Shown piece after piece: positions 1 to 49,885 of a stretch of DNA of 49,885 nt (positions within the stretch are counted from its first letter, which is position 1; each line of letters starts with the position of its first letter). The notes below the pieces were generated by a model, which made no database searches, had not been told where the DNA came from, and saw only the letters and a program-made list of their open reading frames with translations. Both the position numbers and the translations under genes were made by a program. Source of the DNA: Chloroflexi bacterium OHK40 (GTDB lineage Bacteria > Chloroflexota > Chloroflexia > Chloroflexales > Chloroflexaceae); the NCBI GenBank assembly GCA_004367505.1, contig SFCB01000157.1, positions 1 through 49,885 of the forward strand, in the 5' to 3' direction.

Positions 1-26
1 AACTGCTCGTTGATCTTGCCGCTCAT
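1..26 (-). CDS. 5' end of a gene cut by the left window edge
   Basis: Only the first eight codons are inside the window (MSGKINEQ, reading leftward from an ATG whose first base is at 26). The start is convincing because a perfect GGAGGT Shine-Dalgarno lies seven bases upstream (minus strand, about 33-38). The product cannot be named from eight residues. A short Met-Ser-Gly-Lys opening would fit small CsbD-like stress proteins, but that is a guess and is not claimed here. Confidence 0.6.
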
Positions 27-337
27 GCTGGCACCTCCGGTAGGCAGCGATAGCTGCCCGCATCCTACCACTGGCTGCAAGACGTTACGTCACACCCGAA
101 CGCAAGAACGCGAGGGGACAGGGGAGGGGAGCCTGCCCCCGCCTGCGCGGGGACAGGTCCAGAAGCGCGGCCCAAGCCATGAACCACGACTCCGGCCAGA
201 CGTACTATCCGCCGCTGAACCTTGATCGTGCGGGTAAAGGCGCCCCACCGGGGCGTCTCAACGTGATCCTGATCTTGCGACATCTCCGTGGTGAACCGCC
301 ATCCCCTGAAAGGATACGGCGCGAAGCACGCGGGTCG
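27..337. other. non-coding gap with GC-rich hairpin and TACGTCACACC element
   Basis: No credible gene is seen; the short open frames here lack ribosome binding sites and known motifs. The gap holds an exact TACGTCACACC at 86-96, shared with the gaps upstream of the Rieske oxygenase and proC genes. It also holds a hairpin at 132-157 (CCTG-C-CCCCGC, four-base loop, GCGGGG-A-CAGG). The promoter of the leftmost gene must also lie here, but no clear -10 box was found. Confidence 0.5.
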
Positions 338-1000
338 CTAGCTGATGGGCGGCAGGATGCCGTTGGAGGCGAGGTTGTGAGCGTAGCGAGTGGTTTCGGG
401 GAGGCGGTAGCGCGTGATGCAGGCCATGACGATCTCGGCGGACGAATGTAGGCCGACGCGGTGACCCGGAGAGACGTAGACAGGTTTAACGCCGGGTCGT
501 GTGCGCAGAGCCCAGCCTACCTGCTCCCGACGATGGGTGAGCGGCACGCGCGCGCCCCGCTCGTCGGGCAGGGTGGGATGCTGGCCCACTAACAGTGCTT
601 TGGCGCAGCCGATGGTTGGCAGGCCGCTCAGGACCCCAAGGTGGCTGGCGATCCCGAGTCGTCGCGGATGGGCGATCCCCTGCCCATCACAGATGACAAG
701 ATCGGGCGGCGTCTTGAGCATCGCCAGCGCATCGAGGATCACCGGAGCCTCACGAAAGGAGAGGAAGCCCGGCACGTAGGGGAAACGGGCCGCGCCTCGG
801 GCCAGGGCATAGTCCAGCGGCCGTAACGCTGGATAACTGAGCACAACCACCGCCGCCCGCGCCGTTGCGCCCTCGTTTTCAAAGCCAACATCCACGCCCG
901 CGATGGTGCGGATCACGCCGTATTCGTCAGCGATCCGCACCTGAGCACGGAAGGCCTCCTGAACCGCGACAGCATCCTCGATTGTCGTTGGCCACTCCAT
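338..1000 (-). CDS. nfi: endonuclease V
   Basis: Endonuclease V nicks DNA one phosphodiester 3' of deaminated adenine (hypoxanthine) and starts repair of deamination damage; many family members also cut inosine-containing RNA. Starting at ATG 1000 (MEWPTT) the protein has 220 residues, the normal family length. Visible motifs are GVDVGF (metal ligand Asp37), PYVPGFLSFRE (Tyr75 wedge region and Glu84), DGQGIAHPRRLGIASH (Asp105, His111) and GCAK (Lys134), covering the known catalytic set. A GTG two codons earlier (1006) is also possible; neither start has a strong SD. The gene lies 47 bp downstream of the sulfite-oxidase-like gene on the same strand and is probably cotranscribed with it. No functional link between the two is known. 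Confidence 0.93.
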   Translation of the reverse strand: MEWPTTIEDAVAVQEAFRAQVRIADEYGVIRTIAGVDVGFENEGATARAAVVVLSYPALRPLDYALARGAARFPYVPGFLSFREAPVILDALAMLKTPPDLVICDGQGIAHPRRLGIASHLGVLSGLPTIGCAKALLVGQHPTLPDERGARVPLTHRREQVGWALRTRPGVKPVYVSPGHRVGLHSSAEIVMACITRYRLPETTRYAHNLASNGILPPIS

Positions 1001-1047
1001 GCGCACCGCACCATGCCGACATCGGCATACGATCCCTGGTGCAGCCG

Positions 1048-1662
1048 CTACTCAGCGTAGCGCTCTTCCTTCCAGGGATCGGCGTTGTTGTTGTAGCCGT
1101 AGCGCTCCCAGAAGCCGAGTTTGTCGTAGCTGAGGAACTCGAGCCCTCGCAGCCACTTCGCGCTCTTCCAGAAATATTTGCCCGGCGTAAGGAGCCGCAG
1201 CGGGTAACCGTGCTCCGGCGTGAGCTCCTCGCCCTCGTATTTATAGGCGAGCATCGCGTCGGGGTGCGTGAGCGCGTCGAGGGGAACATTGGCCGTAAAG
1301 CCCTGTTCGCAGTGGGCGATCACATACTTTGCCGTGGGCTTCAGCGCAGGGATGGCCTTCAGAAAGTCGGTGAAGCGTACACCCTCCCAGCGGGTGTCGA
1401 GTTTGCTCCAGCGAGTGACGCAGTGAATATCGGTCACGATCTCGACGGTTGGCAGGGCCCGAAACTCGGCAAAGCTGAGTCTGGCTGGCGCCTCGATCTC
1501 GCCCCAGACCCGTAGGTCCCAGGTCTCCTCAAGGTTATGGTACTGCGGCACCGTTCCATAATGCAGAATGGGAAACTTCTCTGTAACATACTGGCCCGGA
1601 GGCACCCGCCCCTCCTGGCCAGCCGGTGTGCGATCACGCTTTTTCTTGAAGGCGTCGAACAT
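1048..1662 (-). CDS. sulfite-oxidase-like molybdopterin-dependent oxidoreductase
   Basis: The protein has 204 residues and is a short, cytoplasmic-looking member of the sulfite oxidase/YedY molybdopterin fold (oxidoreductase molybdopterin-binding domain over most of its length). The HCVTRWS stretch places Cys81 where the family has its molybdenum-coordinating cysteine. Other typical segments are the WEGV strand after it, and HGYPLRLLTPGKYFWKSAKW near the C-terminus. There is no Tat or Sec signal, and no heme or dimerisation domain as in true sulfite oxidase, so the substrate is unknown. The start at 1662 (MFDAFKKK) has GAGGAG seven bases upstream. A longer frame to 1689 lacks such a site. A perfect minus-strand TATAAT at 1707-1712 is the likely promoter. 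A MoaB/MogA-type cofactor gene lies at the other end of the window. Confidence 0.85.
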   Translation of the reverse strand: MFDAFKKKRDRTPAGQEGRVPPGQYVTEKFPILHYGTVPQYHNLEETWDLRVWGEIEAPARLSFAEFRALPTVEIVTDIHCVTRWSKLDTRWEGVRFTDFLKAIPALKPTAKYVIAHCEQGFTANVPLDALTHPDAMLAYKYEGEELTPEHGYPLRLLTPGKYFWKSAKWLRGLEFLSYDKLGFWERYGYNNNADPWKEERYAE

Positions 1663-1706
1663 GGTCTGCTCCTCGCTACCAGCACGCATTTATCAAGATC
1701 CAGTCC

Positions 1707-1712
1707 ATTATA
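1707..1712 (-). promoter_or_regulatory. -10 box TATAAT for the sulfite-oxidase-like gene
   Basis: A perfect TATAAT on the minus strand, 44 bases upstream of the start at 1662. No good -35 hexamer is present at 17 bp (GGGGGT there). Confidence 0.5.
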
Positions 1713-1886
1713 CCTTCTCTGGCGTTACACCCCCGCCTTGAGGGCGTGCCGGATGTGCCTGTACCCCCGCGTGCGGTGGTGTGGAAGCGCGGCTCCGGGT
1801 AAGCGTGAGCGGCCATCGAGCAGCGCGCACCGCGACGTTGGCGCCCACGGCGCGCTGGTGTGCAGCGCGATACGTCACACCTCACC

Positions 1887-1916
1887 TTGACAGGATCGGG
1901 CACCGGCGGGTAAGCT
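1887..1916 (+). promoter_or_regulatory. candidate sigma-70 promoter of the Rieske gene
   Basis: TTGACA at 1887-1892 is followed after 18 bp by TAAGCT (1911-1916), a 3/6 match to TATAAT. The start codon is about 100 bases downstream. The -35 is perfect and the -10 is weak. Confidence 0.4.
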
Positions 1917-2017
1917 TGGAATATCCCACCGGTATGCCCTGGCCGGCTGATAGGTCCGACCCGCGTCGCGAGACTATTGCGCCGCGCGTATCGCTCCTGC
2001 TACCAGGAGAGGTTGCC

Positions 2018-3124
2018 ATGACGAGCTTCACCAGAGCCTCGGTCCCCACGGCCGTCTATACGCTTCCGGGCCGCTACTTTACGGATCACGCGATTTTCGC
2101 AGCCGAGCTGCGCCGTATCTTCGGCGAGCGCTGGGTGTGCGTCGGTCGGAGCGAGCAGGTCGCGGAGCCCGGCCAGTACGTACTCGTGGACCTTGCCGGT
2201 GAGAGCCTGATCCTGGTTCGCGACCAGGACGGAACGCTACATGCCCATTTCAACGTATGCCGGCACCGGGGCACGCGGATGTGCGAGGGCTCCGCCGGGC
2301 GCTTCGGCGAGACCATCCAGTGTCCCTACCACGCCTGGACGTACGCCCTTGATGGGCGTCTGCTGACCGCCAGGCACATGCAGGACACACCCGGGTTCCA
2401 GAAGGCCGACTGGCCCCTCCAGAGCGCGGCGGTGGCGGAGTGGGAGGGCTTCGTCTTTGTGTGCCTCGCCGAGCGCCCCGAGCCGTTTGAGGAGGCCTTC
2501 GCCCTACTGATCGGCCGCTTTGCGGCCTGGGGGGTGGGGGGCCTGCGGCGCGGTGCCGCGATCACCTACGAGGTGGCCGCCAACTGGAAGCTGATCGTCC
2601 AGAACTATTCCGAATGCTACCACTGCCCGCTCATTCACCCGGCGCTGGTGGAGCTTTCGCCCTGGCAGAGTGGGCGGAACGATCTGAGTGAGGGGCCCTT
2701 TCTCGGCGGCTACATGGAACTGAACCACGCCAGCATGACGGTCGGCGGCGCCACCGCCCGCCCACCCATCGGTACCCTGGCCGGCGAGGAGTTGCGGCGT
2801 GTCTACTACTATGCGATCTTCCCCAACCTGCTGCTCAGCCTCCACCCGGATTACGTGATGGCCCACACGCTCTGGCCCACGGATGTCGGCCACACGCGCG
2901 TCGTCTGTGAGTGGTACTTCGAGCCCTCAGCGATGGCGGCACCCGGATTCGACCCGTCTGATGCGGTGGCATTCTGGGATCTGACCAACCGCCAGGACTG
3001 GCACGTCTGCGAGCTGTCGCAGCAGGGCGTGAGCTCGCGCGCCTACGCACCGGGTCCCTATGCCCAGGCGGAGGGGCTCCTCTGGCAGTTTGACCAGGAG
3101 TACCTACGCGCCCTCGAGGGCTGA
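2018..3124 (+). CDS. Rieske non-heme iron oxygenase, alpha subunit
   Basis: This is the catalytic subunit of a ring-hydroxylating-type oxygenase. Electrons arrive through a Rieske [2Fe-2S] centre and oxygen is activated at a mononuclear Fe(II). From ATG 2018 (AGGAGAGG seven bases before it) it has 368 residues. The Rieske ligands are visible as Cys81-x-His83 (CRHRGTRMC) and Cys102-x2-His105 (CPYHAWTY). The iron site is NYSECYHCPLIHP with His202 and His207, and a third acidic ligand is likely in the NRQDWHVCE segment near the C-terminus. This matches the family order, Rieske domain then catalytic domain. The HCPLIHP form resembles members acting on quaternary amines or betaines as well as aromatic substrates, so the substrate is open. 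No reductase or ferredoxin gene is adjacent. The gene converges on the WD40 pseudokinase. Confidence 0.9.
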   Translation: MTSFTRASVPTAVYTLPGRYFTDHAIFAAELRRIFGERWVCVGRSEQVAEPGQYVLVDLAGESLILVRDQDGTLHAHFNVCRHRGTRMCEGSAGRFGETIQCPYHAWTYALDGRLLTARHMQDTPGFQKADWPLQSAAVAEWEGFVFVCLAERPEPFEEAFALLIGRFAAWGVGGLRRGAAITYEVAANWKLIVQNYSECYHCPLIHPALVELSPWQSGRNDLSEGPFLGGYMELNHASMTVGGATARPPIGTLAGEELRRVYYYAIFPNLLLSLHPDYVMAHTLWPTDVGHTRVVCEWYFEPSAMAAPGFDPSDAVAFWDLTNRQDWHVCELSQQGVSSRAYAPGPYAQAEGLLWQFDQEYLRALEG

Positions 3125-3391
3125 TGGGCTCCTGGCAGGCCCGCAGGGCTACCCTGGCCTCATCGGGGGCTTACTCGCCGCGACGGCGCTTAGCGTAGCT
3201 GTGGCGCACCAGGCGCGGAAACGACGATCTTCCGGCGGCACCGCGCGCCCACGCCGGGGCTTCCTGGCCTCCGTCGGGCCGCCCCACCAACTCCCTGCGG
3301 GAGCAGAGCGAGCCAGCACAGGCCGGCTTTGTCGAGCGCGCACGACGGGCCGGGTTGCACCCATCGCGACACTGATAGCACAACCGTTAGG

Positions 3392-6300
3392 CTAGCCGGC
3401 CGGCTCCAGCAGGACCACCCCACCATCACGGGTTGCGACCGCCACCTGCCCGCCATCGGGGCGAAAGGCCAGCCCGAGAATGGTGCCAGCGCCGAGATCC
3501 AGACTGCTGATCTGCTCACCGCTGTCGGTATTCCAGAACTCCACAAGGCCCGAGAGCGTCCCGGTGACGAGCACCGCGCCATCGGGCGAGAAGGTGATGC
3601 TGCTATACCAGCCCTGCTCGGGCGAGGCGGCGATACTGCGCACCTCATCGCCGGTAGCGGCCTCCCAGATCTTGAGCGTGCCATCGCTGCTGGCGCTGGC
3701 AACCCACCCACGGCCAGCGGGCATATCGATCGCCGTCACCGGGCCGCTGTGGCCATTGAAACTGCTCTGCCGATCGCCGCTCTGCACATCCCACACCGTC
3801 ACCTCGGGCCGATCGGCGGGCTCGTTGGTGAGGCCAGAGAGCTGCGAGCCATCGCGGCTGAAGGCCAGCGCATAGACCGGCCCCCCGAGGCCCCGCAGGG
3901 TACGCACCTCCTCCAACGTGGTGGCATCCCAGAGCGCGACATCGCCCTGCTCGTTGCCGGCGGCGATCAGACGCCGATCACGGCTCACCGTGACCGTGAG
4001 GGCAAAGCCATCGAGACCTTCCAGCTGCCGCGCCTCGGCTGTACCAGTCAGATTGATCACCACCACATCGCCCGCGTCGCTCACGGCGACGATCTGAGAG
4101 TCGCTGATGAAGCTGAGGTACTGGTTAGTGGGCGCACCCCCGCTGAGCGGGATCTGCCGACCGTCGGCGAGGATATGGACCTTCACCGAGCCGTTAGCGC
4201 CACCGGTGCCGAGGAGCGCGCCGGTATCGGAGTAGGCCAGGGTGGTGACGGCGCCCTGGGCGAGAATGGCGCTCTGAACGACCTCCTGACGCGAGACATC
4301 CCAGACAGCTACGCTCCCGGCAGTATCGCTGCTGGTCACGAGGCGCTCGCTGTCGGGGCTCCAGGCCAGGCCAAGCAGACGCAGGCCGCGCTGCTGCAAG
4401 ATCCCTCGATCGGCGCCGGTACGGGCGCTCCAGAGGTGTACGGTACCGTCGAGGCTGGCGCTGGCGAGCAGGCTGCCATCCGGACTATAGCTCACACCAC
4501 GGATCACTACCCATCCGTTGTGGCCCTGGAGCTCGCGCTCCTGGCGACCGCTTGCCGCATCGAGGATGTAGACGCTGCCGCTGATCGAGCCAACCGCTAC
4601 CTGCCCGCCATCGGGGCTGAAGCTGACGCCCGTTAACCAGAACGGCGCGCCGCTCTGCGGGTCGACGGGGGCGGTGTAGGCAAACTCCTCGCGCTGGCGG
4701 CCACTGGCGACATCCCACAGCCGCGCGGTCCCATCACGCGAGACAGAGACGAGGCTGGCACCATCGGGGCTGAAGGTGATATTGCCGAGGAAGTCGGTAT
4801 GGCCCTCAAGCGTACGCAGCCGCTCCCCGCTCGCCGCATCCCAGATGATCACCGTCTGGTCGGTGCTGCCGGAAGCGAGCAGGCGGCCATCGGGCGAGAA
4901 GGCGAGGCTACGGATCCAGCCCGTATGGCCCTCCAACTGGCGCACCTCCGCAGCGTCAGCGACATCCCAGATCCGGATGATGGTATCGTCCTGGGCGCCG
5001 GAGGCGAGCAGGCGGCCATCGGGCGAGAAGGCGAGCGCGCTGATATCGGTGCTGTGCCCATCCAGGGCCGCACCGGGCTCGAGACTCTCAGCATTGCGCA
5101 GCTGGATCTGCCCACCCAGACCCACGGCAATACGCTGCCCATCGGGCGCGTAGAGCACCGCGCCAACAGCCTCGTCCTCAAGCTGCACCGTCTCAGTAAA
5201 GCTGCCAGCCAGGGCCAGCGTTTCGCTGGGCGCCGGCGTCGTCGGTTCAGCGGTTGCCGCAGGGCTCTGGCTGCTCGCGCCGCCGGCTGGCGCGGAGGTG
5301 GCCATCGCAGCCGACCCAGGCAGGATGGGCAGCGTTGCGCCATTGTTCATGATCAGCCAGCCGAGCCAGAGGCCAACGACGCAAATTCCGAGGGCGAGGA
5401 CGGCCAGCACGGCCACGAGGGCCAGCAGGCAACCGTTGCTCACACGGAAGCCCTGGCGCGCTGGCGGCGCCGAGGGCGGCACCGTCTGCCAGGTGGTGGC
5501 CGTACCGGCATACTGCGGTGCGGGTGGCGGCCCGCTGCCCCACTGGGGGGGTGGGGCTGGTGGCGGCGGGCCATAGCCGGTGGCCGGCTCACCGGCAGCC
5601 GCAGGCACCGGGCGCGGGGGCGCGGGCGGAGCGCTCGCGGCGGGGGGAGCGGCTGCTGGCACCTCCTGGGCCACCGGGGCCGTCGCGCCGAGGGGCCGCC
5701 CGGCCATCAGGCGCACCGTCTCCAGGGCGCTACGCATCTCACGGGCCTGCTGGTAGCGGTTCCCGGGTTTCAACTCCAGCGCCCGCAGCACTAGCTGCTC
5801 GGCAAGCGCTGAGACCCGGGCATTCAGCAGGCGCGGCGAGTTCAGGGGCGTGCCACTCTCGCGCTGGGCGGCTGGTGGCGGAGCCCAGCCCGTAAGCAAC
5901 TGGTAGAGCACGGCGCCGATCGCGTAGATATCGCTCGAGGTGGTGGGCTCGGCGCGCGTATCGTGGAGCTCCGGGGCACGGTACGGCGACGGCTCGACCG
6001 TAAAGTGGCGCACGAGGGCGAACGGCGCCAGAAACAGCCCCCCATCGAGGGACGACCACAGATCGGTCGAGCGCAGATCGCCGATCAGCAGCGGCGGCGT
6101 ACGGCTATGGAGCACATCGAGGGCGCCGAGGAGCCGATCGATATAGTTCAGCACCTCGCCCTCGGGCAACGGCCCACCACGGTCGCGGGCAACCCGCTCC
6201 AGATCCTGCCCGCCCGGATCATCGGCGACGAGGAAATAGGTCAACCCCTGGGCGAAATGGTCGCGCAGGGTGAGCAGGCCAGGCGTGCTCACGCCAGCGA

Positions 6301-6481
6301 TCTGCTCAGCCAGATGGCGCACATCGGCCAGGGCGCCCTCGCCTGGCTGCGGCAGAGCGGCCACGAGCACCCGCAGCGAGTCGCGGGTGTCGATGGCCCG
6401 GTAGATCACCCCGTCCGGGCGCTCCTCGACGACATAGGTGATCCGGTAGCGCTCGTTCAGGCTAGACTCGGGTGCGAGCAT
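3392..6481 (-). CDS. membrane-spanning protein with pseudokinase domain and 14 WD40 repeats
   Basis: The protein has 1029 residues. Residues about 10-258 keep the Ser/Thr kinase outline (YRAPEL at 167-172, SSDIYAIGAVLYQLLTG from 182), but the key residues are lost. The glycine loop reads EERPDG, the VAIK lysine is absent (VLVAAL), HRDLKPxN has become IGDLRSTD (133-140) and DFG has become APF (152-154). Residues 262-345 are a Pro/Ala-rich linker, and 351-378 is a single transmembrane helix. Residues about 430-1029 hold 14 recognisable WD40 units, enough for two seven-bladed propellers, predicted outside the membrane. Active kinase-WD40 fusions are common in Chloroflexota and actinobacteria; this one looks like a binding or scaffold form. 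The start has GAGGG five bases upstream and an extended -10 near 6540. The 3' end faces the Rieske gene across 267 bp. Confidence 0.88.
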   Translation of the reverse strand: MLAPESSLNERYRITYVVEERPDGVIYRAIDTRDSLRVLVAALPQPGEGALADVRHLAEQIAGVSTPGLLTLRDHFAQGLTYFLVADDPGGQDLERVARDRGGPLPEGEVLNYIDRLLGALDVLHSRTPPLLIGDLRSTDLWSSLDGGLFLAPFALVRHFTVEPSPYRAPELHDTRAEPTTSSDIYAIGAVLYQLLTGWAPPPAAQRESGTPLNSPRLLNARVSALAEQLVLRALELKPGNRYQQAREMRSALETVRLMAGRPLGATAPVAQEVPAAAPPAASAPPAPPRPVPAAAGEPATGYGPPPPAPPPQWGSGPPPAPQYAGTATTWQTVPPSAPPARQGFRVSNGCLLALVAVLAVLALGICVVGLWLGWLIMNNGATLPILPGSAAMATSAPAGGASSQSPAATAEPTTPAPSETLALAGSFTETVQLEDEAVGAVLYAPDGQRIAVGLGGQIQLRNAESLEPGAALDGHSTDISALAFSPDGRLLASGAQDDTIIRIWDVADAAEVRQLEGHTGWIRSLAFSPDGRLLASGSTDQTVIIWDAASGERLRTLEGHTDFLGNITFSPDGASLVSVSRDGTARLWDVASGRQREEFAYTAPVDPQSGAPFWLTGVSFSPDGGQVAVGSISGSVYILDAASGRQERELQGHNGWVVIRGVSYSPDGSLLASASLDGTVHLWSARTGADRGILQQRGLRLLGLAWSPDSERLVTSSDTAGSVAVWDVSRQEVVQSAILAQGAVTTLAYSDTGALLGTGGANGSVKVHILADGRQIPLSGGAPTNQYLSFISDSQIVAVSDAGDVVVINLTGTAEARQLEGLDGFALTVTVSRDRRLIAAGNEQGDVALWDATTLEEVRTLRGLGGPVYALAFSRDGSQLSGLTNEPADRPEVTVWDVQSGDRQSSFNGHSGPVTAIDMPAGRGWVASASSDGTLKIWEAATGDEVRSIAASPEQGWYSSITFSPDGAVLVTGTLSGLVEFWNTDSGEQISSLDLGAGTILGLAFRPDGGQVAVATRDGGVVLLEPAG
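4875..5035. repeat. 32-bp exact direct repeat inside the WD40 coding region
   Basis: The 32 bases at 4875-4906 recur without change at 5004-5035, a shift of 129 bp, which is exactly one 43-residue WD40 blade. They encode the same SPDGRLLASG segment in blades 2 and 3. Identity at the DNA level suggests recent blade duplication or gene conversion rather than an ancient repeat. Confidence 0.85.
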
Positions 6482-6537
6482 GGTCTCCCTCGGAGCAAAG
6501 AGCGTAGGGGTCGCGGCAGCGCAGGATGTTCAGGGAG

Positions 6538-6546
6538 AGCATACCA
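6538..6546 (-). promoter_or_regulatory. extended -10 of the WD40 pseudokinase gene
   Basis: The minus strand reads TGG-TATGCT, 56 bases upstream of the start codon. TATGCT matches TATAAT at four of six positions and is preceded by TGn. Confidence 0.35.
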
Positions 6547-6569
6547 CACTCTACACCCTGCGCTCCAGG

Positions 6570-7958
6570 CTAATCGACCGTGATCGCCGCCCCCGCCGGG
6601 GCGATCGCCCCGCGCGCCAGAGCCTCCTCGATCCGCGCCACACACTGCTCGGCGCTGATCGTCGCCCCTTCGATCGAGGCCAGGAAATGCTGGCGGGTAA
6701 AGTCGCCGGCCAGGAAGAGGTTCGGCACCGGGCTCGCCTGGTCGGGCCGGTATTTATCGACCCCGGGCAGCGCCTGGTAGACCGAGTTGGGAATGCGGAC
6801 GATCGTATGCTTCAGGAGCCGCGCGGAGCGGGCGTTGGGGTGGAGCCGCACAAACTCCTCCATGACCACGCGCACCAGTTCATCGTCGGGGAGCTTGATC
6901 AACTCTTCGGCGGGCGCCACCACGAACTGCATAATGCTCTTGCCACCCCGGTGGTACTCCGGCGCCACCATCGCCATGTCGGCGTAGACGCTCAGATGAG
7001 TGCCCGCGCTGAAGAGCAGGTTGTCCACCCCCGCAATCTGCCGGTCGAAGAAGAGCTGCATGGTGATCACCGGCGAGCCCTTGAGGTGCTTGAGGTTGTC
7101 GAAGTAGGCGAACTGGCGCAGGCTCTCCGGCAGCACCTTGCGCAGGCTGTGCACGGGCATCGCGGAGACATAGACATCCCCGGTGATCATCTCGCCGTCC
7201 TCGAGCGCGAAGCCCGTCACCTGGTTGGCGGCGGCATCGTGCTTGATCGCCACCACCTTCCGGCCGAGCTCGACCCGCCCCCCGCGCGCCTCGATCTGGG
7301 CGATCAGCGGGCGCCAGATGTTCGTGTCTGGCGAACCCTTGACCAGCGCCATCCGCGGCGCTTCCTTCTCGTGGGCAAAGTGGAGCATGGCCGTGAGCGC
7401 CAGCTTGGCCGAGACCCGGTCGGCGGGCTGGAAGTTGAGCGCCAGGGCCATGGTGTGCATCACCTCGTCGAGGGAGCGCTGGCCCATCCCGTGGCGCAGG
7501 TGCCAGGAGGCGTAGCTCTCATCGTCCTGCTGATCGACGTAGCGCTGGTCGCCGAAGATTGGGCGCATCAGCCCCAGCCCCATGCGCAGCTTATCGCCCC
7601 AGCTGAGGGGCTTAAAGCCGGCCACGCCGGCAAGCCCGTTGAGCGGCGTGGGGAGCCACGGCACAAAGCGGATGCCAGCGAGGCCGTGGCGCTCGGAGGC
7701 AAAGATCATCTCCGCAGGTTTCCAGTTGAAGGTGTCGCCCAGGCCGTAGCGCTCCAGGAAGCCGAGCAGGTGATGGTAAGCGCCGAAGAAGACGTGCAAG
7801 CCGGACTCGATCCAGTCGCCATCTTCGTCACGCCAGGCCGAAACCTTACCACCCGGCACGGCGCGCTTCTCGAGCAGCACAACCTCGTGGCCGCGATCGA
7901 CCATGGTGCGAGCCACGACAAATCCGGCCGGGCCGCCACCAGCTATAATGACACGCAT
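6570..7958 (-). CDS. FAD-dependent carotenoid desaturase-like amine oxidase family protein
   Basis: This flavoprotein of 462 residues opens with a dinucleotide-binding fold (MRVIIAGGGPAGFVVA, GGGPAG at 8-13, then LLEKRAVPGGKVSAW). It closes with the FAD-binding tail NLFLAGDFTRQHFLASIEGA, very close in form to plant/cyanobacterial phytoene and zeta-carotene desaturases (PDS/ZDS, CrtP/CrtQ). The GLGDTFNWKPAEMIFAS stretch also matches that group. Such enzymes introduce double bases into polyene chains with quinone or oxygen as acceptor; relatives include squalene-processing HpnE-type oxidases. The exact substrate cannot be set from sequence alone, so no symbol is given. No other carotenoid gene is nearby. 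An extended -10 (TGC-TATAAC) lies 45 bases upstream. The start codon is 63 bp from that of the divergent glycoside hydrolase. Confidence 0.8.
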   Translation of the reverse strand: MRVIIAGGGPAGFVVARTMVDRGHEVVLLEKRAVPGGKVSAWRDEDGDWIESGLHVFFGAYHHLLGFLERYGLGDTFNWKPAEMIFASERHGLAGIRFVPWLPTPLNGLAGVAGFKPLSWGDKLRMGLGLMRPIFGDQRYVDQQDDESYASWHLRHGMGQRSLDEVMHTMALALNFQPADRVSAKLALTAMLHFAHEKEAPRMALVKGSPDTNIWRPLIAQIEARGGRVELGRKVVAIKHDAAANQVTGFALEDGEMITGDVYVSAMPVHSLRKVLPESLRQFAYFDNLKHLKGSPVITMQLFFDRQIAGVDNLLFSAGTHLSVYADMAMVAPEYHRGGKSIMQFVVAPAEELIKLPDDELVRVVMEEFVRLHPNARSARLLKHTIVRIPNSVYQALPGVDKYRPDQASPVPNLFLAGDFTRQHFLASIEGATISAEQCVARIEEALARGAIAPAGAAITVD

Positions 7959-8003
7959 CGTGGGTGCTCTTTCATTGCCGACACGAAACCGTAAGCCTTT
8001 TTC

Positions 8004-8012
8004 GTTATAGCA
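8004..8012 (-). promoter_or_regulatory. extended -10 of the desaturase-like gene
   Basis: The minus strand reads TGC-TATAAC, 45 bases upstream of the start at 7958. It lies within the 63-bp gap to the divergent gene at 8022. Confidence 0.5.
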
Positions 8013-8021
8013 CGGGTAGGT

Positions 8022-9119
8022 ATGGCGCGCAAGCTAGCGGCTCCAGGGCTTTCTATTGCGCTGTTCGCGCTGGTACTAGCCCAGTTCGTCAGCCTGCGCC
8101 TGCCCCGCCCGCTCACCCTCCCGCCCCAGCAAGTGGTCGCCACACGCAACCCGCTCGTCGGTGTGCACACCCGGCTGACCGGTGTAGGTGACGAGGGCTA
8201 CGTGCGGCGCACGCTTGAGCAGGTGCGCGAGCTCGGGTCGCCCTGGATTGTCGAGCTCTTCCCCTGGGCCTACGTACAGCCTCGCTCACGCTACGGTTAC
8301 GACTGGGCCGGCGCAGACATGGTGATCGCCCACGCCCGCCGCCAGGGTCTCACCATCGTGGCCCGGCTCGACCTGGTGCCCGCCTGGGCGCGCCCGCCCG
8401 GCAGCACCGACCGGCACCTCGACCCGGAGCATTACGCCGACTACGCCGCCTTTGTGGCCGCTTTCGCGGCGCGCTACGGCCCCCTTGGCGTACGCCACCT
8501 GGTGATCTGGAACGAGCCCAACCTCAGCTTCGAGTGGGGTGAGCGCCCGCCCGACCCGGGGGCCTATGCCGCTCTACTCAAGGTCGTCTACCCGGCCGTG
8601 AAGGCCGTCGCTCCCGACGCGATCGTGATCGCCGGGGCGCTCTCGCCCGGAAGTTCGCTGGACGGCGGGCGCACACGCATGGACGACATGCAGTACCTCG
8701 CCTCGCTCTACGACGCGGAGGCAGGCCCATTCTTCGATATGTGGGCCGTCCACGCTTATGGCGGCCAGGAGCCACCCGGGGCCGCTCCAGCGCCGGAGAA
8801 GGTGAACTTTCGCCGCATCGAACTGGTACGCGCCCTGATGGACCGTAGCGGCGATGCCGGTAAGCCCATCATCGTCACCGAGGGCGGCTACAACGACCAC
8901 CCCCGCTGGAGCGCGGCGGTGCGCCCCGCCGACCGCATCCGCTGGACGATCGCCACCTACGAGCAGGCACGCCGCTACCCCTGGCTGGAGGCCGTTGCGC
9001 TCTGGCAGTTCTCCACACCCTTCTCCACGCGCTCCTACCCCGATGCCTGGAACTTCGTCGCCCCCGACGGCACTCCCCGCGCGATCTACCACGCCGTCCG
9101 CGAGTACACCCAACCGTGA
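8022..9119 (+). CDS. clan GH-A glycoside hydrolase-like exported protein
   Basis: The protein has 365 residues with an N-terminal hydrophobic segment (about 9-27, an uncleaved anchor or signal peptide) followed by a TIM-barrel glycosidase domain. The clan-A catalytic pair is visible: IWNEPN gives the acid/base Glu165 after strand 4, and VTEGGY gives the nucleophile Glu287 after strand 7. The HAYGG segment (244-248) fits strand 6. The overall look is closest to GH5/GH39-like or xylanase/cellulase-like proteins of unknown specificity that are frequent in Chloroflexota. Its likely place is outside the membrane, trimming glycans or exopolysaccharide. Only a weak AGG-type SD is present, and no carbohydrate-binding module is seen. 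Confidence 0.78.
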   Translation: MARKLAAPGLSIALFALVLAQFVSLRLPRPLTLPPQQVVATRNPLVGVHTRLTGVGDEGYVRRTLEQVRELGSPWIVELFPWAYVQPRSRYGYDWAGADMVIAHARRQGLTIVARLDLVPAWARPPGSTDRHLDPEHYADYAAFVAAFAARYGPLGVRHLVIWNEPNLSFEWGERPPDPGAYAALLKVVYPAVKAVAPDAIVIAGALSPGSSLDGGRTRMDDMQYLASLYDAEAGPFFDMWAVHAYGGQEPPGAAPAPEKVNFRRIELVRALMDRSGDAGKPIIVTEGGYNDHPRWSAAVRPADRIRWTIATYEQARRYPWLEAVALWQFSTPFSTRSYPDAWNFVAPDGTPRAIYHAVREYTQP

Positions 9120-9349
9120 GCGAGCAGGGGGCGGAACACCCGGCGAACGTGCAACTCTGGCCCCCGCCCGCGCCCTGAAGCCCCGCATCGGTAAGCGCAG
9201 GCCGCTGAAGCGCCCAGCCCTCGCATGCGCGGCGGGCGACGTTCATGATCATCCACCGCACCCGGCTTACGCACGTTGTCCCTGTACGCCAGTGGTATAA
9301 TCGAGCCCGGTCACCCTCTGGTTCCAGCAAGCAACGTCGAGGAGCGTGC
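9120..9349. other. intergenic region upstream of the aminotransferase
   Basis: No gene is seen. The sequence is GC-rich until the last 60 bases, which carry the TGG-TATAAT promoter at 9293-9301 and the GGAG ribosome binding site at 9341. Confidence 0.4.
9293..9301 (+). promoter_or_regulatory. extended -10 TGGTATAAT of the aminotransferase gene
   Basis: TG-G-TATAAT with a perfect hexamer, 48 bases upstream of the ATG at 9350. The -35 position holds nothing close to TTGACA, so the TG extension probably compensates. Confidence 0.6.
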
Positions 9350-10552
9350 ATGAAGACGGAATACCGGCTCGCCCGGCGCGTGGCGCAGCTCGAGCCCTCG
9401 GCCACCGCAGCGATGAACGCCCGCGTGCAGCAGATGCGCGCCGAGGGCATCGGTGTGATCTCCTTCAGTGTTGGCGAGCCCGACTTTAACACCCCCACGC
9501 CGATCAAGGACGCGGCGATCGACGCGATCCACCAGAACCACACGCACTATACCCCCACGGGCGGCATCGCCGAACTGCGCAAAGCCGTGGCTGCCCGGGT
9601 CAGCCGCGACCAGGGCGTGAGCTACGGGGTGGGCCAGGTAACGGTGACGGCCGGCGCGAAGGAGGGGCTCTACCTGGCCTTCCAGGCCCTCTGTGACGAG
9701 GGCGACGAGGTGGTGGTGCCCGCGCCTTACTGGGTGAGCTATGTCGAGCAGGCCCGGCTCGCCGGGGCCACGGCCATCACACCGGAGACGAGCGAAGCCA
9801 GCGGCTTTAAGCTCACGCCGGAGCAACTCCGCGCGGTGATCAGCCCCCGCACCCGGGTGATCGTGCTCAACTCGCCCTCCAATCCCACCGGCGCGGTCTA
9901 CAGTGCCGACGAGCTGCAAGCCCTCGCCGCCGTCGTGCGCGAGAGCGACGCGATCGTGATCGCCGACGAGATCTACGACGCGATCAGCTACGTGGACTAC
10001 GCCCGCTGGCTGCGGGTGGCCCCCGATCTCGCCGACCGCACGCTGATCGTCAATGGGGCCGCCAAGGCCTACGCGATGACGGGCTGGCGGGTCGGATACG
10101 TGGCTGGTCCCCAGCCGATCATCACCGCGATCAAGGACATCCAGAGCCATACGAGCACCCACACGGCCTCGATCGCCCAGTACGCGGCCCTGGCCGCGTA
10201 CTCGCCGAGCGACGCTATTGAGCAGTCGGTCCGCGAGATGGCGGCCGCCTTCCGCCGGCGCCGAGACCTGATCATCGAGTTGCTCACCGAGATCCCCGGG
10301 GTGCGCTGCACCATCCCGGATGGCGCCTTCTACGTCTTCCCGAACGTCACCGGGCTGCTGGGCCGCCCCCTGAAGAATGGCCAGGTCTGCGCCACCAGCG
10401 AGGAGCTGAACACCTACCTCCTGGACCAGGCCCACATCGCGTGCGTGAGCGGCGAGGCCTTCGGCGCACCCGGGTATCTGCGCCTCTCCTACGCCACCAG
10501 CGATGAGGAGATCGTCGAGGGGATGCGCCGCTTCCGCGACTCGCTCAGCTGA
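9350..10552 (+). CDS. aspC: aspartate aminotransferase family (class I, PLP)
   Basis: A PLP-dependent aminotransferase of 400 residues, of the prokaryotic 1-beta (thermophile-type) aspartate aminotransferase group. It interconverts aspartate/2-oxoglutarate and oxaloacetate/glutamate; some relatives also take prephenate or aromatic acids. Motifs are FSVGEPDFNTP (39-49), YTPTGG, NSPSNPTG (Asn178), ADEIYD and NGAAKAYAMTGWR, which contains the Schiff-base lysine Lys239. The C-terminal LRLSYA supplies the substrate carboxylate-binding arginine. The ATG at 9350 has GGAG six bases upstream. An in-frame extension to 9245 has no SD and is rejected. The PfkB kinase gene follows after 57 bp on the same strand. 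Confidence 0.9.
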   Translation: MKTEYRLARRVAQLEPSATAAMNARVQQMRAEGIGVISFSVGEPDFNTPTPIKDAAIDAIHQNHTHYTPTGGIAELRKAVAARVSRDQGVSYGVGQVTVTAGAKEGLYLAFQALCDEGDEVVVPAPYWVSYVEQARLAGATAITPETSEASGFKLTPEQLRAVISPRTRVIVLNSPSNPTGAVYSADELQALAAVVRESDAIVIADEIYDAISYVDYARWLRVAPDLADRTLIVNGAAKAYAMTGWRVGYVAGPQPIITAIKDIQSHTSTHTASIAQYAALAAYSPSDAIEQSVREMAAAFRRRRDLIIELLTEIPGVRCTIPDGAFYVFPNVTGLLGRPLKNGQVCATSEELNTYLLDQAHIACVSGEAFGAPGYLRLSYATSDEEIVEGMRRFRDSLS

Positions 10553-10609
10553 TTCGGTGGGGGCCAGGAAGGTGGCGAGGGGCGGCGCAGGCGAGGGGTT
10601 GGATCACCA

Positions 10610-11596
10610 ATGACGGATCTCGCCGCTATCGTCCCACGGTTCGCTGGCATCGCCGTGCTCGTCGTGGGAGACGTGACGCTCGACGAGTACCTGTACGGCC
10701 GGGCCACGCGCCTCTCTCGCGAGGCGCCAGTTCCGGTACTCGAGCTACAGCGTCGCGAGATCATCCTCGGCGGGGCAGCCAACCCGGCCCGCAACGTAGT
10801 GGCCCTGGGCGGGCGCGCCATCCAGGTGGGGCTCGTTGGGAACGACCCGGAGGGCGAGCAGGTACGCGCGCTCTGCGCTGCGGCGCACATCCACACCGCT
10901 GGCCTGGTTGTCTCGCCGGGGCGCCCCACAACCCGCAAGACGCGCATTCTCGCCGAAGAGGCCCCGCGCCTGCCCCAGCAGGTAGCCCGACTGGACCGTC
11001 TGGAGCGCGCGCCACTGGCGCCCGCAGAGGAGGCACAGGTGCTCGCGGCGCTGGAGGCCCAGGCCCCGCGCGCGGCGGCGGTGCTCTGCTCGGACTACCA
11101 GCTCGGTCTGCTCACGCCACGGGTCGTCGCGCGGGTGCGCGAGCTTTGCCGGGCCAGCGGCGCACTTTTCTGTGTGGACGCCCAGGGAAACTCACGCTAC
11201 TACACCGGCGCCGACCTGTTCCGCTGCAATGACCGCGAGGCCGAGGCCGCGCTAGGCATGCCCTTGCGCACGGAGGCCGACTTCGTCAACGGCGTTGGCC
11301 GGCTGCGGGCCGAGCTCGGGGCACGGCTGGTGATCGTGACGCGGGGGCCACATGGCCTCTCGCTGGAGGGCGAAGGGGTAGGCTACCGGCACATCCCGGC
11401 GATGCAGGTGAGCGAGGTCTACGACACCACAGGCGCGGGAGACACCTTCGTAGCAGTCGCGACACTCGCCCTGGCGGCCGGGGTTGACCCACTGGCGGCC
11501 GCGCACCTGGCCAACGGGGCGGCGGCCCTGGTGGTGCGCCGGGTTGGCAACGCCGTCGTGACGCCCACCGAGCTCATGGCTGCCGTAAACGCATAG
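10610..11596 (+). CDS. PfkB-family sugar kinase, heptose-7-phosphate kinase-like (RfaE1/HldE N-domain type)
   Basis: A ribokinase-fold kinase of 328 residues. The N-terminal GDVTLDEYLYG with APVPVL and the GGAANPARNVVALGG stretch are typical of the ADP-heptose pathway kinase RfaE domain I, which phosphorylates D-glycero-D-manno-heptose 7-phosphate at C1. The C-terminal PfkB signature DTTGAGDTF supplies the catalytic base Asp278 and anion hole. The cytidylyltransferase half of HldE is absent, so this is a single-domain enzyme. Chloroflexota lack ordinary lipopolysaccharide, so the product may feed glycan or glycoprotein sugars, or the enzyme may use another sugar phosphate. It is followed at once by a perfect 10-bp hairpin. 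The SD is weak. Confidence 0.82.
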   Translation: MTDLAAIVPRFAGIAVLVVGDVTLDEYLYGRATRLSREAPVPVLELQRREIILGGAANPARNVVALGGRAIQVGLVGNDPEGEQVRALCAAAHIHTAGLVVSPGRPTTRKTRILAEEAPRLPQQVARLDRLERAPLAPAEEAQVLAALEAQAPRAAAVLCSDYQLGLLTPRVVARVRELCRASGALFCVDAQGNSRYYTGADLFRCNDREAEAALGMPLRTEADFVNGVGRLRAELGARLVIVTRGPHGLSLEGEGVGYRHIPAMQVSEVYDTTGAGDTFVAVATLALAAGVDPLAAAHLANGAAALVVRRVGNAVVTPTELMAAVNA

Positions 11597-11618
11597 CGAC
11601 GCCGCAGTGCGGCGTCGC
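11596..11618. terminator. hairpin between the PfkB kinase and STAS genes
   Basis: A perfect inverted repeat GCGACGCCGC / GCGGCGTCGC with a three-base loop (AGT). It begins on the last base of the kinase stop codon. No T-run follows. It lies between convergent genes, so it could end transcription from both sides. Confidence 0.6.
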
Positions 11619-11694
11619 CGAAGAACAATCTGTATGGCCGGGAAGGGGTGGGGGAGCCCCACCAGCCGGCTACTGAGCGGGGCAAAGGATGCGA

Positions 11695-12063
11695 TCAGGC
11701 GGCAGCGAGGCGCCGAAAACCGGCGAGCGCCTCTTCTTCGTCCTGGTAGATCTCCGCATACTGGGCCAGGCCAACCATGCGGAAAATCTTCTGGAAGTGC
11801 TGCGATAGACCGCTCACGGCAAGTTTCTGGTTATTGCGGTTGACCTCGGTAACGATCCCGATCAGAATCGCGATGCCCGCGCTGTTGATATAGTCGTTCT
11901 GGCGGAAGTTCAACAGCACAAACCGGGCGCCCTTGTTGGTCACCTCGCGATAGGCGCCATTGATCTTCTCCTCGGCAAAGGTTGTCACATCGCCGAACAG
12001 ATCAATGATCGCCACACCATCCCGCTCGCGGGTGCTCACTGTCAGCTCATCTTCCAGCATCAT
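11695..12063 (-). CDS. STAS-domain anti-sigma factor antagonist
   Basis: A single STAS domain of 122 residues (RsbV/SpoIIAA type). In partner switching the unphosphorylated antagonist binds an anti-sigma kinase and frees its target; the kinase inactivates it by phosphorylating a serine. Here the site is in YINSAGIAIL (Ser61), with Asn in place of the commoner Asp before it. The start at 12063 is chosen because GGAGG lies five bases upstream; an ATG follows directly at 12060. Longer frames to 12078 or 12138 have no SD. It is the last of three minus-strand genes, after two anti-sigma kinases that are its probable partners. The gap to the preceding gene is 114 bp. Confidence 0.9.
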   Translation of the reverse strand: MMLEDELTVSTRERDGVAIIDLFGDVTTFAEEKINGAYREVTNKGARFVLLNFRQNDYINSAGIAILIGIVTEVNRNNQKLAVSGLSQHFQKIFRMVGLAQYAEIYQDEEEALAGFRRLAAA

Positions 12064-12177
12064 GCGCTCCTCCAGCATATCGGCAGCCGTCAAGCGACGA
12101 CAGCGTGGATCATTTCCGTGTCCCGCCTCGCGGTTCAAACACGCGAACGGGCAGGGGCCCGCAGGATGAGCAGCGGG

Positions 12178-12639
12178 CTACCGCTGCAGTGCCGGCGTTG
12201 GCCGGCGGTAGAACGCAAAACGAAAGCAATTCCCGGTACCATGCCGGGGCACGAAGCCCGCCTCATCGCAAAGCTGGCTGATCAGCATCAGGCCCATGCC
12301 ACGCAGCGATCCGAGGCCCGCAATCTTCTCCGTGATGCTCAGCGGCTCACCCTTTGGAGCAAATGCATTCACACCCTGGTCCACCACCTCGATAATCAAC
12401 TGCTCCTCCTCGAAACGGCAGAAGATCTGCACGCGCAGCCCGGGCTTAAGCAAGTTCCCGTGCTCGATCGCGTTAATGCAGGCCTCGCTCAGCGCGGTCT
12501 TCAGATCCTCGAGCCGATCGGGGCTAATGCCGAGCCGGCGGGCAAAGGCGGCCACCGCGTCACGGGCGATCACCTCGTAGCCAAGCTCGCTTGGGAGCGT
12601 GAGTTCCATGCTCATCTGGGTGGGGGACGGCGTGCTCAT
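12178..12639 (-). CDS. anti-sigma regulatory factor, RsbW-like serine kinase (copy 2)
   Basis: A GHKL/HATPase fold of 153 residues. The N-box is LSEACINAIEHGN, the G1 box VVDQGVN and the G2 box GLGSLRGMGLMLI. RsbW/SpoIIAB-type proteins bind and silence a sigma factor or other target and phosphorylate STAS antagonists. The start codon overlaps the stop codon of the upstream kinase gene by four bases (ATGA), so translation is probably coupled. The two kinases are paralogues: both share a GYE..A..A...ARR.G pattern and the NAIEHGN box. The retained N-box Glu/Asn and G1 Asp suggest that ATP binding is intact. Confidence 0.9.
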   Translation of the reverse strand: MSTPSPTQMSMELTLPSELGYEVIARDAVAAFARRLGISPDRLEDLKTALSEACINAIEHGNLLKPGLRVQIFCRFEEEQLIIEVVDQGVNAFAPKGEPLSITEKIAGLGSLRGMGLMLISQLCDEAGFVPRHGTGNCFRFAFYRRPTPALQR

Positions 12640-13094
12640 TGTTCGAGATGGATGACCATACGGACCTGGTTGCCCCCGCTCGGGGCGGTGGTAAACTCAA
12701 CCTCGTCCATCAACTCGCGGATCAGCCAGATCCCCCAGCCGCCCTTGTCCTCGCGCTCAAAGGCGTCTTCGATCTTTGGCTCCGGGGTGGTGCACTCCTG
12801 ATCAAGCTGTTTACGGCCCTGGTCGGCCACGTGGACGATCAACTCATCGGCACGGGCAGTGAGGAGCACGACCACCTTCATCGCGGCATCGTGCTGATTG
12901 CCGTGTTCGATTGCATTCGTCACCGCCTCACTGATCGCCGTCTTCAACGACTCAACCCGGTCCGCATGAAAACCCATGCGCCGGGCGAGAGAGGAGGCCG
13001 TATCCATCGCGACACGCTCGTAGCCAAGCTTGCTCGGCAGCCGCAGCTCGATCACCTTTTCCACAGGTTCACGCCGGGTGGTATCGTCGCTCAT
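12636..13094 (-). CDS. anti-sigma regulatory factor, RsbW-like serine kinase (copy 1)
   Basis: 152 residues, with N-box ISEAVTNAIEHGN, G1 box VADQGRK and G2 box DKGGWGIWLI. It is the first gene of the three-gene partner-switching operon and overlaps the second kinase by four bases. Compared with copy 2 it has a longer insert between the G1 and G2 boxes (about residues 93-118). No sigma factor, PP2C phosphatase (RsbU/RsbP) or sensor is adjacent, so input and target are encoded elsewhere. The likely promoter is the extended -10 at 13226-13234, and the leader of about 130 bases carries an 8+1+8 palindrome. Confidence 0.9.
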   Translation of the reverse strand: MSDDTTRREPVEKVIELRLPSKLGYERVAMDTASSLARRMGFHADRVESLKTAISEAVTNAIEHGNQHDAAMKVVVLLTARADELIVHVADQGRKQLDQECTTPEPKIEDAFEREDKGGWGIWLIRELMDEVEFTTAPSGGNQVRMVIHLEQ

Positions 13095-13182
13095 GCCCTT
13101 GGTACCTGTGCCAGTACGATGATCGCTGCGGAGCAGCGTGATGCGATCGACAAGTCATTTAAAACAGTAAAGCTGCCTCGCG

Positions 13183-13199
13183 CAACACGGTCCGTGTTG
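13183..13199. promoter_or_regulatory. 17-bp palindrome in the leader of the anti-sigma operon
   Basis: CAACACGG-T-CCGTGTTG is a perfect 8+1+8 inverted repeat. It lies about 20-36 bases downstream of the transcription start predicted from the TGC-TATCAT box. It could be a repressor operator or a small mRNA hairpin. A single-base centre suits a DNA-binding dimer better than a hairpin loop. Confidence 0.5.
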
Positions 13200-13225
13200 T
13201 GCCAGGCTGCCCATCCCACGGGGGA

Positions 13226-13234
13226 ATGATAGCA
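13226..13234 (-). promoter_or_regulatory. extended -10 TGCTATCAT of the anti-sigma operon
   Basis: The minus strand reads TGC-TATCAT (five of six matches plus the TG extension), with no good -35. The first start codon is at 13094. Confidence 0.5.
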
Positions 13235-13286
13235 CAGAGCGTGAAATGCGCGCAATAGGACGGAAGTTCGATACGATCTATGACCA

Positions 13287-14840
13287 TTACAATGGAATAT
13301 TGCCATGTTTGCGCGCGGGCATACTCTGGCGCTTGGTACGCGCGAGCCCGAGCGCCTTGATCAGGGCCGGCCGGGTCTCCCGGGGCTCGATCACGGCATC
13401 GATATAGCCGCGCTCGGCCGCGACATAGGGGTTGGCAAAACGATTCTGGTAATCTTCTACCAGTTCCGCAAGCCGCTGCTGCTGGTCGGCGGCCTCCGCC
13501 AGCTCCTTGCGGAAGATGATCCGCACGGCGGCATCGACCCCCATCACAGCGATCTCGGCGGTCGGCCAGGCGAAGTTGAAGTCGGCCCGGATATGTTTGG
13601 AGGCCATCACGTCATAGGCGCCACCGTAGGCCTTGCGGGTGATCACGGTGAGCTTGGGCACGGTCGCCTCGCAGTAGGCGTAGAGCAGCTTGGCGCCGTG
13701 CCGGATGATCCCGCCATACTCCTGCTGGGTGCCCGGTAAGAAGCCCGGCACGTCCACGAAGGTCACCAGCGGGATGTTGAACGCATCGCAGAAGCGCACA
13801 AAGCGGGCGCCCTTGACCGAACTGTCGATATCGAGCGTGCCAGCGAGGTGCATCGGCTGGTTGCCCACCACGCCCACCACGTGCCCATCGAGGCGGGCGA
13901 AGCCGATCACCAGGTTGCGGGCCCAGTAGGGTTGCACCTCGAAGAAGAAGCCATCGTCGACAACCGACTCGATGACGCTGATCATGTCGTAGGCTTTGCG
14001 CGGGTTGTCGGGGATGAGGGTTTGCAGCGACTCGTCCATCCGCTCGGGGCTATCGACCGGCGCGAGGTAGGGCGGGTCGTCGAGGTTATTTGGCGGGAGG
14101 AAGGAGAGCAACGTGCGCAACTGCTCGAAACACTCCTCCTCGCTGTCGGCGGCGAAGTGAGCCACGCCACTGCGGGTATTGTGGGTCATAGCACCACCAA
14201 GCTCCTCGAAACCCACCTCCTCGCCAGTAACCGTCTTGATCACATCGGGGCCGGTGATGAACATCTGGCTGGAGCCCTTGACCATCAAGATGAAGTCCGT
14301 CATCACCGGCGAATAGACAGCACCGCCGGCGCAAGGGCCGGCGATGATCGAGAGTTGCGGGATCACGCCGCTGCTGAGCACATTGCGGTAAAAGATCTCG
14401 GCATAGCCGCCCAGGCTCACGACGCCCTCCTGGATGCGCGCCCCGCCCGAATCGTTGATGCCGATGCATGGGACGCCCATCCGCAGCGCCAGATCCATCA
14501 CCTTGGTGATCTTCTCGGCGAAGACTTCGCCGAGGCTACCGCCGAAGACGGTGAAGTCCTGGGAGAAGAGGCACACGGGGCGCCCGGCGATCGTCCCGTG
14601 GCCAGTGATCACCCCGTCGCCCAGAGGCTTGCGGCGCTCCATGCCGAAGGCCGAGGTCCGATGGACGGCAAAGGCGTCGAGCTCGACGAAGGAGCCCGGG
14701 TCGAGCAGTTGCTCGATCCGCTCGCGGGCGGTGAGTTTCCCGCGCTCGTGCTGCCTGGCGATGGCCTGGGGGTCGCCGGCCAGGGCCTGCTCACGCCGCC
14801 GCCGCAGGGCCGCGATCTTCTCCGCAGTCGTCTGTGACAT
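13287..14840 (-). CDS. pccB: propionyl-CoA/acyl-CoA carboxylase, carboxyltransferase (beta) subunit
   Basis: A biotin-dependent carboxyltransferase of 517 residues that moves CO2 from carboxybiotin to propionyl-CoA (or acetyl-CoA) to give methylmalonyl-CoA. It has the two crotonase-fold halves. Landmarks are [17 protein letters not shown], the first oxyanion segment [13 protein letters not shown] followed by [12 protein letters not shown], and the second, [14 protein letters not shown], followed by [13 protein letters not shown]. The length and the GDGVITGHG and [12 protein letters not shown] stretches fit PccB rather than AccD. In phototrophic Chloroflexia this activity belongs to the 3-hydroxypropionate bicycle, but it also serves propionate oxidation. 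The start at 14840 has GAGGAAGG upstream; a longer frame to 15167 overlaps the glycosyltransferase gene and is rejected. No biotin carboxylase gene is adjacent. Confidence 0.92.
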
Positions 14841-14913
14841 GTTGGCCTTCCTCAAAGGCCGGTGCACCGACTGGCCGATGCGCCGGCCACACACAGGGCG
14901 ACACAATAGCCGT

Positions 14914-15690
14914 CTAGCCGCGCCCATAGCGCGCCACGGCCCATACGAACCGTGGCACCGCATCGATGATCCGGGGTAGGCGCGCGGGCTGGCGGAGCAG
15001 GCGGTAGAGCCACTCCAGCCCCAGCCGCCGCATCCAGCGGGGCGAGCGCGGCACCCGGCCCGAGAGATAGTCGAGGGCGCCGCCCACGCCCATCGCCACC
15101 GGCACCTCCAGGTAGGGCTGATTGCGGGCGATCCAGAGCTCCTGGCGGGGATGCCCAAAGGCGACAAGCAAGATATCGGGCCGGGCAGCGCTGATCAACT
15201 GGCGCAAGAACGGCTCGTGGCGGGGCTGGGGTGAGCCAGCGAAGGTGCCAACCACCAGCAGCCCCGGATAGGCGGCCTGCAGCGTCGCCGCCGCCGCCTC
15301 AGCCACCCCGGGTGCGGCCCCGAGCAGAAACAGCCGGTAGCCCCGGGCCCGGGCCAGCGCCGCCAGACGCCGGCTGAGCTCCACCCCCGTCACCCGACCG
15401 CGAAGCGGCGCGCCGAGATAGCGGGAGGCCAGGAGCAGGCCGACGCCATCGGGCGTACACAGGTCGGCCCTGGCCAGCACGCCGGCAAAGGCGGGATTTC
15501 GGCGGGCCTCCATCACGAACTCCGGGTTGACCGTGCAGATCTGATGCGCTCCCCCCGCGCGGATCATCTCGTCGGCCAGGATCACCGCCTCGTCTTCGAT
15601 CACGTCATCGACCCGCACACCGAGGATCTGCACACTGCGGGGCAGCGGACAGCGAGGGCTGACCTGCGACAACTGTTCGAGCTTTGCCAT
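14914..15690 (-). CDS. WecG/TagA/CpsF family glycosyltransferase (GT26)
   Basis: From ATG 15690 the protein has 258 residues. The family transfers N-acetylmannosamine-type sugars to lipid-linked acceptors in wall teichoic acid, enterobacterial common antigen or exopolysaccharide synthesis. Visible signatures are the N-terminal [41 protein letters not shown], and the highly conserved [15 protein letters not shown] followed by [33 protein letters not shown]. The start has only a weak SD; the frame upstream to 15789 is Arg-rich and crosses the promoter, so it is unlikely. It is transcribed away from aspS and toward pccB (73 bp apart), with which it may share a transcript. Acceptor and sugar are unknown. 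Confidence 0.9.
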
Positions 15691-15772
15691 GATATGCCCG
15701 TCGAACCTTTCCCGAAGCCAGCAACGACGGGGACCGGCGCGAGCAGCGCCAGAGAGCCGGCGACGCCGAAAC

Positions 15773-15778
15773 ATTATA
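15773..15778 (-). promoter_or_regulatory. -10 TATAAT of the WecG-like gene
   Basis: A perfect TATAAT on the minus strand, 82 bases upstream of the start codon, preceded by GCGC rather than TG. It is placed back to back with the aspS promoter 30 bp away. Confidence 0.5.
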
Positions 15779-15805
15779 GCGCAGTACAAAGCCAGCCCAC
15801 TGACG

Positions 15806-15814
15806 TGCTATAAT
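15806..15814 (+). promoter_or_regulatory. extended -10 TGCTATAAT of aspS
   Basis: TG-C-TATAAT with a perfect hexamer and no good -35. The leader to the ATG at 15905 is about 85 bases. Confidence 0.6.
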
Positions 15815-15904
15815 GCCGCGGTTCCTGCGCGGCGCGCAGGCCCTGTGTGGTCACTTGCCAACGCCAGCTATCGTCCGTCGCCCTCGCTACCCTGAGGAGA
15901 GTCT

Positions 15905-17671
15905 ATGTTCCGCTCGCACACCTGCGGCGAGCTGCGCCTGGAGCACGTCGGCCAGGAGGTAACGCTGGCGGGCTGGGTGCACCGCCGCCGTGACCACGGC
16001 CCCCTGATCTTCATCGATCTGCGCGACCGCTACGGGATCACCCAGGTGGTCTTCGACGCCTCGGATCAGCCGGAGGCCCATGCCGTAGCCAGCGAAGCCC
16101 GCTCCGAGTACGTGCTGCAGATACGAGGGCTCGTGCGCGCCCGGCCCCCCGAGGCCGCCAACCCCGATCTGGCCACCGGCGCGATCGAGGTGGAGGGCCA
16201 GGCCGCCACAGTGCTCAACCCCGCGCGTACGCCCCCGATCTACATCGCCAAGGAGGGCGGCGAGGAGGAGGCCCTGCGCCTGAAGTACCGCTACCTGGAC
16301 CTACGGCGCGAGCGGATGCAGCACAACCTGATCTTGCGCCACCGGGTGATCAAGTTCATGCGCGACTTCCTGGACAGGGAGGGCTTTCTCGAGATCGAGA
16401 CGCCGATCCTGATCAAGTCTACCCCGGAGGGCGCCCGCGATTACCTCGTGCCCTCCCGCGTCCACCCCGGGAAGTTCTACGCGCTGCCCCAGAGCCCCCA
16501 GCAACTCAAGCAACTGCTGATGGTGGCCGGCTACGACAAATATTTCCAGATCGCCCGTTGCTTCCGCGACGAAGACCTGCGGGCCGACCGGCAGCCGGAG
16601 TTCACCCAGCTCGACATGGAGTTGAGCTTCGTGGACCAGGAGGACGTGCTGGAACTGATCGAGCGGCTCTTCACCGAGCTCTGTCGCGCCGTGGTGCCGC
16701 AGAAGAAGCTGGTCACCCCTTTCCGCCGCCTGAGCTATGCCGAGGCAATCGAGCGCTACGGCTCCGATAAGCCCGACCTACGCTATGAGTTGGAGTTGGT
16801 GAACCTCGGCCCCCTGCTGGCCGCCACACCCTTCACGGTCTTCCGCAGCGCCCTGGAGCACGGTGGCCAGGTGAAGGGACTGCGGGCGCCCGGCCTCGGC
16901 GGCTACTCGCGCAAGCAACTTGACGAACTGACCGAACTGGCCAGAGCCGGTGGCGCCCGTGGGCTTGCCTGGGCCGCCCTGCCCGCCGACGGCGGCGAGG
17001 TGCGCTCCTCCTTCGCCAGGAACCTCGGCCCTGGCGAACTGGAGGCGATCGTCGAACGTCTCGGCGGCCAGCCGGGCGACCTGCTGCTGATCGTCGCCGA
17101 CCGGCCCGCTGTGGTGGCAGCCACCCTCGACAAGCTGCGCCGCGAGATCGCCAGCCGCCTGGGCCTGGCCGACCCGAATACGCTGCATTTCTCCTGGGTG
17201 CTCGACTTCCCGCTGGTGGAGTGGAACGCCGACGAAGGGCGCTGGGACGCTGTTCATCACCCCTTTACCGCCCCCCAGGATGCCGACCTCCCGCTGCTGG
17301 AGAGCGACCCGGGCAAGGTGCGCGCGAAAGCCTACGACCTGGTGCTGAATGGCTATGAGGTGGGTGGTGGCAGCATCCGCATTCACCGCCGCGATATCCA
17401 GCAGAAACTCTTCGCGCTGCTCGGGATCAGCCCGGAGACGGCCCAGGCTCAGTTCGGCCACATGCTCGAGGCGTTTGAGTATGGCGCCCCCCCCCACGGC
17501 GGCATCGCTCCCGGGATCGACCGAATCGTCATGCTCCTGGCCGATGAGAGCACCATCCGCGAGGTGATGGCCTTCCCCAAGACTCAGCAGGCCACCGACC
17601 TGATGACGAGCGCGCCGTCGAGCGTAGACGAACGCCAGCTCAAAGAGCTGCATATCGCCGTGCGGCCGTAG
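15905..17671 (+). CDS. aspS: aspartyl-tRNA synthetase, bacterial type
   Basis: A class II synthetase of 588 residues that charges tRNA with aspartate. Domain order is an N-terminal OB-fold anticodon-binding domain (1 to about 105), the catalytic core with motif 1 near residues 150-165 ([18 protein letters not shown]), motif 2 ([20 protein letters not shown]), the GAD insertion (about 290-420) and motif 3 ([13 protein letters not shown]). The length is normal. Position 31 is His (RRRDHG), the residue linked to relaxed specificity for tRNA-Asn in non-discriminating enzymes; position 83 is Glu, not the Gly of the well-studied relaxed enzyme. So charging of tRNA-Asn is possible but not settled. 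The ATG has GAGGAGAG four bases upstream. The gene is transcribed alone from a TGC-TATAAT promoter. Confidence 0.96.
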
Positions 17672-17800
17672 GAGCGTGGGCTGGCGCCGGGGGGCTGAAA
17701 CCAGATTGCCCGCCGACGACGCACAATCCTGCTCGACGGTCGTAGGCGGTTCTGGCCTGATCATCCAGGCTAAGGTTGCGTCAGAAGGCTCTTCCCCCAC

Positions 17801-17858
17801 TTGCGCGGGGGGCTGGCCCTCTCCGCTTGCGCGAGGGCTGGTCCTCTTCGCTTGCGCG
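17801..17858 (+). repeat. short tandem repeat, about 25-bp unit
   Basis: TTGCGCG occurs at 17801, 17827 and 17852. The first two copies continue as (G/A)GGGCTGG(C/T)CCTCT(C/T)CGC. The units differ at a few positions, as expected for a decaying tandem repeat. Confidence 0.65.
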
Positions 17859-18042
17859 TTCAGGGGCGGACAGAACAGGCAGAATGAAACGGGATGCTCC
17901 GCGTTGGGACGCGCTGCAGGCCCTCAGCTTCGCTTTCGCGGGGCAGGCCCCTGACCCCGCTCCCGCGTGCAGGAGTGGGGAGACGCAGCCCGTTAGGATG
18001 CGGCACATCGCTACGCGAACGCACGTTCTGACCGCCTTCAAA

Positions 18043-18096
18043 CGCTTGCGCGGGGGTGGGAGCCGTACGCGCCACGGCGGTGACGCCCACCCCCGC
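18043..18096 (+). repeat. inverted GC-rich repeat, copy of a dispersed intergenic element
   Basis: GCGGGGGTGGG (18050-18060) is complementary to CCCACCCCCGC (18086-18096) across a 25-base loop. The left 18-mer, CGCTTGCGCGGGGGTGGG, recurs exactly on the other strand at 40554-40571. Confidence 0.65.
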
Positions 18097-18174
18097 TTGG
18101 GCGGGGCGGGCTGGCGTTTCGGATGGTACAGACCCTCCCACCGAAGGCAGCTGAAGAACAGGGCATGATTGCGT

Positions 18175-18180
18175 TATACT
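18175..18180 (+). promoter_or_regulatory. candidate -10 TATACT of the response-regulator gene
   Basis: TATACT (five of six), about 72 bases before the chosen ATG at 18253. The -35 (TGAAGA at 17 bp) is poor. Confidence 0.4.
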
Positions 18181-18252
18181 ACATAGGCCGAGAGCGACCA
18201 TCATTACAGGCGCCCGCTGAGGGGGATGGCGCCACTCCCGGGAGCCACGCCC

Positions 18253-19230
18253 ATGCTGAAGCGCATCCTGGTCGTCGACGACGACCCCAATGTCCGCCGG
18301 ATCGTCAGTCTGGCCCTCACCGACGATTCGCCCTACGATGTCCACGCCGTCTCATCAGCCGAGGCGGCTCTGCTGCACATCGCCCGGCACCCGGTGGATC
18401 TGCTCTTCACCGACATCCGCATGCCCGGTATGAACGGGCTGGAGTTGGTGCAGCGCGTGCGCGAGCTGGACCCGAAGACGGCGGTGATCGTCTTTACGGT
18501 GAGCCCCCAGGATCTGACGCCCGAGCGAGCCGCCGAGCTCCAGATCGACTGCCTGCTGGAGAAACCAGTATCGCCTGAACGGATGCGCCTGGCGGTAGAC
18601 CTGCTGCTCGACCCGATCAAGCTGCTGCCACGACCATCGCAGCGCGGCGAGCAGGCCCCGTCACACGAGCCGGCAGTCGTGAGTGCGCCGGTAGCCCCAA
18701 CGAGCGGCCCCACGCCTACCGGGCCCCTCGGCCAGCGACTGGCTGCGCTGCGGGCCAAAAAACAAACAGCACCGCTCGCGCCGGCCCAGGGCGCACCGGT
18801 TGCGGTGCGGCTCACCTCGCGGGCGCCAGGCGCGGTGGGGCGGAGCTACTCCGACCAGCAGATCGAGGCGATGCGCCAGGCACTCAAGGAGCTCGCCCTT
18901 GAGCCGGATGTCCAGTGTGCCCTGCTCGCCGACATGAGCGGGATCGTGCTCACCCACTGGAGCCGCCGGCGCGACATCAATGTGACGGTGGTAGCCGCGC
19001 TCGCCGCCGGTAATACTCTGGCCCTGGCCGAGATCGGGCGCAACCTGGGCCAGCAAGCGCCCGGCCACCTGGTGATCCACGAAGGGCAGGATCAGAGCAT
19101 TATCATGGCCACAATGGCCGATCTGCTGTTGCTGATTGCTATTGGGCCCAATGCCTCGCTCGGCTGGGCCAGGATCGCCACGCTCCGAGCCTGCGAGGAT
19201 GTCCTGCGTATCGCCAGGGGTGCGGAGTAG
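18253..19230 (+). CDS. response regulator receiver fused to a Roadblock/LC7 domain
   Basis: 325 residues. Residues 1-120 form a CheY-like receiver: acidic pair Asp10/Asp11, phospho-acceptor Asp54 in LLFTDIRMPGMNG, Thr82 in VFTVS and Lys104 in EKP. A Pro/Ala-rich linker follows (about 125-210). The C-terminal 115 residues resemble the Roadblock/LC7 (MglB-like) fold, with the ADMSGIVLTHW strand, AALAAGNTLALAEIGRNLG helix, IHEGQDQSIIM and LLLLIAIGP. Roadblock proteins regulate or scaffold small Ras-like GTPases. No DNA-binding domain is present, so output is probably by protein contact. The ATG at 18253 is preferred over 18226 because GGGAG sits eight bases before it. No histidine kinase or MglA-like GTPase is adjacent. 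Confidence 0.85.
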   Translation: MLKRILVVDDDPNVRRIVSLALTDDSPYDVHAVSSAEAALLHIARHPVDLLFTDIRMPGMNGLELVQRVRELDPKTAVIVFTVSPQDLTPERAAELQIDCLLEKPVSPERMRLAVDLLLDPIKLLPRPSQRGEQAPSHEPAVVSAPVAPTSGPTPTGPLGQRLAALRAKKQTAPLAPAQGAPVAVRLTSRAPGAVGRSYSDQQIEAMRQALKELALEPDVQCALLADMSGIVLTHWSRRRDINVTVVAALAAGNTLALAEIGRNLGQQAPGHLVIHEGQDQSIIMATMADLLLLIAIGPNASLGWARIATLRACEDVLRIARGAE

Positions 19231-19280
19231 GGCAGAGGCAATTGGCTGAAAGTCCCCACGGGTCCCCGCCTCCGCGGGGG

Positions 19281-19392
19281 CTGCTTTCGCGGGGGCGACA
19301 GTATCGTTGGCGCGGCGATCCCTTGCCTGCGGCAGCTGGCCCCCGCCGCCTGGGCCCCTGCTGTCGCGGGGGCGACAGTACCGTTGGCGCGG
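19281..19392 (+). repeat. direct repeat of 35 bp, two copies 77 bp apart
   Basis: The copies at 19281-19315 and 19358-19392 share CTGCT(T/G)TCGCGGGGG, then CGACAGTA(T/C)CGTTGG and CGCGG. They differ at two positions. Each begins next to a GC-rich hairpin, so the repeat unit may be a small intergenic palindromic element. Confidence 0.7.
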
Positions 19393-19540
19393 GGGGCAAC
19401 TCTCGCCACAGGGGGAGCGGGGACAATCTGCATCGGGAAGCCTTCCAGCGCTCGTGTCTCGCGCTGGGAGAAGGGGCCAGGACGTTGCATCAACCCTGGA
19501 GCCCGGGCTCGGCTGGAGCGAGAAGTGCGGGGCACCGTGG

Positions 19541-19546
19541 TATAAT
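19541..19546 (+). promoter_or_regulatory. -10 TATAAT upstream of the PDZ-radical SAM gene
   Basis: A perfect TATAAT preceded by GTGG. The start codon chosen is 84 bases downstream. Confidence 0.5.
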
Positions 19547-19629
19547 GGCGCTCTGGACATGTTGTCCAGCAGCCGGGGGGCAGAGGAACGCAGCGAACTG
19601 CGTTGGGTGGTTCAGAGGGGCGCAGCAGC

Positions 19630-21231
19630 GTGGAGTATCAGCCCGACGTCAAACAGATCACCGGGGAGGGGGGCGTGGTGGCCGCGGTGGCCCCGGGAAG
19701 CATCGCTGCCACTATCGGTATTGCTCCGGGCGACGTCATTATCGCCGTAGGCGAGCAGCCGCTGCGCGACGTGATCGACTACCGCTTCGCGATCGCCGAG
19801 GAGCGCATCATCCTGCGCGTTCGCGCCACGGATGGCACTGAACGCCTGCTCCACATCGAGAAGGACCCCGACGCCGACCTCGGCCTTGAGTTTACCGAGC
19901 CGCTTTTCGACCGTCTGCGCACCTGCAACAATAAGTGCCCCTTCTGCTTCCTCACCCAGATGCCGAAGGGCTTCCGCAAGACACTTTACCTCAAGGACGA
20001 CGATTACCGTCTTTCCTTTCTCTACAACAACTTCGTCACCTTTACCAACCTTACAGAGGCCGACTGGGAGCGCATCGGGCGGCAGCGGCTCTCGCCAATG
20101 CATATCAGCGTTCACGCGACGGATCCACTCTGGCGCGCCGTGATGCTCGGCAAGCGCGACGTACCCGATGTGCGCGAGCAGATCCGGCGCCTGGGCGCTA
20201 TGACGATTGCGGTCCATACGCAGATCGTGGCCTGTCCTGGCGCCAACGATGGCGAAGTGCTGCGCCAGAGCATTGAGGATCTGCTCGCCCTCCGCCCGAC
20301 GGTCCAGTCAATCGCCGTGGTCCCGGTGGGGCTTACGAAGTACCGCTTTGACGGGAAGCGCCCCAGCAGCATTCGGGCCGCGATCCAGATCCACGAGTCG
20401 CCTGACTGGATCGATACGAACTGGGAGCGCCAGCCCCTCTGGGACGATGATATGCCAGGGGCACGGGCACAGGGCGAGCCTTCGAATCCAGCCCATCACA
20501 GTGTGCGGCGCCTGCCGCCCAACCCACAGCCTCACGTCCACGACCCGGCCCTCGGCTTTTGCTCACGCCTCGGCGCGGCCTCCGATATCCCCCTGCGCTG
20601 CTTCACCGCAGCGGAGGCAGCCGCCGTGATCGACCTGATTGAGCCGATCGCCGCCCGCTGCCGCGACGAGTTCGGCCTCAGCTTCGTCTACCCCAGCGAC
20701 GAGTTCTACATCCTCGCGGGCCACCCCATCCCTGCTGCTGAGCGCTACGACGATATGCCCCAGTACTCCAATGGCGTGGGAATGGTGCGCGACTTTCTCG
20801 ATCTCTGGGCGCGGGCCAGGCGCCGACTTCCGGCACGCCTGCCCCAGCCCGCTGGCCTGGCAATCGTCTGCGGCACCCTCGTGGCCCCGATGATGGAGCA
20901 GGTGGCCACCAGGCTCAACCGGGTCGAGGGTCTGGTGGCGCGCGTGCTGCCGGTGACAAACGCCTTCTTCGGCGAGACTGTCACCGTCAGCGGGCTACTC
21001 ACCGCCCAGGATGTCGTCCCGGCACTGCGGGCCTTCCGTGAGAGCCTCGCCAGCCAGCAGATCAGCGTCCGCGCCCTGCTGCCCCGTGTGATGTTCGACT
21101 ACAAGGGCGAGCGTACGATCGACGACTCAACCCCCCAGCGCATCGCCGAGGAGGCCGGTGTTCCGGTGGCGCTCGCCGCCGACCCGGATGAGCTCGTGCG
21201 TTATGTCCGAGCGCTGGCGCAGAGCGGGTAG
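19630..21231 (+). CDS. PDZ-radical SAM domain protein (DUF512 family)
   Basis: 534 residues from the GTG at 19630. Residues 1 to about 75 are a PDZ-like domain (GGVVAAVAPGSIAA, GIAPGDVIIAVGEQPL). Next comes a radical-SAM-type cluster motif, CNNKCPFCF (Cys99, Cys103, Cys106, CX3CX2C), then a TIM-barrel-like region and the C-terminal DUF512 segment with PSDEFYILAG and LVAPMM. The family is widespread in Firmicutes, cyanobacteria and Chloroflexota; its reaction is not established. The GTG has AGAGGGG nine bases before it. A TTG at 19603 is the next in-frame alternative. It is followed after 35 bp by the HD-GYP gene on the same strand, suggesting one transcript. Confidence 0.88.
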   Translation: MEYQPDVKQITGEGGVVAAVAPGSIAATIGIAPGDVIIAVGEQPLRDVIDYRFAIAEERIILRVRATDGTERLLHIEKDPDADLGLEFTEPLFDRLRTCNNKCPFCFLTQMPKGFRKTLYLKDDDYRLSFLYNNFVTFTNLTEADWERIGRQRLSPMHISVHATDPLWRAVMLGKRDVPDVREQIRRLGAMTIAVHTQIVACPGANDGEVLRQSIEDLLALRPTVQSIAVVPVGLTKYRFDGKRPSSIRAAIQIHESPDWIDTNWERQPLWDDDMPGARAQGEPSNPAHHSVRRLPPNPQPHVHDPALGFCSRLGAASDIPLRCFTAAEAAAVIDLIEPIAARCRDEFGLSFVYPSDEFYILAGHPIPAAERYDDMPQYSNGVGMVRDFLDLWARARRRLPARLPQPAGLAIVCGTLVAPMMEQVATRLNRVEGLVARVLPVTNAFFGETVTVSGLLTAQDVVPALRAFRESLASQQISVRALLPRVMFDYKGERTIDDSTPQRIAEEAGVPVALAADPDELVRYVRALAQSG

Positions 21232-21266
21232 CGGCCAGCCATCCAATCCAGGGCGGAGGGCTCCTC

Positions 21267-22940
21267 ATGGCCACGAGGCAAACGCGCTTTCAGTCCTTCG
21301 TCGGGATCATTCAGCGCGCGAACCAGATCGCCGCGAGTACCGAGCTCGACGCGCTGCTCGACCAGATGCTGGATCTGCTCATCGAGGTTACCAGCGCCGA
21401 GGCTGGCACGCTCTATCTCTACGATGAGCTCCCCCACGAACTGGTGTTCAAGGTGGTGAAGGGCAGCCCGGAGAGCCAGCGCCTCGTGGGTACCCGCATC
21501 GCGGCTAGCCGGGGGGTGGCCGGACACGTTCTGCGCGACGGACGACCGCTCTTCGTCCCCAACGTCACCGACGACCCACGCTGGGATCGGTCCATGGGCG
21601 AACTCGGCGGCATGCGCCTCTACACGATGTACTGCGTCCCGCTGCTGCTGCGCGGCCGCCCGGCGGGCGTGGTGCAGCTCTTCAATCTTCCACCCGAGAC
21701 CTGCGACGATCCAGAGGAGCTGACGATCATCGATCTGCTCTGCTCGCGCCTGGTGACCGAGGTAGAGAAGGCGCGCCTGCTTGCTGAGGCCCGCCGCCGC
21801 GAGCGGCGCCAGCAGGCCCTGGTGGAGATCATCTCGCGCCTGACAACCACGCTCGACCGGGACGAACTGCTCGACCGGATCATGACCTTTGCCTGCGATC
21901 TGCTCGAGGTTGAGGCCACCTCGATCTGGCTCCGCGACGCGGAGCAGGGCGATCTGGTGCTGCACCTTGCCACCGGCCTCCGCCGCGAGCAGATGGTCGC
22001 CCAGCGCGTACCCTCGGGCCATGGCATCATCGGGCATGTGGTGGACACCGGCGAGACAGTGGTGGTCAACGATGTCTCCACTGACACCCGTTTCTACCGC
22101 GAGATCGACGCGCGCAGCGGCTTCGTCACGCGCTCGATCCTCTGTGTGCCGCTGCGCGCCCCACGGATCGTGCTCGGCGGGGAGCGGGGCGCGGTAGAGG
22201 AGCGGATCATCGGCGGCGCCCAGGCTCTCAACCCCCGCAACGGGCGGGAGTTCGGCCAGGAGGATGTAGCGCTCTTCGAGTCGCTCGCCGGCCAGGCGGC
22301 GACAGTGGTGCGGCTCGCCCAGCTGTACACCGATGTCGCAGCCCTCTCGACCCGCATCATCGATGCGATCACCGGCGCGATCGACCTGAAGGACCCGTAC
22401 ACGCGCGGCCACAGCCAGCGGGTGAGCGACTTCTCGGTGGCGATCGCCCAGGAGCTCGGCCTCGACGAAGATACCATCTTCCGCGTACGCATCGCGAGCA
22501 AGCTCCACGATGTGGGCAAGATCCGTGTACCGGACCGCATCCTGAAGAAGCGCAAGAGCCTGACTGACGCCGAATTCCGGCAGATGCGCCGCCATCCGCT
22601 TTACGGCCTGGAGTTCCTCCAGGAGAACGGGCTGCTGGAGTTGGAGCTGCTGCGCGATACGTGGCCCGCGCTTACCCAGCACCACGAGCGGCTCGATGGG
22701 CGGGGGTACCCGTACGGGCTCAGCGGTGATGAGATCTCGCTGGTGGGCCGAATTGTGGCCGTGGCCGACGTGTTCGACGCGATTACGAGCCACCGGCCTT
22801 ACCGGCCTGCTCAATCGGTGGAGAAAGCGATCGAGACCCTGCGGCGGATCGCGGGCAGCGAGCTCGACGCGCAATGTGTCGAGGCGCTGGTGCAGGCGCG
22901 GGCGCGCGGGCTCATCCTCACCCAGGATGAGCGCGCCTGA
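21267..22940 (+). CDS. GAF-GAF-HD-GYP cyclic-di-GMP phosphodiesterase
   Basis: 557 residues with two N-terminal GAF sensory domains (about 25-170 and 190-350), a connecting helix, and an HD-GYP domain (about 360-550). HD-GYP enzymes hydrolyse c-di-GMP through a bi- or trinuclear metal centre. The metal motifs are present: HD at His414-Asp415 (KLHDVGKIRVPD), QHHERLDGRGYPYGL with His472-His473 and GYP at 480-482, and the following VADVFDAITSHRPYR. The GAF domains probably bind a small ligand or chromophore; no conserved phytochrome cysteine is obvious. There is no membrane segment. GGAGGG lies six bases before the ATG. The last 23 bp overlap the 3' end of recJ on the opposite strand. Confidence 0.92.
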   Translation: MATRQTRFQSFVGIIQRANQIAASTELDALLDQMLDLLIEVTSAEAGTLYLYDELPHELVFKVVKGSPESQRLVGTRIAASRGVAGHVLRDGRPLFVPNVTDDPRWDRSMGELGGMRLYTMYCVPLLLRGRPAGVVQLFNLPPETCDDPEELTIIDLLCSRLVTEVEKARLLAEARRRERRQQALVEIISRLTTTLDRDELLDRIMTFACDLLEVEATSIWLRDAEQGDLVLHLATGLRREQMVAQRVPSGHGIIGHVVDTGETVVVNDVSTDTRFYREIDARSGFVTRSILCVPLRAPRIVLGGERGAVEERIIGGAQALNPRNGREFGQEDVALFESLAGQAATVVRLAQLYTDVAALSTRIIDAITGAIDLKDPYTRGHSQRVSDFSVAIAQELGLDEDTIFRVRIASKLHDVGKIRVPDRILKKRKSLTDAEFRQMRRHPLYGLEFLQENGLLELELLRDTWPALTQHHERLDGRGYPYGLSGDEISLVGRIVAVADVFDAITSHRPYRPAQSVEKAIETLRRIAGSELDAQCVEALVQARARGLILTQDERA

Positions 22941-24645
22941 AGTCCTTCACGTTCAGCTGCAGCCGGCGCTCACCGTTCCAGAGGTTTTCGTCCAGGGTGT
23001 AAACCACGTCGATGAAGCGCTGGCGGCGGACAGCCTCGGCAAGGCCGCCGAGCCGGAAGGCGATCGCCTCGTAGGTCTCACCACCGCCCCGGAGCAGCAG
23101 ACGCAGGTGCTGGCCATCCGCGCCGCGCGGCCGGGCCTCCACCACCTCAACAGCCGGGCTCATGAGCGTCGGCTGGGGGTTGCCTTGCCCGAAGGGCTCC
23201 AGGCGCGCCAGTTCGTCGAACAGGGCCCAGCCGAGCTCGTGCAGCGGCAGCGTCGCGTCGATCGGGAGCGCTGGCACGAGCATGTCGTCGGTCAGGCGCG
23301 CGTCGGCGAGAGAGAGCAGGCGCTGTTCGAGCACCGGGAGCTTGGCGTTCTCGATCGTGAACCCGGCGGCCGCGGCGTGGCCGCCGAAGCGCACAAAGAG
23401 ATCCGCAGAGGCGGTGAGGGCCTCGATCATGTTGAAGCCCGGCACTGAGCGGGCCGAGCCACGGGACTGCTCGGCGCCGCGCTCGATCAGCAGCACGGGC
23501 CGGCCCCACTCTTCGGCAAGCTTCCCGGCCACGAGCCCGACGACACCAGCCGCAAACTCGGTGCCGTCAAGCATCACGATACGCCGCTCGTGCTTGCGCT
23601 CCGCCTCCGCCTGCTCGCGCGCGAGGGCCTGCACGCGCCGGGTGAGTTCCTGGCGCTCCCGGTTGGCCTGGTTCAACTCCTGGGCCAGGGCGGCCGCGGT
23701 CGAATCGTCGCCGGCCAGGAGTAACTGGTAGGCCCGCACCGCGTCGTCCAGGCGGCCAGCAGCGTTGAGTCGCGGGCCGAGCATAAAACTAATATCGGAT
23801 GCCCTAACCCGCCCCTGGCTGAGGCCCGTCGCGGCGATCAGCGCCCTCAGGCCAGGGCGACGGGTGGTGTTGATCGCCTCGAGGCCTTTGGTGACGAGCA
23901 CGCGATTCTCTCCGTCCAGGGGACCCATATCGGTGACGGTGCCGAGCGCCACCACGTCGAGGAGATCGCGGCCCCGCAACTCGCCGAGCGATAAGCCCCG
24001 GCGCACCAGGGCCTGGACGAGCTTGTACGCAATCCCAACACCGACGAGGTGCTTGTAGGGGTAGGTGCAACCGGGCTGCCTGGGATTCACGATCGCCAGG
24101 GCATCGGGGAGCACCGGTGGGGGCTGGTGGTGGTCGGTGACGATCACATCGAGGCCCAGGCGCGTGGCCTCGGCTACTTCGGCGACGTTGCTGATCCCAC
24201 AGTCCACGGTGATCAGCAGGCGCACCCCCTCGCTGGCGAGCTGACCGACGGCGAGGGGGTTGAGCCCGTAGCCCTCGCGGGTGCGATGGGGAATGTAGGG
24301 CCGGATCGATCCGCCCATCGCCCCGATCGCCTGGACCAGCAGCGTCACGGCGGTCACACCGTCGGTGTCGAAGTCGCCATAGACGGCCATCGGCTCACCG
24401 GCCTCGATCGCCCGGGCGATGCGGGCGCTGGCCTCGGCCATGCCCTTCATCAGCAGCGGGTTGTGTAAGCCCGTGCGGATATCGGGCTCCAGAAAGGCCC
24501 GCACGGCCTCCGGATCACGCAGCTGGCGCTGGTAGAGCAACGTGGCGATCAGGGGATTGAGCGCCAGCTGGCAGGCAAACTCAACAGGCGCCGGGTCACG
24601 CAGATCCCAGCGTCGGTTACGGGCAGAGAGTGGTTTGTGGTGCAT
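22918..24645 (-). CDS. recJ: single-stranded-DNA-specific exonuclease RecJ
   Basis: A 5'-3' single-strand exonuclease of 575 residues, used in mismatch repair, base excision repair and RecF-pathway recombination. It is a DHH-family phosphoesterase. Motif I is VYGDFDTDG (Asp91, Asp93, Asp95), motif II VDCGIS (Asp148) and motif III TDHHQPP (Asp171-His172-His173). The DHHA1 domain follows, with FGGHAAAAGFTI near residue 420, and then the OB-like RecJ C-terminal domain. The length is typical. Its stop codon lies within the convergent HD-GYP gene (23-bp overlap), so the two messages are antisense to each other at their ends. The start has only a weak SD. A 123-bp interrupted palindrome fills most of the gap upstream. 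Confidence 0.95.
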   Translation of the reverse strand: MHHKPLSARNRRWDLRDPAPVEFACQLALNPLIATLLYQRQLRDPEAVRAFLEPDIRTGLHNPLLMKGMAEASARIARAIEAGEPMAVYGDFDTDGVTAVTLLVQAIGAMGGSIRPYIPHRTREGYGLNPLAVGQLASEGVRLLITVDCGISNVAEVAEATRLGLDVIVTDHHQPPPVLPDALAIVNPRQPGCTYPYKHLVGVGIAYKLVQALVRRGLSLGELRGRDLLDVVALGTVTDMGPLDGENRVLVTKGLEAINTTRRPGLRALIAATGLSQGRVRASDISFMLGPRLNAAGRLDDAVRAYQLLLAGDDSTAAALAQELNQANRERQELTRRVQALAREQAEAERKHERRIVMLDGTEFAAGVVGLVAGKLAEEWGRPVLLIERGAEQSRGSARSVPGFNMIEALTASADLFVRFGGHAAAAGFTIENAKLPVLEQRLLSLADARLTDDMLVPALPIDATLPLHELGWALFDELARLEPFGQGNPQPTLMSPAVEVVEARPRGADGQHLRLLLRGGGETYEAIAFRLGGLAEAVRRQRFIDVVYTLDENLWNGERRLQLNVKDFRRAHPG

Positions 24646-24674
24646 GGCTTGTCACGCAGGGCGCAAAAGGCACA

Positions 24675-24797
24675 AAGGACGCGAAGGCAACGAACACGAA
24701 GGGTGCGGACGCGATCTGCCTATGTACCGCAGCAGTGCCCTCCCAGGATACGCCCCACGCACTCTGTCGCGCGCCGCACCCTTAGCTTCGCGTCCTT
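24675..24797. repeat. 123-bp interrupted palindrome between recJ and gpmI
   Basis: Outer arms AAGGACGCGAAG (24675-24686) and CTTCGCGTCCTT (24786-24797) match perfectly over 12 bp. Inner arms AAGGGTGCGG (24699-24708) and CCGCACCCTT (24774-24783) match perfectly over 10 bp. The left arms are separated by 12 bases and the right arms by two. It could be a non-autonomous mobile element (MITE-like), a degenerate repeat, or a long hairpin in the RNA. Confidence 0.7.
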
Positions 24798-24856
24798 CTC
24801 TACCATGCACGGGTTTCGCGATCGGCACATGGCGCGATGATTCGCGTCCGGCGTGG

Positions 24857-26482
24857 TTACCCGCGTACAATCAGGCTCTCCCCGGTCATGTCGCCCGCTT
24901 TGGGGAGCCCGAGCAGTTCGAGCAGTGTGGGCGCTACGTCGGCCAGACGGCCACCCTCGCGCAGGGTAATCTCGCCCTTCCCGAGGCCAAGCCCCTCGGC
25001 GGCCACCAGGATGCACGGCACAGGGTTGGTGGTGTGGGCGGTGTGTGGGCCACCGGTGCCAGGGTCGATCATGAGCTCGGCGTTGCCGTGGTCGGCGATG
25101 ATCAGCAGGACCCCTCCGCGGGCCAGCACCTCCGGCACCACCTGGCCAAGGCTCGCATCGACCGTCTCACAGGCCTTTACCACAGCCGGGATCACGCCGG
25201 TATGCCCCACCATATCGGGGTTGGCATAGTTCACCACGATGAAGTCGTACTGCTCGCTCCGGATGGCCTCCAGCAACGCCGCCGTCACGCCTGCCGCACT
25301 CATCTCGGGCTGCAGATCGTAGGTGGCCACCTTCGGCGATGGCACCAGGACGCGCTCCTCCCCCGGGAAGGGCTCTTCACGCCCGCCGTTCAGGAAGAAA
25401 GTCACGTGGGGATACTTCTCGGTCTCCGCCAGGTGGAACTGTCGTTTACCGGCCGCGCTCACCACCGCAGCGATCGGCTCACGCACCGGTCGGGGCGGGA
25501 AGGCGACCTGCACCGGAAGATCATCCTCGTACTGGGTGAGCGTCACCACGGACAGGTTCTGGAGCTGGCGCCCGCGCTGCCAGATCGTCGCGGGCAGCTT
25601 CTGCCCCTCCTGCTCCTGCTTCGCGTAGTGCCGGCGAATCTCCTCGTCCAGGTTGGGCAGCACCAGAGCCTTTGTGAGCTGGCGCCCCCGGTCGGGGCGG
25701 AAGTTGGTAAAGATCACCGCATCGCCGTCGCGGATCGTCGCCACCGGCGCGCCGTCGCGCACGATCACGGTGGGCAACACGAACTCGTCGCTCACATCGG
25801 CATCGTAAGCCTGCTGGATCGCCTCACGGGCGCTGCTCGCCGTCTTGCCTTTACCCTCCACCAGTGCGGCATAGGCGAGCCCGGTGCGCTCCCAGCGCTT
25901 GTCGCGGTCCATCGCGTAGTAGCGTCCCGATACGGTGGCAACCGTGCCAACTCCGCTCCGCGCGATTGCCGCCTCCAGTGTGTCGAGGAAGCCTAGCGCC
26001 GAGCGAGGCAGCACGTCGCGCCCGTCCAGGAAGAGGTGCAGGTACACTCGCGTGAACTCCTGGCGCCGGGCGAGCTCCAGCAGCGCGTGGAGGTGGTCCT
26101 CGTGGGCGTGAACGCCGCCAGGCCCGAAGAGGCCCATGAGGTGCAGGGCCCCGCCACTGGCTCTGGCGTGCTCAATCGCGCCGAGCAGCGCCGGGTTGCT
26201 GAAGAAGTCGCCGTCATCAATCGCTTTGCTGATCCGGGTGAGCTCCTGGTACACCACGAAGCCGGCGCCGATGTTCAGGTGGCCCACCTCGGAGTTGCCG
26301 ATCTGGCCTTCGGGAAGGCCCACGTCGAGCCCGGAGGCGGCGAGAGTCGTGAAGGGGCAGGTCGCGATCCAGCCGTCCACGTTCGGCGTGTTCGCCAGAT
26401 CCACCGCGTTGCCGGGGCCAGGGTCAGCGAGGCCCCAGCCGTCCATAATCGCCAGGACTACCGGGCGGATAGTGTCGGGCAT
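24857..26482 (-). CDS. gpmI: 2,3-bisphosphoglycerate-independent phosphoglycerate mutase
   Basis: The glycolytic and gluconeogenic mutase that interconverts 3- and 2-phosphoglycerate without bisphosphoglycerate, using two Mn2+ ions. At 541 residues it has the normal length of the alkaline-phosphatase-superfamily type. Landmarks are LAIMDGWG (first metal Asp14), GQIGNSEVGHLNIGAG (nucleophile Ser64), GGVHAHEDHL, FLDGRDVLP, FTNFRPDRGRQLT, NYANPDMVGHTG, ADHGNAE and GGPHTAHTTNPVP, covering both metal sites. The ATG has AAGGAG six bases upstream. A minus TATAAT at 26715-26720 suggests an untranslated leader of about 230 bases; I could not match it to a known riboswitch. Confidence 0.96.
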   Translation of the reverse strand: MPDTIRPVVLAIMDGWGLADPGPGNAVDLANTPNVDGWIATCPFTTLAASGLDVGLPEGQIGNSEVGHLNIGAGFVVYQELTRISKAIDDGDFFSNPALLGAIEHARASGGALHLMGLFGPGGVHAHEDHLHALLELARRQEFTRVYLHLFLDGRDVLPRSALGFLDTLEAAIARSGVGTVATVSGRYYAMDRDKRWERTGLAYAALVEGKGKTASSAREAIQQAYDADVSDEFVLPTVIVRDGAPVATIRDGDAVIFTNFRPDRGRQLTKALVLPNLDEEIRRHYAKQEQEGQKLPATIWQRGRQLQNLSVVTLTQYEDDLPVQVAFPPRPVREPIAAVVSAAGKRQFHLAETEKYPHVTFFLNGGREEPFPGEERVLVPSPKVATYDLQPEMSAAGVTAALLEAIRSEQYDFIVVNYANPDMVGHTGVIPAVVKACETVDASLGQVVPEVLARGGVLLIIADHGNAELMIDPGTGGPHTAHTTNPVPCILVAAEGLGLGKGEITLREGGRLADVAPTLLELLGLPKAGDMTGESLIVRG

Positions 26483-26728
26483 AGCTGTCTCCTTCAGTCG
26501 GGTTCACGCGTCGCGGGCGGGGTCGCCCCGGTGGGCATCATCGAGCCGGGCCGCCCGGCAGGAGCCGTCGCGGCCCGAGGGGCACGAAGAGCCTCTGGAG
26601 GTGCGCGCCTGAGCTACCACACGCCACATGGTCACCCCGGGCGCGCCTCAGGCCACGCAGCGGCGGCAGGCCTGCGATACCGAGGTGCGAGACGCTCAGC
26701 TCCGTTCCGCCGGCATTATACCGCCGAA
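26483..26728 (-). other. long 5' leader of gpmI
   Basis: This 246-bp gap holds the TATAAT box (26715-26720) and AAGGAG site of gpmI. It is GC-rich, with repeated GGCGCGCC-like segments near 26600 and 26640. No known riboswitch or T-box consensus was recognised. Confidence 0.35.
26715..26720 (-). promoter_or_regulatory. -10 TATAAT, probable gpmI promoter
   Basis: A perfect TATAAT on the minus strand just beyond the stop of the small membrane protein gene. It is preceded by GGCGG rather than TGn. Confidence 0.45.
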
Positions 26729-26977
26729 TCAGCCCATGCCGAGGGCCACCAGCAGGATGCGCCAGGCCGCGAGCAGGCTGAAGGCTGCGGTCGCGATCAG
26801 GGGCAGCGCAACGAGGGCCACGGTCGCGGCGCGATTGCCGGGGCCGGCAGCGGTGCGGCGAAAGCCTCTGGGCAGTTCTCCTGTAAGGGTGATGAGGCCG
26901 CCCCAGAGCGTCAGCAGGCCAACAATGGCGAAGACAAGGGCAGCGCCGAGTGCGATCAGCGAGCCAAGGGCGGCCAT
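26729..26977 (-). CDS. small two-helix membrane protein
   Basis: 82 residues from the ATG at 26977 (MAALGSLIALG), with AAAGGA seven bases upstream. A TTG six codons earlier (26995) would overlap the polyphosphate glucokinase stop and is less likely. Two hydrophobic segments (about 5-30 and 50-78) flank a short basic loop (LPRGFRRTAAGPGNRA). I recognise no family. It starts 14 bp after the ppgK stop on the same strand, so it is probably cotranscribed with it. Confidence 0.7.
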   Translation of the reverse strand: MAALGSLIALGAALVFAIVGLLTLWGGLITLTGELPRGFRRTAAGPGNRAATVALVALPLIATAAFSLLAAWRILLVALGMG

Positions 26978-26991
26978 GGGCAGATCCTTTC

Positions 26992-27741
26992 TCAAGCCGC
27001 GACGGGCACGTGCTCGTGAGCGTAGAGCGCGGCGCCGATCATGCCGGCCTCGTTGCGCAGCACGGCGGGTAGCAGCTCCACGTGTACACTGAGATGCGGC
27101 GCGAACTTCTCGAACTCACGGCTGGCCCCACCCCCGATGATGATCAGGTCGGGCCAGAGCAGCGCACTGATACGCCGCAGGTACTCGTCGAGGTCGGCGG
27201 CCCAGGCGCGCCAGCGCAGTCCCTTCCGCTCCCGGGCCGCGTCGGAGGCCCGGCGCTCTGCATCCTTGCCGCGGATCTCAATGTGCCCCAGCTCGGTGTT
27301 GGGGACGAGCCGGCCATCGATGAAGAGGGCCGTGCCGATCCCCGTCCCGATCGTGAGCATCAGCACAAGGCCGCCACGCCCCTGACCAGCACCGTGGCGC
27401 ATCTCAGCCAGGCCGGCAGCGTCGGCATCATTCAGCAGGGCCACGGGCGAGCCAGTGGCCTGCTCGAACATCTGCTGGCCATTTGTGCCGATCCAGCGCG
27501 GCGAGATGTTCGCGGCCGTGTGGATGATCCCGCCCTTGACAACAGCGGGAAAGCCGCAGCCGATCGGTCCCTGCCAGGCGAAGTGTTGCACGACCCTGGC
27601 CACCGTCTCAACCACCGCCTCGGGTGTGGCCGGCTCGGGCGTGGGAATGCGATGGCGTGGTGTAGCCAGGGTGCCCGTCGCGACATCCACCACCGCGCCT
27701 TTGATCCCCGAGCCGCCGATGTCGATCCCCAGCACGTGCAT
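26992..27741 (-). CDS. ppgK: polyphosphate glucokinase (ROK family)
   Basis: This enzyme phosphorylates glucose to glucose 6-phosphate with inorganic polyphosphate, often also ATP, feeding glycolysis. From ATG 27741 it has 249 residues, the usual PPGK length and shorter than ordinary ROK kinases. Motifs are [15 protein letters not shown] (phosphate-binding loop), [38 protein letters not shown] (catalytic base Asp105), [15 protein letters not shown], and [17 protein letters not shown], which is characteristic of PPGK. The C-terminal LIIIGGGAS closes the fold. The start has AGGAGG seven bases upstream; the frame continues to 27921 but without an SD. The small membrane protein gene follows. Confidence 0.92.
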
Positions 27742-27933
27742 CGTTGCCCCTCCTGCGCCACATCGCGCCCCCGCTGTGCCGCCGCTCGCTCGCCACCGAG
27801 CTGTCCGTACACCACTTACCAGAACCATCCCGCTCCAACCGACAGGCGCGGCCTGCTGCTCCATCCGGAACCGAGCGCTCCCCCACAGGATCGCCGCCCG
27901 TCCTGGCCGTACCTGGCACAACCGGCCGCGCCC

Positions 27934-29202
27934 CTACGCGATCACATACCGCCCCGGATTGAGCACGCCCGCCGGATCCCAACTGGCCCGCAGGGCGCGC
28001 ATCAGGGCGACACCCTCGGGCGGAGGCCCCCACAGGTCCAGGTGGGTCACGAGGGCCGCAGGAGCCTCCTCCACCACGGCGTAGCCGCCGTGGGTCACGA
28101 GGCCAGCGCGCACCTCAGCCAGCGCGGCGGCGACGGCGGCTGGCTCCGCCCCCGCCACGTGCCACCGGCTGTAGATCGATCCGCCACCCGCGATCCCGAG
28201 CTGCCGGGGGGCCCAGCCGCGCCGACAGGCAATCTGCTCAAGCAGCCCGGCTCCTGCCCCAAAGGCATCAGGCGGCACCCCAACTCTTAGCAAGAGGGTG
28301 CCGTCGTAGGCGGCGGCGGTACTGTCGGCGATCGCAGCCCAGAGCGGGGTATCATCCTCCTCGCGCAGCTCGATCGTGCGGGCGCCCACGGCCACACAGC
28401 GCCGCGTTGCCTCGCGGATCTGCCTCCGCACAGCGCTCACCGTGCCGGCGAAGCGTGCCAGCACCACGAGATGGGCGGGCTGGCCGTCGCGGAAGGGCTG
28501 CAAGGCGGCGATGCGCTCTTCGCCCAGGCGGTTGAGCGCCGCAATCGCGATCGGCTGGAGCGGGGCCGCGCGCAGCTCCTCGATCGCCCGGGCCGGGAGG
28601 TGCGGGTTGGTGAACGCGGCCAGGATCGTCTGGCGGTACTCAGGCAGCGGGGCCACCTTAAAGGTTGCCTCGGCGATCACGCCGAGGGTGCCGAGGGCGC
28701 CGATCTGCAGCTTGTGAGTGTCGTAGCCGGCCACGTTCTTCACGACCCGACCGCCACTCTTCACCAGCCGCCCATCGCCGAGGGCCACCCGCATGCCGAG
28801 CGTGAAGTCGCGCGGCGGGCCATAGGCGAGTCGTAACGCCCCAGTGGCCCTGCTGGCCAGCAGCCCGCCGATCGTGGCCCGCGCCGGCAGCGGCGGGTCC
28901 CACGGCAGCCACTGCCCGGAGCGCGCCAACTCCGCCTGCAGATCGTCAAGCGTCACGCCTGCCTCGACCGTCACCACCAGGTCGGCAGGATGGTAGGCGA
29001 CAACCCGGTTGAGGCGGCTGGTCGTCAGGGCGAGATCATAGCGCTCCGGTGGACGGCCCAGGTGCTGATGCGTACCACCGCCCCAGGGCACCACCGCGAG
29101 CCCACGGGCCGAAGCCTCTCGCAGGCAGTCGGCGAGCTCCTCGGCGCTTGCGGGGGCCAGCACCCGGGACGGGGCCAGGCCGTGGAGGGCGAAATCGCTC
29201 AT
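27934..29202 (-). CDS. glcE: FAD-binding oxidoreductase, glycolate oxidase subunit GlcE-like
   Basis: 422 residues (425 if translation begins at the TTG at 29211). The N-terminal FAD-binding PCMH domain has VVPWGGGTHQHLGRPP and LVVTVEAGVTLDDLQAELARSGQWLPWDPP, then GGLLASRATGALRLAYG and VKNVAGYDTHKLQIGALGTLG, all characteristic of GlcE. Glycolate oxidase oxidises glycolate to glyoxylate with GlcD (flavin), GlcE (flavin) and GlcF (iron-sulfur). The ATG at 29202 has AGGTG 14 bases away, whereas the TTG at 29211 is better placed (about five bases), so the start is uncertain. It lies 49-58 bp after glcD. No glcF follows; the next gene is ppgK. Confidence 0.85.
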   Translation of the reverse strand: MSDFALHGLAPSRVLAPASAEELADCLREASARGLAVVPWGGGTHQHLGRPPERYDLALTTSRLNRVVAYHPADLVVTVEAGVTLDDLQAELARSGQWLPWDPPLPARATIGGLLASRATGALRLAYGPPRDFTLGMRVALGDGRLVKSGGRVVKNVAGYDTHKLQIGALGTLGVIAEATFKVAPLPEYRQTILAAFTNPHLPARAIEELRAAPLQPIAIAALNRLGEERIAALQPFRDGQPAHLVVLARFAGTVSAVRRQIREATRRCVAVGARTIELREEDDTPLWAAIADSTAAAYDGTLLLRVGVPPDAFGAGAGLLEQIACRRGWAPRQLGIAGGGSIYSRWHVAGAEPAAVAAALAEVRAGLVTHGGYAVVEEAPAALVTHLDLWGPPPEGVALMRALRASWDPAGVLNPGRYVIA

Positions 29203-29260
29203 GGGATGCAACGGCCCACCTCATCGCGTGCCAGGCATGTAACCAGCCTGACGGTCATGA

Positions 29261-30724
29261 TCAGATCCACGCTCCCTGGGCCACCGCCCTGAGGGCCCCG
29301 CGAGCCTGCTGAATATCCGCGCACGAGGAACCCATGGGCAGGAGCTTGCAGGGGTTCATCTGCCCTGCCGGGTCGAAGACCGCCCGCAGCTGGGCAAAGG
29401 CCTCCAGGTCGGCAGCACCGAAGATCCAGGCCAGATAATCGCGCTTCTCGATTCCGATCCCGTGCTCGCCGCTGATTGAGCCGCCCGCCTCCACGCAGGC
29501 CCGCAGGATCTCTTCACCCGCAGCGATCGCCCGCTCGCGCACCCCCGGCTCACGCAGGTCGAAGAGCAGCAGCGGGTGCAGGTTCCCATCGCCGGCGTGG
29601 AAAATGTTCACCACCGTGATGCGGTGGCGGCGGGCCACCTCCTCGGTGAACCGGAGCAACTCGGGTAGACGCGATCGGGGCACCACCCCGTCCTGGATGT
29701 GGTAGTGGGGCGCGATGCGGGCACAGGCGGCGAGGGCACCTTTACGGCCAGCCCAGAGCCGTTGGCGCTGCTCCTCGTCGGCGGCGGCGCGGAGTTCGCG
29801 AGCACCGTGGGCGGTACAGTGCTCGGCGATACGGCGCGCCTGGTCGGCCAGATCTTCGCGCAGGCCATCAATCTCGATCAGCAGCACTGCCCGGGCATCG
29901 GTAGGGTAACCAGCCCGCACCGCCGCTTCCACTGCCGCGATGCCCTCGCCCACCAGCATCTCCAGCGCAGCCGGCACGATCCCGGCCGCGATGATCGCTG
30001 ACACCGCCGCACTCGCGCCGTCCATCTCGTCGAAGATTGCCAGGAAGGTATGGACGGCCTCGGGGTTGGGTGTGAGGCGCACCATCACCTCGGTCACGAT
30101 CCCCAGAGTGCCCTCGCTGCCCACCACGACGCCCAGCAAATCGTAGCCCGGCGCATCGGGGACGGCACCACCCACCCGCAGCACGCTGCCATCGGCGAGC
30201 ACGAGGGTCGCCGCGAGCACGTGGGCCGCCGTAACTCCATACTTCAGGCAGTGGGGCCCACCGGCGTTCGCAGCAACATTGCCACCGATCGTACTCGAGC
30301 GCTGGCTGCTCGGGTCGGGCGCGAAGTGGAGCCCATAGGGTGCGGCTGCCACGCTCAGGTCCACATTGACCACGCCTGGCTGAACCACCGCCGTGCGCGC
30401 GAGCGGGTCAACGCTGAGCACGCGGTTCATGCGCGCGAGGGACACCACCAGCCCACCCCGCTCGGCCACCGAGCCCCCGGCGAGGCCAGTGCCCGCGCCG
30501 CGAGCTACCACCGGGACACCTCGTTGCCATGCCTCGCGCAGGCAAGCGGCCACTTCCTCCGTGCTCGCGGGGACCACCACCACATCGGGGGTAGCCTGGT
30601 CCAGGGCCGAGCCATCGTACTCGTAGAGCAGCAACTCCTCGGGGCGGTGGAGAACATAGCGCTCACCGACAATCGGGGTGAGGGCGGCGATCAACTGGCG
30701 CCGCGCAGCCTCCTGAGCGCTCAC
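29261..30724 (-). CDS. glcD: FAD-linked oxidase, glycolate oxidase subunit GlcD-like
   Basis: 487 residues from the GTG at 30724, whose bases overlap the stop of the upstream membrane protein gene (GTGA), which supports translational coupling. The FAD-binding PCMH domain shows VVARGAGTGLAGGSV, FAPDPSSQRSSTIGGNVAANAGG and GYDLLGVVVGSEGTLGIVTE. The C-terminal FAD-oxidase domain shows VVNIFHAGDGNLHPLLLFD, SISGEHGIGIEK and FDPAGQMNPCKLLP. This is the classical GlcD/D-lactate dehydrogenase family. Adjacency to glcE favours glycolate oxidation (2-phosphoglycolate salvage), though D-lactate and other 2-hydroxyacids remain possible. An in-frame extension to 30904 would run into the membrane protein gene and has no support. 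Confidence 0.88.
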   Translation of the reverse strand: MSAQEAARRQLIAALTPIVGERYVLHRPEELLLYEYDGSALDQATPDVVVVPASTEEVAACLREAWQRGVPVVARGAGTGLAGGSVAERGGLVVSLARMNRVLSVDPLARTAVVQPGVVNVDLSVAAAPYGLHFAPDPSSQRSSTIGGNVAANAGGPHCLKYGVTAAHVLAATLVLADGSVLRVGGAVPDAPGYDLLGVVVGSEGTLGIVTEVMVRLTPNPEAVHTFLAIFDEMDGASAAVSAIIAAGIVPAALEMLVGEGIAAVEAAVRAGYPTDARAVLLIEIDGLREDLADQARRIAEHCTAHGARELRAAADEEQRQRLWAGRKGALAACARIAPHYHIQDGVVPRSRLPELLRFTEEVARRHRITVVNIFHAGDGNLHPLLLFDLREPGVRERAIAAGEEILRACVEAGGSISGEHGIGIEKRDYLAWIFGAADLEAFAQLRAVFDPAGQMNPCKLLPMGSSCADIQQARGALRAVAQGAWI

Positions 30725-31077
30725 CTGGATCGCACCCGGCGCTTCAGATCCACGGCGGGCCGGCGGAACGCCAGCACATCGAGCGTACCGCGCGGGTAGC
30801 TCTTGACCAGCTGTGCCAGGCCGGCGGGATGCCGGCGCCAGATAAACGAGAGCAGCATGGCGCCCACCAGCAGCGCCACCACGAGCACCGGGTTGGCGGC
30901 CCATCCGTTGAGCAGGGCGAGCACCAGGTAGCCGAAAGCGGCCAGCATGAGCAGCGCCTGGCCGACCATCAACAGCAGCAACCGGTCGCGCGTCTGCAGG
31001 AAGGCGGCCAGGTAGGCGGCGGCATACCAGAGCTCAAAGAGGATCACCGCCACGGTAAAGAAAGTCCAGAGCCACAC
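30721..31077 (-). CDS. small membrane protein at the head of the glcDE operon
   Basis: 118 residues from the GTG at 31077, with a clear AGGAG six bases upstream. Three hydrophobic helices (about 1-26, 33-60 and 64-82) are followed by a basic cytoplasmic tail (KSYPRGTLDVLAFRRP, then DLKRRVRSR). No family is recognised. Its stop codon overlaps the GTG of glcD by four bases, so the two are translated together. It may tether or couple the oxidase to the membrane, but that rests only on position. The promoter TGC-TATCAT lies about 33 bases upstream. Confidence 0.75.
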   Translation of the reverse strand: MWLWTFFTVAVILFELWYAAAYLAAFLQTRDRLLLLMVGQALLMLAAFGYLVLALLNGWAANPVLVVALLVGAMLLSFIWRRHPAGLAQLVKSYPRGTLDVLAFRRPAVDLKRRVRSR

Positions 31078-31109
31078 GGCGAACTCCTGGGATGTCGGTG
31101 CGTACGCTC

Positions 31110-31118
31110 ATGATAGCA
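31110..31118 (-). promoter_or_regulatory. extended -10 TGCTATCAT of the glcDE operon
   Basis: The minus strand reads TGC-TATCAT, 33 bases upstream of the GTG at 31077. It is back to back with the plus-strand TGC-TATAAT about 30 bp away. Confidence 0.55.
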
Positions 31119-31147
31119 CAGGCGGGCCGGTCGTGGCGCCGATCGTA

Positions 31148-31156
31148 TGCTATAAT
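31148..31156 (+). promoter_or_regulatory. extended -10 TGCTATAAT of the GT2 gene
   Basis: TG-C-TATAAT, perfect, with no good -35. The start codon is 56 bases downstream. Confidence 0.6.
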
Positions 31157-31211
31157 CGGTCACTGGCGCGCCCGGTTGGCGGGCAGAGGGTGACAGGCAA
31201 GGAAGCAAGCC

Positions 31212-31985
31212 ATGGCCGAGCGACCGAGCATCACAGCATTTTTCCCGGCATTCAATGATGCAGGCACGATCGGCAGCATGGTCGTGAGCACGATTGAAAC
31301 CCTTGAGGAGCTGACCGACGACTACGAAGTCATCGTGGTCGAGAACGGCAGCACCGACTACACCGTCCAGGTCCTCGAGTCGCTTGCCGAGCACTACCCT
31401 CGGCTGCGCGTCTTCACCAACCGCCGCCCGCTCGGCTATGGTGGCGCGCTACGCGCCGGCTTTGCGGCAGCGACCAAGGAGCTGATCTTCTACACCGATG
31501 GCGACGCCCAGTACGACCCGCGTGAGCTCCGGCTGCTGATCCCGGCGCTGCGCGACGATATCGATATCGTGAACGGCTGGAAGATCGACCGGGGCGATCC
31601 GCTGCACCGCAAGATCATCGGGCGCGTGTACCATCATACCGTCAAGCTGCTCTTCAACTTTACGCTGCGCGATGTTGACTGCGACTTCCGCCTGATCCGG
31701 CGCAAGGTGTTTGACGTGATCGAGCTCGAGTCGGACAGCGGGACGATCTGTCTGGAGTTGGTAAAGAAGCTCCAGGACGCGGGCTACCGTTTCGCCGAGG
31801 TACCGGTACACCACTACCACCGCACCTACGGGCAGAGCCAGTTCTTCAACTTTCCCCGGTTGTGGCGCACCGGCGTGCAGCTGATCCAGCTCTGGTGGAA
31901 GCTAGTGGTGCGCCGGGAGCACCTAGCGCAGATCGCCCGCCGGCGCCGCGAGCTTGCCGCCGAGGCCGGGGCAGTTCACCGCTGA
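31212..31985 (+). CDS. family 2 glycosyltransferase, dolichol-phosphate-mannose-synthase-like
   Basis: A soluble GT-A fold transferase of 257 residues. Motifs are TAFFPAFNDAGTIGSMV (nucleotide-binding start), YEVIVVENGSTDYT, LGYGGALRAGFAAAT and YTDGDAQYD, where the DGD/DAQ acidic triad binds metal and nucleotide sugar. The HHYHRTYGQSQFFNF segment is typical of the polyprenyl-phosphate sugar transferase group, with a C-terminal amphipathic stretch but no clear transmembrane helices. It probably charges a lipid carrier for glycan or glycoprotein synthesis. The gene is transcribed alone from a TGC-TATAAT promoter; the SD is weak (AGGCAAGGAAG). The PspC gene follows after 91 bp. Confidence 0.88.
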   Translation: MAERPSITAFFPAFNDAGTIGSMVVSTIETLEELTDDYEVIVVENGSTDYTVQVLESLAEHYPRLRVFTNRRPLGYGGALRAGFAAATKELIFYTDGDAQYDPRELRLLIPALRDDIDIVNGWKIDRGDPLHRKIIGRVYHHTVKLLFNFTLRDVDCDFRLIRRKVFDVIELESDSGTICLELVKKLQDAGYRFAEVPVHHYHRTYGQSQFFNFPRLWRTGVQLIQLWWKLVVRREHLAQIARRRRELAAEAGAVHR

Positions 31986-32076
31986 AACAATCCTGGGCAT
32001 CCTACCGTCTGATTGCCAGGCACCGCCGCAGCCAGCCTCGTGCCGGCCCGGCCCAGACGCAAAGGAGTCCCCTGGT

Positions 32077-32571
32077 ATGACAAGCACCCCACGCCTTGAG
32101 CGCAGCCGCAGCGATTGCATGATCGCCGGTGTGTGCGGCGGGATCGCCCGCTACCTCAATACCGACCCTGCGATCGTACGGCTCGTCTTCGTTCTCCTGG
32201 CCTTGAGTGGCCCCGCCTTCCTGGTCTACCCACTTCTCTGGATCGTGATGCCCCGCGAGGCGGCCCCCACGGCCGGCAGCCCGGGCGCCGCCCCCGGCCA
32301 GGTGTTCGTGGCCACCGGGGAGACGCAGCGGCTGCGGATCGATCCGGCCACCGGCCAGCCAGCGGAGCCGGAGCAGGAGATCCCGATCAACAACCTCGGC
32401 CAGGACAGCGGCAGGCCGGCCCAGAGCTCGCCGAGCGGCCGGCTACTCGGCTATGCCCTGCTCGGCCTTGGCTCCATCATCGCGCTGCAGATGATCTGGC
32501 CCGGCGCCAGCGGGCTCCTCTTCCCGGCTCTGCTGATCGGCGCCGGGATCTACCTCTTGCGCCGCTCCTGA
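32077..32571 (+). CDS. PspC-domain membrane protein
   Basis: 164 residues. The N-terminal PspC domain (about 5-62) has LERSRSDCMIAGVCGGIARYL and a hydrophobic stretch ending LLWIVMPRE. A Gly/Pro/Gln-rich linker follows, and two C-terminal hydrophobic segments (about 125-160) end in RRS. PspC domains occur in the phage-shock envelope-stress response and in uncharacterised membrane sensors; no pspA is nearby. The start at 32077 has AAAGGAG about nine bases upstream; the frame further upstream to 31954 is not used. A strong hairpin follows the stop. Confidence 0.88.
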   Translation: MTSTPRLERSRSDCMIAGVCGGIARYLNTDPAIVRLVFVLLALSGPAFLVYPLLWIVMPREAAPTAGSPGAAPGQVFVATGETQRLRIDPATGQPAEPEQEIPINNLGQDSGRPAQSSPSGRLLGYALLGLGSIIALQMIWPGASGLLFPALLIGAGIYLLRRS

Positions 32572-32671
32572 AGCACGAACCGAACACCAGGAGCCGGAGC
32601 ACCGCAACGGATCGCGTCCCCGTGCCCCGACGGACCATCCAGACAGGAACCGATCGTCTCAGGCGCCAGAA

Positions 32672-32710
32672 ACAGGCCGGAACCCATGCTCTTCACGGGT
32701 TCCGGCCTGT
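32672..32710. terminator. convergent terminator between PspC and Crp/Fnr genes
   Basis: A perfect 14-bp stem, ACAGGCCGGAACCC / GGGTTCCGGCCTGT, with an 11-base loop. It lies between two converging genes and can act on both strands. T-runs are short (TTTC on each side). Confidence 0.7.
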
Positions 32711-32739
32711 GATTTCGGTGCAAGGCGCTTGCCCAGGGG

Positions 32740-33405
32740 CTAGCTCTGGGCCAACTCCCGGAGCCGCGAAGGGTTGAGCAACGTAATGCCGGAGCGGTCG
32801 ATATCAAGGAGGCGGGCGTCGCGGAACTGGTTGATCACTTTGGTGACCGTCTCGCGGTAGGCGTTGATCATCTCCGCGAGTTGCTGGTGGGTGCGCCGCG
32901 GCACACGCTGCTGGGGGCGGGGACCCTCCGTCTGGTCCTCCGACATTTCGAGGAGCACGGAGGCGAGGCGCGCGGGCACCGATTTAAAGGCCACCTCGTC
33001 GATGCGACGGCTCACGGTGAGGCGGTGCTGGCCGATCAGCTCGATCAGCGCGCTCCCGAGGGTGGGCGCGCTGCGCAGGGCCTGCAATACCGCCGCCCTC
33101 GGCACTGCCACCACGCGCGCCGGCTTCAGCGCCTCGGCGTAGGTATCGTAACGCTCGCCGCCGTCGAGCGCGCTGTGGCCGAAGATCTGTCCGGGCTCAA
33201 CGACCTTCACCGTCAGCACCCGCCCCTCGGTGGAGAGCATCTGCAAGCTCACTTGCCCCGACTGAAGCAGATAGAGCGCGTGGGCCGGCTGGCCGGGAGT
33301 GTAGATGTAGCTGTGGCGGCGGAAGAGCTGCACTTCGCCCAGAGGCTCCAGCGTGGTCCAGAGCGACCCGGGCCCCACGTCCTCGCCAAGCTGCACGTTC
33401 GTCAT
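32740..33405 (-). CDS. Crp/Fnr family transcriptional regulator
   Basis: 221 residues from the ATG at 33405 (GAGGAGGGG directly upstream). The N-terminal cyclic-nucleotide-binding-like beta barrel (about 15-130) shows IYTPGQPAHALYLLQSGQVSLQ and VEPGQIFGHSAL. A dimerisation helix and a Crp-type winged helix-turn-helix (about 150-215) follow, with THQQLAEMINAYRETVTKVINQFRDARLLD. There are no Fnr-type cysteines. The nucleotide-binding arginine motif is not obvious, so the effector is unknown. It is likely a DNA-binding activator or repressor. The promoter TGC-TACAAT is in the AT-rich gap upstream, and a strong convergent terminator follows. Confidence 0.9.
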   Translation of the reverse strand: MTNVQLGEDVGPGSLWTTLEPLGEVQLFRRHSYIYTPGQPAHALYLLQSGQVSLQMLSTEGRVLTVKVVEPGQIFGHSALDGGERYDTYAEALKPARVVAVPRAAVLQALRSAPTLGSALIELIGQHRLTVSRRIDEVAFKSVPARLASVLLEMSEDQTEGPRPQQRVPRRTHQQLAEMINAYRETVTKVINQFRDARLLDIDRSGITLLNPSRLRELAQS

Positions 33406-33447
33406 GCGCCCCTCCTCAACCACGCCGCGTACGAGTATGATTACTCT

Positions 33448-33456
33448 ATTGTAGCA
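33448..33456 (-). promoter_or_regulatory. extended -10 TGCTACAAT of the Crp/Fnr gene
   Basis: The minus strand reads TGC-TACAAT, 42 bases upstream of the start. The surrounding 30 bases are unusually AT-rich for this window. Confidence 0.5.
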
Positions 33457-33483
33457 TAACGTCGGTACCGCTGCCCGGCAGGA

Positions 33484-34728
33484 CTAGACCGCAAACGCCC
33501 ACTCCCCGCCGCGCAGCACTGGCTCGACACCTCCGTCGGGGGCGATCCCGTCCACATCCAGGCTCGCCGAGCCGATCATGAAATCCACGTGGGTGGCGCT
33601 ACTGTTGCCGCCGGCCGCTGTAAACTCCTCCTGGCTGAGCGCGGCGCCTCCTCGCACGCAGAAACGGTAGCCATTGCCGAGGGCCAGGTGACAGGCGGCG
33701 TTCTCGTCGAAGAGCGTGTTGGCGAAGAGTAGCCCAGTGCGCCCAACCGGAGAACTGTCCGGCACGAGGGCCACCTCGCCGAGGTGGGCCGCGCCCTCGT
33801 CGGTCGCCAGGAGACGCTGGAGCACCGCCGCGCCGGTCTCCGCCTCGGACTTGGTAGCGCGGCCACCCTCGAACGCCAGGCTGAAGCCCTCGATCAGCGT
33901 GCCACCGTAGTTCAGCGGCCTGGTCGCCCGTACGAAACCTTCCACCCGGATGCGATGGGGCAAGGTAAAGATCTCTTCGGTGGGCAGATTGGCCACAAAG
34001 GGCTGACCACGCTCGCTCGTTGAGTCGCCGCCGGCCCAGAGATGCCCATCAGCCAGGCCCACCCGGAGGTCGGTGCCCGGGCCACGGAAGTGCAGCGCCT
34101 GGTAGCGCCTGCTATTCATGTAGTCGGCCCGCGCATTGAGCGCCCGCACGTGCTGCTGCCACGCCAGCACCGGGTCGGCCGCGTCGAGCCGGCAGGTGGT
34201 GGCGATGGCCTGCCAGAGCCGGGCTACCGCCGTCTCCACCGGCAGGTCCGGAAAAACCTGGGTGGCCCAGCCCGGCGTGGGGTAGGCCACCACTGCCCAG
34301 GCCGAAGCATTCCGCTGCACCAGCTCGCTCACCGGCCGGTTGGCGGTGGCGTTCGTGCGCATCATCGCGCTGAGCGCCTCAGGGTCCTGCCCGTTCATCA
34401 GCGTGGGCGTGGCGGCGTAGATCGAGAGCAGGGCCGCGCCGGAGTTCAGGTAGTCCACAGCGGCGGCCGGCGCCCAGCGGGCATGCTCGCCAAACGAGTC
34501 TCGCGGGGCAGACTGCACGCGCACCAGCGCCAGGTGCTCGTCGGACCAGATCACATCCACGAAGGGCGAGCCGGCGGCATAGGCAGCCCGGGCAGCCGCC
34601 CGGACGAGCGGCGCCGACTGGATGTCGGAGCGCACCAGCAGCCGTTGCCCGGGCTGCAGATTCAAGCCTACCCGCACAATCACCTCAGCGTAGCGATCCA
34701 ACTCTTGCAGAAACGTCGATTCATTCAT
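33484..34728 (-). CDS. M29 family metalloaminopeptidase (AmpS/AmpT-like)
   Basis: A thermophilic-type aminopeptidase of 414 residues (MEROPS M29), which removes N-terminal residues using a two-metal site. The metal ligands can be placed by motif: Glu251 or Glu252 in ANLPTEEIF, Glu318 in LGEVALVP, His347 in NTLFDENAACHLALG, His380 and Asp382 in ATHVDFMIGS, with Tyr354 in GNGYRF as the catalytic tyrosine. Domain layout and length match the family. It is cytoplasmic, with a role in peptide turnover. The start at 34728 is 32 bases from an extended -10 (TGC-TATAGT), with a GGAGGATG-type site directly upstream. Confidence 0.92.
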   Translation of the reverse strand: MNESTFLQELDRYAEVIVRVGLNLQPGQRLLVRSDIQSAPLVRAAARAAYAAGSPFVDVIWSDEHLALVRVQSAPRDSFGEHARWAPAAAVDYLNSGAALLSIYAATPTLMNGQDPEALSAMMRTNATANRPVSELVQRNASAWAVVAYPTPGWATQVFPDLPVETAVARLWQAIATTCRLDAADPVLAWQQHVRALNARADYMNSRRYQALHFRGPGTDLRVGLADGHLWAGGDSTSERGQPFVANLPTEEIFTLPHRIRVEGFVRATRPLNYGGTLIEGFSLAFEGGRATKSEAETGAAVLQRLLATDEGAAHLGEVALVPDSSPVGRTGLLFANTLFDENAACHLALGNGYRFCVRGGAALSQEEFTAAGGNSSATHVDFMIGSASLDVDGIAPDGGVEPVLRGGEWAFAV

Positions 34729-34759
34729 GCCACATCCTCCAGTCTATGCACCTCTGTTC

Positions 34760-34768
34760 ACTATAGCA
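34760..34768 (-). promoter_or_regulatory. extended -10 TGCTATAGT of the aminopeptidase gene
   Basis: The minus strand reads TGC-TATAGT, 31 bases upstream of the ATG at 34728. Confidence 0.5.
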
Positions 34769-34850
34769 CGGCCGTGACTGGCCTGATCGCGGAATGCCAG
34801 TGCCGGCGGGGGAGCCTCTGGGCCGTGCGTATTCCTCACGTCAATTCCGC

Positions 34851-34856
34851 TATAAT
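34851..34856 (+). promoter_or_regulatory. -10 TATAAT, seven bases before the ATG (leaderless start)
   Basis: A perfect TATAAT ends seven bases before the ATG at 34864. Transcription usually starts six to eight bases after the -10, so the message would begin at or within a base or two of the start codon. No SD is present. Confidence 0.6.
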
Positions 34857-34863
34857 ACGCCCT

Positions 34864-36579
34864 ATGAGCTTCTTACCCACGCGCCGCCTCTTCCTCATCA
34901 GCTGCGCCGCTGCGGTGCTGGCCCTCGCCGCACTCGTCGCCTGCACCCCCGGCTCCCAGGCGCCTACCCCGGCCCTATCGCCCACCCCGGCGCCCACCGC
35001 CGCGCCGCCTACGCCCACCCCGCTGCCCCGTGGCGGCAACCTCACCGTGCGCCTGGCCGCCGACCTGCCCGACCTGCGTCCCTGGCAGCCTCGCTCTCGC
35101 GGCGAGGAACAGGTGACGGGCCTGCTCTACAGCGGTCTCATGCGCCTCGATGAGCGGCTGCGCCCTGTGCCCGATCTGGCGGAGCGCTGGGCAACCACTC
35201 CCGACGGCCGCACCCTTACCTTTACGCTGCGCAGCGGCCTCACCTGGCACGACGGCGCCCCACTCGACGCCAGCGATGTGCTCTTCACCCTGGAGCGCCT
35301 GCGTAGCCTGCCCCTCACGAGCACCGCGCTCCTCGCCGATCTGCGCTACATCAGCGCGGCCACCGCCCCCACCAGCACGACCGTGGTGATTACCCTCACC
35401 AGTCGCTTCGCGCCGATGCTCGCGGCTCTGACCGTGCCCGTGCTGCCGCGCCACCTGCTTGAAGAGCGCAACCTCGCCGATGTGAGCTTCTGGGAGGTAC
35501 CGGTGGGCAGCGGGCCCTTCAAGTTTGCCGAGCGCCGGCCCGGCGAGTCGATCGTGCTGGAGCGTTACGAGGGCTTTCACCGCGGCGCCCCCCTGCTCGA
35601 CCGGGTCGCCTTTGTGGTGGCCCCGGACGCCGAGGTGGCCGGGGCGGCACTCAGCGATGGTCGCCTGCTACTGGCCGAACTGCCCTGGGAAGCCCGCGAC
35701 ACAGTGGCTGCGACTCCCGGGCTCTTCAGCGGCGCCTACCCGGAGAACGGCTTCTACTTCCTCGGCTTCAATCTGCGTGAGGGGCGCCCCTTCGCCGATG
35801 TGCGCCTGCGTCGTGCGCTCGCCCTTGTCGTAGATGTGCCGCGCCTCGTCCAGGCCACCACCAGCGGCCAGGGCATCCCAATCGCCTCCAGCGCCCTCCC
35901 CGGCTCCTGGGCCGACCTTACCCCTGCCCCGGCGCCCGGCGCCGACCTCGATGCCGCCCGCGCCCTGCTCGACGAGGCCGGCTGGACGTTGCCCGCCGGC
36001 GCCACCATCCGCCAGCGCGATGCGATCTCGCTCACCGCGCGCCTCTACGTGCGTGGCGACGACGAGCGGCGCGTCGTGGCCGCCAGACGCATCGCCGCGG
36101 CGGCCTCGGCAATCGGCATGCAGATCGAGGTAGTGCCAGCCGACTTCGCCAGCGTGATCCTCTCGCGCTACGCGCCACCCTTCGACTTCGACATGCTGCT
36201 CGGGAGCTGGAGCAATGGCGCCGGCGACCCTGACTTTGCTGATGTGGCCTTCTACGATCCCGACGACTTTGCCCTCTTCCACTCCAGCCAACTCGTTCAG
36301 GGCGAGGCCGACGCCCGCTCGACCCGCAACTTTGTGGGCTTCAGCGACCCGGCCTACGACAATCAGGCCCAGGCCGCCCGCCAGCTCTACAACCTCGACG
36401 AGCGCGTGTCGGCGATCACCCAGGCCCAGGCCCGCGTGGCAGAGGAGCTGCCCTACCTCTTCCTCTGGGCCGATCGCATCCCCGTGGCGCTGAGCGGCCG
36501 TGTCACCACGCTCGACGGCCCCGTTAACCTCTCGTCGCCGGTGTACATGTGGAACATCGAGCGGTGGTATCTGCAGTAG
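34864..36579 (+). CDS. ABC transporter solute-binding lipoprotein, family 5 (peptide/nickel type)
   Basis: 571 residues. The N-terminus is a lipoprotein signal with basic start (LPTRRLF), hydrophobic core and lipobox LVAC (Cys27), then a Thr/Pro-rich spacer (PTPTPLP). The mature part shows the SBP_bac_5 signature: PDLAERWATTPDGRTLTFTLR followed by LTWHDGAPLDASDVLFTLERL, then PVGSGPFKF and the FYFLGFNLREGRPFADVRLRRAL segment. Family members bind oligopeptides, dipeptides, nickel or other solutes outside the membrane. No permease or ATPase of the transporter is adjacent; a membrane AAA-like ATPase follows after 18 bp. Expression appears leaderless. An upstream in-frame extension to 34042 runs through the aminopeptidase gene and is spurious. 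Confidence 0.9.
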   Translation: MSFLPTRRLFLISCAAAVLALAALVACTPGSQAPTPALSPTPAPTAAPPTPTPLPRGGNLTVRLAADLPDLRPWQPRSRGEEQVTGLLYSGLMRLDERLRPVPDLAERWATTPDGRTLTFTLRSGLTWHDGAPLDASDVLFTLERLRSLPLTSTALLADLRYISAATAPTSTTVVITLTSRFAPMLAALTVPVLPRHLLEERNLADVSFWEVPVGSGPFKFAERRPGESIVLERYEGFHRGAPLLDRVAFVVAPDAEVAGAALSDGRLLLAELPWEARDTVAATPGLFSGAYPENGFYFLGFNLREGRPFADVRLRRALALVVDVPRLVQATTSGQGIPIASSALPGSWADLTPAPAPGADLDAARALLDEAGWTLPAGATIRQRDAISLTARLYVRGDDERRVVAARRIAAAASAIGMQIEVVPADFASVILSRYAPPFDFDMLLGSWSNGAGDPDFADVAFYDPDDFALFHSSQLVQGEADARSTRNFVGFSDPAYDNQAQAARQLYNLDERVSAITQAQARVAEELPYLFLWADRIPVALSGRVTTLDGPVNLSSPVYMWNIERWYLQ

Positions 36580-36597
36580 GGCCAGGGCAGCCGCACC

Positions 36598-37626
36598 ATG
36601 AACCCTTTCACCGAGCGCACCCGGATCACCGACCCCGCCCGCTTCACCGGGCGCTGGCGCGAACTGGGCATGGTCTTCGAGCAGCTGGAGCGCCGCCGGC
36701 CAGTGCTGGTGACAGGCTCCCCTGGCACCGGCAAGTCGTCGCTGCTCACCCACGTGGCCCAGTCTGCCGCTGCGGTACTGGAAATGCCCGATCTGCCCTC
36801 GTTCTTTCTCGACCTTGCCGTCCTCCCCGACGCGGCAACCGCTTACCGCCTGCTGACGCGCGAACTGGGCAGCCAGGGCACTACGGCGACGGATGTTGAG
36901 GCGGCCCTCGCCCGCTCGGGGCGGAGCGCGATCCTCTGCCTCGACAACGCCCAGGCCGCCCTCGCCGCAGGCTGGGGCCAGGATCTGCTGGAACGACTCG
37001 CCCGCCTGGCGCGCCGCAGCCTGCCACTTTCGCCCGGTGCGATGGCTGGCACGGAGCGCTTCGACATGCTGCTGGTGGCCGCTGCCGGTGAGCCAGCCCC
37101 GCTCCTCTCCGAACCTTTTGCCGTCGTGCGCCTCGGCGCCATTGCTCCGGCAGAGGTGCGACTCCTCACCGAGGCCTACCTGGACGAGACGGGGGTGGCC
37201 TTCAGCCAGGGTGAGCTTCGGGAGCTGGCAGCCCTGAGCGCGGGCCACCCGGCCTACCTGCAGCGGGCAGCCTACCACCTCTTCGAGGCCAAGGTGGACG
37301 CCGGCTACGACTGGCGAGCGGCCTACCTGGCCGAGGCCAGCGAGCGCCCGGTTCCGGGCGCGCCGCTGCCACCCGAGGCCTTCCTGGGCACGGGCGAAGC
37401 GGCCCGCGACGAGGGTCGCATTGGCGAACTCGCCCCCACCGGCACACGGGGCGCGGCCGAGGCAATGAGCGCCGGCGGGCTCGGCGGTCTCGTGGCGGCG
37501 GCCCTCCCGCTCGTGATCGCGCTCGTTGTCCTGCGGATCAGCGGCAACTGGCTTCTGACCCTCGGACTACTCGTGGCCGGGTACCTGCTGGTGGCCGCGC
37601 TGCCCAGGGGTGGTTGGCCCCGTTGA
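36598..37626 (+). CDS. P-loop ATPase (AAA/STAND-like) with C-terminal membrane segment
   Basis: 342 residues. The N-terminal NTPase resembles the AAA_16/ORC-Cdc6-like group: RFTGRWRELGMVFEQL (box II-like), Walker A GSPGTGKSS (40-48), Walker B AILCLDNAQ (Asp116) and an ALSAGHPAYLQRAAYHLFE helix typical of STAND and archaeal ATPases of this sort. A low-complexity linker (about 245-295) leads to one or two hydrophobic segments (about 293-336) ending GGWPR. Substrate and partners are unknown. It starts 18 bp after the solute-binding lipoprotein gene and is probably cotranscribed with it. The SD is weak (AGGGCAG). Confidence 0.82.
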   Translation: MNPFTERTRITDPARFTGRWRELGMVFEQLERRRPVLVTGSPGTGKSSLLTHVAQSAAAVLEMPDLPSFFLDLAVLPDAATAYRLLTRELGSQGTTATDVEAALARSGRSAILCLDNAQAALAAGWGQDLLERLARLARRSLPLSPGAMAGTERFDMLLVAAAGEPAPLLSEPFAVVRLGAIAPAEVRLLTEAYLDETGVAFSQGELRELAALSAGHPAYLQRAAYHLFEAKVDAGYDWRAAYLAEASERPVPGAPLPPEAFLGTGEAARDEGRIGELAPTGTRGAAEAMSAGGLGGLVAAALPLVIALVVLRISGNWLLTLGLLVAGYLLVAALPRGGWPR

Positions 37627-37654
37627 AGACGCGCACCAGGGGCGCCTGAGGGAG

Positions 37655-37660
37655 TATACT
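37655..37660 (+). promoter_or_regulatory. candidate -10 TATACT of the HAD-IIA gene
   Basis: TATACT lies 79 bases upstream of the ATG at 37740. A GC-rich hairpin (GCGGCCC 37669-37675 with GGGCCGC 37685-37691) sits in the leader. Confidence 0.35.
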
Positions 37661-37739
37661 AAGCTGGCGCGGCCCCTCCACGGAGGGCCGCGGCGGCCCG
37701 GGATCTCTGATCCAGAAACATTGAAGGAGACGATCGGCC

Positions 37740-38507
37740 ATGCCCGGTCTGAAGAACTATCTGATCGACATGGACGGAGTGCTGGTGCGTGGCTCGCAGC
37801 CCGTGCCCGGCGCCAACGAGTTCATCCAACGGCTGCGCGAACGCGGCGCCCGCTTTCTGGTGCTCACCAATAATCCGCTCTACACCCCACGCGATCTGGC
37901 GGCCCGCCTCGAACGCATCGGCCTGCAGATCCCGCCGGAGGCGATCTACACCTCGGCCCTCGCCACCGCTCAGTTCCTCAAATCGCAGTTGCCCCACGGC
38001 ACCGCCTATGTGATCGGCGATGTGGGTCTCACCACTGCCCTCTACGACGCCGGTTACATCATTACCGACCATGACCCCGACTACGTGGTGGTCGGTGAGA
38101 CCACGTCGCTCAGCTATGAGCGCATCACTCAGGCTGTGCGCTTTGTGGCCGCCGGGGCGCGCTTCGTGGCCACCAACCCCGACGTGAGTGGCCCGGGTGA
38201 TGGCGGGATCGTGCCCGCGTGCGGCGCGATCGCGGCGCTGATTGCTGCGGCTACAGGCGTGCGGCCCTACTTCGTGGGCAAGCCCAACCCGCTGATGATG
38301 CGCACCGCGCTGCGCACCCTCGGGGCCCACTCGGAAGAGTCGGTGATGGTAGGCGACCGCATGGATACCGATATCATTGGCGGCACCGAGAGTGGCCTGG
38401 AAACCATCCTGGTGCTTACCGGTGTTACCCAGCGCAACGAGGTGGAGCGCTTTCCCTACCGGCCTACCTATGTCGTCGATTCGGTGGCCGAGATTGTACT
38501 TGAATAA
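37740..38507 (+). CDS. HAD-IIA family phosphatase (NagD/p-nitrophenylphosphatase-like)
   Basis: A haloacid-dehalogenase-superfamily hydrolase of 255 residues, with a type IIA cap. Motif I is LIDMDGVL (nucleophile Asp10 and general acid Asp12), motif II VLTNN, motif III the lysine in [11 protein letters not shown], and motif [13 protein letters not shown]. Family members dephosphorylate small phosphate esters such as nucleoside monophosphates, glycerol phosphate or phosphoglycolate. A link with glycolate oxidase elsewhere in the window is tempting but not supported by position. AAGGAG lies 11 bases before the ATG. The gene stands alone, converging on the PIG-L gene. Confidence 0.9.
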
Positions 38508-38611
38508 GCGCAGCGCTCGGGTGCGTGGTGATCATCGTGAAAGCGCCCCGCGAGCCATTCCAGTCTCGCCCTGGCCACCAACTGGCGGCATTACGCGAGG
38601 TAGGCCAGGCC

Positions 38612-39493
38612 CTACCACACCACCCCTTCGAACAGATCGGTTTCGTGCAGGCCTTCCGGCGCGGGAGGATGGGCGCGCATGTAGGTCTCGTGCCCGCCGG
38701 CCAGAGCGAGCAGACGGGCCAGGCCCCCTCGCAATCCGCCCGAGCCACCACCCTGGCTGGCGTGGCAGGCGACGGCTCGCTCGCGGGCCGGCAGCACAGG
38801 GAGGATATCGATCGAGGCGTGAGTAGGAAACTCGTAGGCCGCAAGGGCTGCAAGGTCGATGTCGCCGTTCGTCCCGAAGCGGCGCGGGTCGCGCCCGAAG
38901 AGCGGCATCAGGCGCACGGCGGCCCGCAGCACGCGCCGCGAGAAGGTCTGGAAGTAGAGCTTCTGGGGCGCGTAGGGTGGCAGGTCGCCGGGGAAGCGCG
39001 CCGGGTCGCCGGCAGCATGAAAGGCCTCCACCGTAGCCCGCTGGATGGCGATATGATCCGGGTGCATGTAGCCGCCGATCGGGTCGAACGTAATCACCAC
39101 CTGGGGCCGCAGGCGGCGGATCTCGTGGGTCACCCGGGCGGCCACCGCTTCCAGGGGCTGGGCAGCCAGGGCCTCGGGGTGCTGATTCGCCGCCGTACCG
39201 GCCATCCCGCTGTCGCGGTAGCCGAGCAGCGTTACGCTGGCGAGCCCCAGGGCCTCGGCTGCGCACATGAGCTCGGCGCGGCGGCGCTCGGCGATCGAGC
39301 CGTAGCCCTCCAGGAAGTGGGTGGCGACGGTGCCCTCTTCGCCGCCCGTGGCGCAGATCAGGTGGACGTGGGCGCCGCTCCAGGCGTAGCGGGCGAGCGT
39401 TCCCCCGCTCCCGAAGCTCTCGTCGTCGGGGTGGGCCAGGACGGCCAACAGTGTGGGCCGTGTTCCGTTGGTTGATTCTGAGCGTGTTAGCAT
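38612..39493 (-). CDS. PIG-L/LmbE family deacetylase
   Basis: A zinc-dependent N-deacetylase of 293 residues. Motif I is AHPDDE (zinc ligands His21 and Asp24, catalytic Asp23) and motif II is HPDH (His146 as third zinc ligand). GSGGTLA and CATGGEEGT are also typical. Relatives remove acetyl from GlcNAc-inositol (MshB), GlcNAc-malate (BshB) or GlcNAc-PI. The length resembles MshB and mycothiol S-conjugate amidase, but the substrate is not fixed by sequence. The ATG at 39493 lies only 19 bp from the ATG of the divergent alpha/beta hydrolase gene. A TACAAT box ends nine bases before it, and no SD is visible, so the message may have little or no leader. Confidence 0.88.
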   Translation of the reverse strand: MLTRSESTNGTRPTLLAVLAHPDDESFGSGGTLARYAWSGAHVHLICATGGEEGTVATHFLEGYGSIAERRRAELMCAAEALGLASVTLLGYRDSGMAGTAANQHPEALAAQPLEAVAARVTHEIRRLRPQVVITFDPIGGYMHPDHIAIQRATVEAFHAAGDPARFPGDLPPYAPQKLYFQTFSRRVLRAAVRLMPLFGRDPRRFGTNGDIDLAALAAYEFPTHASIDILPVLPARERAVACHASQGGGSGGLRGGLARLLALAGGHETYMRAHPPAPEGLHETDLFEGVVW

Positions 39494-39512
39494 AGCCCCG
39501 ATATTGTAGCCG
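39494..39512. promoter_or_regulatory. 19-bp divergent start region with a shared AT-rich hexamer
   Basis: Between the two opposed ATG codons lie only 19 bp. The segment ATATTGTA (39501-39508) reads TACAAT on the minus strand, nine bases before the deacetylase ATG. On the plus strand it gives TATTGT (39502-39507), five bases before the hydrolase ATG. Neither gene has room for a normal leader. Confidence 0.5.
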
Positions 39513-40418
39513 ATGCCATCACACCGCAGACGATACCCCTACGCCGTGCGCCGCGTGGCAGCCGAGCTGACCCCCGTGCCCCATCTCCAGCGCGCGCCCT
39601 ACAGCGGCGCCGTCGAGCGGCTTGCGCTCACCACCGCCGACGGGATCACGATCGCCGCCACCCTGCTGCGGCGGGGCCGCGATCGACTGGCGATTGTGTG
39701 CCACGGGTTCGCAACTACCCAGCGCACCGCTTCGATTGTCTGGCTCGCGGAGCAACTGGCCGGCCCTATGGATGTGCTCACCTTCGACTGGCGCGGCTAC
39801 GGCGCTAGCACCGGCCACGCCAGCTTCGGCGGTGCCGAGGCGCTCGATCTAGCCGCCGTGCTCTCCAGCGCCCGCGAGCTGGGCTACGCCCGCGTCGGTG
39901 TAGTGGCCGAGAGTATGGGCGGCCTGATCGCCCTGGCCACACTGGGCGCCGAGTCTGGAAGCGAGGGCTTCCCTATGCCCGATGCGCTCGCCGCCGTGAG
40001 CGCCCCCGCCGACTACGCCCTCACTGCCGGCCTGCGCCCCCAGCTGGTGAAGTATGTCGCCCCCGTGAGCTGGCTACGCCCCGTAGCTCCGCTGCTCGGC
40101 TTCCGCCTCGGCGAGGTGCAGCTGCCTCGCCCCCTGGATGTCGTCGGGCAGATCTCCATCCCGCTGCTCCTCATCCACGGCGACCGCGATGGTACCGTGC
40201 CCGTGCGCAATGCCTACCTGCTCCACGAGCACAACCCCGCCGCAACGCTGCGGATCTATCCCGGGGTGGACCACGCCATCGCCGGGATGCGCGCTCGCAG
40301 CCCGCGCGTCTTCCTCGACGACTTGCGCCAGCTCCTGGAGCACATGGACGGGAAGGCGCCTCCGCCAGCGTCCACGCTCGCCACGCCCGATCTTCCCGGC
40401 GCCGCCCAGAACGATTGA
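39513..40418 (+). CDS. alpha/beta hydrolase
   Basis: A serine hydrolase of 301 residues. The nucleophile elbow is AESMGG (Ser134), the acid is Asp226 in IHGDRDGTVP (Asp224 is the alternative), and the base is His254 in YPGVDHAI. The oxyanion segment is IVCHGFATT. Sequence style is that of the BAAT/dienelactone-hydrolase or prolyl-oligopeptidase-like esterase group; the substrate is unknown. A basic, Tyr-rich N-terminus (PSHRRRYPYAVRR) could be a weak membrane-proximal helix or an over-extended start. The first ATG is 19 bp from the divergent deacetylase ATG and has no SD. A later start is possible, but none with a clear ribosome site was found. Confidence 0.85.
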   Translation: MPSHRRRYPYAVRRVAAELTPVPHLQRAPYSGAVERLALTTADGITIAATLLRRGRDRLAIVCHGFATTQRTASIVWLAEQLAGPMDVLTFDWRGYGASTGHASFGGAEALDLAAVLSSARELGYARVGVVAESMGGLIALATLGAESGSEGFPMPDALAAVSAPADYALTAGLRPQLVKYVAPVSWLRPVAPLLGFRLGEVQLPRPLDVVGQISIPLLLIHGDRDGTVPVRNAYLLHEHNPAATLRIYPGVDHAIAGMRARSPRVFLDDLRQLLEHMDGKAPPPASTLATPDLPGAAQND

Positions 40419-40557
40419 GCGGGACGCGCCGCGCGCCCTGCCTCCAGACCCTCCGGCGGGCTCCAGACGCAAACAGCCCCTGACGGCGCACGCCATAGGC
40501 CAGTGAGCGAAGCCACGGCGGTGGCCCTCGCGAACCGAGCTGCGGCGTTCACGCCCA

Positions 40558-40575
40558 CCCCCGCGCAAGCGGGGG
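40558..40575. repeat. hairpin with GCAA tetraloop, dispersed-repeat copy
   Basis: CCCCCGC, loop GCAA, GCGGGGG: a seven-bp GC stem closed by a GNRA tetraloop. It is part of an 18-mer shared in inverted orientation with 18043-18060. It may also end transcription of the alpha/beta hydrolase gene. Confidence 0.65.
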
Positions 40576-40595
40576 CGTGCCAGCGTGCAGAACAG

Positions 40596-40606
40596 TACGT
40601 CACACC
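40596..40606 (+). repeat. TACGTCACACC element (copies also at 86-96 and 1871-1881)
   Basis: An exact 11-mer at three intergenic sites. Two of the three continue as CGA after an added C (CACACCCGA). All are in the same orientation. Two lie a short distance upstream of TTGACA boxes, and one is near the window start with no identified promoter. Confidence 0.5.
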
Positions 40607-40621
40607 CGACTTGCTCTCCGG

Positions 40622-40650
40622 TTGACAGCCGCTGGCGCCCGTGCTATCGT
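40622..40650 (+). promoter_or_regulatory. sigma-70 promoter of proC
   Basis: TTGACA (40622-40627), exactly 17 bp, then TATCGT (four of six). The ATG is 34 bases downstream. This is one of few promoters in the window with a perfect -35. Confidence 0.6.
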
Positions 40651-40684
40651 CCCGGCAGACTCCGTGACCGATCGTGAGTAGACT

Positions 40685-41503
40685 ATGCTCCGAGATCTCA
40701 ACATTGCCGTGATCGGCCCTGGCGCGATGGGAGAGGCGATCATCGGCGGCCTGCTGCGCCAGGAGCTTGTGGCCGCGAACCAGGTGCTGGTGAGCCACCC
40801 CCGCGAAGAGCGCCGCCGTGAGCTCCAGGCCCACTACGGTGTGCAGACGACCGCCGACAATGCCGCCGCAGCCGCCTGGGGCCGGATCGTGATCCTGGCC
40901 GTCAAACCGCAGCAACTCCGCCGTGTGCTGCCACCGCTCCGTGGGAGCCTGCGCGGCGACGACCTTGCAATCTCGGTTGTGGCCGGGGCCACGATCAGCA
41001 GTATCGCCCAGGGCCTCGAACACCCCGCCGTCGTGCGCAGTATGCCCAACACCCCCGCGATCATCGGCGAGGGCATGACGGTGTGGACCGCCGCGCCAGA
41101 GGTGAGCGAGCTGCAGCGTGGTTGGGCCAGCACCGTGCTCGGCGCTCTCGGCCGCGAGCTGTTCGTCGACAGCGAAGCCTATCTGGATATGGCCACCGCG
41201 ATTAATGGCACCGGGCCGGCCTACTTCTTTCTGGTGATGGAGGCCATGATCGACGCCGGCGTCCACCTCGGCCTCTCCCGGCGGATCGCCGAGGAGCTCG
41301 TACTCCAGACGATGCTCGGCTCGGTGCGCTATGCCCAGCAGAGCGGCGTGCATCCGGCCCAGCTACGCAACGCCGTTACCTCCCCGGGTGGAACGAGTGC
41401 CGCCGCTATTTCCGAGCTTGAGCGCGGCGGGATGCGGACCGTTCTCGCCGACGCCATCTGGGCAGCCTACCGCCGGTCGGTAGAGCTCGGCAAACCCCAG
41501 TGA
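40685..41503 (+). CDS. proC: pyrroline-5-carboxylate reductase
   Basis: The last step of proline synthesis: NAD(P)H reduction of 1-pyrroline-5-carboxylate. The protein has 272 residues, the family length. The N-terminal Rossmann motif is IAVIGPGAMGEAIIGGLL (GxGxMG). VILAVKPQQL and SVVAGATISSI follow, then VRSMPNTPAIIGEGMT (the conserved MPNTP) and the C-terminal helical dimer domain with INGTGPAYFFLVMEAMIDAGVHLGL and VTSPGGTSAAAI, which carries the P5CR signature. Only a weak SD (GTGAG) precedes the ATG. The PD-(D/E)XK-like gene follows after 42 bp. Confidence 0.95.
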   Translation: MLRDLNIAVIGPGAMGEAIIGGLLRQELVAANQVLVSHPREERRRELQAHYGVQTTADNAAAAAWGRIVILAVKPQQLRRVLPPLRGSLRGDDLAISVVAGATISSIAQGLEHPAVVRSMPNTPAIIGEGMTVWTAAPEVSELQRGWASTVLGALGRELFVDSEAYLDMATAINGTGPAYFFLVMEAMIDAGVHLGLSRRIAEELVLQTMLGSVRYAQQSGVHPAQLRNAVTSPGGTSAAAISELERGGMRTVLADAIWAAYRRSVELGKPQ

Positions 41504-41545
41504 GTGCCCCGCGCGGCGAGGAATGCGGGGTGAGGTGCATCGATT

Positions 41546-42328
41546 ATGACAAGCTATGGTCGGGTGCGCCTGATCACCGAGGCCGACAAGCACTATCGGG
41601 CTTACGTCGAGGGCTTCAAGTTGCAGCGCAAGAACCAGAAAGCGCTGCGCCCACCGCGCCAGCGCGACCTCTTCGGCGCCGAGGCGGAGGCGGCCCTGCG
41701 CCAGTGGCTTGCCGAGCGGATCGAGCTGGACGACCGCCGGATCATTGAGTACGAGGAGCGGCGCAACAAACGCGGGATCATCAAGTACCGTGAGCTCGAT
41801 GCGCTGACGATCGAGGGGCGCGAGGCCCGCGTCTTCGAGATCAAGGCGAGCCGGAGCGCCGGCGCCCTGCGTCGCGCCGCTGCCCAGCTTCACGAGACCC
41901 GGCAGATCCTGAGCCAGGTCTACCCGCGTGTCGTGATTACGATCTTGCTCGTTGACACAGGCATTCCCGCCACAGTCGATGAGGTGGAGGCGCTGATGGC
42001 CTCGGACCACCCCCCGCCCCGCCGCCCTGAACTGCTCAGCGAGGTCCTGGAGGCGGTGCCCAGCCTCCGCCTGGTCGATAGCCTGGATGCTCAACTCGAG
42101 CCCGGAGCAATCGGCGTGCTGCGCTTTGGCGTCGAGTCAATCATCGCGATCGCGGGCGCCGAGAACCTCCATCTGGACTGGGAGGATGACGACGAGGAGC
42201 CTGAGGAGCCGGCTGAAACCCGCCCCGCCGCCTCACTCTACGCCAGCAGCGCCGCCGATGAGCCCCCCGACGCCGACGACAACCCGCTCGCGGCCGCCCT
42301 GCGCAGGGCCGGCCTCTCGCAGGAGTGA
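41546..42328 (+). CDS. uncharacterised protein with a PD-(D/E)XK-like motif
   Basis: 260 residues; no named family is recognised. The N-terminal half is basic and charged (YVEGFKLQRKNQKALRPPRQ). The pattern ELDALTIEG...VFEIKAS places Asp85 and Glu98-x-Lys100 as in the D-(x)n-ExK core of restriction-endonuclease-like nucleases, followed by a helix with Gln114 (AAAQLHETRQ). A VVITILLVDTG strand comes next, which also suits that fold. The C-terminus (about 205-260) is very acidic and low in complexity (WEDDDEEPEEP). The start has AGGTG about nine bases upstream. It lies between proC and a small ORF with murT, all on one strand. A nuclease role is inference from one motif. Confidence 0.8.
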   Translation: MTSYGRVRLITEADKHYRAYVEGFKLQRKNQKALRPPRQRDLFGAEAEAALRQWLAERIELDDRRIIEYEERRNKRGIIKYRELDALTIEGREARVFEIKASRSAGALRRAAAQLHETRQILSQVYPRVVITILLVDTGIPATVDEVEALMASDHPPPRRPELLSEVLEAVPSLRLVDSLDAQLEPGAIGVLRFGVESIIAIAGAENLHLDWEDDDEEPEEPAETRPAASLYASSAADEPPDADDNPLAAALRRAGLSQE

Positions 42329-42332
42329 GGGC

Positions 42333-42500
42333 ATGGCCATCTCGCAGCCACGTCCTAGCATCAATCAAGGTCATGGCACCGTGCTGGTGGTGGATTCGCG
42401 CGCCGGCGCCGTCTCCCTCGATCGGCCCGGCCAACCTCGCGCCCGGCATGGCGCACCCGTCGCGCGCGAACAGGCGCACGGCGGCAACGCGCTTGCCTGA
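42333..42500 (+). CDS. small ORF upstream of murT
   Basis: 55 codons from the ATG at 42333 (MAISQPRPSINQGHGT), with AGGAG seven bases before the ATG, spanning the preceding stop. It begins four bases after the preceding gene and ends nine bases before murT. The peptide is Gly/Arg/Ala-rich without membrane segment or known motif. It may be a real short gene or a leader that couples translation into murT, whose own SD is weak. Confidence 0.4.
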   Translation: MAISQPRPSINQGHGTVLVVDSRAGAVSLDRPGQPRARHGAPVAREQAHGGNALA

Positions 42501-42509
42501 CCCGTAGCT

Positions 42510-43946
42510 ATGGCACCTCTCACCCCCCTCGCCGTGGCGATCGGCAAAGCCGCCGGGAGAATCTCACGTCAGTTACGCCTTGGCGGCGGTACCACCCTGC
42601 CTGGCACGATCGCCCGTCGCATCGCTCCCGGCGTCCTCCGCGAGCTCAGCACCGCCCTTCCCCACGGCGCGGTACTCCTCTCTGGGACCAACGGCAAGAC
42701 CACGACCAGCCGCATGATCGCCGAGATCCTGCGCGCTAACGGCGAGCGGGTGCTGCATAACCGCGCCGGTGCCAACCTGATCGCCGGCCTCACCGCCACC
42801 GCCGTGGCCGACTCCGACTGGCGCGGTCGCCCCCGGGCGACGATTGGCCTCTTCGAGACCGATGAGGCCGCGCTGCCCGCCGCAATCGCCGAGATCAGGC
42901 CGCGCCTCGTGCTCATTCACAACCTCTTCCGCGACCAACTCGACCGGTACGGCGAGGTCGATACGGTCGCCGGCGCGTGGCGCGAGGCCCTCGCCACGCT
43001 CCCCGCCGAGGCCCACGTGGTGCTCAACGCCGACGACCCCGCCGTGGCCGACCTGGGGCGCACCCTGGAAACGCGCGTTACGTATTACGGGCTCGATGAT
43101 CCGCGCCACGCGGTAGGGGCGGGCGCCCACATCGCCGACTCGCAGTTTTGCCGGCGCTGCGGCCACCGCTACGACTACAGCCTGGCCTTCTACGCCCACA
43201 TCGGCCACTACCGCTGCCCACGCTGCGACCATGCCCGTCCTGAGCCTGATGTCCGCCTCGCCCGGCTCGAACTGCAGGGCACCGCAGGGAGCAGGCTCTA
43301 CCTGCTCTACCCCGGCGGCGCCATGGAGGTCGATCTCCCTTTGCCCGGGCTCTACAACGCCACGAACGCCACCGCCGCGCTCGCCGCCGCCATGGCGCTC
43401 GGTGTGGCGCCAGCCACGGCTCGTGGCGCCCTGGAGCGCTTCAGCGCCGCCTTCGGCCGGATTGAGCGGATGAGCGCCGGCCCCGATGGCCCGCCGATGC
43501 TGATTGCGCTGATCAAGAACCCGGTGGGGGCCACCGAGACCGTGCGCATGCTGGTTCAGAGTACGGGCCACGAGACCAGCGCCGCCGGTTCCTCGGCAAA
43601 CGCCGCGAGTCCGCTCCACCTGCTGATCGCCATCAACGACCGCTACGCCGACGGGACCGATGTCTCCTGGCTCTGGGACGCGGAGTTCGAGCCGCTGGAT
43701 GGCACGGTCACGGCCGCCACGGTGAGTGGCACCCGCGCCGACGACATGGCCCTGCGCCTGAAATACGCCGGTGTCCCCGAGGAGGTCATTCACGTCGAGC
43801 CCGAGCTGAGCCGTGCCGTTGATCGGGCCATCGCCGGGCTCCCACCCGGGGCGACGCTCTACATCCTCCCCACCTACACCGCCATGCTTGAGCTGCGCGA
43901 GGTCTTTGCTCGCCGTGGCTGGGTGCGCCAGTTCTGGGAAGATTGA
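42510..43946 (+). CDS. murT: lipid II isoglutaminyl synthase, MurT subunit
   Basis: MurT with GatD amidates the D-glutamate of lipid II to D-isoglutamine, a cell-wall modification best known in Gram-positive bacteria. The protein has 478 residues. The Mur-ligase ATP site is LLSGTNGKTTTSRM (P-loop 59-66). The RibBX-type four-cysteine zinc ribbon specific to MurT is present as Cys214-x2-Cys217 and Cys236-x2-Cys239, inserted in the middle domain. The DUF1727 C-terminal domain has LLIAINDRYADGTDVSWLWDAEFE. The glutaminase partner gatD, normally adjacent, is not within this window. The ATG has no strong SD; the small ORF ending nine bases upstream may assist. Confidence 0.93.
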   Translation: MAPLTPLAVAIGKAAGRISRQLRLGGGTTLPGTIARRIAPGVLRELSTALPHGAVLLSGTNGKTTTSRMIAEILRANGERVLHNRAGANLIAGLTATAVADSDWRGRPRATIGLFETDEAALPAAIAEIRPRLVLIHNLFRDQLDRYGEVDTVAGAWREALATLPAEAHVVLNADDPAVADLGRTLETRVTYYGLDDPRHAVGAGAHIADSQFCRRCGHRYDYSLAFYAHIGHYRCPRCDHARPEPDVRLARLELQGTAGSRLYLLYPGGAMEVDLPLPGLYNATNATAALAAAMALGVAPATARGALERFSAAFGRIERMSAGPDGPPMLIALIKNPVGATETVRMLVQSTGHETSAAGSSANAASPLHLLIAINDRYADGTDVSWLWDAEFEPLDGTVTAATVSGTRADDMALRLKYAGVPEEVIHVEPELSRAVDRAIAGLPPGATLYILPTYTAMLELREVFARRGWVRQFWED

Positions 43947-44040
43947 GCCGCGCCGTCCCCCTGCGCGGAGGGAACCTCAGACCCTCGTGAGGCGTCTGTC
44001 AGCTATCGCTACCAGATGCTCACCCGCCCGGAGGTTCCCG

Positions 44041-45411
44041 ATGACGCAGCGCACCCCAGCCCTCCCCCTCGTCCTGGTACTGCTCGGAGTCCTGCTCCTG
44101 CCAGCCTGCGGAGGCGCACCGGCAGCCCAGGTACCCCTGCCCACCATGGCCCCGGCCGCAGCAGCAGACGGCGCTCCCACGGCTCCCGCGTTCATCAATG
44201 ATGGTCCCGGCGCTACGGCCGCCGAGGTCACCGGTGAGTCGGCCGCTGGATCAAGCTCAGCGCCCGCCGCCAGCGCCCCCGATGTTGTCACCGGCTCGAC
44301 TGCGAGCGAGGCCCGCCCGCCCGCCGCCACAGCCGCAGCTCCTGCCCGCGAGCGGCCCCTCGGCCAGGAGGCCTCGCTGCGGGCCGGCGAGATCGACGAC
44401 AATGCCCGCTTCGCCGACTACCTGGCCTACACCGAGGGCTACACCGCAGGCGACGTGCGCCGCGCCGATGTGCGCGAGCGCTACCTGATCACCGTCCTTG
44501 ATGACCGCCAGCGCCCCGTCCTCGATGCCCGCGTCACCGTCTACGACGGCACCAGGCCGATCTTCCGCAGCCGCACCTTCGCCGGCGGGAACACCATCTT
44601 CATGCCCGGCCTTACCGATGCCGCCAACGCCACTGAATTCCGCATCGTGGCCGAATACGGCCAATCGAGCGCGGAGGCAACCCTCCCGCGCGACGGGAGT
44701 GAGCGCGTCGAGCTCGGGCTTCGCCAACTCCAGCCAGACGACACCCTGCGCCTCGACCTGCTCTTTTTGCTCGATACAACCGGCAGCATGGGCGACGAGC
44801 TTAGCCGTATCCAGGAGACCATCGACGACATCGCCGGGCGCATCGACGCCTTTACGCCCCGCCCCAGCATCCGCTATGGCCTGGTGGCCTACAAAGATAG
44901 CGGCGACACCTACGTGACCTACACCGAGGCGTTCAGCCCAGACCTCGCCACCTTCCGCGAGCGGCTCGGCGCGCTCTACGCCGATGGCGGCGGCGACACC
45001 CCTGAAGCGGTTGAGGAAGCCCTCTACGAGGCCACCACGCGGCTAGATTGGAGCGACGAGCCCGCCGTGCGCCTCACCTTCCTGGTGGGTGATGCTGGCC
45101 CACACGTGCCGGGGAATACCCAATTCACCTACCTGGACGCCACCCGCGAAGCCCTGGCCAGCGGCGTCAAGATCTACCCGATCGCCGCCAGCAACACCGA
45201 CCCTCAGGCCGAATACGTCTTCCGCCAACTGGCCCAGCAAACCCTCGCCAGCTTCGTCTTTCTGACCTACCAGCCCGGCGCCAGCAGCGGCGCCCCCGGC
45301 GAAAGCACCACGCTCGAAGCTGGCGAGCAGCCATACACGGTCGAGCGCCTCGACGACCTGATCGTCGGCATCGTCGAGCGTGAGCTCGCAGCGGCGGTAG
45401 GGGCGCGCTAG
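44041..45411 (+). CDS. VWA-domain lipoprotein
   Basis: 456 residues from the ATG at 44041 (GGAGG seven bases before it). The signal has the lipobox LLPAC (Cys23), followed by an Ala/Pro/Ser-rich spacer to about 120. Residues about 145-225 look like an Ig/PEGA-like beta domain (VLDARVTVYDG). Residues about 236-420 are a von Willebrand A domain with MIDAS motif DTTGS (245-249), the later conserved Thr (GGGDTPEA) and Asp (LVGDAGPH). Such proteins sit on the outer face and bind ligands through a metal. The frame extends to 43813, but that part overlaps murT and is not used. A hairpin follows at 45435-45465. Confidence 0.88.
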   Translation: MTQRTPALPLVLVLLGVLLLPACGGAPAAQVPLPTMAPAAAADGAPTAPAFINDGPGATAAEVTGESAAGSSSAPAASAPDVVTGSTASEARPPAATAAAPARERPLGQEASLRAGEIDDNARFADYLAYTEGYTAGDVRRADVRERYLITVLDDRQRPVLDARVTVYDGTRPIFRSRTFAGGNTIFMPGLTDAANATEFRIVAEYGQSSAEATLPRDGSERVELGLRQLQPDDTLRLDLLFLLDTTGSMGDELSRIQETIDDIAGRIDAFTPRPSIRYGLVAYKDSGDTYVTYTEAFSPDLATFRERLGALYADGGGDTPEAVEEALYEATTRLDWSDEPAVRLTFLVGDAGPHVPGNTQFTYLDATREALASGVKIYPIAASNTDPQAEYVFRQLAQQTLASFVFLTYQPGASSGAPGESTTLEAGEQPYTVERLDDLIVGIVERELAAAVGAR

Positions 45412-45828
45412 CATCGCCCGAAGCGGCCCCCACGGCCCCCACACCACACCGCGTGGTATGGGGGCTGTGGCGCTGACGCCGTGCGCTGCGGGATGGCTAC
45501 CTCCGTGTGGGAGCAAACCACAAGGGGTGCAAGCGGTGAAGCGGCGCACAGGAGCGGCCAGCCGCCAAACGTGACAGCAGTCCCCCGCCCCACATCCCCA
45601 CGCGCTTCGTTCGTGTTCAGGCGTGGCCTTACACCTGTGCCCGGGAGCGAGCGAAGCACGCCCTCGTCGGTCGGGCGAGGTCACAAGCGCGGCGGTCCTG
45701 GGACACGGATGAACACGTACGGATCTCCCTATCCCCCCGTTCTCTCCTACACGTTCTAGTGGACACTACGCGGCATGTGGTGGTACCATAGGCTATTCGC
45801 ACTCGCCAGCGACAAAGCGGAGCTCCCT
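45412..45828. other. intergenic region, hairpin at its left end
   Basis: About 415 bp without a credible gene. A hairpin (45435-45465) lies just after the VWA gene. The rest is GC-rich, with fragments such as GTTCAGGCGTGG and CACGGATGAACACG that resemble decayed dispersed repeats. No strong -10 was identified for the downstream MoaB gene. Confidence 0.45.
45435..45465. terminator. hairpin after the VWA lipoprotein gene
   Basis: GCCCCCA-C-ACCAC, five-base loop, GTGGT-A-TGGGGGC: 12 paired bases with one mismatch. It begins 23 bases after the stop. No T-run follows. Confidence 0.5.
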
Positions 45829-46344
45829 ATGGGACATCAGGAGCACGAGCAGCGCGCCCGTGACGAAGCCCCGGCGCGCATCCCCTGTGCCGTGCTAACG
45901 ATCAGCGACACCCGCACCCCCGAGACTGACAGCAGCGGGGCGGAGATCCGCGCTGCGCTCACACGGGCCGGCCACGATGTGGTAAGATATACGGTAGTTC
46001 GCGATGAGCCAGAGCAGATCGCCGGGCTCGTGCGCGCGGCGGCTGAGGCAGGCTGCAAGCTGATCATCACCAATGGCGGCACCGGTATCGCGCGGCGCGA
46101 CAGCACCTTCGAAGCGATCGACGCTCTGCTCGAGAAGCGGCTTCCCGGTTTCGGTGAACTCTTTCGCATGCTCTCCTATCAGGAGATCGGCCCGGCCGCG
46201 ATGCTCTCACGGGCCACCGCCGGCACCTACAGCGGCGCGTTGATCTTTTGCCTGCCAGGGTCCACCAATGCGGTGCGTCTCGCCATGGAACGCTTGATCG
46301 TACCACAGCTGGCCCATCTGGTCTGGGAGACAGTTCGGCAGTGA
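45829..46344 (+). CDS. moaB: MoaB/MogA family molybdenum cofactor biosynthesis protein
   Basis: MoaB/MogA-type proteins adenylylate molybdopterin before molybdenum insertion. The protein has 171 residues from the ATG at 45829 (GGAG seven bases before it). Conserved segments are AVLTISDTRTPETDSSGAEI, the nucleotide-binding TNGGTGIARRDST with FEAIDALLEKRLPGFGELFRMLSYQEIGPAAMLSRA, and FCLPGSTNAVRLAME. The SYQEIG form is that of MoaB/MogA single-domain proteins rather than MoeA. An upstream in-frame extension to 45775 lacks an SD. It supplies cofactor to molybdoenzymes such as the one at the left end of the window. Confidence 0.92.
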   Translation: MGHQEHEQRARDEAPARIPCAVLTISDTRTPETDSSGAEIRAALTRAGHDVVRYTVVRDEPEQIAGLVRAAAEAGCKLIITNGGTGIARRDSTFEAIDALLEKRLPGFGELFRMLSYQEIGPAAMLSRATAGTYSGALIFCLPGSTNAVRLAMERLIVPQLAHLVWETVRQ

Positions 46345-46363
46345 TACGACGGTTGCCTGGATC

Positions 46364-46372
46364 TGGTATAGT
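46364..46372 (+). promoter_or_regulatory. extended -10 TGGTATAGT of the V4R gene
   Basis: TG-G-TATAGT, 60 bases upstream of the ATG at 46433. Confidence 0.45.
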
Positions 46373-46432
46373 ATGCGTCGCAGCGTCAATACTGCCGTTC
46401 TCTGCATAGCTGTGTAAGGAGCCAGAGAGCCC

Positions 46433-47068
46433 ATGACGTCAGTAGAAGCCTTCCGTGGCCTGCACTACCCCAATAAGATCGGACGTCTCTGCTTCCTGTC
46501 GCTCGAAGAGGTGATGGGCCAGAACGGTGTAAAGGCGCTGCTTCGGCTGGCAGATCTCCCCCAGTACCTCGACGCGTACCCCCCCAACGACCTCAAGCGC
46601 GAGTTTCCCTTTGAGGCCATCTCGGCCACCTCGGTGGCCCTTGGCACCATGTACGGCCCCCGTGGCGCCCGTGGCCTGGAGCTGCGCGCCGGCCGTGTGG
46701 CCTTCTCCCTCGGCCTCAAGGAGTTTGGCCCTCTCCTCGGCATGGCCGATCTGGCCCTCAAGCTGATGCCGATCACCATGAAGCTGAAGATTGCGCTCAA
46801 CGCCACGGCGCAAACCTTCGACCGCTTCAGCGATCAGTCCAGCCACGTGGAGGAGGAGCGAGGCCAGTTTGTCTACCATATCACCAAGTGCTCCAACTGC
46901 ATCACCCGCCCTGAGCCTGGCCCGGTTTTCTATATTGCCCGTGGCATTATCGAAGAGGCGACGGCCTGGGTCTCGGGTGGGCGGCGTTTCGCCGTGGAAC
47001 AGTGCACCTGTATGGCCCAGGGGGCTAGCTCGTGCAGCTTTACGATCGGCAAAGAACCCCTGGAGTGA
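46433..47068 (+). CDS. V4R (4-vinyl-reductase-like) domain protein
   Basis: 211 residues. The C-terminal V4R domain (about 100-207) has four or five cysteines placed as in small-molecule-binding V4R proteins: Cys153-x2-Cys156 (KCSNCITRPE), Cys191, Cys193 and Cys201 (QCTCMAQGASSCSF), probably binding zinc. V4R proteins include BchJ, a factor for bacteriochlorophyll synthesis, and archaeal/bacterial hydrocarbon-binding regulators. The N-terminal 90 residues (FRGLHYPNKIGRLCFLSLEEVMG) are characteristic of a group common in Chloroflexota. Whether it serves photosynthesis cannot be told from this window, which holds no other bacteriochlorophyll gene. It has an AAGGAG site (about 46417-46422) and its own promoter. 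Confidence 0.85.
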   Translation: MTSVEAFRGLHYPNKIGRLCFLSLEEVMGQNGVKALLRLADLPQYLDAYPPNDLKREFPFEAISATSVALGTMYGPRGARGLELRAGRVAFSLGLKEFGPLLGMADLALKLMPITMKLKIALNATAQTFDRFSDQSSHVEEERGQFVYHITKCSNCITRPEPGPVFYIARGIIEEATAWVSGGRRFAVEQCTCMAQGASSCSFTIGKEPLE

Positions 47069-47103
47069 GGATGGGAGCGCGTGAGGCTTCGGATGGCTCG
47101 CCC

Positions 47104-47127
47104 GAGGACGCAGCACGCTGCGTCCTC
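47104..47127. terminator. hairpin between V4R and yidD genes
   Basis: GAGGACGCAGC / GCTGCGTCCTC, an 11-bp perfect inverted repeat with a two-base centre (AC). It is 36 bases after the V4R stop. There is no T-run. Confidence 0.55.
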
Positions 47128-47161
47128 ACCTGTCTGGCCCGCCGATCTGTCGAGTGACGCT

Positions 47162-47371
47162 ATGCGCTGGCTCACCCTTAAACTCATCCGCTTCTACCAG
47201 CTCGCGATCTCGCCGTGGCTGCCACCGAGCTGTATCTACACGCCTTCGTGCTCGGCCTACGGCTATGAGGCCGTGCAAAAGTACGGCGCCCTCAAGGGTG
47301 GCTGGCTCACCCTGAAGCGCCTGGCCCGCTGCGCCCCCTGGGGCCGTGGCGGCTACGATCCGGTGCCCTGA
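47162..47371 (+). CDS. yidD: membrane protein insertion efficiency factor YidD
   Basis: 69 residues. The conserved core is [35 protein letters not shown], with the two cysteines (CIYTPSC), and [21 protein letters not shown]. YidD assists YidC-dependent insertion of inner-membrane proteins. In many genomes it lies with rpmH, rnpA and yidC; here it stands alone between the V4R and sigma-factor genes. The ATG at 47162 sits in a TGACGCT-ATG context with no strong SD. Confidence 0.93.
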
Positions 47372-47495
47372 CGAGAACGACCGCCGCTCCCGCAACCTTC
47401 GCCCTGTTCCCTTCGTCATAGATGGCAGATGTGGACTGTGACGAAAGTTCGGTCCGCTAATCCGCCCGCCGAGCGATGCCGGCGGCGGCCCGATC

Positions 47496-47504
47496 TGCGA
47501 TACT
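47496..47504 (+). promoter_or_regulatory. candidate -10 TGCGATACT of the ECF sigma gene
   Basis: TGC-GATACT, 52 bases upstream of the GTG at 47557. The hexamer matches TATAAT at four of six positions. An autoregulated ECF-type promoter could equally exist, but I cannot define it. Confidence 0.3.
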
Positions 47505-47556
47505 TGGCGCAGGAAGGGACCAGTGATGGCGCCTCTGCGCCAGGGAAAGGTACACG

Positions 47557-48234
47557 GTGGCTGAACCGACTCGTGAGCTGATCGCGCAGGCCCAACAGGG
47601 CGACCCACAGGCGCTGACTCAGCTGCTCATGGGCCAGCAGCACTACGTTTACAGCATCGCCATGAGCGTGCTCAAGCATCCGGAGGACGCCGCAGACCTG
47701 ACGCAGGAGGCGTTCATCCGCCTCTTCCGGGCGCTGCCTCAGTACAACGGCGAAAGCCGCTTCACAACCTGGCTCTATCGCCTGGTGGTGAACATGTGCC
47801 GTGACGAATTGCGCCGCCGGGGCCGCCAGGTGCCGCTGGCCCCGCCTTCCACCGAGGAGGAGGAGGCTGACCAGCTCGCCGGTGTCGCCGATGATGACCG
47901 CTGGGCCGACCCGGAGCAGGCGCTCGACTCGCGTGAGCTGCGAGCACAGGTGCGCCAGGCCCTCGGCCAGCTGGAGGAGCACTACCGGCTCGTACTGACG
48001 CTCTACTACTTCGAGGACTTGAAGTACACCGATATCGCCGAGATCCTCGAAATCCCGCTCAATACGGTGAAGAGCCACATCCGGCGCGGCAAAGAGCGTC
48101 TCGCCACGATTCTTGAGACGCAGGAGCAGCCTCCTGCCGCCCGCGCCATCGCCCAGCCGAAGCCGCAAGATCGGCGCGGCCCCTTCTCGGGCGCCGCCCC
48201 CTTACACCTGGCCTTCGGCCTGGCTCAGAGGTGA
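47557..48234 (+). CDS. ECF-type RNA polymerase sigma factor
   Basis: 225 residues from a GTG start with AAAGG seven bases upstream. Sigma region 2 (about 24-92) shows YVYSIAMSVLKHPEDAADLTQEAFIRLFRALPQY and FTTWLYRLVVNMCRDELRRR. A variable acidic linker (EEEEADQ) follows. Sigma region 4 (about 128-182) shows LGQLEEHYRLVLTLYYFEDLKYTDIAEILEIPLNTVKSHIRRGKERL, its recognition helix. A tail of about 40 residues extends beyond region 4. It directs RNA polymerase to a stress or envelope regulon. The membrane protein gene that starts four bases later is the likely anti-sigma factor. Confidence 0.95.
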   Translation: MAEPTRELIAQAQQGDPQALTQLLMGQQHYVYSIAMSVLKHPEDAADLTQEAFIRLFRALPQYNGESRFTTWLYRLVVNMCRDELRRRGRQVPLAPPSTEEEEADQLAGVADDDRWADPEQALDSRELRAQVRQALGQLEEHYRLVLTLYYFEDLKYTDIAEILEIPLNTVKSHIRRGKERLATILETQEQPPAARAIAQPKPQDRRGPFSGAAPLHLAFGLAQR

Positions 48235-48238
48235 GATG

Positions 48239-48718
48239 ATGAGCGACACACCACCGCTGCGCACGCGCGATCCAGACGACCGGCTCGATGCCGTGCTGCG
48301 CCAGGAGTTGCGCTGGGAGGCTCCTCCCGAGCTGACGGCTCGCCTTCTGAGCCTCGTCCCGGGTGCGCCAGTGATCGGGGTGCCCGTCGCTCGGCCTCGC
48401 CCCCGCTCATGGTACAGCATGGTGGTCCTGGTGCTCACCGCTGTGGCGATCGGCCTCTCGCTCGCGGTCGCCTGGCACATTGTGAGCGCCGTGAGCGCCG
48501 AATTGGGCCTTGTTGCCGTCATCGAGCAGTTGCGACACACCCCCGCCATCGGCCTGCAACGGCTTTACGAGGCCCTGCCTGCCTCGCGCCAGTTCGTGGC
48601 GGTACTCGATGCGGTGCGCGCCCAGCTCCACTGGCTACTCCTCGCCGTGGTGCTCTGGCTTGCGCTCGATGGCTGGCAGCCACAGCTGCGCCGGGCCGCC
48701 GCCGGGAACCGCTCGTAG
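48239..48718 (+). CDS. membrane protein, putative anti-sigma factor
   Basis: 159 residues from the second ATG (48239); an adjacent ATG at 48236 is equally in frame, and GAGG sits seven bases before the chosen one. The N-terminal 55 residues are cytoplasmic and acidic/basic mixed (DPDDRLDAVLRQELRWEAPPEL). One membrane helix spans about 60-82 and a second about 132-148, with an outer loop between. There is no HxxxCxxC zinc site, so it is not a ZAS-type anti-sigma factor. The call rests on direct coupling to the sigma gene and on topology. Confidence 0.65.
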   Translation: MSDTPPLRTRDPDDRLDAVLRQELRWEAPPELTARLLSLVPGAPVIGVPVARPRPRSWYSMVVLVLTAVAIGLSLAVAWHIVSAVSAELGLVAVIEQLRHTPAIGLQRLYEALPASRQFVAVLDAVRAQLHWLLLAVVLWLALDGWQPQLRRAAAGNRS

Positions 48719-48854
48719 GCCACGCCGGAGGGTTATTTTCCGATGTGGCCTGAGGGCGCGGGCATCCAGCCGAGGCGATCGAGACGCTCGCGCTCCCGGC
48801 AACCGGCAAGGGTCTTCCGGACGGCTGCACCAGTGTCCGGCCACCGATGATCGC

Positions 48855-48893
48855 GCGGGGTCAAGACGCCACGATGGGGCGTCTTGACCCCGC
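48855..48893. terminator. strong convergent terminator hairpin
   Basis: A perfect 16-bp stem GCGGGGTCAAGACGCC / GGCGTCTTGACCCCGC with a seven-base loop, followed by TTTCCCCC on the plus strand. It lies between the convergent sigma-operon end and the surface protein gene. Confidence 0.8.
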
Positions 48894-48912
48894 TTTCCCC
48901 CATCCCTCTACG

Positions 48913-49885
48913 CTACAGGCGCTCCCTGGCCCGGTGCAGGCGCCAGGTGCGGGTGAGCAGGGTGCCACCGAGCAGGGCGATCCCCAGCAGCGGCACACCA
49001 GCGCTCGTTTCAGGGAGCGGAGCCACTGGCGGCACCGCCACGATCGTCGGCATCGGCGTGGGCGGCTGGGTTGCCGCAGCCACCGGTGTGTTCGTGACTC
49101 GCGGCGTGGGGCTGGGCCGGCCAGTGGTAGCGCTGGCCGCTGGCGGCGGGTAGGCGCCGGGTGTGTTCGTGGCCTGCTGGCCCACGGGCGTCTGTACGAC
49201 AGCCACAGTTGGCGCCTGGGCATTACCCACAACCTGCACCGTCACGATATTCGAGTAGGCCGGCTGCGCGAGGCCGTCGTAGGTTAGCTGGCCCTGGGCC
49301 ACGAGCAGCGTGCCGATGGTCACGTCGGGCCGGATCCGCGTGGCGATCGTGATCTCCACACCCTGGCCGGGTTGCAGCTGCCCGATGCTGTAGCTCACAT
49401 CGTTGCCCATCACGGTCGGATCACTGCCCCGGTCGGCGCGGGCGCCCAGCACCTCAAGGTTCGCTGGTAACACACTGCGGGCTGTCAGGTTGCGCAGATC
49501 GTTGGCCCCATCGGCCGCCGGGGCGCGGGTATTGCGCACCACCATGGTGAAGTTCACCTGCTGGCCCGGATAGGCGCTGCCCCAGTCGCTGGCGAGGCGG
49601 AAGAAGATATCGGTGCCGCCTGCGGGGGGCGTGGTGGGTTGGGGCGAGCCCGTGGGGATGGGCACGAGAGCCGCCGGTGTATTCGTCGCGCCGATCGCCA
49701 CCCGCGTCGGGCGCACGGCAGCCGTCGGGCGCACCACCGGCGTGGACGGATCGAAGATGATGATCTCCGGTGTCGGTGGCTCAGTGGGCACACCCGGAAT
49801 CGGTGTGGGTGGCGCAGGTGGCGCAGGGGGAACCTGGGTCGAACTCGGTCGGTCGTCACCCCCACCGCCACCGCCGCCCCCACCC
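48913..49885 (-). CDS. surface protein with DUF11-like domain and LPETS tail, 5' end outside window
   Basis: The frame is open to the right edge, so the gene is partial: 323 codons plus stop are visible and its start lies outside. From the edge inward there is a poly-Gly run (nine Gly) with DDRPSS, then a Pro/Thr-rich stretch. Next is a DUF11/CARDB-like beta domain (RLASDWGSAYPGQQVNFTMVVRN to LTYDGLAQPAYSNIVTVQVVG) and another Thr/Pro-rich region. The C-terminus reads LPETSAG, then hydrophobic VPLLGIALLGGTLL, then basic RTWRLHRARERL. This is the layout of a sortase cell-wall sorting signal, with Ser in place of Gly after Thr. It is probably exported and displayed on the cell surface. No sortase gene is visible. 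Confidence 0.85.
   Translation of the reverse strand, partial: GGGGGGGGGDDRPSSTQVPPAPPAPPTPIPGVPTEPPTPEIIIFDPSTPVVRPTAAVRPTRVAIGATNTPAALVPIPTGSPQPTTPPAGGTDIFFRLASDWGSAYPGQQVNFTMVVRNTRAPAADGANDLRNLTARSVLPANLEVLGARADRGSDPTVMGNDVSYSIGQLQPGQGVEITIATRIRPDVTIGTLLVAQGQLTYDGLAQPAYSNIVTVQVVGNAQAPTVAVVQTPVGQQATNTPGAYPPPAASATTGRPSPTPRVTNTPVAAATQPPTPMPTIVAVPPVAPLPETSAGVPLLGIALLGGTLLTRTWRLHRARERL

Follow-up and report, generated by a model that had tools for sequence, protein, structure and literature searches.

Can a bacterial sensor kinase act on a Ras-like GTPase through a single protein? The route from sensory phosphorylation to such a GTPase has been detailed mainly in Myxococcus, with several proteins standing between the two ends. 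In the 49,885-nt stretch of Chloroflexi bacterium OHK40 analyzed here (contig SFCB01000157.1, assembly GCA_004367505.1; hereafter the window), one gene had been predicted from the sequence alone to encode a response regulator whose output is a Roadblock/LC7 domain. Through such a fusion, a sensor kinase may steer the Ras-like polarity switch MglA directly.

The pairing of a receiver with a Roadblock domain is already known, and the window fusion is an uncharacterised further example. Fusions of Response_reg and Robl_LC7 were reported in 2014 from five BLAST matches to M. xanthus MglB and were confirmed in Pfam (Wuichet and Sogaard-Andersen, PMC4316618). Like the window protein, they contain an N-terminal receiver and a C-terminal MglB-like domain. 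However, they were merely noted, without study, and the C-terminal region of those five missed the Pfam model that the window protein matches. According to the same survey, no orphan MglB protein had been characterised by experiment up to 2014 (PMC4316618). We found no functional study of a receiver-Roadblock fusion in the open literature, nor any study of MglA in Chloroflexus-type filaments. Chloroflexus aurantiacus J-10-fl is a filamentous gliding phototroph (PMC3150298), and the fusion is a possible entry point to the control of gliding in filaments of this type. Moreover, the step from phosphorylation to GTPase could be tested with two proteins, since receiver and MglB-like domain form one conserved chain whose phosphorylation site is intact.

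A receiver tethered to a Roadblock domain

The predicted open reading frame proved correct in both coordinates and strand (Table 1). A longer reading from the ATG at 18226 showed no conservation upstream of 18253 among the orthologs, and conservation in the ortholog alignment starts exactly at the Met codon at 18253; therefore, we favour the latter as the start. Promoter and terminator scans gave no signal above chance. Short GC-rich direct repeats flank the gene in the gaps at 17791-18107 and 19261-19392, comprising a 55-nt pair at 84% and units of 21-24 nt.

Table 1 Features of the receiver-Roadblock gene and its conserved neighbour, in window positions.
Feature	Position	Strand	Evidence
aspS, aspartyl-tRNA synthetase; sole conserved neighbour, upstream	15905..17671	+	20/20 ortholog loci
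Complete gene, receiver-linker-Roadblock, 325 aa	18253..19230	+	ORF, Pfam, orthologs
CheY-like receiver domain, residues 1-120	18253..18612	+	Pfam Response_reg 90.7 bits; model pLDDT about 80-89
Acidic-pocket Asp9 and Asp10 codons	18277..18282	+	Invariant, 20 orthologs
Asp54 codon, presumed phospho-acceptor	18412..18414	+	Invariant, 20 orthologs
Thr82 codon, receiver switch residue	18496..18498	+	Invariant, 20 orthologs
Lys104 codon, receiver active-site Lys	18562..18564	+	Invariant, 20 orthologs
Pro/Ala-rich tether, residues 121-197	18613..18843	+	Poor conservation, mostly low model confidence
MglB-type Roadblock/LC7 domain, residues 198-322	18844..19218	+	Pfam, phmmer, AlphaFold2, Foldseek, VIA-align
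Predicted Roadblock helix alpha2, residues 244-264	18982..19044	+	Model secondary structure; equivalent of the MglA-contacting MglB helix

The N-terminal part had been described as a CheY-like receiver with an intact Asp54, and we can confirm both points. It matched Response_reg over residues 5-115 with an E-value of 8.5e-26 (90.7 bits against a cut-off of 30.2), and D9, D10, D54, T82 and K104 were invariant in 20 of 20 orthologs of 61-85% identity. The Pro/Ala linker that was proposed to join the two domains was likewise recovered: the region of about residues 121-197 is rich in Pro and Ala, variable in length among the orthologs and poorly conserved. In the full-length AlphaFold model, residues 125-194 mostly had a pLDDT below 50, which is what a disordered linker should give.

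The output domain belongs to the MglB side of the Roadblock family

The original prediction assigned an MglB-like Roadblock fold to the C-terminal part and proposed a profile search as the check. This search gave a Robl_LC7 match over residues 210-295 (E 1.8e-7), scoring 31.3 bits for the full protein and 33.8 bits for the domain alone, above the gathering cut-off of 23 bits. The PDB entries matched by phmmer were of MglB only (6h5b, 6izw, 6hjm, 1j3w, 3t1r and others; E 2e-7 to 8e-3). Since the full-length model, built from 20 close orthologs, was poorly confident in Roadblock helix alpha2, we used a model of the domain alone. Built with 44 diverse relatives, this AlphaFold2 model reached a pLDDT of 93.8 and a pTM of 0.87, and its top 29 Foldseek matches were all MglB chains or MglA-MglB complexes, with E-values from 6e-10. 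In VIA-align, the modelled domain superposed on 6izw_B with a Z score of 19.9 and 1.3 A over 125 residues. These profile, sequence and structure matches identify the C-terminal part as an MglB-type Roadblock domain.

To place the domain, we then built a tree from 60 Roadblock domains, to which a long-branch warning applies. The window clade grouped with one chimera and with MglB2, a name that we coin here for stand-alone Roadblock proteins encoded beside MglA2 in relatives (for example, L197:1688-2167 and L198:1751-2230), at 96/87 with outgroups and at 100/99 in a second run without the distant Roadblocks. The genome's own MglB and M. xanthus MglB also lay on the MglB side, and RoblA and other Roadblocks fell outside it at 99/99. 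MglB2 is the sister of the window Roadblock (100/99), at a mean identity of about 36% versus about 20-22% to the other groups, and the two have Trp236 and Trp305 in common. Grouping of the window Roadblock with MglB1, which like MglB2 is coupled to an mglA gene, was not firmly rejected by the AU test (p 0.056). Unlike the window protein, MglB2 has no receiver, carries a C-terminal tail and is coupled to MglA2; it was not found in the window's genome. Since MglB2 stands next to MglA2, the nearest kin of the window output domain is encoded beside an MglA. The tree shows the window Roadblock to descend from the MglB side.

The MglB proteins of M. xanthus and T. thermophilus share the Roadblock fold with the window protein (Z 19-20) at about 20-28% identity, including an equivalent helix alpha2. 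In MglB, this helix contacts MglA, and GEF action is carried by the Ct-helix (PMC6785124). Whereas MglB serves as the GAP of MglA and, through the Ct-helix, as its GEF, the window Roadblock is fused to a receiver, uncoupled from mglA and devoid of the acidic Ct-helix: in the sequence, the orthologs and the model alike, the chain ends right after the last Roadblock helix. Because this helix is missing, GEF action of the MglB type is unlikely for the fusion. The GAP activity of M. xanthus MglB (MxMglB) is tied to Asn37 and Arg98, which contact switch I (PMC11016934). In the window Roadblock, the Asn37 equivalent is Ser229 and the Arg98 equivalent is not Arg. However, the genome's own MglB likewise has Ser at the first position and no Arg at the second, so the missing residues are not decisive against a GAP. 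Such a role is possible for the fusion, its residues giving no indication. At the alpha2 position of MxMglB Ala64, the window Roadblock has Leu, the genome's MglB has Ala and MglB2 has Leu or Met. Against the NCBIfam MglB equivalog, with a cut-off of 200 bits, the window protein scored 31 bits and the genome's operon MglB only 73.

Distribution and genomic neighbourhood

Of the 37 genomes in the window's taxonomic family, 26 (its own genome included) carry a full-length ortholog of the fusion as a single copy, at 62-84% identity, and one further family genome has an ortholog cut by a contig end. No ortholog was found in 24 genomes from other families of the order, and among 400 sampled genomes of the phylum the full-length matches were confined to the window's family. 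A scan of genome contigs with the whole protein, from which close records may be left out, gave receiver-domain relatives only and no named ortholog. Within it, the fusion has been retained at 61-85% identity over many genera. It is missing from about ten of the 37 genomes and from MglA-bearing sister families, which points to an accessory to MglA rather than a core part.

At all 20 ortholog loci examined, aspS is immediately followed by the fusion gene, and the two share a strand. None of the genes downstream of the fusion in the window was found at these loci, and the conserved neighbourhood contains no kinase or GTPase gene. In the window itself, the fusion gene is flanked by aspS and a radical-SAM/DUF512 gene, and the mglA of this genome lies on another contig. 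In the sister families, as in several genomes of the window's own family, other genes follow aspS, so the fusion either arose inside this family or disappeared from those lineages. We considered a functional link to aspS and discarded it: aspS also stands without the fusion gene in sister families and basal genomes, and for this reason the pairing looks like shared ancestry. The adjacency marks orthology and is not taken as a functional partnership.

The fold and the neighbourhood also bear on the idea that the Roadblock is merely a dimerisation platform, in a protein whose output goes to a target that is not a GTPase. Being profilin-like, the Roadblock fold is widely used as a scaffold, no GTPase gene is linked to the fusion, and the conserved neighbour is aspS. 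The clear placement on the MglB side of the tree and the MglB-like fold speak against this reading, which we consider quite improbable.

Elsewhere in the window, positions 11695-13094 (-) encode a STAS protein and two adjacent HATPase_c_2 (RsbW-like) proteins, likely a partner-switching module. This module is conserved near aspS in many relatives; in g6 genomes it lies about 8 kb away on the opposite side.

Small GTPases and other Roadblock proteins of the genome

The original prediction depended on an MglA-like GTPase in the genome, and our genome search returned a true MglA together with two other small GTPases. Neither of the two outcomes named in advance as refuting the prediction, a C-terminal part unlike Roadblock/LC7 or a genome devoid of such GTPases, thus applies. 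The MglA gene is located on contig C214 in an operon that encodes a Roadblock protein, an MglB whose C-terminal helix is acidic, MglA itself and a DUF4388 protein. Against M. xanthus MglA (6hjh), the MglA of this operon reaches 229 bits, and it keeps the motif R-T-L-F-F-D-F (Arg53, Phe56/57/59) as well as Gln82, residues with catalytic and MglB-binding roles in MglA (PMC6785124). MglA was present in 30 of 30 genomes tested, which makes its co-occurrence with the fusion uninformative. In this genome and in the tested g10 and g4 genomes, which have the fusion and no MglA2, the search found a single MglA only; this lone MglA is therefore the simplest target of the fusion.

The two further small GTPases, on contigs C3 (L049) and C243 (L053), stand apart from MglA, each beside a DUF4388 protein, and the one on C3 is also near a Roadblock gene and a globin-like ORF. 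One of these, instead of MglA, might be the target, as both are encoded in the same genome and one has a Roadblock gene close by. However, the Roadblock near the C3 GTPase groups with non-MglB Roadblocks outside the window clade (99/99), and MglB2, the kin of the window Roadblock, adjoins an MglA. We consider such a target improbable.

In total, the genome has seven Pfam-level Roadblock matches, to which a second receiver-Roadblock protein, encoded on contig C82, adds a divergent eighth. This second fusion (G000:C82, L247:7410-8519) lies at the ATP-synthase locus and is present across the order. A receiver-GAF-HisKA-HATPase kinase (L247:5323-7200) adjoins it, and the arrangement of kinase, fusion and atp genes recurs across the order. 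Its receiver is degenerate, with the acidic pair and the Lys lost and with D, N or E at the phospho-site (Glu in this genome).

A third kind of receiver-Roadblock protein was found in relatives only, in an operon that runs from a degenerate receiver-Roadblock through MglB2 to MglA2 (L197:789-2167, L198:824-2230 and L199-L202). MglB2 is encoded about 100 bp upstream of MglA2, which is 45-49% identical to MglA, and the receiver of the accompanying fusion is even more degenerate than that at the atp locus. The unlike Roadblocks of this operon look like a heteromeric pair with its own GTPase. Among the three receiver-Roadblock families, only that of the window has an intact phosphorylation site; in the other two, the phospho-acceptor position is D, N or E or has been lost. 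The tree did not favour a common origin for all receiver-Roadblock fusions, but such an origin was not firmly rejected (AU test, p 0.057).

The mglA2 operon lends weight to the main rival to direct control. The window Roadblock may pair with the genome's MglB or with the atp-locus receiver-Roadblock and act as a co-regulator or scaffold without touching a GTPase, like MglC and RomR around MglB in Myxococcus. The MglB dimer is asymmetric, with the Ct-helix from one protomer and the GAP contacts from the other (PMC11016934), so a Roadblock without a Ct-helix could form half of a mixed dimer. The fusion lacks this helix, which MglB and the neighbouring Roadblock partner of MglB2 carry, and in relatives MglB2 adjoins an MglB-side Roadblock of another subclade, the degenerate receiver-Roadblock, together with MglA2. 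Heteromeric Roadblock complexes are common (PMC9481161), and an MglB-MglC-RomR complex is known (PMC12719032). On the other hand, the window Roadblock is much nearer in fold and sequence to MglB than to MglC (Z 19.9 versus 12.5 for MglC 7ct3 in VIA-align), and no partner gene is linked to the fusion in the neighbourhood conserved over 20 loci. Because a mixed dimer is conceivable and a pair of unlike Roadblocks precedes mglA2, we treat this as a serious alternative, although on balance a rather doubtful one.

A possible route from Asp54 to MglA

We give about even chances to a reading of the window protein as an orphan single-output response regulator that would act via its MglB-type Roadblock on an MglA-family GTPase. 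An unlinked histidine kinase would phosphorylate Asp54, and the phosphorylated receiver would change the way in which it dimerises or touches the remainder of the chain. The flexible Pro/Ala tether would pass this change on, altering the dimerisation or presentation of the Roadblock domain. Either as a homodimer or together with a different MglB-side Roadblock of the cell, this domain would bind a small GTPase of the MglA family, the most likely one being the single MglA encoded on C214. The fusion would thereby shift the GTP/GDP balance or the position of MglA, with an effect that would be GAP-like rather than GEF-like, and the process so controlled may be gliding or pilus polarity.

Direct control of a GTPase by the fusion is plausible but unproven, because the fusion lacks the Ct-helix and Arg98 and because Roadblock proteins often act in pairs. 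In its most specific form, the proposal makes the MglB-type Roadblock a regulator of MglA (GAP or co-GAP) that phosphorylation of Asp54 turns on or off. In gliding, filamentous relatives of Chloroflexus, this one protein would then stand in for the multi-protein Frz-RomR-MglC/MglB relay of Myxococcus. We put this forward only tentatively.

Relation to other receiver and Roadblock architectures

RomR resembles the window protein in having a receiver and a Pro-rich tether tied to the regulation of MglA and MglB. However, RomR has no Roadblock, and its C-terminal helix binds the Roadblock protein MglC (PMC12719032), whereas the window protein combines receiver and Roadblock in one chain. Its C-terminus being a Roadblock, it does not have the RomR layout of a receiver with a C-terminal helical region. 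Archaeal REC-NitrOD3 proteins, found in a census of two-component systems, carry a novel output domain related to Roadblock/LC7; unlike in the window protein, this relation is remote and was detected by HHpred only (PMC5847659). Actinobacterial conservons (CvnA-D) also connect a histidine kinase with an MglB homologue and with a GTPase of the MglA-like kind (PMC4316618), but contain no response regulator.

Two further proteins were noted in the course of these comparisons. The chimera in the tree, L055:7716-8711 of genome G007, joins a receiver resembling those of the mglA2 operons to an MglB2-type Roadblock and has the look of two adjacent genes that were joined. L244:895-1917, from a different family of the phylum, encodes a receiver-Roadblock protein in which the receiver is intact, the tether very short and the C-terminal tail rich in Pro, indicating that the receiver-Roadblock design recurs.
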